From a virus, in IMG/VR virus record IMGVR_UViG_3300031857_000950, positions 1 through 30,287 of that record: a stretch of DNA of 30,287 nucleotides. One strand, given 5' to 3'. How positions within the stretch are numbered: the first letter of the stretch is position 1; each line of letters starts with the position of its first letter. The notes beneath the pieces were generated by a model. It had not been told where the DNA came from and made no database searches. It worked only from the letters and a program-made list of their open reading frames with translations. Shown here one piece after another: positions 1 to 30,287 of the stretch. A program made the position numbers and the translations under genes.

Positions 1-790
1 TGATCACGGTCCAGAGCGACGTTCCCGAAACCTTGTCGGCTTCCTTCACGGTCTTCGACCCGGCCGCGCGCAGATCCTGCACCGTGGCGGACTGACGTTC
101 TTCGCTGACGGGCTTGCTGGGCGCGTCGATAGCCGAGAGGCGGGCCAACGTCGCATCGTCCAGCGCGCCGGTCACGGGCAAGCCTGCGACGGTCTGGAAA
201 GCCGCGAGCGCGCCGGCGGTCAGAGGTCCGAATTTGCCGTCGACGTAGCCCACGGGATAGCCGAGTTCCTTAAGCCGCTTCTGGGCGGCCTCGATGATCA
301 GCGGCGACGGCCCGGCGCGTTCGGTTTCGATCGGTCCCTCGTCAGCCTCGTAGAGTTCGAGCGCGCGACGGGCCCACCGGTTGCGGCTGGGATAGTGCTT
401 CACCCCTGCCCGCTCATAGGCGAGTTCGAACGCCTTCACCTTCGCGTCGAGCGTCTTCGCGGCCTTTGTCTTCGCGACGGCGGCCTTCTCAGGTCCGCGC
501 AGCTCATGCACCAGGAAGCCGTAATTCGCCTCGTAGCTGTCAGGCGAAAGGCGCTGTTTCTTGCACCAGGCCTCAAAGGCGCGCCGGCGCGGGCCGGTCC
601 ATTGCCAGCCGCCATAACCCCCGCGCGACCCCTTCACCGTCGGGCTGATCTCCTGCATCTTCTCGAAGCCAGCGGACTCATGCCCGCCATTGCCGAGGAT
701 GGCTGCAGCGTCATAGACCCCGAAGCCGAAGTCAGGCTCCGCGATCAGCTCGCGCATCATGCGCGGCGCCCAATCGTTGAATTTGCTCAT
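1..790 (-). CDS. Phage lysozyme-like endolysin with peptidoglycan-binding domain (C-terminus outside window)
   Basis: Reads leftward from ATG at 790 and is still open at the window edge (263 codons visible). Residues 1-150 resemble the phage tail-lysozyme/endolysin family: the segment ILGNGGHESAGF (31-42) carries a probable catalytic His-Glu pair at 37-38, followed by a GGWQWTGPRR segment (60-69) typical of that fold. Residues 164-223 look like a PG_binding_1 repeat (AAQKRLKELGY, DGKFGPLTAGALAAFQ). It should cut peptidoglycan glycan strands at lysis. The stop of the upstream cell-wall hydrolase gene ends three bases before this start, so the two are probably co-translated. Because the C-terminus is missing I cannot say whether it ends in a membrane domain, as some fused endolysins do. 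Confidence 0.85.
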   Translation of the reverse strand, partial: MSKFNDWAPRMMRELIAEPDFGFGVYDAAAILGNGGHESAGFEKMQEISPTVKGSRGGYGGWQWTGPRRRAFEAWCKKQRLSPDSYEANYGFLVHELRGPEKAAVAKTKAAKTLDAKVKAFELAYERAGVKHYPSRNRWARRALELYEADEGPIETERAGPSPLIIEAAQKRLKELGYPVGYVDGKFGPLTAGALAAFQTVAGLPVTGALDDATLARLSAIDAPSKPVSEERQSATVQDLRAAGSKTVKEADKVSGTSLWTVI

Positions 791-793
791 GGG

Positions 794-1360
794 TTACGCT
801 CCAATTCTGACGTAGGCGATGACACGGCTCTGGGCGTAGCGGCTCACGCACACCCGCCCGCCGCATTGATTGCCGCCCAGACCGACGACACGGCCCGCCT
901 CGAAGCCCGCGACGATCGTCACATGCGAACGCATCACGGCCAGATCGCCCGGGCGCGGCTGAGAGACGCGCCGGCCAAGGCGCACGGCGTCACGCGCCTT
1001 GCGGCTGGAATCGGCCAGTGGAAGGCCAGCCTTGCGCACGACATGGTTCACGAAGTCACGGCACCATGGCCCGCGCGTGCCCGTTGGATTGCGGGCGCCG
1101 ACATAGCGGGAGGCGACGGCCAGCAAGGGCGCTGACGCATGGCCGCGCGGCGGCGTGTAATGCCTCTTGGGCGGCGGTGTGCGGCGCTGCGGTTTAGCCG
1201 CGCTCGACGCCTGACGTTCGGCTTCCTGCCGCCAGAACTCCGCATGCGAATCCTGCGCGAACGCCATGGGCGAAAGGATGATCGCGAGGAAAAGGAAGAA
1301 TATGGCGAGCGCGAGCAGCATCGCGCCCGCCGTGCGCCAAAGCGCTCGGCTGGTGAACAT
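794..1360 (-). CDS. Membrane-anchored TIGR02594/CHAP-like cell-wall hydrolase
   Basis: 188 residues. A hydrophobic segment at about 12-34 ending PMAFAQ is either an uncleaved anchor or a signal peptide. A basic, proline-rich linker (about 55-75) leads to a cysteine-protease-like domain. The GPWCRDFVNHVV motif places the likely catalytic Cys at 100, and SHVTIV supplies the His at 146. This arrangement matches the TIGR02594 family, related to NlpC/P60 and CHAP amidases or endopeptidases. The start has a GGAG Shine-Dalgarno five bases upstream. It sits between the tail spike gene and the lysozyme-like gene, so it is probably the second lysis enzyme of the cassette. Export by the host Sec system is an inference from the hydrophobic N-terminus. 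Confidence 0.8.
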   Translation of the reverse strand: MFTSRALWRTAGAMLLALAIFFLFLAIILSPMAFAQDSHAEFWRQEAERQASSAAKPQRRTPPPKRHYTPPRGHASAPLLAVASRYVGARNPTGTRGPWCRDFVNHVVRKAGLPLADSSRKARDAVRLGRRVSQPRPGDLAVMRSHVTIVAGFEAGRVVGLGGNQCGGRVCVSRYAQSRVIAYVRIGA

Positions 1361-1378
1361 GATTGCTCCGGGGTTGAT

Positions 1379-4300
1379 TTAGACAGCTATCGGATGACGG
1401 CTCGGCGCGAGGTAATCCGACAAGATCGCATCCGCCGTGGCGTCGATTGTCGGCGCGGACGAAGCCAGCGGCAGCGAGCCCCATGCCTGCGTTTTGTAGT
1501 AGCCGATGCGCGTGGTTTCCTCGCGGAAGTTGGAGTAAAGAACGCCAAGCCCCGTGTTCGAGATAATATCCCCGATCTTGGGGCCGCTTCCGCTGATAGG
1601 GATGAGGATCGTCGCGGTGTTTGTGCCGTTCGTGAACGTCACATCGCCGCTGATTTCCCGGTAGCCAGCCACGCGGGCCAGCGTTGCGCCGCTCACCGAT
1701 ATGTTGGTCCCAACCTTGGAGAGCGCCGTGGTGCCGTCACCGCCGCCCGGCGTGCTGTCGTGAATGACCGCAACAAGCGTGTTCTGCGTGACCTTCGCGA
1801 AGGCCTTTGGGTTGGCGACTGTGCCCGCCCCGTAGTTAGCAATCGTGCCGAAGCCGTTGATCGCCAGGACGAGGTTGTTGAGCGTGGCAGAGGCGTTGCC
1901 CGCCACAATCAGCACTTGGTTGGCCGCCGACAGCGCGGTCTTAAACGTATAGGTGACAGAGCCGACTGTAACCGTGTCGCCGTCTGAGGGAACTCCCGCA
2001 AGTGTCACCGTGCCATTCGCTCGCGTATCGTCAGCGCCCGCAAGGGTCGCGCCTGAAACTGCGATGTTGCTTCCCACCTTGGCAAGCGTCACCGAGTTGC
2101 CCGGCACGCCTTCAAGAATGGCGAACAGCCGAATGATTGTCGTCGTGGTGGCGACTGCAAACACATGCAGGTTGGCGACCGTGCCAGCGAAATAGTTTAC
2201 GCCCGCAGTGCCGGTGCCGTTGATGGCCGCCAGCAAGTTCGCAGCGCTGATCGCCGCCGTCGCGCCAATCTGAACATGGTTGGCGGTCGTCATCGTGTTC
2301 TTGAACGTATAGACCGTTCCGGCGACCGTCACCGTGTCGTTATCAGCAGGCACGCCCGAGAGCGTGATCGTTCCCGTCGCATGGCTCGCAAAAATCAGGC
2401 CGTTGGTGGTGAAGCCTGAACCATTCAAGCCGCCGACTTTGTATTGGCCGGGCATTTGCGGACGCCCGCCAGCGTCTACCGCCAAACGGCGATTGACCGT
2501 CAGCACAAACTTGCCCGCGTTGCCTGCCGTGCCGATCACCGCAGATGTGATCCTTGTCGCGCCGACACGCTCACCATTGAAGAAACCACGACGCACGCGG
2601 TCGCCAATAATCATGCCGTAATGACGCACGAGGATTGTTGGGTAGTGGATACCGCGCCCCATCCAGTTGCCCGTCCCGCCGAACATGATGTAGCGGAACA
2701 ACGTGTCGCGGTTGTTTTCCAGTTGCAGGAACAAGTTATCCTTGGGGAAGCGATTGATCGCAGGCTCGATCAGGTTGTAGGCGTTGCCTGCGCCGTTCGT
2801 GCCATCGTACATCATCGCCTTCGCGCCCATGATCGGGGCGGGGCCGGTCCAGTCGAGCAGCCTGCTGATCTGGTTGCCGAACCAGTTGCGCAGATCTGCC
2901 TCGCGCAGGACGTGCTCAATCGGGCGGTTAGCCACCGTGTTGGCTCCGGTCTCGCCTTGGAAGTTGAATACGCACAAGGGTCGGATAGTTTGGCCCCGCT
3001 TTCGGGCGCGCTGCACGATACGCAAGATGGCCCGATTGAGCAGAGTCCGTGGCTGCGTGACGGTCGCGCTGCTGTCTGTCAGCGTGTAAATGTCCTGCCC
3101 CTCATCCTCAGCCTTCAAACTTTCATCAGCAAACCCGCCATAGGTCGCGCCGACAAGGTACAGGTGTGCGTTGCGCATAGCCTGCGCCCGCATCACTTCA
3201 CGCGCGAAGCCCCACTCTATCGTCTCCATCACCCCGCCTGACAAGCTGCGTGCTGATGTCGCAACTGGCGATACGTTGGACGCCATGCGACGAAGCGGGC
3301 CTATGCGTCCAGAGTTCGCGAGGCTCTCGATGCCGAACACGTTGGGCACGACTTCGCGGCTAGGTTGCGCCAGCGATGCGTCAGTTGACTGGAAGCGCGC
3401 ACCATCACGCCCGTAAATATGAAAGTTCCAATTAGACACGGGGTCTGGATTGGCTGGCGTGGTCGTAGCATCTGCCGTACCTGAAAAACGCGACTGATCT
3501 GTAAACACCGCAAGGTAAGCCGTATCGCAGCGCTCGCGCACAGGCGTACCAAACTCATCAGCAAGCACATTGCTAACCGCAAGGTTCTGACGGTAGTCGA
3601 GTTGGTTTGTAATGCAGAGAGCATCGAGAATGAAAGCCTGCCCATTATAGGGAACGGTCGCGTTGCTGCCGTCATTCACCCCGTTAATCTGGAACCGATT
3701 GGTGGTGTGCGTTGCGAATGTGTGGAACGAGGCCACCTCAACGCCGTTGACGTAGATAAGAATTTCGTCGTTATCACGCTCAATTTCAAACAGAACAGGA
3801 TTATTTAGGCCATAGGCAATCGAGTCTGATCCTGCGCCCCAGTTGTTTAGGTTGGCTTCCTGTACCGTACCGTCGAAAGCGTAATAAGTCAGCCTGCCAA
3901 GCGGGTCCACATTGATGTAGGAGAGGCGGCTGCTGAGTGATCCCGCCGAGTCCCACCATGTAATTAGCCGCTGGTTGAACATGCGGTCGAAGGTGGCGTT
4001 GCCCCGAATGTAATAGCCGCGCGTCATCCCTGTGTTAAGTGAGCTAACGTCCAGTATATTTGCACAGTCCTCAGGCACAGGCGCATAAGCAACACCCGTC
4101 TCCGGGTTGGTCCCCACAAAGACCGACTCCGCGCCACCTGAATACACGACTTCGCCTACCTTTCGGTTTGCTAGGTCCGCGTTCATCGTCGCCACGTCAG
4201 GGTATGTCGCAACCACAGCGGGGAAGCGCAACACAGCGGCTACATACCAACGATCACTCAGCGACGGCATGGCCGTTATAGGATTGTTCGACAAGTCGCG

Positions 4301-5095
4301 GCAGCGGAAGCCCGTTTGACGATGGAACGACAAGCCCGTAGCCGTCTCTACAGGCCGCAGCGGCAAGGTCGGCGTAGCGGGCGAGCCCAAGCCGTTCCAG
4401 CTATTTGCGCCCTGTCGGAAGATCATCCCGGTTTCAGGGATCAGCGGCGCAATCGTCTCGATGTCGGTTGTGGAGCCAGAGCGGTAGGTCTTTGTCCCGT
4501 CCTTCGTGAGAAGCAGGGAAATGCGGTCCTTGCTTCCCGCAGCGGCAATGAGGCGAGACTTGAGGCGGCTCGCGCGCTGTAGGGGAAGATCGACAGACGC
4601 GGCCGATGCAGCCGCGTTATCAGCGAAGGTTTCCGCTTTCAGCGCGTGATGCTTTGCGGAATACTTGCCCGTCGTGACTTCGACGTCCTCCGCTTCTTCC
4701 GCCCATTGCTCAGCGAGATCAGCGGCGGTTTCAGCCGCGCCCGCAAAAGAAACCAAGACGTCTTCAATCTCGATAATCTTGGTCCAAGAACCGGAACCCG
4801 AAGCGCCGGTCTTCTTGTAAACAGCGTTATTCGTCGCCGTGCCGTCAGCCCATACAATAGCGCCAGTGTTCGCCACATGCGCGAGATCAGCGTCAAGATT
4901 CGCCTTCGTGGCGAAAGGCACATAGCCAATGCCGACAGCCGCCGCGACGAGATCAATGGCGCTCTTGATCGTCGCATGCGCGGCGTAAATTTCTGACTTG
5001 TTCGGCTCATGCTCGCCGGAGCCTGGGACGCCATCGGTCGCATAGTTGCGGAAGGCCGACCGCAGCGCGGCCAGCATTTCAGTCGTGGTTGTCAT
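1379..5095 (-). CDS. Tail fibre/spike protein with LamG-like and SGNH-esterase-like domains
   Basis: 1238 residues, the largest gene here, placed after the tail-tip genes as expected for a receptor-binding protein. The N-terminus (about 1-180) resembles virion-attachment regions of fibres. Residues about 350-505 look like a concanavalin/LamG-type beta sandwich ([14 protein letters not shown]). Residues about 530-840 have the spaced signatures of an SGNH/sialate O-acetylesterase: DQS with Ser near 535 (compare GQSN), FNFQGET near 710 (compare WHQGES) and GIHYP near 815 (compare D-x-H). Two tandem repeats of about 119 residues follow (906-1144). The start ATG has AGGGGA eight bases upstream. 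The likely role is binding and perhaps deacetylating surface polysaccharide. Enzyme activity is an inference from degenerate motifs; no family name is certain. Confidence 0.8.
1664..2380 (-). repeat. Tandem ~119-residue protein repeats in the tail spike
   Basis: Two consecutive coding repeats, about 2021-2380 and 1664-2020. Both open G-T-x-T-L-x-G-V-P-x-D-x-D-T-V-T-V and contain V-x-Y-T-F-K, A-I-N-G, GTVAN and K-V-G-x-N-I-x-V-S-G-A-T-L-A. They are clearly homologous but divergent in the middle, which suggests an old duplication of a beta-rich stalk module near the C-terminus. Confidence 0.8.
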
Positions 5096-5107
5096 GTGGT
5101 TTTTCCC

Positions 5108-5758
5108 CTAGAGGGCTTCGATAAAATCGACGCTCGGGAACGCGAAGCGCCCGAATTCAAATTCGGCTTTCATGCCGTCGTCAGACGCCAGACGCATGCG
5201 GCAAGTGGGATTGCAGAATTCAGCCGGCGCGCTTTCCGCAACGGCCTCACGCAACGGAGGCCAGATGTTCACCGTGAAGTCGTTTCCGTCCTGCTCGATC
5301 AGCGAACCGATCACATGCAGGCGGCCCGTGCCGACGGTGAAATAATGCCCCGGCTCGATCGTCCCGCCCGTCACGGTCAATGTGACCTCAGTCGCACGCA
5401 ACGCAGCGGCCGAGGCGAATTCCGCCGTCACTTCCGATTGCGAATAGCCGCTGTCATCCGAAAACGTCGAGCCGTCGCTATGCGTAATGCCGCCGATTAC
5501 CAGCCCCGGATTGTCGATGTTGAACACCGGGACAAGAACCTCATTCGTGCGGCCTTGGATCTGCGCTTCCAGAGCGCGCCACACCTTGCGCTTGACGTCC
5601 GTCACAACCGGGATGCTCACAAGCCTTGCACGCCATAGACCGCCGCTTGAACCGACGATCTGCTCGACGCCGGTCAGCGTCGGGCCGCCGGAACGCGAGC
5701 GGGAATCGAACATGAATTCGATGCTTCTCGGCGTGAGAAGCGCGGGCCAAACGATCAT
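5108..5758 (-). CDS. Minor tail / tail-tip associated protein, uncharacterised
   Basis: 216 residues with no motif I can assign firmly. It begins MIVWPALLTPRSIEFMFDSR and contains beta-rich, glycine-punctuated sequence such as GTGRLHVIG. Its ATG overlaps the TGA of the J-like tip gene by four bases (5755-5758), so the two are translationally coupled and probably belong to the same tail-tip complex. It lies directly before the tail spike gene, consistent with an adaptor or distal-tail component that carries the spike. That role is inferred from position only. Confidence 0.7.
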   Translation of the reverse strand: MIVWPALLTPRSIEFMFDSRSRSGGPTLTGVEQIVGSSGGLWRARLVSIPVVTDVKRKVWRALEAQIQGRTNEVLVPVFNIDNPGLVIGGITHSDGSTFSDDSGYSQSEVTAEFASAAALRATEVTLTVTGGTIEPGHYFTVGTGRLHVIGSLIEQDGNDFTVNIWPPLREAVAESAPAEFCNPTCRMRLASDDGMKAEFEFGRFAFPSVDFIEAL

Positions 5759-7923
5759 GTCACAGTCCCCGAAACAGGCGTCGGCGGCGCGGACTCAACG
5801 CCCGACCCATTGATCGCAACGGCCCACCAGTAATAGGTTCCCGCCGCGACCGTATCGACGTACACGTCAACCGCATTCGCCGCGCCGTAGCGTGTCGCAA
5901 TCAGCGTCGCCGCCGAGAATGTCGAGGTCGTTCCGCGATAGACGCGCGTTGCGTAATAGTTCGCGGAATTCGGATTGAGCCAGTCGACGGTCGCGGTCCC
6001 TGTGCCTGGCGCCACGCCCAAATCAGTCGGCGTTGCGGGCGGCGTCTCGTCGCTCACCGCTTCAATGGTTTCAGGGGTCGCATAATCCCCGATCAATCCA
6101 TTACCGATATGCGCCGCGCGAACTTCGTAGGTCTCGCCATCGGTCAGAATGTCTGACAGCCCGTCGAAGTTGGTCGAGCCTTCCGCCATGATCTGCCAAT
6201 CGTCGGACGAACCGTCGATGCGATATTCAAACTGCGTCAGCCAATCCGGGTTATCGGTCGGGTCCACTTCCGCGACGATGCGAAGCACGAACACACCGGC
6301 GCTGACTTCCGTGCGCTGCAGGGACAAGGCGAGGCCCACAACATCGGGCGCCGGCTCATCTTCAACCGGATCGCTGAGAGACTTCGGAATCGGCGGCGGG
6401 TCGCCTTCCTCGGTCGCGGCGGTCCATGCGTAGGCGGATGAGTCCAGCGACACGAGTTCCATCGAACATGTCTGCAGGTCGCCAAGAATTTCAAACTTCG
6501 TGATGTGGAAAGTCTCGTCTAGGTCCAGTTCCGACAGCGTGACGCGGACGATGCGCTCGCCAAGGCAATCAAGCCCCGCCATGTCGGTTTGGAGCGTCAG
6601 CTTGTGGCGCGGGTTGCCCTTCGCCATGAAGATTTTAGCCAAGCGGCGCGCCTGACCATGCGCTGGGACCATCGCCAGCGACAGGTCTTGCGCCTTCACC
6701 TCGCCGGAAAGGGATTGCGCTTCGTCGTCGTTCCATTCCTCGGTTTCGGTGATCTGGTAATCGTGATCGGGCGATTTGAAGGACAGCGTGACGCGGTTGA
6801 ACGCGGCCATCCGATCATTGCCCTGCTCGTAGTTGTAGGCCTTGATATGCGCGTCCGTGATCGTGATGGTTGGCTCTTCCCAGACCCCGCCGCGAATGGC
6901 GACCTTGCCCTCGGGCGTCATGTAGAGCTCAGCGTCGCATGTCTGCAGCATCCGGCGCAGGACTTCGCGCGGCTCTTCGGTCAGCTCGTAAACGCCCCAG
7001 AGGCGATACCTCTTTTCGTTGCCGCCGCCCTTTAGAGGGACGGACTGATCGCAGATGTCCGCAAAGGCTTCAAAGGACGCCATGTCGATGCGCGATGGCG
7101 AGATCGCATAGCCGCGCGCGTTCATCAGGAAATCGAGGATGCACAGCGCCGAATTGTCGGACCATTCCCATGTAGCCTCGTCATCAAGATCGTGCGCCTC
7201 TTCGCGCGGATCGTAAATCTTCGACAGGCGCAGAATGACGCGCAGGTCGGGGAAGCCATTCGGAAACCGCTTGCCGAACGCCTCCGGGTTGCTGGGGCCG
7301 CGCGCCCGGATGACGGAGTAGCAAAGCCCCTTAAGACGATGATCAGCCGTCCAGCGGTCGGAAAAATCGGTGTACTGATCGAAGTCGCCCGAGAGCATGG
7401 TCGACACGGTTTGCGTCTTCGATCCCGTCTTCGTTTCAATGTTCACCGTGAAGTCAATCCACGGGGCGGTGTTGACCTCTCGCACGGCGCCGGAGCCGGT
7501 GAAGGCGACAACCTTGTCGTTCAGCCATGTCTCTTCGACCGCATCAATCGGCCCCTCGCAATGGACGATGCCGCGGTGCAGGAAGTTCGCCTGCTTCTCG
7601 AAAAAGAAGATCGAGCCGCCGATCTTTTCCTTGCCGTAGCCGCGCACGCGGGGCGGTCGCGCTTGCTTCACGGTCTGCTGCTGCTTGCCGCCGCCTTCTG
7701 CTTTCGGCGCCAGGATCAGCGAAAGACCAATGGACGCCGCCGTGACGATCGCGGTTGAGAGGATCGAGGCATAGGTGACGGCCTGCGCGCCTACTGTAAA
7801 CGCCGTGCTTCCCAAGGCTGGCAACGCAACAGCGAGCGCCGCTGCGATGGCCGGGGCAGCGTGCGCAACGCCCGTCCATGCCAGCAGGTACAGCAGCGCG
7901 AGAAGGACGATCATACGCGCCAC
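5755..7923 (-). CDS. Tail-tip / host-specificity protein (lambda J-like) with C-terminal FnIII domain
   Basis: 722 residues. The N-terminus has two hydrophobic stretches (about 3-35 and 50-70) ending in LILAPKAEGG, a feature of many siphophage tip proteins. The central region (about 95-500) includes the segments GPIDAVEETWLND and CDAELYMTPEGKVAIRGG, which fit the J-like tail-tip hub family. Fibronectin type III-like sequence covers about 505-722 (PATPTDLGVAPGTGTATVDW, TYYWWAVAINGSG). It should form the central tail tip that initiates tail assembly and contacts the receptor. It overlaps the preceding DUF6950-like gene by 13 bases and the following gene by four. Other J-like proteins are often longer, so this is a compact form. 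Confidence 0.85.
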   Translation of the reverse strand: MARMIVLLALLYLLAWTGVAHAAPAIAAALAVALPALGSTAFTVGAQAVTYASILSTAIVTAASIGLSLILAPKAEGGGKQQQTVKQARPPRVRGYGKEKIGGSIFFFEKQANFLHRGIVHCEGPIDAVEETWLNDKVVAFTGSGAVREVNTAPWIDFTVNIETKTGSKTQTVSTMLSGDFDQYTDFSDRWTADHRLKGLCYSVIRARGPSNPEAFGKRFPNGFPDLRVILRLSKIYDPREEAHDLDDEATWEWSDNSALCILDFLMNARGYAISPSRIDMASFEAFADICDQSVPLKGGGNEKRYRLWGVYELTEEPREVLRRMLQTCDAELYMTPEGKVAIRGGVWEEPTITITDAHIKAYNYEQGNDRMAAFNRVTLSFKSPDHDYQITETEEWNDDEAQSLSGEVKAQDLSLAMVPAHGQARRLAKIFMAKGNPRHKLTLQTDMAGLDCLGERIVRVTLSELDLDETFHITKFEILGDLQTCSMELVSLDSSAYAWTAATEEGDPPPIPKSLSDPVEDEPAPDVVGLALSLQRTEVSAGVFVLRIVAEVDPTDNPDWLTQFEYRIDGSSDDWQIMAEGSTNFDGLSDILTDGETYEVRAAHIGNGLIGDYATPETIEAVSDETPPATPTDLGVAPGTGTATVDWLNPNSANYYATRVYRGTTSTFSAATLIATRYGAANAVDVYVDTVAAGTYYWWAVAINGSGVESAPPTPVSGTVT

Positions 7924-8303
7924 GCCCTCACGGTTTCGAGAGGCGCCACGACAAGCCCGCGTTCGCCTTTGCAGGCCCAGCCGCGCGCCGTCTTGATCGC
8001 CAACATGATCCGCTCATCCCCGTCATAGACCTGCCGAACGAGGCCCACGTCGCCGGGTTGCGGGAAGATCGTTTCTTCCAAGCCCGCCGCTTTCATTTCA
8101 GCGGAGACGCATTCGATCATCCCGCCGCGCTCCATGATCTTTCGCGTGACGCCCACGCGCGAGGCGTAGCGCCCACGCCAGTCCGCCATAGGATCGACGC
8201 CACGAATGGCGAGAACCCAATCGCAGGCGAACGTGCAGCAATCCGCGACGCCATACTCGAACGGGACAATCCCAACCGTGGTGAGGTGATCCGATAGTTT
8301 CAT
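7911..8303 (-). CDS. DUF6950-like tail-tip protein (NlpC/P60-related)
   Basis: 130 residues. The FEYGVADCCTFACDWV segment (15-30) matches the YG-x-x-D-C-x-x-F signature of NlpC/P60-related phage tail proteins, with the candidate nucleophile at Cys22 or Cys23. GDVGLV near 85 is the usual second motif. I do not see an obvious catalytic His, so peptidoglycan cleavage is doubtful and the role may be structural. Its ATG overlaps the stop of the upstream hub gene by four bases (8300-8303) and its 3' end runs 13 bases into the tip gene. The position matches lambda K and the equivalent GTA gene, between hub and tip proteins. Confidence 0.8.
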   Translation of the reverse strand: MKLSDHLTTVGIVPFEYGVADCCTFACDWVLAIRGVDPMADWRGRYASRVGVTRKIMERGGMIECVSAEMKAAGLEETIFPQPGDVGLVRQVYDGDERIMLAIKTARGWACKGERGLVVAPLETVRAWRV

Positions 8304-8872
8304 GATTTAAACACCGGCCATTCGACGGTTTTGTTCGCCATCGCGGCCATTTCTTCGAGGCCGCGGTCGCCGGGAAAGAGCCGGTTCTGATCGCGGTCTG
8401 AGAGATAGCCCCACGGCGGCGAAGCACGGCGCGTGAACAGGGTTTCGGCGGTGAGTTCGATCCGGCGCGTCGTCGGTCCGTCCGCTTGCACGCGCATGAC
8501 GTCCATGACGCCCAGCCACACCGCATAGGGGTTATCCAACGTCTGCGCGGCTTCATCGAAAAACTGCAGGTAGATCGCGGCGTCGCGGCCCTTCACTTCG
8601 TCCGATGTCGCGAGCGCTGCGCCGATCAGGTTCGGATCGACGCCAGACAGGCCGAACGTCACCTGCGGCGCGCTGCCGCCGATCGCGGATTCGATGCCCG
8701 AGATTGAAGCGAGTTCACCGATGCCGGACCATTCATAGCCGCCGGCGTTGAGCAATCCATGACCCAGCCAAAGGCGGCGCGCGTTGGTCGCGAAATCCAG
8801 ATGCACGAGATAGGAGGCGCGCACCACTGACCCCGCCAGCGCTGCGGCCTTGGTTTCATCGAAGTAGCCCAT
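8300..8872 (-). CDS. Tail hub protein (DUF2163-like)
   Basis: 190 residues. The C-terminal part, YLSDRDQNRLFPGDRGLEEM followed by KTVEWP, resembles the end of DUF2163/phage baseplate-hub proteins, and the N-terminal beta-rich half (YLVHLDFATNARRLWLGHG) is compatible. It lies just after the tape measure gene and its ATG shares one base with the tape measure stop (8872). This is the place occupied in GTA and lambda-like tails by the hub proteins that join the tape measure to the tip. It has no enzymatic motif. The family assignment is by pattern recollection. Confidence 0.7.
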   Translation of the reverse strand: MGYFDETKAAALAGSVVRASYLVHLDFATNARRLWLGHGLLNAGGYEWSGIGELASISGIESAIGGSAPQVTFGLSGVDPNLIGAALATSDEVKGRDAAIYLQFFDEAAQTLDNPYAVWLGVMDVMRVQADGPTTRRIELTAETLFTRRASPPWGYLSDRDQNRLFPGDRGLEEMAAMANKTVEWPVFKS

Positions 8873-10791
8873 CAGGCAAACCGCTTTGAGGTTGCGACCA
8901 GCAATTCAGGCATGCGGCGGATTAGAACCCGGTCGCGCTCGTCAAGGATCGAACGGAACTGCGCTTCGCCCATGGTCGAGCCTTGCGCATTGATCGTTGA
9001 ATTCAGCGAGACCACAGTCTCCCCGCCTCCACCGCGCGGCCGGTTGTCCTGCATTGGAGTAGGCGACACGAAGCCGCCGTCCGCGTAGCCCTTGGCGCGC
9101 TTGTGCAGCGCGTCGAGGTTGCCAACGCCGATCCGGCGCGTGGCGGCCGCGCTGAACACGAATTCCTGACCATGCACGACGCCCGCCGCCGCATGGCGTG
9201 GGCCGTTGCCGGTATAGCCGCCCGAGGCGAAGCCGCCCAACTTGAGAGCGCCGCCGATCAGCCCGCCCGGCGCGCTGGTGCCCGACGACATGCCGAGGAT
9301 GCCGGCAAGCGGTCCCTGCCCCAAGATAAGCGCCTGCAGGGCCGCCTTGGCGATGGCGTTCGCCACGTTGCGGAACACGTCTTCAAGCGACTTGCCCTGC
9401 ATGATGGCGCTGTCGAGCGCGTCGATAAGCTGATTTCCGGCGAAGTTCGCCGCGTCAAAGGCGCCTTCACGCGCGCGCTTGATGCCTTCGAGCTTGATGC
9501 GCAGCTCTTCGTTTTTCTGGACCTGCTTGTCGATGATCGCCAGTTGTTCCGCATCCGTAACAGTTCCGATGCGGGCAAGTTCGATGGCCTTCTGGCGTTC
9601 CGCGTTCGACTTGCCGACGGTATCGACTTCCGCCTGCAGGATGCGCCCGGCCATTTCGAGCCGTTCGATGTAGCGGACAACCTGATTGTAGCGCTGCTCT
9701 TCTTCGCTCAGCGCATTGCTGGCGCCACCGCCGCCGCCGCTTTCGTCCTTCTTCGTCGGGATGATCGCGGTTTGCTTGTACCTGGCAAGCAGCTGGCGCT
9801 GCAGCACAGGGTCTTGCGCAACGCTGAATTGCGTCGGGAGCGTGCCGAACGGATTCATCGCGGCGTTGCCGATCATGGCGCCGACTTGAGCGCCGGCCGC
9901 GCGCGCCGTTGCGTTCGGGGCCACCGCCGCGCGAATGTTCCGCCCCAATTCCATGGCGCCCGAGATCATCCGCCCGATAGTCTCGGACCAATCCGACGCC
10001 ATTTGCGCCACGCCAGCCTTCCATGAAGCGACGATGTTCGCGGTTACGCGCGTCCAGGCTTCATCGAATTCCGCAGCCTTGCGAATGATCTCGTCGTCTA
10101 TGACCTGACCCGCAGCCGCAGCATTGTTGCGCATCGTCAGGAATTGCCCGGCCCCATTCTCCAAGAGCGGAATCATGCTTTCGGGGATGCCGAGCTTTTT
10201 GGCGATGTCGATCTTGTCGAGTTCCGTTCCGGCCCGGCTGATGAGGTCCGCCGCGATGACAAGCGCCTCATTGACGCCGATCACAGCGCCGTTTCGATCT
10301 TTCCACTTGATGTTGTTCGCGTCGAGAAGCTTGGTCAGGTCGTTCTCTTCGCGGCGGGCTTCGTTCAACGCCTTCGCGATTCCTATCGCGCCCTTGTTGA
10401 CGTCCGCAGCCGACACGCCAACCTGTGCGCCGGCAAGCTGAATGGTCTGCAGATCGCGCAAGCTGATCGCGGCCTTCTTGGCCGTGCGCTCGATCTCCAA
10501 GAGTTCTTTGCCGACCGAGATTGACGCGCCGACAAGCGCGAGAAAGCCCAGCGAAGCCAGCCCCGCGACAAGGCTCGTCAGCCGCCCGACGGCCGCCCCC
10601 ACGCGCGAATAGGACTGGACCATATTGTCATTCGCCGCGACCACCTGCCTCGCCGCATTGCTCGCCGTTGTCCCCATGCCCCGCGCAGCCGCCTCCGCAC
10701 GCTTTGCAGCGCCCGGCATCTTGTCCAGTTCGCGATTGGCGCGCTCGACGTCCGTTGAACGGACTTCAAGACCAAGGACGGCCAGATCCAT
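8872..10791 (-). CDS. Tail tape measure protein
   Basis: 639 residues from ATG at 10791, which has AGGTGA about six bases upstream. A GTG at 10800 would add three residues. Helical, alanine-rich N-terminus, a hydrophobic segment around 70-95 (LTSLVAGLASLGFLALVGA), a coiled-coil-rich middle (about 360-450) and a glycine/alanine-rich C-terminal region (GGFASGGYTGNG, GFVSPTPMQ) typical of lambda-H type tape measures. The tape measure sets tail length and is ejected into the cell at infection. At about 640 residues the predicted tail is short to medium for a siphophage, near 95 nm by the usual rule of 1.5 angstrom per residue. It directly follows the tail assembly chaperone genes. Confidence 0.9.
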   Translation of the reverse strand: MDLAVLGLEVRSTDVERANRELDKMPGAAKRAEAAARGMGTTASNAARQVVAANDNMVQSYSRVGAAVGRLTSLVAGLASLGFLALVGASISVGKELLEIERTAKKAAISLRDLQTIQLAGAQVGVSAADVNKGAIGIAKALNEARREENDLTKLLDANNIKWKDRNGAVIGVNEALVIAADLISRAGTELDKIDIAKKLGIPESMIPLLENGAGQFLTMRNNAAAAGQVIDDEIIRKAAEFDEAWTRVTANIVASWKAGVAQMASDWSETIGRMISGAMELGRNIRAAVAPNATARAAGAQVGAMIGNAAMNPFGTLPTQFSVAQDPVLQRQLLARYKQTAIIPTKKDESGGGGGASNALSEEEQRYNQVVRYIERLEMAGRILQAEVDTVGKSNAERQKAIELARIGTVTDAEQLAIIDKQVQKNEELRIKLEGIKRAREGAFDAANFAGNQLIDALDSAIMQGKSLEDVFRNVANAIAKAALQALILGQGPLAGILGMSSGTSAPGGLIGGALKLGGFASGGYTGNGPRHAAAGVVHGQEFVFSAAATRRIGVGNLDALHKRAKGYADGGFVSPTPMQDNRPRGGGGETVVSLNSTINAQGSTMGEAQFRSILDERDRVLIRRMPELLVATSKRFA

Positions 10792-10812
10792 GTGCTTCAC
10801 CTGTCCTTAGCG

Positions 10813-11190
10813 TTATTTCCGGCTGGCCTTCGCCTGCTCATCAAGAGCCGCGGAATCCATCGCCGTGATGATTTCGATCTCCCACGGCTCGGGCATGGCG
10901 CCGGTCAACCGGGACCAAGCTTCGATTTCAGAGTAGGAGACGGGATTGCGTGAGAAGCCGTTGGACCCGCAGCGCCCTATGAGCGCCCGCGCCCATTCCA
11001 GCAGATATTCAAAGCCCGGCGGCGGGTCCGGGTCTTCAATGTGCTGCCCGGCCTGCGTTAGATGCTGGCGGGCCGTGACGCCCTTTTCATCCGGCGTTCC
11101 GAGTCGGACGTGATGCCTGACGATTTCGCAAAGTTCGACCGTCAGGCTTTGATGAAAGACGCCTGATCTTCCGCCGCCTTGTCGATCTGC
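10813..11190 (-). CDS. Tail assembly chaperone extension, out of frame with no usual start (lambda gpGT-like)
   Basis: Open reading frame in the -1 frame relative to the gpG-like gene. It is free of stops from 11190 to the TAA at 10813-10815 and lies between that gene and the tape measure. It encodes about 110 residues after the overlap, with FEYLLEWARALIG, NGFSRNPVSYSEIEAWSRL and EIEIITAMD, typical of phage tail assembly chaperone C-terminal domains. There is no ATG, GTG or TTG until deep inside the domain. Either ribosomes shift -1 within 11142-11190 to make a fusion, as in lambda G/GT, or translation restarts at the CTG (11143-11145) that overlaps the upstream TGA. No canonical X-XXY-YYZ heptamer is present in the overlap. 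The protein should act transiently on the tape measure during tail assembly. Confidence 0.75.
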   Translation of the reverse strand, partial: ADRQGGGRSGVFHQSLTVELCEIVRHHVRLGTPDEKGVTARQHLTQAGQHIEDPDPPPGFEYLLEWARALIGRCGSNGFSRNPVSYSEIEAWSRLTGAMPEPWEIEIITAMDSAALDEQAKASRK

Positions 11191-11543
11191 TCACGGATGA
11201 AAAACAGATCGGGATTGCCCAGAACGGTCAAGACGTTCTCAGGCGTGCATTCGAGCGGCTTGCCGTTGAGCGTGAATCCCGACCACGACACAACCGCAGC
11301 GGCGGTGATTTCCAGCGCCTTCTCTTCAATCTCTTCGACGGTGCCGATCTTCTTCGGGTTGCGCTTGCTTTCGCGGATCGCCGCATTCGCCATCTTGCGT
11401 TGAACGCGCTTGACCCGTTCCCCCTCGTATGAGGCGACCCGGACCTTTAGGCCGGTTCCCGCCCCGGTCTTCGGGTGCTTGATTTCGATCTCGACGCCTT
11501 CGTCAAACGACTTCGCGAGGCCGTCAAATTGGCTCAGGTCCAT
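11142..11543 (-). CDS. Tail assembly chaperone (lambda gpG-like)
   Basis: 133 residues, mixed charge, with the compact alpha/beta pattern of siphophage tail assembly chaperones (MDLSQFDGLAKSFDEGVEIE at the start; ENVLTVLGNPDLFFIREQID near the end). It sits between tail tube and tape measure genes, the invariant place of the G/GT pair. The stop TGA is at 11142-11144. The overlapping downstream frame (10813-11190) carries the second chaperone domain and is probably expressed as a fusion to this protein. Expected role: binds the tape measure and recruits tail tube subunits, and is absent from the finished virion. Confidence 0.85.
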   Translation of the reverse strand: MDLSQFDGLAKSFDEGVEIEIKHPKTGAGTGLKVRVASYEGERVKRVQRKMANAAIRESKRNPKKIGTVEEIEEKALEITAAAVVSWSGFTLNGKPLECTPENVLTVLGNPDLFFIREQIDKAAEDQASFIKA

Positions 11544-11552
11544 GTGATCCTC

Positions 11553-12461
11553 TTACGCGGGGACGCGTGTCACGACGATGTTGGAAGCGCTGCCAGACGA
11601 GTACAACGCCTGAAAGCTCATAGACACCACAAGCGAGGTGCCAACGCCGCGCTGGCGGGCCCCTGAAGTATACTTCAGCCTTGGAATGAGAATCGTGAGA
11701 TCGCCGCCGGCGGGACCGTCCAGCGTCACCTCAAGAGAGCTTTCCGTCTCGTTCAGGAACTTGCTCAGAAGCGTTGCGCTTTCGAGCAGGAAGGTCGCCG
11801 TCCCGGTGATGACGTTCTGACCGAGCGTCATTTCCTTTGCGAGATCGGACGGGCCGACGACAAAGATCGGCTCCACATTGCGCGCGATGTTCAATTCAAG
11901 CGCGGTGAGGTTGGCGATGGCGCTGCCGCCCTCATTGATCGTGCCGGTAAAGCCGGAGAACGGCGGGTGAGAGGCTACGGCCGTAGGCGAGCCGAGAGAG
12001 GTTCCAGACCATGCCTGATTGCGGCCGATGATCCCGAAAGAGCCCGTCACCATCGCCTCGGGCTGAATGTTGAGGCTCATAGAATTGATCACGGCGCCCG
12101 TGGTCACCGCATACTGCGAAATGTCCGTGTGGCGCTCTTCCAGCGTGAAGAACCGCGCCGTGCGCCCGGCTTTCAGGACGTTGGTTGTCCACGTCCCGCC
12201 AAGGGCCGCCTCGAGCCATGCGTCGAAGGCGCCATACGAAAGCTCGAAGCCCAGATCGGCATTGACCCGGCGCATGCCGTGGCGCATGTCGGTAATCTGT
12301 CCATCGGAGCGGATTTCCTCCGAAACAAAGCCGGGCTTTTCGACGTTCGGGAAGCCGCCGGTGAAGCGCAAGAGCTTCATGGTCGGCGTGTCGGGCGTCG
12401 TGCCAAACGTCACCTCGGGAACAAAGGCGATGTCCCTTGCGAAGTCGCTGCCTGTGGGCAT
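11553..12461 (-). CDS. Major tail tube protein
   Basis: 302 residues. The opening MPTGSDFARDIAFVPEVTFGTTP and the later ITDMRHGMRRVNADLGFELSYG are characteristic of phage tail tube proteins of the Phage_tube_2 type. The rest is beta-rich, ending SMSFQALYSSG. This subunit polymerises as hexameric rings round the tape measure to make the tail shaft. It has AGGAA about eight bases before its ATG. The gene is between the tail terminator group and the tail chaperones, as expected. Confidence 0.85.
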   Translation of the reverse strand: MPTGSDFARDIAFVPEVTFGTTPDTPTMKLLRFTGGFPNVEKPGFVSEEIRSDGQITDMRHGMRRVNADLGFELSYGAFDAWLEAALGGTWTTNVLKAGRTARFFTLEERHTDISQYAVTTGAVINSMSLNIQPEAMVTGSFGIIGRNQAWSGTSLGSPTAVASHPPFSGFTGTINEGGSAIANLTALELNIARNVEPIFVVGPSDLAKEMTLGQNVITGTATFLLESATLLSKFLNETESSLEVTLDGPAGGDLTILIPRLKYTSGARQRGVGTSLVVSMSFQALYSSGSASNIVVTRVPA

Positions 12462-12464
12462 GGG

Positions 12465-12647
12465 TCAGGTTCCTTTCTTGACCGGCGCGGCCGGCTTGGT
12501 TTCAACTCGTTCGGCCTTGCCGGCGGCGATGAGCGCCGCGGCTTCCTTCTGATCGACGGTGAACGTCTCCCCCGGCTGCATGGGGCGGACGGAATCGCCC
12601 TCCATGCGCGGGAAGCGCCGGAGCGCCCGCAGTTCGGTCTTCGCCAT
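12465..12647 (-). CDS. Small DUF7210-like phage protein
   Basis: 60 residues (ATG at 12645-12647). The pattern ALRRF...QPGETFTVDQKEAAALIAAGKAE matches small phage proteins in which a short beta motif (PGE-x-F-x-V) is followed by a helix with L-I-x-A-G-K-A. It ends in a lysine-rich tail. It lies between tail terminator and tail tube genes. Role unknown. Confidence 0.7.
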   Translation of the reverse strand: MAKTELRALRRFPRMEGDSVRPMQPGETFTVDQKEAAALIAAGKAERVETKPAAPVKKGT

Positions 12648-12658
12648 GTTCGGGGATC

Positions 12659-13087
12659 CTATGAATTGGCCGCGTCGGCCTGATAGCGGATGCTGACCGG
12701 GACCATGTACGAGACGCCATCCACCAAGGCCGGGGCCACGGACGGCGGTTCGGGAATGCGGATTAGAAGGGATTCCCGCGTGAATTCCGTCCCGCGCTTG
12801 AAGTGGTCGATGATCTTGCCCGCGATTTCCTTGGGCGCTGTTTCGCCCACGCCAAGCGGCCACATCACATCAATCTGAAACAGGCCCTGATGCCGGTTGA
12901 AGCCCGTCGAGCCAAGGCTGATCTGCTGCGTGGTGTTCGGCAGATGCCGTGCCCGGAGATACTTGCCCGAGGCCGGAGGCGAAAACGAAATGTTCGGGTA
13001 CGAGACCGGCAGCGCCGGCGTAAACGTCAGCGCCGCGAGCCGGGCCGCGAAGCCTTCGAGGATCTTCGTTTCGACATAAAGGGCCAA
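12659..13087 (-). CDS. Tail terminator-like protein
   Basis: 142 residues. Pattern of DUF4128/lambda-U-like tail terminators: N-terminal helix (KILEGFAARLAALTF), a beta segment YLRARHLPN, the central FQIDVMWPLGVGETAPKEIAGKI, then a C-terminal strand MVPVSIRYQ. The protein caps the tail tube and docks it to the head. The start is TTG at 13085-13087, supported by GAAAGG about eight bases upstream. The region between this start and the HK97 gp10-like gene (13088-13249) has no leftward gene but contains a small rightward frame. Confidence 0.75.
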   Translation of the reverse strand: MALYVETKILEGFAARLAALTFTPALPVSYPNISFSPPASGKYLRARHLPNTTQQISLGSTGFNRHQGLFQIDVMWPLGVGETAPKEIAGKIIDHFKRGTEFTRESLLIRIPEPPSVAPALVDGVSYMVPVSIRYQADAANS

Positions 13088-13104
13088 TGTGGTAGCCTTT
13101 CGGA

Positions 13105-13299
13105 ATGCCCGAACCGTTATCCGACGATGAAGTCGCGGACTTGCTTCACCGCCTCGTGTTCGATTTGCAGGACGTGACCGGGGCCACGACGCGGGGAGAC
13201 ACCGCGATCAAGGCGTCCCGCGCTGCGGTCCTGATGTTTCTCGCCGCGCTTATCCGCGCGCAGCAACCCGAGACTTCGCCGCCGCCACCGCCCGAGTGA
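13105..13299 (+). CDS. Small antisense-oriented hypothetical protein
   Basis: 64 residues running against the late operon, in the 162-base gap between the HK97 gp10-like and tail terminator genes and overlapping the end of the former by 50 bases. The protein has an acidic start (MPEPLSDDEVADLL), a hydrophobic helix (AAVLMFLAALI) and a proline tail. Third codon positions are GC-rich, as in real genes here, and the frame explains an otherwise empty gap. Against it: no convincing Shine-Dalgarno (only CGGA next to ATG) and no recognised family. It could be a moron-like gene or a chance frame. Confidence 0.4.
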   Translation: MPEPLSDDEVADLLHRLVFDLQDVTGATTRGDTAIKASRAAVLMFLAALIRAQQPETSPPPPPE

Positions 13300-13666
13300 C
13301 ATGCGCCGGCCATGCCTGGGCCGCCAGCCTGACCATTCCGGCGCCCGGCCTGCCCCGCGCCCCATATTCGACGTGCGCCGCGTAGTTCGCGACGAAGGTT
13401 CCAAAGATCGACTGCCCCGGCTTCATGCCCGAGATCGCCAGCGAATAGGGCTGGGCCGTGTAGCCGTCGCCTTGCTTGCCGCGCATCGGCAGCGGCGCGT
13501 TGGTCGTCACCGTGAACGAGGCTCGCAAGTAGCCAGTTCGGACCGGAGTTCGCTGGATCACATCTTCGACCACGGCTTGCGCGGCCGTCTTGACCACCGC
13601 GTCCATGCGCTGTTGCGTTTCGCGAACCCATGAATCGACCGAGGCCGAGAACGATTGCTGCGGCAT
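13250..13666 (-). CDS. HK97 gp10-like head-tail protein
   Basis: 138 residues. The pattern VVEDVIQRTPVRTGYLRASF at about 32-51 and FVANYAAHVEYGARGRPGAGMV at about 89-110 is diagnostic of HK97 gp10-type proteins (T-P-V-x-T-G-x-L-R-x-S and Y-A-x-x-V-E-Y-G). These are small neck proteins at the head-tail joint. It follows the MuF-like gene with a few bases between, and precedes the tail terminator. Confidence 0.85.
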   Translation of the reverse strand: MPQQSFSASVDSWVRETQQRMDAVVKTAAQAVVEDVIQRTPVRTGYLRASFTVTTNAPLPMRGKQGDGYTAQPYSLAISGMKPGQSIFGTFVANYAAHVEYGARGRPGAGMVRLAAQAWPAHVTRAVAAAKSRVAARG

Positions 13667-13670
13667 CGGC

Positions 13671-14696
13671 TCACCTCAGATTTGCAAGGAAGTCGATTCT
13701 CAGCAGTTGCGTGCAACGGCAGTTAATCACTTCCTCGGGCGGCCCGTTCGGATCGCCGGGGTATTGCAGGCCATTCGAGAAGGGCTGATCAATGCCCATA
13801 CTCTCGCCATCAAGCGCGGCGTGCGTGTCGCGGGTCCGCTTGTCCTTCGTCGCGACCCAGACCTTGCGCACGTCCTGCCGGCTGACCGCGCCGGAGTCGA
13901 TCGCCTGCCGCATGCTCTCGAATTGCGAGGCATGAAGCGACACCATCGCCTCGGTTCGGGCGATTGTTTCGCCGCGCAGCTGCAGCAGCGAGTCCGCGTA
14001 CCGCCCCACGATCCGGTTGATCGTCTCAGCGTCCAGGGGCTTGCCGTCCCTGATCGCCTTCAGAATGGTCCGGTCGAAGCGCTTGTCGCGTCGCGTGCGC
14101 CCCAGGAACGCCCGTAGCTGGCTTGCTTCGCCCGAGGCCAGTTCGGCCCGCGCATTGGCGACGAACCGCTCCTGCGCCGATGTGAGGCCAAGGATGCCGC
14201 CTTCTCTGCGTCCGGTTACACGTGAAACACGCCCGATCACGTCAAGGCCGACGCTCCGGGGATTGCGCCCCGCCGCCATGCCTTCGGTGAGCGCTGCCCT
14301 GACAGCAATGCGCTGATCGTCCACAATCCGCGTGATCGCCTGGCTCGAATGGTTTGTGAGCCAGCTTTCCGCCCGCGGATTCCTTGCATCGAACCGGATC
14401 ACAAGCCGCGCGCCGGTCGGATCGCGTAGCGTCGGCAAGCCCGAGGTCGTCGCGGATCCGCCCGAAATGTAAGCCTGCCTGATCGCCTCATCCAAGCCCC
14501 GGAAGGCTACAGGGTCGATGTGCATGGCGCGAATGGCGCCTTCGACGTCTCCGCGTTCAAGCAGCGCCGCAATGCGCCCGATTTCGGCTTGAGATTTGAT
14601 ATCTTCTATCGCCTCAAGGAAGGCCCTTTGCAGGGACGGTTCAAAGGATGCGATCAGTTCGCGCAGCCGGGCCGCGCTGTTGGGCGTGCGTGCCAT
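13671..14696 (-). CDS. Minor head protein, Mu gpF-like
   Basis: 341 residues. The C-terminal part carries the Mu F-like signature: RGETIARTEAMVSLHASQ, then KDKRTRDTHAALDGE, GLQYPGDPNGPPEE and INCRC near 325, the conserved end with paired cysteines. The N-terminal half is helical. Such proteins are attached to the portal inside the head and assist head assembly or are injected with DNA. Its ATG shares one base with the stop of the head-tail connector gene (14696). Usually MuF lies next to the portal; here it lies downstream of the coat and connector genes, a less common order. Confidence 0.88.
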   Translation of the reverse strand: MARTPNSAARLRELIASFEPSLQRAFLEAIEDIKSQAEIGRIAALLERGDVEGAIRAMHIDPVAFRGLDEAIRQAYISGGSATTSGLPTLRDPTGARLVIRFDARNPRAESWLTNHSSQAITRIVDDQRIAVRAALTEGMAAGRNPRSVGLDVIGRVSRVTGRREGGILGLTSAQERFVANARAELASGEASQLRAFLGRTRRDKRFDRTILKAIRDGKPLDAETINRIVGRYADSLLQLRGETIARTEAMVSLHASQFESMRQAIDSGAVSRQDVRKVWVATKDKRTRDTHAALDGESMGIDQPFSNGLQYPGDPNGPPEEVINCRCTQLLRIDFLANLR

Positions 14697-15115
14697 CAGA
14701 TCGCCAGCATCAGTTCATAGGCCACCGCCACGCCAGCCGGCGCAATGGTGCGGACGGTTTCAATCTCCTGCCATGCGTGCGAGGCGTCGGTCGCGGTGTC
14801 CACAAATGCCAGAGATTGCCCCAGAATGATCTTGTCGTTGTCGGTCGGAACCACGCCCGCCGCGCCGGAAATGATCGCCATGCGCTTGGTCGATGCGATC
14901 AGCGTGCCGTTTATGTCGCGCTGCTCAACGTCGGTCACGATAGCCTTCACGGCGAAATACGTCGGGTTTCCGACTGTTGGATTCCATGCGTCGCCTGTGA
15001 CCGCACCGTCCCGGCGAATGGTCACCGGATAGCCGTTCGGCGTTGCGGTATCGGCCAGCGTCTTGCCGATCGTCCTGTCGACCACGCCTGCGAGTTTGGT
15101 CCAGTTGACGGCCAT
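14696..15115 (-). CDS. Probable head-tail connector / stopper protein
   Basis: 139 residues, no firm family. The sequence is beta-rich, with PVTIRRD near 29-35 and IVPTDND-like VVPTDNDKIILG near 88-99, the pattern of small neck proteins (head-closure, lambda FII or SPP1 gp16 type). It is coupled at both ends by one-base overlaps with the MuF-like and adaptor genes. The role is inferred from context. Confidence 0.65.
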   Translation of the reverse strand: MAVNWTKLAGVVDRTIGKTLADTATPNGYPVTIRRDGAVTGDAWNPTVGNPTYFAVKAIVTDVEQRDINGTLIASTKRMAIISGAAGVVPTDNDKIILGQSLAFVDTATDASHAWQEIETVRTIAPAGVAVAYELMLAI

Positions 15116-15639
15116 CAGACCCGCGCCGCCCTGCCGAATAGCCCGCCGCTGCCCGTGCGCAGAAGCCCCGCAATCAGATCGCGCACCACAAGCAAGGTCG
15201 GCCGGTTTGCGCCAGCGCCCGGGCCTGCATTGGCGAATTGCACCGAGACAGATCCCGCCGTGACGCTCTTCACCGTTTCGGCTGTCGTTACGTCCGGGTT
15301 CATGGCGCCAGGCGATACGAGTTCGCGCAAAGCAACTTCACAAGTCGCATGCCTGATCTCGACCGGAACCTCGTCCGAGCGAACATCAAAGCCGTCCTGA
15401 TCGACCACGCCGCCGCGCGGCCATGCAAGGGCCTGCAGGCGGGGCCGGAATTGCCAGCCCTGCCACGGGTAGGCGTTGGACAGAAACAGGCTGGCGCGGC
15501 GCAGCGCAGCCTCCTTAAGGCTGTCTGAGCCGGTCCATGTCGTGTTGCCGCGCGCCAGGTGGTAGGCGTCGCATTCGGCCACCGAAACGAAGCTGTCGGC
15601 GTCCGTAAGGCCGGTTCCATCTTCGACGGTCAACGCCAT
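15115..15639 (-). CDS. Head-tail adaptor (DnaT-like ssDNA-binding family by sequence)
   Basis: 174 residues. It begins with MALTVEDGTGLTDADSFVSV and continues CDAYHLARGNTTW, ALRRASLFLS, WPRGGVVDQDG and EVPVEIRHATCEVALREL. This is the pattern of a phage family labelled DnaT-like ssDNA-binding in databases, but placed in head-tail modules. The helical bundle and position between coat and connector genes point to the ring adaptor that docks under the portal (gp6/gp15-type). I favour the adaptor role over ssDNA binding. The 1-base overlap with the next gene indicates coupling. Confidence 0.75.
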   Translation of the reverse strand: MALTVEDGTGLTDADSFVSVAECDAYHLARGNTTWTGSDSLKEAALRRASLFLSNAYPWQGWQFRPRLQALAWPRGGVVDQDGFDVRSDEVPVEIRHATCEVALRELVSPGAMNPDVTTAETVKSVTAGSVSVQFANAGPGAGANRPTLLVVRDLIAGLLRTGSGGLFGRAARV

Positions 15640-15652
15640 GGCTGAAATCCTC

Positions 15653-15985
15653 TTAAGCGGCGCGGCGCGCGAGTTCCGCTTCGATCACGGCGTCGGCCGC
15701 GTCGGCCTGCGTCTGGCCTTCGGCAGGCGTCAGAACGGCGTCGCCATTCAGCTTTTCAGCGAGCGAAACGCGGGTCTTCCAGTGCAGCGACTTCCAATCG
15801 CCGGGAATGTCGATGAGCGGAGCGCCGCTTGAAGTCTCGCCCTTGGCCGTCATGAGGTGGGCGACAAGCGCGCGCGCCTCATCGTCGGCCGGCTCGTGGA
15901 TTTCCGGGTTGAAACTGGAAAGATTGATGATGCGCGAGCCCTTCGGCCCATCGCGCTTAACTCGCACCGTCGGAAGGCTCGACAC
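15653..15985 (-). CDS. Small hypothetical protein next to coat gene
   Basis: 110 residues from a GTG start at 15983-15985 with AGGAG about seven bases upstream. It has a basic start (TVRVKRDGPKGSRIINLSSF), a PGDWKSLHWKTRVSLAEKLNG segment and an alanine-rich acidic C-terminal helix. I do not recognise the family. Similar short charged genes directly after coat genes are common in phages and may encode head-decoration or connector accessory proteins, but nothing in the sequence decides this. Confidence 0.65.
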   Translation of the reverse strand: MSSLPTVRVKRDGPKGSRIINLSSFNPEIHEPADDEARALVAHLMTAKGETSSGAPLIDIPGDWKSLHWKTRVSLAEKLNGDAVLTPAEGQTQADAADAVIEAELARRAA

Positions 15986-16048
15986 TGGCGTCTCCTGTTG
16001 AAAAGCCGAGGGCGCGGACGCCCCCGGCGATATGAAGCGCGGCCCCTA

Positions 16049-17209
16049 TTAGCCGAGCAGGATCGCAGCGTGACGGCCGGAGACCGCCTTGACGCCCCAG
16101 CAGATGCCCACTTCGTAGGACACCTGGCGATACTGACGATAGACCGCGACTTCGAACGAGAGGCCCGAGATCGGGTCCGTCACGATCATGCGATCGTCGG
16201 CCGCGTCGCCGCCGGTCGGGATGGCCGGAACGCGCGTAGCAAGCTGGAAGGCGTCACGGGTAAAGACCATGTTCGCCGTGTAGCTGTTGCCGATCGTGGC
16301 TTCGACCGTATCCGCGAGCGCGGCGCGAAGGCCCGGATCGTTGAGGATGATGTCAGCCTCAATTTCCGTCGTACCGGTGCCCACGATGTAGCGGCTCGTG
16401 TCGCCGGCGAAGGTGATCACGTCGCCCGCCTTGATGCCGGTCGAATTCACCGTGCCGCCGTCGAGGTGGATCGTGGTGTCGCCCACGACATAGCCCGCCG
16501 TCAGGTCGACGTCGTAGCCCGTGCCCGCGCCCTTGGTGTGCGCCTTGACCTGCCCGGAGTGATGGAACTCCGCGCCGAACAGGGGCTGCAGCTCGCCATT
16601 GCGGCGGGCCATGGCGTCACCGGCCTCGTTCACCTTGAACATGCCGGGCTGCTTACCGAGAAGTCGGGCCACGGCCGCAGAGCCGAGAACGACATGACGG
16701 TCGCTCATCGGGGCGCCGTTCTCGTCAAGGATGGCGAGGGCGTCGGTGAGCTGCGTGAAGTCGTCGGCGGTGCCGAACGGCGTGGTGCCGGCGGTGCCCA
16801 CACGATCCGCGCGCGAGGCGTGGACATAGAGGGCAGTCAGATCCGCTTCCATTTCGTTGCTGAGTGTACGCATGGCCTGCGCGAAGCGCTGCTGCGCAAT
16901 CGGCGCGTTGTTCGGGCCAAGGCCGCGCTCTTCTTCGCCGGTCAGGTTGAACGAAACCTTGCGGGCCTTCGTAATCGAAATATCAACGTAGTTGATCGTT
17001 TGGTCCGTTCCCGCCGGAGCCGTTGCAGCCGCCGTGATGTTGCCCGCCGACATAGCGCCGACAACGGGAGAGCGCACGGTCTGGCCGACTGCAGCCTGTG
17101 CGGCCTGGGCGTCCAAAGAGACGGCGTTGATCATGCCGACGCGCTCGCGCGAGACGACGTTCATTGCGTTGTAGATGATAGGGTAAAGACCCGTGAGCGT
17201 GTTTGCCAT
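16049..17209 (-). CDS. Major capsid protein, P22 coat-like
   Basis: 386 residues. The start MANTLTGLYPIIYNAMNVVSRE and later ITKARKVSFNLTGEEERGLG, FAQAMRTLSNEMEADLTALY and the C-terminal SGLSFEVAVYRQYRQVSYEVGICWGVKAV fit the P22 gp5-like coat family with the HK97 fold. A glycine-rich region (about 225-265, ADYVVGDTTIHLDGG-like) may be an inserted domain. It is preceded by a scaffold gene, as in P22. The translation start lies directly against an 11-bp inverted repeat that could mask its Shine-Dalgarno (17210-17260). Expected to be the most highly expressed late protein. Confidence 0.9.
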   Translation of the reverse strand: MANTLTGLYPIIYNAMNVVSRERVGMINAVSLDAQAAQAAVGQTVRSPVVGAMSAGNITAAATAPAGTDQTINYVDISITKARKVSFNLTGEEERGLGPNNAPIAQQRFAQAMRTLSNEMEADLTALYVHASRADRVGTAGTTPFGTADDFTQLTDALAILDENGAPMSDRHVVLGSAAVARLLGKQPGMFKVNEAGDAMARRNGELQPLFGAEFHHSGQVKAHTKGAGTGYDVDLTAGYVVGDTTIHLDGGTVNSTGIKAGDVITFAGDTSRYIVGTGTTEIEADIILNDPGLRAALADTVEATIGNSYTANMVFTRDAFQLATRVPAIPTGGDAADDRMIVTDPISGLSFEVAVYRQYRQVSYEVGICWGVKAVSGRHAAILLG

Positions 17210-17260
17210 TGGATGGCCCTTTCAGAAGTTCATGAAGGTTGATTGATCGAGGGCCATCCA
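17210..17260 (-). promoter_or_regulatory. Inverted repeat overlapping the coat gene ribosome-binding site
   Basis: TGGATGGCCCT (17210-17220) and its exact reverse complement AGGGCCATCCA (17250-17260) are separated by 29 bases. In the leftward mRNA the second arm contains the AGGG of the Shine-Dalgarno and ends immediately before the coat ATG. Folding would hide the ribosome-binding site. A short frame (17222-17290) ends within the loop, so ribosomes reading it could open the stem. This is a sequence observation; regulation is inferred. Confidence 0.55.
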
Positions 17261-17290
17261 GCCCGGTGCGCTGCGTTCCATCCAGAACAT
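17222..17290 (-). CDS. Possible 22-residue leader peptide upstream of coat gene
   Basis: ATG at 17290 to TGA at 17222-17224 encodes MFWMERSAPGWMALDQSTFM plus NF. The frame is open further upstream to 17350, inside the scaffold gene, but without another usual start. It is rich in methionine and aromatic residues. A weak AAAGG lies about 13 bases upstream. It crosses the first arm and loop of the coat-gene stem, so its translation could control exposure of the coat start. It may equally be chance or a remnant of a longer gene. Confidence 0.25.
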   Translation of the reverse strand: MFWMERSAPGWMALDQSTFMNF

Positions 17291-17312
17291 CAGCCGTGCA
17301 TTGCCTTTAAGA

Positions 17313-18077
17313 TCAGGCGTCGAGAACAGAAACGCCTTCCTTGATTTTCGTCATTTGATCAGCGGGCGGAAGCTTGTCGAATTCCGACCGGCTGATCGAC
17401 TTTCCGCCAGCGCCGCCGCCGTTGCCGGGGCGTGCGCCGGACCCGCCGCCGGTCCCCTTCAGGAGCATGTCCTTATAGGGGTACTGGTCGACAAGGATTT
17501 CGAGCGCCTCGTCAAAGTCGGCGGGTTCGCCGGGCTTTGCGCGAGAATAAATCTTGTTGCCGGATGCGTCGTAGGCGACGGCCTTGCCGTCTTCATCCTT
17601 GAAGTGGGAGCCGAACCGCGCCTGCATGATGTCGGCGGGAACCGCAGCCTTTTCATTGATGAACTTGGAGCGGGCGAACTGACCGCCGACGCGCTCTTTG
17701 TAGAGGTCGGACCTCAAGGCATCGCGCTCTTGCGCAATCCTTGAATACTTCTCTTCGACCGCCTTGATCGCCTCGGCCTTGACCTTCTCAACCTCGCCCG
17801 CGTCAATGAGCTTTTTCGCGTCGATGTTTCTGATCTTGTCAAGCGCATCTTTTGCGGCTGACGGGTCCGTGATGCCATCAAACGCTTTGAGCTTTGCTTC
17901 AGCGGCTTCCTTGGCCTCTCGGTGGCCCTTGGCCTCACCATTCAGACGCGAGATCGTCGCGATTGTTCCGGCGGCGTCGAAAGCGATTTCGCGCCCATCA
18001 TCCGCCGTGAATACCGGCTTGCCGTCCTGCACTTCTGCGTAAGTCTTGCCTTCCACTGTTACTAGCTTGAGTTTCAT
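17313..18077 (-). CDS. Capsid scaffolding protein (DUF6651-like)
   Basis: 254 residues. N-terminal beta part (MKLKLVTVEGKTYAEVQDGK), a long charged coiled-coil region (about 40-130; alanine, lysine and glutamate rich), a folded part (FGSHFKDEDGKAVAYDASGN) and a glycine-rich linker before a short basic C-terminal tail. This composition, with position between portal and P22-like coat, is typical of scaffold proteins that guide procapsid assembly and then leave. GGAAAG precedes the ATG. The 18078-18177 gap before it, after the portal stop, shows nothing I can call. Confidence 0.8.
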   Translation of the reverse strand: MKLKLVTVEGKTYAEVQDGKPVFTADDGREIAFDAAGTIATISRLNGEAKGHREAKEAAEAKLKAFDGITDPSAAKDALDKIRNIDAKKLIDAGEVEKVKAEAIKAVEEKYSRIAQERDALRSDLYKERVGGQFARSKFINEKAAVPADIMQARFGSHFKDEDGKAVAYDASGNKIYSRAKPGEPADFDEALEILVDQYPYKDMLLKGTGGGSGARPGNGGGAGGKSISRSEFDKLPPADQMTKIKEGVSVLDA

Positions 18078-18177
18078 TGCCGTACTTTCCGGGCATCCGC
18101 CCTTGCCTTTGGCGCATCAGCGCCGTTGCACCCGCCGCGCATCCGCTTGGCAGGCAATTCCGTTCTGCGTTGCCAGA

Positions 18178-19698
18178 TCAGTTGACCGGCGCGCGCGTGT
18201 CGCCCGGCTCATTGCGCGAACCCGGCGTCATTGAAGCGCTCAGGTCGGCGTCGGTGTCCTCACCCGGCGATTCCGCCAGAATGGCTTCCAGATCGGCCTC
18301 TTCGTCGTATTCAGGCGAGAGGAAGTCGCGGCGCTTGGCTTCGATGATGAGAGCCTTGCGGCTGATCTCACGCTCTTTGCGCATCGCCAGGAGGAATTCG
18401 GGCGCCCGCTCGCTTTCCATTTCAATCGCGAAATCCGTGTGAACCGTGACTTCGGGCTCGGACGTATCGCCCAGCCAGCGACACGTGAGAGTGAGCGCCT
18501 GTTCAAGCGCATCCTTGAGGTTCAACGCCCACGCCTGAATCGCGCTGTTGCCCTTCTGGGCTGCAAAGGCAGTCGTCACCACGGTCAGGTTTCCGGTCTG
18601 CGCGGTCAGCGGCTGGCGGCCTAGTTCGCGAAGCTGTTGCTCCGTCGCCTTGATGTCGTCAGAGAGGAAGCGAAGCGATTGCGCGCTTGGTTCGATGAAC
18701 TGCCAAGCGCCATGGGCGCCGTCGCTGTTGGGCGGGGCGAATAGAACGGTTTTCGGCCCGACCGGAACAATTCCCGGCTTGTCGCCATCCATGGGAGGCG
18801 TGACGCCGTTGCCCGCCAGCATCGGGAAGCAGGCTTGCTCCTTCAGCGCCTTGAGGTTGGTTTCCTGCTGGTAGTGTTCCACCTGCAGATAGGCCGCGTC
18901 CTGCATCGGCGGGAAGAACTGCCATGAGCCTTCCTTTCGCCGTCCGGTGACGAAGGGGACAATCGCAATGACGCCAATCGCGATGACGCCTCGCGCGATG
19001 GGGACCCATTCACGATCCGAACGGTTCGCGTTGTCGCGCTCTTCGAAGACCTCCCACGTCGCCGGGCCGTAGCCGCCCTCCTTAAGAGGTTCGCGATTCA
19101 GCACGCGCACGCGCTTGATGGTCCGCTCGCCAAACCCGGAGCGCACGGTTTCCGGCTCATAGATGCGGGCGTGGACGAATTCTTCCTTGCCGTTGATGAC
19201 GTCCGAATAGACCGCCAGCATGCGCTTGGCCGGGACATGGACCCAATAGGGCCTTGCCCCGATTTCACGCTCGAGCGCACGGCTGGCGCCTTCAGGGACC
19301 GGGGGCTTGTCGATGAAGATCCACGTCACCGCATCATTGATGCCGGTGAAAAAGACGCGCCCCGCGAAGACGTTGAGGTTGTTGCCCTGCCCGTCGATGT
19401 CTTCGGCGGTTTCCTGAACGGTCGTCGACGCGGTTCCATCCACGATAGCGACTTCCTTGGAAAAGGGCTTCGCGGCCAGGTTCTCCACGATGTCGCGGTA
19501 GATGTTTGTGAACTTCGCCGTTTCGACGCGAAACTTGTAATCGGCCTCGGTTTCGTTCGGGAACTTCGGCAAATACTTCTTGCCCGCCATACGCATGGCC
19601 GCAGACCCGCCAAGGATCGTCTCGACCATATCCCAATAGGGCAGCATCGCCCTGTGATCGGACGAAGGCGTGTCAGGCTTTGTCTGGTTATCAGCCAT
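18178..19698 (-). CDS. Portal protein (DUF4055 family)
   Basis: 506 residues. The opening HRAMLPYWDMVETILGGSAAMR, followed by KKYLPKFPNETEADYKFRVE and NIYRDIVENLAAKPFSK, is the signature of the DUF4055 portal family. A glycine-proline rich middle (VPVGPKTVLFAPPNSDG) and a helical C-terminal part with GNLTVVTTAFAAQKGNSAI follow. The portal forms the dodecameric DNA entry ring at one capsid vertex and docks terminase and neck proteins. Its ATG overlaps the TerL stop by one base (TAATG). Confidence 0.88.
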   Translation of the reverse strand: MADNQTKPDTPSSDHRAMLPYWDMVETILGGSAAMRMAGKKYLPKFPNETEADYKFRVETAKFTNIYRDIVENLAAKPFSKEVAIVDGTASTTVQETAEDIDGQGNNLNVFAGRVFFTGINDAVTWIFIDKPPVPEGASRALEREIGARPYWVHVPAKRMLAVYSDVINGKEEFVHARIYEPETVRSGFGERTIKRVRVLNREPLKEGGYGPATWEVFEERDNANRSDREWVPIARGVIAIGVIAIVPFVTGRRKEGSWQFFPPMQDAAYLQVEHYQQETNLKALKEQACFPMLAGNGVTPPMDGDKPGIVPVGPKTVLFAPPNSDGAHGAWQFIEPSAQSLRFLSDDIKATEQQLRELGRQPLTAQTGNLTVVTTAFAAQKGNSAIQAWALNLKDALEQALTLTCRWLGDTSEPEVTVHTDFAIEMESERAPEFLLAMRKEREISRKALIIEAKRRDFLSPEYDEEADLEAILAESPGEDTDADLSASMTPGSRNEPGDTRAPVN

Positions 19699-21005
19699 TA
19701 GCGGGCGGCCCCGTATGTGGAGAAGACGGGCGCCGCAGGCTGCGCCGAAAGCATCAATTCAGTAATCGCCCAGACCGCTGCGTCGATGCGATCAGGCGAG
19801 CCATCGCCCAAGTATCCACTCGGCGCCATGGCGCACATCTGGTCCTCAAGTTCCGGCATCATGCCGACATGCTTCACGCGGCCTTGCTCGTATAGCGCCG
19901 CGACAGGTTCGGCCCGTGCGATCTTGCCGCGCGAGGCAGTGACTTCTTTGTAGGCGACCGAAGGGTCTGCGGCCCTGATCACAGTCTCGACCATTGCCCC
20001 GCCGAAATTGCGCTCCGCGACGATCCGATCAGCATTGTATTGCCGATATGCCTCGACCGCGCGCCGCCCCCAGCCGTCCGGGGAGAGTTTGCACGTCATG
20101 TCCGCCAACAGATAGGCGAGGCCATCCACGCCCTTGCCAGCGACCACGATTCCGACCTCATCGCCCGCGTCGTCCTTGCCCTTTGTGCCGGAAGGGTCGA
20201 CCGCGACCACAACCCGCACCATGTCGGGGGCAGAACGCACCTTGGCGGCGTCGAGCATCGCCCGAGTCCAGAGCGCGCCGGGCACATCGTCTAGAATTTC
20301 GGCGTTCAGCTCCTGCCGGCCGAGGCGGGTTCCTTCGTACTTGTCGCGCAGTTGAGCGAGGAATTTGGCGGGCAGGTTTTCGGCATTGTCGAAAGTGGAG
20401 CCGCGCGTCACAACTGTTGACGGGTCAGCAAGAATTTCCTTGATAACCGGAATAGGCCGTGGCGTTGTCGTCACGAAGACCCGGGGATCGCCTCGGCGCA
20501 TCGTGAACTGTAACATGTCCCACGTTTCGCGAGCGTAGCGATATTTCGCAAGCTCATCGACCCAAGCAGTATCAAACTCTGGGCCGCGCAACTGATCCGG
20601 CTCCGTGCCGTTGTAGCCCAAAGCCGTCGCGCCGTTCGGCCACGTCAGGCGGACAGGCCGATAGCGAACAGTTGGCGCTTCACTTCTGGGATGGATCGCC
20701 ACCAAACGGGCGACCATGACCTCTTCAAGATCCTTCTGCGTTTCCGCGACAAGGGCGATTGATCGGGCGCCCGCCTTGACGCGCTCTCGCACCCATTGCG
20801 CCCCGGCCTCAGTCTTGCCGAACCCGCGACCCGCAAGAGCAAGCCACGTCTGCCACTGACCTTCTGGGGCTATCTGATTAGGCCGCGCCCAAAAACGCCA
20901 ATCCTCGAGAAGTTCTTGAGCCTGCGCCTCAGTGAGGCTTGCCAGTATCGCCTTCCTCTCGCTTTCCGGCAGAGAGGCTATGGAGCTTGCCAGCGAGCAG
21001 ATCAC
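19698..21005 (-). CDS. terL: Terminase large subunit (GTA/phage type)
   Basis: 435 residues from a GTG start. ATPase: Walker A AGRGFGKT (58-65), Walker B TAWVDEL with acidic residues at 150-151. Nuclease: VVAVDPSGTKGKDD starts the RNase H-like domain, and DRIDAAVWA near the end supplies a further metal-binding Asp. N-terminal EDWRFWARPNQ is typical of the terminase clade that includes the GTA enzyme of Rhodobacter. It pumps DNA into the procapsid and cuts concatemers. The 5' end overlaps TerS by 77 bases. Because GTA-like TerL proteins are usually headful enzymes, headful packaging is likely but not shown. Confidence 0.93.
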   Translation of the reverse strand: MICSLASSIASLPESERKAILASLTEAQAQELLEDWRFWARPNQIAPEGQWQTWLALAGRGFGKTEAGAQWVRERVKAGARSIALVAETQKDLEEVMVARLVAIHPRSEAPTVRYRPVRLTWPNGATALGYNGTEPDQLRGPEFDTAWVDELAKYRYARETWDMLQFTMRRGDPRVFVTTTPRPIPVIKEILADPSTVVTRGSTFDNAENLPAKFLAQLRDKYEGTRLGRQELNAEILDDVPGALWTRAMLDAAKVRSAPDMVRVVVAVDPSGTKGKDDAGDEVGIVVAGKGVDGLAYLLADMTCKLSPDGWGRRAVEAYRQYNADRIVAERNFGGAMVETVIRAADPSVAYKEVTASRGKIARAEPVAALYEQGRVKHVGMMPELEDQMCAMAPSGYLGDGSPDRIDAAVWAITELMLSAQPAAPVFSTYGAAR

Positions 21006-21378
21006 GCGCGGAAACGTCCTTCATTTCGACAGGCCCACCATTTGCGCCCGTCAAGCGGGTTGTCTCGGAGCCGATGCCATGCAGTTTGGCCTTGCCGAGT
21101 GTGGCGGAAACAGCAGCGGAAGGCTGACCTTCTTTGAGAGCGAGGGCGCGGGCCTCCTCGAGTTCTTGGGTCAGTGTTTGGATGGTGACGACGGCCTTGT
21201 CTGCGGCGCGCGATTGGAGTTCCTTGACCCGCTTCATCACGCTTTCATTTGCTTTCAGACGGACAGCGTTGCCCCGATTTTCTGAATATCCTGCAAGCTG
21301 ATAGGCCTCATCAGCCGTTTCACCTTTTGCCAATTCTTGAGCGAAACGCTCATGTTTTGGGTTCTTCAAAACGGGCAT
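20929..21378 (-). CDS. terS: Terminase small subunit
   Basis: 149 residues. An N-terminal helix-turn-helix region (FAQELAKGETADEAYQLAGY, then GNAVRLKANESVMKRVKEL) is typical of small terminases, followed by a helical oligomerisation segment and a polar tail. It recognises the packaging site on phage DNA and recruits TerL. Its position directly upstream of and overlapping terL supports this. Confidence 0.85.
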   Translation of the reverse strand: MPVLKNPKHERFAQELAKGETADEAYQLAGYSENRGNAVRLKANESVMKRVKELQSRAADKAVVTIQTLTQELEEARALALKEGQPSAAVSATLGKAKLHGIGSETTRLTGANGGPVEMKDVSARDLLAGKLHSLSAGKREEGDTGKPH

Positions 21379-21382
21379 TTGA

Positions 21383-21598
21383 TTATCCGGGGGCGGGCGT
21401 CATGGCCGGCTCGTTCTTGCCGTCTGCATGCGTCCTGCGCGCCCATCTTTGTGGAGGAATGCCAAGACACGCCGGGCAGCGGCATTCGTCCGCCTGGGGC
21501 GGGCGGGGCGCCTTTGGTTCCGGGTTGCTTACGACAACGGAGAAGGATGAACGGCGCGTGTCGCGGGATGCCGCAAGCTGGCGTTCTTCGAGGGTCAT
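21383..21598 (-). CDS. Small zinc-ribbon-like hypothetical protein
   Basis: 71 residues from ATG at 21596-21598, with GCGAGG about six bases upstream. A longer frame exists to 21835 but would run through the terminator-like hairpin, so the short start is preferred. It contains ECRCPACLG, a Cys-x-Cys-x-x-Cys cluster that may bind zinc, and ends in polar sequence. It is the first gene of the late block, directly before terS. Function unknown; small Cys-rich genes are frequent in this place. Confidence 0.55.
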   Translation of the reverse strand: MTLEERQLAASRDTRRSSFSVVVSNPEPKAPRPPQADECRCPACLGIPPQRWARRTHADGKNEPAMTPAPG

Positions 21599-21743
21599 GG
21601 GAGACCTCGCTATCGGGGAAGTGTACAGGGCGGCGACTGGTTGACGGCCGATCACCGCCCTGCTGGCGAGGCTCCCCAAGAGCCTGTCGTTCTGGCGGCG
21701 GCCTCTTTTGAAAACGCAGCCCCGCGCGAACGTGAGGTGAATT

Positions 21744-21787
21744 TTACCGCTGCCAAACGCAAAGCGCCCAGCGGTAAGGCCGGGCGC
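21744..21787 (-). terminator. Intrinsic terminator-like hairpin with a competing alternative hairpin
   Basis: In leftward mRNA, 21787-21764 folds into a 9-bp stem (GCGCCCGGC with GCTGGGCGC, one G-U pair; loop CTTACC), followed by TTTGCGTTT. This is a terminator with an interrupted T-run. A second exact pair, TTACCGCTG (21769-21777) with CAGCGGTAA (21744-21752), uses part of the same strand, so the two hairpins exclude each other, as in an attenuator. It lies after the last early gene and before the late genes. A TTGACA (21830-21835) is just upstream, but no well-spaced -10 is seen. Confidence 0.55.
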
Positions 21788-21831
21788 ATTTCTTTGACTT
21801 AGCATAAGTGAGAGTGATTTGGGTTCGATTG

Positions 21832-22443
21832 TCAAGCCCCATCAAGCGGCCATCCGACCTTATCCCAATGCCCGGCGAGGTCGTGAAGAGCTTCGCGGAA
21901 TTCGCCTGCCACCTTTCGCGTGCCGTGTTTGGAGGAATAGCCGCGCGCTTGGGCGGCCTGTTGCAGAGTGATCAGCGCGACAAGGACGTCCGATAGAAGC
22001 GCCTCGGCGCTCTGCCCTACGGCTTCGCGAACCTGATAGACCAGATCGACGGCGTCTTGCGCCCGTTCAAGGCCGGAAATAATCGCCCATTCGTGCGCAG
22101 TGGCCGGGTTGCCCCGGTCCTTCGGCTCATAGGACATGCCGCCTGAGGTCGCCCCGCGTGAGACTTCGAGGATATACTGATACGTCCGCCCGGCCCGGTA
22201 GGCGGAATCCGTGAGGCGCCCATAACTGTATTCATTCTCAAGCGCGTCTGTCTTGACGTTGATGGCGACACGCTGCCGGCGCGGGCGCTTGCCGTCCGGG
22301 TCTGGCATGGGGTCCAGAACGGCGCCAATCCTGATCTTGACGTTGAGCCGGTCCCGGTCGGTCGGCAGATCAGGCCCCGGATGTTGCGCGTCCATGACGC
22401 GAGCGTAGCGGCCCGCGTTCTCTCGCCTGCTGGTGCTCATCAT
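21832..22443 (-). CDS. Last early gene, DUF6456-like; possible late regulator
   Basis: 203 residues from ATGATG at 22443. The middle (NEYSYGRLTDSAYRAGRTYQYILE) and C-terminal part (LQQAAQARGYSSKHGTRKVAGEFREALHDLAGHW) resemble alphaproteobacterial DUF6456 proteins, a putative DNA-binding family. It overlaps the previous small gene by four bases. It is the last early gene, directly ahead of the terminator-like element and late block, the place where lambda-like phages carry their late antiterminator or activator. The regulatory role is an inference from position. Confidence 0.6.
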   Translation of the reverse strand: MMSTSRRENAGRYARVMDAQHPGPDLPTDRDRLNVKIRIGAVLDPMPDPDGKRPRRQRVAINVKTDALENEYSYGRLTDSAYRAGRTYQYILEVSRGATSGGMSYEPKDRGNPATAHEWAIISGLERAQDAVDLVYQVREAVGQSAEALLSDVLVALITLQQAAQARGYSSKHGTRKVAGEFREALHDLAGHWDKVGWPLDGA

Positions 22444-22688
22444 CGCTCACCCCCATGAAACCATGCTGCGGGAAATCTGATCGGGTTGCGCGCCAAAGCC
22501 GCCGCCACCTCATTCGCGATAGGAAGACCGCTGGCTGGCTTTTGACGTCTGTGGATATCGACATAGCCAGAACGCGCCTCAAGCCCGCCTACGGCCATCT
22601 GTGGCCCGGCAATCGGCCTTCGCTCGACCACGACAACCTTCCGGCGTCCGCGAACGGCAATTGTCCGCCGGTCAGAACGGGATCGCAT
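22440..22688 (-). CDS. Small basic hypothetical protein
   Basis: 82 residues. ATG at 22686-22688 has a strong AAGGAGG nine bases upstream, the best ribosome site in the region. A TTG at 22694 is in frame but too close to it. The N-terminus is very basic (MRSRSDRRTIAVRGRRKVVVVERR); the rest is neutral, ending FPAAWFHGGER. Its start lies inside the end of the gene above and its stop overlaps the gene below by four bases, so it is coupled on both sides. Not recognised; a nucleic-acid-binding role is possible from charge only. Confidence 0.6.
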   Translation of the reverse strand: MRSRSDRRTIAVRGRRKVVVVERRPIAGPQMAVGGLEARSGYVDIHRRQKPASGLPIANEVAAALARNPIRFPAAWFHGGER

Positions 22689-23274
22689 CGTCAAGCGCCT
22701 CCTTGCTGTCGTGGATGGCGTGCAAGGGGTCGTCGACTTGCGTGCGAACGCCCGTCACGGCCGCGCCCCTGAAGGTTTCCTTGATCTTCGCCAGCGCCGG
22801 GAAGCCGGATATGAGCCGCCCAATCTCGTCCAGGGTGTAGACGTGAACGTGGCGGCCATCCGCCAGCACGGACCGGGCGGCGTGGTTATCCCGCACGATG
22901 GCCGCGACCGCGCCGTCAGACAGCGCGACCTCCCAGACTTCGGGCGGGCGGGTATGGGCGCCGGCCTCAGTCGCCACGCGGTCAAGCGCGCGCCAGGCCG
23001 TGATCATCCGCCGGCATTCGCGCCGCACGTCGTCTAGCTCGCCGTGCCAGATGGCGTGGTTGGTCAGATAGCGTTGTCGGTCGAACTTGACGCGAAGCTC
23101 GACGGGCACAAGCAACCGCAGCCGGTCGCAGCCCCACTTGGCCTCCATCTCGACCGCTACCGCATCGAGGTCGTCAACCTCCGCGCGGCCGGCGATGTAG
23201 AGGCCATTGGTCGAGTGCCATGGGGCGGTCTGGAATTCCGGCAGCGCCTTCGATTTTGATTTCGCCGTGTTCAT
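22672..23274 (-). CDS. Replication-region protein with SSB-like C-terminal tail
   Basis: 200 residues from ATG at 23274, with GGAG six to seven bases upstream (that GGAG belongs to a TGCTCCAGT repeat). A GTG at 23328 is an alternative, longer start. Central part: MEAKWGCDRLRLLVPVELR and AIWHGELDDVRRECRRMITAW. It ends EALDDAIPF, close to the DDDIPF tip by which bacterial SSB recruits repair and replication proteins, but the body does not look like an SSB OB fold. It follows the primase-helicase and the repeat array, so a role in phage DNA replication is likely; the exact function is unknown. Confidence 0.7.
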   Translation of the reverse strand: MNTAKSKSKALPEFQTAPWHSTNGLYIAGRAEVDDLDAVAVEMEAKWGCDRLRLLVPVELRVKFDRQRYLTNHAIWHGELDDVRRECRRMITAWRALDRVATEAGAHTRPPEVWEVALSDGAVAAIVRDNHAARSVLADGRHVHVYTLDEIGRLISGFPALAKIKETFRGAAVTGVRTQVDDPLHAIHDSKEALDDAIPF

Positions 23275-23278
23275 CGTC

Positions 23279-23433
23279 TGCTCCAGTCCCGCGCTCCAGT
23301 TGCTTTTCGGCTTGCTCCAGTGCTCCACTCCACCCCCCCCCTAAAGGGGGGGGGGTGGGTGAAGCATGGCCGCGCGGTGCAATTTGCTCCAGTCTGCTCC
23401 AGTTTGCTCCAGTTGCTTTTTGCGACTGGAGCA
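23279..23433. repeat. TGCTCCAGT iteron-like array, candidate replication origin
   Basis: Copies of TGCTCCAGT at 23279-23287, 23313-23321, 23385-23393, 23395-23403 and 23405-23413, near-copies (one mismatch) at 23292-23300 and 23321-23329, and an inverted copy at 23425-23433. Three lie exactly 10 bp apart, one helical turn. That spacing places them in all three reading frames, so selection acts on DNA rather than protein. They flank a G/C palindrome and lie between the primase-helicase gene and another replication-region gene. This layout resembles initiator-binding iterons. Confidence 0.6.
23330..23358. repeat. G/C-rich palindrome inside the iteron array
   Basis: CCA plus nine C (23330-23341), loop TAAAG, then nine G plus TGG (23347-23358): a 12-bp perfect stem. 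It lacks a T-run, so it is unlikely to be an ordinary intrinsic terminator. It may be an origin cruciform, an intercistronic mRNA stem, or a spot prone to sequencing length errors. Confidence 0.6.
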
Positions 23434-23441
23434 GCTTCAAC

Positions 23442-25616
23442 TTAGCCATCATTGAAGGGTCCAGGCCGAACGAATTTGCGCATCTTCCGGCGCTCGTCGG
23501 GCGCGTCGAATTCTTCCAAGGCCCGGCTTTCGGTCCACATTTTTTGAAGGGCCTTGGCCTTCCCTTTAGCCGCCTCGCTGGCGTTCAAGGCGTCGTCAAA
23601 GCCAAGCGCCTGCAGGATGGCGTAGCCGACCCATTGCTCGGAACGCGGGTCCGCCCGCCAGTTCCCGGCGGCCACAATCCGGCGTGTCTCCATAAGGTCG
23701 GACGCGGTGATGTCGGCGGTCGGGTCAGGCCATTGCCAGCGGGTGACGACGCCCACCTTGTCGCTGGGGCGCGCCGGCGCGTTGGCGTTCGCCGGCGTAT
23801 CGTTCCCCAGATCCACGGAGGCGAGGTGGAACCATGCAGCGTTAGATGAAGGCGGCGCCAGGTTGGCCTTGCCGTTGTCGGCCCGGAAGTACAGGCCCGG
23901 TTCTGTCACCCCGGCCCGCGCCGCCTCGTCGGCGCTCATGCGGTTGATGGCCCGCGCCGCACGGGCAGCCGCCAGCAAGGCGACAGCGCCGCGCCCGTCT
24001 TCGACCGTGACCTCGTTTCCGTTCGTCTTGCGGACATGATGCACAAGCTCGACGGCGCAATTCGTGGCGTCGGCTATGTGGGCCCATGCCTTCGCGACCC
24101 GTTCAATCTCGCCGTTGTCGTTTTCCGTCACGCGATGGCAGGACACAAACGGGTCGATGATGACGACGCCGATGCCGTTGGCCTTGATGGTGGCGACGAC
24201 TTGCTCGATCACGGGCGCATTGATGATTGCTCCGTCCCGCGTCTTCTCTGCGATGATGATCGGCGTCTCGCGCCCGGTGTCTACGAACAGCCGACCGACA
24301 ATCTTTTCGGGCGCCAGGCCATAGTGAAGCACGGCGGCCATTATGCGCCGGTCCATTTCCTCGCGCGGATCCTCGCCATTCCAGAACCAGACGTTCGCCC
24401 GCTCGGTGGGCGCGACGCCGAGAAGCGGGTCGCCTGACGCGATGCAGAGCGCCTCAACAACCTTCAGGGCTGTCTTGCCGACGCCGCCCGGCGCCACCGT
24501 TGTCGACACGAACTTGCGGATATAGTGCCGGTCATAAATCCACGCGCGCGGCGGGATGCTCGACGGGTCAATGTATTCAAAAGGGGTTGCTTTGATTCCG
24601 TTGGCCGCCGTCGACGCGCGGGGCGGCGTTGCGGTCAGGAAAGGCTCGCTGGCGGCAGGCTTGGGCGCCACCGGCTCTTTCCGCCCTTCCTCTGCGATCT
24701 CATGGTCCCACTTGCGCAGCGCCCGCGTCCAGTGATCTCGGAAGGCGGTAAGCCCGCGCCCTTCCCGCTCAAGCCCATCGGCGTTCGCCACGCCCTGCAG
24801 CCGCGTCTTGGTCGTGCGCTCATAATCGGCCCAAGCCCGCGCCATTTCGGTTTCCATCCCGCGCGGGTCAAGGATCGGGCATTCTCGCCAGAGCGTGATC
24901 AGCCGCGCCCAGATCAGATTGCGCATCTTCTCTTCGCGGCCATCTATCGTGGCGCCGAAAGGATCGCGTTCATTGCCTGGGGACGCCGTGCGCTGCGCGG
25001 CTGGCGACGATTGGCCGCCGCCGTGTTCTTCAATCAGCGCCTTGATCGCCTCGACCAGACGCGGCGTTGCGGTGTCTATTTCGATTTCCCAAGGCCCGCA
25101 GCCCTCCGCCCAGCGGTACGTGTCGCCGCTCATGTGAAGGGAAGGTGGAAGCATTGCAAAGCCGCCCTGGCCGCGTATGTCGACGCCTATTGCGGTGCGG
25201 CAATTCCCTATTGTGACGCCTTCCGGCAGGCGAAAGAATATCTGACGGCCGCCGCCTCCGGTGCGCTGCTTCCACGTCTCAGGCTCAATGCCGAGCGTGA
25301 CATCTGCCCACCACGCGCCCGCCTCCGGACCGTTGTAATCATCGAGGTCGATGCAAACGATGTTGCCGGACGCGGCGCCCGTGATCATGCCCATGTTCGG
25401 CCTGGCGGACGCCGGGAACCAGCGCTCGAAGACGGCGTCGCTGGCGAGGTCGGTCTGAAACTGCCGCCAGTCCGCCAGCGCCGGCCGCTTGTCGCCGCGC
25501 GTCCGCATAGGCGAGGGCGCGGGGACAACTTGCACCCCCGCGCGCCTGTACATTTCGGCCCACTCGACGGGGGCGGCGAATGCAGGGTCGAATGTCGTTT
25601 CGCTATCAAGCATCAT
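23442..25616 (-). CDS. Primase-polymerase / RepA-like helicase fusion
   Basis: 724 residues. N-terminal PrimPol domain (about 15-200): MGMITGAASGNIVCIDLDD with metal-binding acidics at 90-93, GGGRQIFFRLP near 121-131 and GVDIRGQGGFAMLPPS near 144-159. A linker follows (about 200-340). The C-terminal RecA-like ATPase (about 350-570) has Walker A APGGVGKTA (375-383), Walker B GVVIIDPF with Asp near 488 and a conserved VELVHHVRK. Such fusions synthesise primers and unwind DNA at phage and plasmid origins. The gene stops just before the iteron array. ATGATG start at 25616 follows a G-rich stretch and has a weak Shine-Dalgarno. Confidence 0.88.
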   Translation of the reverse strand: MMLDSETTFDPAFAAPVEWAEMYRRAGVQVVPAPSPMRTRGDKRPALADWRQFQTDLASDAVFERWFPASARPNMGMITGAASGNIVCIDLDDYNGPEAGAWWADVTLGIEPETWKQRTGGGGRQIFFRLPEGVTIGNCRTAIGVDIRGQGGFAMLPPSLHMSGDTYRWAEGCGPWEIEIDTATPRLVEAIKALIEEHGGGQSSPAAQRTASPGNERDPFGATIDGREEKMRNLIWARLITLWRECPILDPRGMETEMARAWADYERTTKTRLQGVANADGLEREGRGLTAFRDHWTRALRKWDHEIAEEGRKEPVAPKPAASEPFLTATPPRASTAANGIKATPFEYIDPSSIPPRAWIYDRHYIRKFVSTTVAPGGVGKTALKVVEALCIASGDPLLGVAPTERANVWFWNGEDPREEMDRRIMAAVLHYGLAPEKIVGRLFVDTGRETPIIIAEKTRDGAIINAPVIEQVVATIKANGIGVVIIDPFVSCHRVTENDNGEIERVAKAWAHIADATNCAVELVHHVRKTNGNEVTVEDGRGAVALLAAARAARAINRMSADEAARAGVTEPGLYFRADNGKANLAPPSSNAAWFHLASVDLGNDTPANANAPARPSDKVGVVTRWQWPDPTADITASDLMETRRIVAAGNWRADPRSEQWVGYAILQALGFDDALNASEAAKGKAKALQKMWTESRALEEFDAPDERRKMRKFVRPGPFNDG

Positions 25617-25638
25617 GCCCCCGCCCCCGTTGCGTCAT

Positions 25639-26310
25639 TCAACCGAAGTCTTCTTCAGCCGCCGCCATTGCCGGCGCGCGCGCTGCGGGCGGTGCGACTT
25701 GCGTCGAGCCTGTAGCGGGCGGGCGGGCGGCTGGCGCAGGAGCGGCCGGCGGCGCCTCGCCGTTGCTGCGCGGGTTCGGCCCTAGGTCTTTCGGACGCGC
25801 GACCCATGCGGCGATTGCGAACACCGGTTGGTAGTTCGTGCTTTTCTTCGCGCCCGCGCCGCTTTCGAGCGGAAGCGTGTCGGACAGCACGACAACGGGC
25901 AGCTTGCCGGGATTGGCCGTCTTGCCAGCCTCATAGGCCGTGTGCAGATCGTCCATGCCGCGCAGGAACGCGCCGGCGGCAGACGCCAGTTCGCGCACGT
26001 CGCCGCCGCATTCCGCCGACAGCTTCACGCACACGCGCAGCCCTTGCTTGTGATCGGGCGACGGCTTTGCGGGAAGCGGAGCGCCGAAGGGCGCCATTGT
26101 GAACGACGGGGCTGCGCCTGCGGCGAAGTGAATCCAGCCGATCTCAAGGTTCTCGAAATCGACAACCATTTTAAGGTTGCGCGTCACGTCGACCGGCGTG
26201 CTGACGCCATCGGCGCGATCGACGCGGAAGAACCGCCCCGCCCGCGCGTCATACTTGAGAATGGGCAGGAAGTCGCCGCCGCCGCTGCTGTAGTTCAAAC
26301 CGAGAGCCAT
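25639..26310 (-). CDS. Probable phage ssDNA-binding protein
   Basis: 223 residues from ATG at 26308-26310, with GGAG eight bases upstream. An in-frame start at 26334 adds eight residues but has no ribosome site. The folded part (about 1-150) begins MALGLNYSSGGGDFLPILKY and includes beta-rich segments; the C-terminal 60 residues are an alanine/proline-rich flexible tail ending in acidic AAAEEDFG. A beta domain with a disordered tail and acidic tip is the layout of SSB and T7 gp2.5-type proteins, and the gene is between a nuclease and the primase-helicase. No direct family match is claimed. Confidence 0.55.
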   Translation of the reverse strand: MALGLNYSSGGGDFLPILKYDARAGRFFRVDRADGVSTPVDVTRNLKMVVDFENLEIGWIHFAAGAAPSFTMAPFGAPLPAKPSPDHKQGLRVCVKLSAECGGDVRELASAAGAFLRGMDDLHTAYEAGKTANPGKLPVVVLSDTLPLESGAGAKKSTNYQPVFAIAAWVARPKDLGPNPRSNGEAPPAAPAPAARPPATGSTQVAPPAARAPAMAAAEEDFG

Positions 26311-26371
26311 TTGCTTTTCTCCATTTGCGGCCATCTAGCCGGCCGCTTGCTCTTGCCCTGCGGGCGAAGCT

Positions 26372-27124
26372 CTAAATTCCCCAAACTTCAAACGCCGCCG
26401 CTCGCGCGGTTGCATCGTTGAAATAGAAAGAGTCCGTGTCTGGCGCCGTGATGCCGACAAGCTCTTGCGGGTCGTCGGACACGGCAAGAAACCGCTGAAT
26501 TGTGAGGGCGACACGCTCAAGCGCCGCGACGTGATCGCGCGCGTTTTCGAGTTGGTAAGTCGCGATCTTTTTGGTCGAGCAGTAGGACAGACGAAGATCT
26601 GTATTGTTGCCACGGCACGCCGCATAAAGCGCCACCTGGCGCGCGTGGCCTGTCTTGATCTTCGACGGGACGGCGTGCGTCGTCTTGAGGTCGAGCAGGA
26701 TGCCGTGGTCTTCCCACTCGGCGTCAAAGTAACCGATAATAGGAACCGCCAGCCCTTCGACGTTGTGCGAGACAAGACCCTGCGTTGCTGACGGCTTGCC
26801 GTATGGCCGCAATTCAGCAAGGCCGGTCTTCACCATGCCTGCAAGGCTGGCTTCTTCCTTCTCGCGGCTTGGGTCGGTCGAGAACGCCGCGCGCTTCGCG
26901 AACGTCTTGCGCGCGACCTCTACACACTCGTCATCATCCGCGCCGTTCAACAGCCCGTGCATGATGCCGTCTTCGACCGCCGTGCCGCGATGCGCAGCGC
27001 AGCCGACCGGCGTCTTGTGCTTCAGGACTTTCTCAAGAACAAACAGCGCAGGACACGCAAGAAAGACGTTGATGCTGGACGGCGAGAGGTGTTCGATGCC
27101 GTAGCGCTCGAATGGGCTTGTCAT
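26372..27124 (-). CDS. PD-(D/E)XK exonuclease (RecB/Cas4-like)
   Basis: 250 residues from ATG at 27122-27124, coupled by a four-base overlap to the RuvC-like gene. Motifs run in the RecB-nuclease order: LSPSSINVFLACPALF near 13-28, HRGTAVEDG near 45-53, GYFDAEW with Asp at 134, LLDLKTT with D145-x-K147, and QVALYA with Gln163 and Tyr167. There are too few cysteines in the right places to support a Cas4 iron-sulphur cluster. The enzyme probably resects DNA ends for recombination or processing; the neighbouring ssDNA-binding candidate and RuvC-like resolvase support a recombination module. Confidence 0.85.
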   Translation of the reverse strand: MTSPFERYGIEHLSPSSINVFLACPALFVLEKVLKHKTPVGCAAHRGTAVEDGIMHGLLNGADDDECVEVARKTFAKRAAFSTDPSREKEEASLAGMVKTGLAELRPYGKPSATQGLVSHNVEGLAVPIIGYFDAEWEDHGILLDLKTTHAVPSKIKTGHARQVALYAACRGNNTDLRLSYCSTKKIATYQLENARDHVAALERVALTIQRFLAVSDDPQELVGITAPDTDSFYFNDATARAAAFEVWGI

Positions 27125-27606
27125 TCCGCCGCCTCCGCATTGCGCCGCACCACAACTTCTGCGCCATACTTCGCAAGCAACGCCGCCTCTGCGCGTCCGT
27201 GTGATTTCTTGAGCGCGAAGCCGTCGCACGAAGGCCACAAGATCAACGCCCGTGCGCGCGCCTGCTCTTTGTCGGCAGACAGGCCAAAGTGTTTCTTCCA
27301 CTTCTGAGGCGTGACGAAGTGCGACGGGATCTGTTGCGCGGCGACGATGCCTTGCAGCTTGCCAAACGACACGCCGAATTTGAATGTGGACGAAAGCCCC
27401 TGCTTTGGCATCGCGCCAACAAGCTCGATGATTGCGAGGTCGGGCTTTAGTTGAGCGATGCGCCGCGAGAGCGTCGTCGCGTCGAGGTGGCCGTCTGCAA
27501 TCGGCACGTCTTCGACCATGATGCGGTCCGGATATGCCGGGAAGTAAAAGGCGATTGCGCCGGAAGCGCCAGGATCAACGCCAAGGATGCAGAAGCCGTC
27601 CTTCAT
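27121..27606 (-). CDS. RuvC-like Holliday junction resolvase
   Basis: 161 residues from ATG at 27604-27606, overlapping the GcrA stop by four bases; a longer in-frame start (27699) would lie inside gcrA. RNase H fold motifs: ILGVDPGASGAIAF with Asp11, AIIELVGAMPKQG with Glu61, SFGKLQGIVAA, and HGRAEAALLAKYG with acidic residue at 140. These match the four acidic-motif layout of phage RuvC-type resolvases. It should cut branched DNA formed in replication and recombination before packaging. Confidence 0.88.
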   Translation of the reverse strand: MKDGFCILGVDPGASGAIAFYFPAYPDRIMVEDVPIADGHLDATTLSRRIAQLKPDLAIIELVGAMPKQGLSSTFKFGVSFGKLQGIVAAQQIPSHFVTPQKWKKHFGLSADKEQARARALILWPSCDGFALKKSHGRAEAALLAKYGAEVVVRRNAEAAE

Positions 27607-28076
27607 GCCGCTTGCTCCACTCTCTTGTAGGATACGCCCAGCGACAGGCGGACATGATTTGAACAATAGGAAGAATGCTTTTCGCGAATGGCGCCGCAAA
27701 AGTGAAACTCATCGCCGTCAATCGGCCAGCGGCAATGAAACTCGCGCGCTTCAGTCAACGCTACAGGGCGCGATTCCGGCAAGGGTCCGAAAGCTTCGTC
27801 TATCTTGAGAAGACGTTGCGCCCGCACCTCAAGCCTGCGCGCCTTCGCGTCGTCGGCGTGTTGCGCGAGAGCCTTCACAACTCGCTTTGCCCGCGCGGTT
27901 GCTTCCATATTCTTTCGGAACACGGGCGCTACCGGCTTGCTCATTCCAAGCCGATGCGCCTTGCCGATGCAGGCGTTGCGCGTCATGCCGATGGCGTTGG
28001 CGATCTCAGAAAACGAATGATCATTTAAGTGCATCCGCTTTAGAGTTTCGACTTTATCGTCGGTCCAGCCTGACAT
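27603..28076 (-). CDS. gcrA: GcrA-like cell-cycle regulator
   Basis: 157 residues. The N-terminal helix-turn-helix (about 1-45: SGWTDDKVETLKRM, FSEIANAIGMTRNACIGKAH, RLG) matches the GcrA DNA-binding domain. The C-terminal domain has CRWPIDGDEFHFCG and SSYCSNH, with Cys115, Cys127, Cys138 and His141, the expected sigma70-binding end. In Caulobacter GcrA is a sigma70 coactivator acting at GANTC sites methylated by CcrM. A phage copy could steer host or phage promoters in step with the cell cycle. AAGGGG lies six to seven bases before the ATG. It is embedded in the early operon, coupled to the resolvase gene. Confidence 0.9.
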   Translation of the reverse strand: MSGWTDDKVETLKRMHLNDHSFSEIANAIGMTRNACIGKAHRLGMSKPVAPVFRKNMEATARAKRVVKALAQHADDAKARRLEVRAQRLLKIDEAFGPLPESRPVALTEAREFHCRWPIDGDEFHFCGAIREKHSSYCSNHVRLSLGVSYKRVEQAA

Positions 28077-28093
28077 GTGTGTCCCCTTAGCTT

Positions 28094-28456
28094 TTATCCC
28101 GAGTGATGATCCTGCTGCCGAAGTCGGCCAATGATGTTCCGCAACGCAGCAACTTCCTGCCGATAAAAATCGGGGTCCGTGCGATCAAGACGGCGCGCAA
28201 TGGCTTCCAAACCCATGACCTCAGCATCTTTTCTTTCCTTGGCCGCCACGCGGCGTAGTTCGTCCAATTCAGCAGCCGAAACGCGAACGCGATCACTGCG
28301 TTTGGCGATGTCGGCTATGCGGTTGCGCGTCCATTCGATTGGCGATGTGCGCAGCTTGCGAAAAGCCCTCTCTTGAGCCTCTTTCTTGTATTCGCCCGGA
28401 GCGCCGACACCGGCGATCTCATCAAGCAAATAGCTGGCTTCCACCACCGAACTCAT
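28094..28456 (-). CDS. Conserved phage early protein, possible DNA-binding
   Basis: 120 residues from ATG at 28456, chosen for GGGGAG nine bases upstream; ATGs at 28492 and 28507 are also in frame. The pattern YLLDEIAGVG, AQERAFRKLRTSPIEWTRN and LDRTDPDFYRQEVAALRNII resembles small proteins of alphaproteobacterial prophages with a helical DNA-binding-like core and a C-terminal coiled coil. It is the first gene of the early leftward operon, just before gcrA. A GAGTC (GANTC) site is at 28535-28539, upstream of it, but such sites are frequent by chance. Confidence 0.65.
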   Translation of the reverse strand: MSSVVEASYLLDEIAGVGAPGEYKKEAQERAFRKLRTSPIEWTRNRIADIAKRSDRVRVSAAELDELRRVAAKERKDAEVMGLEAIARRLDRTDPDFYRQEVAALRNIIGRLRQQDHHSG

Positions 28457-28516
28457 AGGCTTACGCTCCCCTGTCTTCGTGTAATTCTGCATGGTCCCTT
28501 GCTCCATATTCGAGAC

Positions 28517-28759
28517 ATGGAGAGTGACGACGCAGAGTCAGACACAGACACACCGCACACATTCACGAGCATCGGTTTGGCGACGCGAAGGCTCGTGCAG
28601 AAACTAAGGACTCAACTCCGCATGAAAGGCCCCGACGCCGAAGCGCCGGGGAAGTCAGTCAGGGAGGAAACCGAGCAAGAGGCCCGGCAGTCGGACTTCC
28701 GGAAGGGGAAGCCCTCCGCGCCGCCGTTGAAGAACCGGCGCGAAGCTGAGAAATTGTGA
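28517..28759 (+). CDS. Small charged hypothetical protein, divergent to early operon
   Basis: 80 residues from ATG at 28517-28519. Acidic start (MESDDAESDTDTPHTF), then a basic helix (ATRRLVQKLRTQLRMKG) and a polar, highly charged tail. A CATATT (28505-28510) six bases before the ATG could be a -10 giving a leaderless mRNA; no Shine-Dalgarno is seen. It fills a gap between the Cro-membrane peptide pair and the early operon but on the other strand. Not recognised. A leftward frame over the same DNA (28612-28827) is an alternative. Confidence 0.4.
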   Translation: MESDDAESDTDTPHTFTSIGLATRRLVQKLRTQLRMKGPDAEAPGKSVREETEQEARQSDFRKGKPSAPPLKNRREAEKL

Positions 28760-28823
28760 ACCGTCGCAGCCCCCGCGACGAAGACCGGCGTGGCGCCAAT
28801 GTCCCCTAAGCGCGCCGCGCCGG

Positions 28824-28907
28824 TCACTTGCGCGCCCCCAAGATCGCGACGAGCGAAGCGCCAGCGAAGAAGGAGACAATCGCGAGGCTGATCAGTTGCG
28901 CGCTCAT
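28824..28907 (-). CDS. 27-residue single-span membrane peptide
   Basis: ATG at 28905-28907 overlaps the TGA of the Cro-like gene by four bases, so translation is probably coupled. The peptide is one hydrophobic helix (LISLAIVSFFAGASLVAILG) ending ARK. It would insert in the inner membrane. Position directly after the Cro-like gene suggests early expression on induction or infection; superinfection exclusion, membrane potential effects or a toxin-like role are guesses. It is too short for usual gene callers. Confidence 0.5.
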   Translation of the reverse strand: MSAQLISLAIVSFFAGASLVAILGARK

Positions 28908-29140
28908 TCGGCGGCCTCCGTCGCGCGTGAATTCTCCGCGTCGATGTGCGCGGCGACGAGATCGCTTTCGGTCAGCGTGCGACCGGCTGCATTGGATGCT
29001 TCGATGAGCTTGGGCCACCACCGAATAGGGATCGACTTGCGCCGCCTCATCTGGCCGGCGTGCTCAGTCGAAATGCCAAGCGCGCGGCCCAAATTCGCAG
29101 GGCCGCCGAACTCGCCAAAGATGGTTTCGATTGATCTCAT
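28904..29140 (-). CDS. Cro-like helix-turn-helix regulator (carph-isopro type)
   Basis: 78 residues from ATG at 29138-29140. FGGPANLGRALGISTEHAGQMRRRKSIPIRWWPKLIEA is the pattern of short Cro-like proteins annotated as carph-isopro domains (helix-turn-helix followed by I-P-x-x-x-W-P). It is divergent from the XRE repressor, with about 100 bases between, as cro is from cI. A GTG at 29149 overlaps the predicted -10 and is unlikely to be used. There is no Shine-Dalgarno, and the predicted transcription start falls at the ATG, so the mRNA is probably leaderless. It likely represses the repressor gene and limits early transcription. Confidence 0.8.
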   Translation of the reverse strand: MRSIETIFGEFGGPANLGRALGISTEHAGQMRRRKSIPIRWWPKLIEASNAAGRTLTESDLVAAHIDAENSRATEAAE

Positions 29141-29146
29141 GCCGCG

Positions 29147-29192
29147 CACGATACGTTACGTAGCGCCATCAGTCAAGACGCATTGTATCGCG
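29147..29192. promoter_or_regulatory. Candidate operator pair between repressor and Cro-like gene
   Basis: CACGATACGTTACGT (29147-29161, plus strand) and CGCGATACAATGCGT (29178-29192, minus strand) match at 11 of 15 positions in inverted orientation. They flank the Cro-like promoter: the first covers its -10, the second is just outside its -35. TACGTTACGTA (29152-29162) is also a perfect 11-base palindrome with an odd centre. Assignment as repressor/Cro sites is an inference. Confidence 0.4.
29148..29176 (-). promoter_or_regulatory. sigma70-type promoter for the Cro-like gene
   Basis: In leftward orientation: TTGACT (29171-29176), 17-base spacer, TATCGT (29148-29153). Transcription would begin about seven bases further, at or next to the ATG at 29140, giving a leaderless transcript. 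Five of six -35 bases match consensus and the spacing is ideal. Confidence 0.6.
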
Positions 29193-29240
29193 CCATCCGC
29201 TATCAAGCCGGAGCCTGGATTTATCAGATCGGCGGGTATT

Positions 29241-29693
29241 ATGGACGAGCCAAACGAGCGGCTACAGCAGGCCCGCACCGCAGCGGGTTTTGAAACAGCC
29301 GCAGACGCCGCCCGGCGTTTCGGATGGAAGGAGGTCACATACCGCGCCCACGAAAACAGCGGGCGCGGGATCACGCGAGCCGCCAAGGATTACGCCAAGG
29401 CGTTCGGCGTCACCCCGGAATGGCTGCTCTATGGCCGCAACAAGGGCGAAACGGCTAATGGAATAGCCCCGGAACGAGTTCAGGTCCTGGGAGAGGTGCT
29501 ATTGGGCATCGCCTGCAAGTCAGACAGCGGTTTGGCGGAGTTTGTCCAAGTGATCGTTGGGTCTCTTCAAGGGCCAATCGAACCGCCTGCAGGCGTGCCG
29601 CCTCTTGTACACTTGCGGTCTTCTCTTCATGACAAAGCACTGCAATTCGTTCGTCAAGCAAATGCGAGAACCGGGCCTCAAAACCACTCATGA
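29241..29693 (+). CDS. XRE-family phage repressor lacking a peptidase domain
   Basis: 150 residues. The N-terminal helix-turn-helix (about 6-65: RLQQARTAAGFETAADAARR, FGWKEVTYRAHENSGRG, YAKAFGVTPEWLLYG) matches C2/cI-like repressors. The rest (about 75-150) is a short helical part with no S24/LexA Ala-Gly cleavage site or Ser-Lys dyad, so RecA-driven self-cleavage is not expected. It is the only rightward regulator next to the Cro-like gene, so it is the likely lysogeny repressor. GGCGGG lies about four bases before the ATG, a weak ribosome site. Confidence 0.8.
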   Translation: MDEPNERLQQARTAAGFETAADAARRFGWKEVTYRAHENSGRGITRAAKDYAKAFGVTPEWLLYGRNKGETANGIAPERVQVLGEVLLGIACKSDSGLAEFVQVIVGSLQGPIEPPAGVPPLVHLRSSLHDKALQFVRQANARTGPQNHS

Positions 29694-29817
29694 CGTTCCC
29701 CCGCATTGCAACCCCGCTTGTGGCCGCCTAGTTTAGGTAGCTATTGCGCTCGCCGCTTCCGTCAATCCGCGTACACGGGATTTTGTATTAGGTTTCATTC
29801 ACTTACGGAGCGGCAAG

Positions 29818-30210
29818 ATGAGAATGGTTTTCGCATTTGCGTCATTCGTCGCTTTGGCCGGCTGCACTGCTGGCGGCCCGGCCCCGAGCGCCCAGACCCC
29901 GCAGGCCGCGCCTTTCACGTTGACGGCGGCGCACATGAAGACAATTCAGGCCGGGCTCAGATCGAGCCTTAAAGACCCGGATTCCGCACGGTTTGGAACC
30001 ATGCGAGCCGTCAAGGACGCCAAGGGCGACGTCATCGTCTGCGGCTACGTGAACGCCCGCAATTCATTCGGCGGCTACACGGGAGACCAACCATTCCTGG
30101 GGACGCTTAGCGAGGCGCCCGCGCTCTTTCTGGTCGCCATGTTCGGCGGGACCGATAGCGAGCGCTTCGCGGTTCGCAAGGTTTGCGGCGAGTACGGCTT
30201 GCCGGTGTAG
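29818..30210 (+). CDS. Small lipoprotein, possible lysogenic-conversion gene
   Basis: 130 residues from ATG at 29818 with GGAG about eight bases upstream. Signal peptide MRMVFAFASFVALAGC contains a lipobox (L-A-G-C), so Cys16 should be lipidated and the protein exported. The mature part includes LKDPDSARFGTM and VICGYVNARNSFGGYTGDQP, a pattern seen in small periplasmic proteins of alphaproteobacteria and their phages. It has its own terminator (30240) and lies beside the repressor, on the strand likely active in lysogeny. That context suits a gene altering the lysogen envelope, but it could be host DNA flanking the prophage. Confidence 0.75.
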   Translation: MRMVFAFASFVALAGCTAGGPAPSAQTPQAAPFTLTAAHMKTIQAGLRSSLKDPDSARFGTMRAVKDAKGDVIVCGYVNARNSFGGYTGDQPFLGTLSEAPALFLVAMFGGTDSERFAVRKVCGEYGLPV

Positions 30211-30239
30211 ATCCCGGTCCGATCAAAGCGCCGACAGAG

Positions 30240-30265
30240 CCCGCCCGCCCGGCGGGTTTTTCTTT
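30240..30265 (+). terminator. Intrinsic terminator after the lipoprotein gene
   Basis: CCCGCC (30240-30245), loop CGCCC, GGCGGG (30251-30256) and then TTTTTCTTT. A short GC stem with a strong T-run, 30 bases after the lipoprotein stop. Confidence 0.85.
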
Positions 30266-30287
30266 CGCCTTGATGCGCTACGATCTG

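Follow-up and report, generated by a model that had tools for sequence, protein, structure and literature searches.

We found an iteron array in a viral genome that is very likely a phage replication origin, to which the phage's own helicase would bind through its C-terminal domain; about a hundred relatives were compared. Binding and origin activity are inferred here, and no replication or binding data are available. The array lies within the window, which is the whole stretch of DNA that was analysed (30,287 nucleotides; IMG/VR virus record IMGVR_UViG_3300031857_000950), directly 3' of the stop codon of a primase-helicase gene.

The array and its neighbouring genes

The 9-mer TGCTCCAGT is present in exact copies at 23279, 23313, 23385, 23395 and 23405 and in one inverted exact copy at 23425. 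Together with two near-copies at 23292 and 23321, each with one mismatch, this gives eight copies, three of which (23385, 23395 and 23405) are spaced at exactly 10 bp. Six exact copies of one 9-mer within 155 bp compare with a maximum of three in 100 dinucleotide shuffles and of two in the remaining window, where only three further matches with one mismatch were detected. The iteron array is real and non-random. Between its two iteron blocks lies a hairpin with two 12-nt arms (23330-23341 and 23347-23358) that are 100% complementary and enclose a 5-nt loop; folded as single-stranded DNA, the array reaches -44.4 kcal/mol (z = -5.75). The features of the array are as follows.

23279..23287, minus strand: iteron copy ACTGGAGCA, overlapping the downstream gene's ribosome-binding-like GGAG
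23292..23300, minus strand: iteron near-copy ACTGGAGCG
23313..23321, minus strand: iteron copy ACTGGAGCA
23321..23329, minus strand: near-copy AGTGGAGCA of the iteron, at the base of the hairpin
23330..23358, no strand: 12-bp G/C hairpin with the apex CCCCTAAAGGGG
23385..23413, minus strand: three ACTGGAGCA iteron copies at exact 10-bp spacing
23425..23433, plus strand: inverted iteron copy, nearest to the helicase stop codon

Only 8 bp separate the array from the end of the helicase gene, which encodes Prim-Pol and AAA_25 domains; on the other side the array is bounded by the start codon (ATG) of a small gene that encodes an SSB-like tail and whose Shine-Dalgarno-like GGAG falls within the last iteron. 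The neighbouring genes and the parts of the helicase discussed below are listed here.

23442..25616, minus strand: gene of the 724-aa Prim-Pol/RepA-like (AAA_25) helicase with a C-terminal domain, the proposed initiator (Pfam, covariation)
25098..25550, minus strand: Prim-Pol domain, residues 23-173 (Pfam)
24021..24587, minus strand: AAA_25 core of the helicase (residues 344-532), a homologue of RSF1010 RepA
23463..23705, minus strand: C-terminal domain, residues 638-718, a predicted winged helix and proposed to bind the iterons (structure model and covariation)
23643..23645, minus strand: Arg658 codon; the residue covaries with N0 of the iteron (R where N0 is C, Q where it is G)
23484..23492, minus strand: Arg709-Arg710-Lys711 codons at the wing tip, covarying with N1, N3 and N2 (covariation)
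22672..23274, minus strand: downstream 200-aa gene whose product ends in an acidic, SSB-like tail (DDAIPF) and matches no family; the proposed recognition can do without it

The helicase core matches RepA (PDB 1G8Y, E 1.2e-19), and the top Foldseek hits are RSF1010 RepA. An earlier note, made from the sequence alone, had described eight copies or near-copies of a 9-mer in 155 bases, three of them at 10 bp and one inverted, around a 12-bp G/C palindrome, next to a primase-helicase gene and a gene with an SSB-like tail. All of this held upon recount, the palindrome in the form of 12-nt arms with a 5-nt loop and the neighbours as the Prim-Pol plus AAA_25 gene and the gene ending in ...DDAIPF. GC skew showed no switch within the window and was uninformative on an origin.

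An SSB-like tail (DxIPF) is frequent in the gene that follows the array (22672-23274, minus strand, in the window; L014:1870-2427 in a relative), and no family match was obtained. Upstream of the helicase gene, the window carries genes for a PD-(D/E)XK nuclease (26372-27301, minus strand) and a RuvC-like Holliday-junction resolvase (27121-27699, minus strand). It also encodes a GcrA-like cell-cycle regulator (27603-28076, minus strand; Pfam GcrA, E 6e-29), which indicates an alphaproteobacterial host.

Recurrence in phages and plasmid-like records

Using a DNA-only pattern of one inverted and two direct 9-mers, we searched viral contigs and obtained 25 matching phage contigs, among them the window's own (L003/L021). 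A gene of the helicase family, identified with a profile from the window's helicase, lies beside the array in 23 of the 25; in the remaining two (L036 and L257) the contig ends inside the array. IMG/VR also holds a contig nearly identical to the window (2 mismatches in 14,317 bp). The reverse search yielded 80 IMG/VR loci found solely by helicase sequence, with 77 usable 3' flanks. The array was present in 57 of these 77 flanks, as opposed to 4 of 307 control segments from the same contigs, and at the threshold used it was absent from about a quarter of the flanks. The N-termini of the relatives' helicases vary, some having a Prim-Pol domain and others none; common to them are the RepA-like core and the C-terminal domain of about 110 residues.

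In a repeat search without a preset frame, 54 of the 55 top 8-mers matched the frame [CG]TGNNG, for which 18% was expected. Across relatives the iteron frame can be written as N0-T-G-N1-N2-G-N3-A. Related arrays contain 6.8 iterons on average, mostly spaced at 8-11 bp, and 45 of 87 carry the hairpin apex type CCCTAAAGGG (6 of 379 control segments). The gene that follows the array varies between phages, and array and hairpin are kept. Moreover, iterons and a hairpin occur at the equivalent site in plasmid-like records of Microvirga terrae, Methylobacterium indicum, Microvirga lotononidis and Rhodoplanes serenus, where the iteron sequence is a different one, e.g. GGTGACGCA or GGTGGGGCA. Conservation of the 9-mer in relatives had been suggested as a check on the array. 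This proved too narrow, with the exact 9-mer being kept in some relatives only; others keep the frame and the hairpin, and their variable bases change with specific helicase residues.

The arrangement is not uniform. In a set of six related contigs (L255, L256, L261, L263, L264 and L298) the array lies about 470 bp past the helicase stop codon rather than directly after it. Palindromic arrays of TGCTCCAGTAAA/TTTACTGGAGCA are found with very divergent helicases of about 22% identity that still have RR at the wing (L258:14051-14315 and L259:3976-4240), and a Microvirga lotononidis plasmid (L267) combines repABC genes with the helicase, iteron and hairpin module. Rhizobium phage RHph_X2_26 encodes a related helicase whose C-terminus does not show the usual wing motif, and the region that follows the gene has no evident array. 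This single case is consistent with a link between wing and iterons. Searches with the exact 9-mer at gaps of 0-3 bp returned mostly coding repeats, ACTGGAGCA being read as Thr-Gly-Ala, and were set aside. Blastn with the short array against phage and plasmid records gave nothing useful.

Covariation of helicase residues and iteron bases

We scanned 87 dereplicated loci for mutual information between the variable iteron bases and 381 columns spanning the helicase core and the C-terminal domain. For every variable base, the top column of the 381 falls in the C-terminal domain. The best column for N0 is 658, with an excess of 0.79 bit compared with an all-column mean of 0.05 (sd 0.08). N1 and N2 are best explained by column 711, with 709 second for N2, and N3 by column 710. 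Arginine at 658 goes with C at 37 of 38 loci and glutamine with G at 45 of 46, which together accounts for 82 of the 87. Similarly, arginine at 710 occurs with C (70/71), and glycine, serine or alanine at this position with A or G. The base preceding N0 is A in 99% of the C class and G in 74% of the G class. K, M or R at p2 is ambiguous unless neighbouring residues are considered.

Kinship was controlled for with a tree of the helicase core lacking the C-terminal domain, on which independent pairs were taken on supported branches. The phylogenetically independent pairs ran 8:0, 9:0, about 10:0, 9:0 and 7:0 in the expected direction, and the rest do not differ.

We derived the wing rules from the first set of loci, froze them and applied them to 31 held-out loci less than 90% identical. 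The rules were correct at 29 of 31 for N3, 24 for N2, 18 for N1 and 14 for all three bases, where permutation gave means of 21.0, 11.0, 9.8 and 2.4, and the nearest relative by helicase core gave 22, 17, 17 and 8, respectively. The N1 rule thus adds little beyond kinship (18 versus 17). One held-out locus, L478, has the same wing triplet as the window (RRK), and its iterons carry the predicted GAGC. Covariation and held-out prediction are hereby shown for the main family.

In a divergent third, marine clade (batch 3), the frozen wing rules failed, with 0 of 14 correct for N2. The N0 rule had been derived on pooled data, and batch 3 is its sole out-of-sample test; here it was correct at 12 of 14 loci (permutation mean 9.0, P 0.03). 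The wing in this batch is of the GRE type (xGRE), and the automatic alignment register is apparently one residue off. When the alignment is re-registered by eye on the G-R motif, N1 in the divergent clade seems to follow the residue that precedes G, with Q pairing with A, D or E with C, and K with G; this pattern is post hoc, and we do not count it as evidence. The iterons of the divergent GRE-type loci L535-L605 read STGNGGA.

A model of the C-terminal domain from 62 sequences (pLDDT 88.9) predicts the order helix-helix-helix-strand-wing-strand, and the turn between the strands holds residues 707-711, including 709-711. Fold searches returned winged-helix proteins (BLM RQC, PadR), all weak with a best E of 0.03, and no family was found for the domain in Pfam or PDB sequence searches. 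On this prediction, the domain is probably a winged helix. That it sets the specificity for the iterons is strongly supported by the covariation and the held-out prediction; the binding as such is inferred.

The proposed origin, its rivals and related systems

In the mechanism we propose, the adjacent RepA-like primase-helicase would bind the iterons through its C-terminal domain, which is probably a winged helix; residue 658, located in the loop that precedes helix 2, would read the first variable base (N0) and the wing tip (709-711) the inner ones. Several helicase subunits would assemble on the iterons that flank the hairpin on both sides, the duplex would open at the array and the helicase ring would load. 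The fused Prim-Pol domain may then prime on the strand exposed in this way. The hairpin could guide this step and may resemble the ssi sites of RSF1010 or the stem-loop of pRN1 (PMC4234260). All of these steps are inferred, from physical binding and opening of the duplex to loading of the helicase and priming at the hairpin, and so is the activity as an origin. The earlier note had favoured a DNA-level role, as an initiator-binding origin or an operator, and had found no obvious initiator. The origin reading is supported and in line with all the evidence, replication itself being inferred, and as the initiator the covariation now suggests the adjacent helicase, acting through its C-terminal domain.

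The rival that survives best, though we regard it as unlikely, is an operator, to which the helicase C-terminal domain or a separate repressor would bind in order to regulate the downstream genes and not replication. The array is intergenic, the GGAG of the downstream gene lies within the last iteron, and covariation points to the binder but not to the consequence of binding. However, the array is located downstream of the helicase gene and not in its promoter, array and hairpin persist while the next gene changes from phage to phage, the proposed binder is a replicative helicase, and an average of seven iterons plus a hairpin exceeds the usual operator.

A separate, RepC-like initiator that binds the iterons while the helicase merely co-evolves is very unlikely. 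It has a precedent in RSF1010, where RepC binds the iterons and RepA unwinds (PMC4234260), but single helicase residues at the predicted wing tip vary in step with the variable bases, the family found beside the arrays in the DNA-only set is the helicase, and none of the ten window ORFs scanned has a RepC-like Pfam match (other ORFs were outside the scan). We rank marginally lower a cos/pac packaging site, to which the small terminase would bind and which would separate the genes for replication from those for packaging: the large terminase gene lies about 2.3 kb from the array in the window and terminase genes lie within a few kb in several relatives, yet the variable bases follow single helicase C-terminal residues among 381 helicase columns, and in nearly every contig the array is immediately next to the helicase gene while the genes between array and terminase vary.

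An origin bound by its own helicase has parallels in known systems. SaPI Rep and SCCmec Cch2 are initiator helicases whose C-terminal domain binds iterons just 3' of their own gene (PMC7581432), and iterons directly downstream of the helicase gene are likewise found here and in 57 of 77 relatives. Both proteins belong to a different (AAA+) helicase class. Here, in contrast, the helicase has the RepA/RecA fold, its C-terminal domain has no Pfam family and a hairpin lies between the iteron blocks. ORF904 of pRN1 is a single protein with a Prim-Pol domain, a helicase and a winged helix at the C-terminus, and an origin stem-loop follows directly downstream of its gene (PMC4234260). A stem-loop downstream of the replication gene is met here as well, as the 12-bp hairpin with an apex conserved in relatives. 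However, the pRN1 protein is an SF3 helicase without iterons and with unidentified recognition motifs, whereas the window's system has an AAA_25/RepA fold, iterons and proposed recognition residues. The IncQ plasmid RSF1010 (RepA, RepB', RepC) shares a homologous hexameric RepA helicase, iterons with hairpins and a dedicated primase. There these are separate proteins and RepC binds the iterons, whereas the helicase described here carries the proposed binding domain in the same chain and, in the window, the primase too; the RSF1010 iterons of about 20 bp are not matched by the 9-bp copies at 10-bp spacing. The alpha protein of phage P4 is known as a single chain of primase, helicase and, at the C-terminus, an origin-binding domain, and has an iteron origin (also described in PMC4234260); it differs by its Toprim primase, its helicase class and its iterons. 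For PLE RepA_N, it has been shown that the DNA-binding domain of the initiator covaries with the origin iterons across variants (PMC8263062). That covariation is at the level of domains, between two types of an unrelated protein, whereas here single residues track single bases in many lineages.

The open-access literature that we searched, subscription papers not being covered, holds no description of this helicase and domain combination or of the residue-to-base code. The general logic is known from SaPI Rep, Cch2, P4 alpha, pRN1 and RSF1010, but the helicase class, the domain and the code are likely to be new. A bolder reading, which we lean towards by a narrow margin, is that this phage and plasmid helicase family carries an undescribed winged-helix domain and a natural residue-to-base code (658 reading N0, 709-711 reading N1-N3). 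This would let phages diversify their origins stepwise and form origin compatibility groups. Rivals that target origins, for which Odn in ICP1 is an example, may have exerted pressure in this direction.

Overall, a likely initiator and the bases that it likely reads can now be named for phages and phage-plasmids whose origins are apparently undescribed in the open papers searched. For the main family, the protein allows a partial prediction of the origin sequence, and vice versa. The family thereby offers a rare natural data set on how a winged helix could read DNA via its wing and an N-terminal loop, and it raises the question whether phages diversify their origins in order to avoid cross-talk or origin-targeting parasites.
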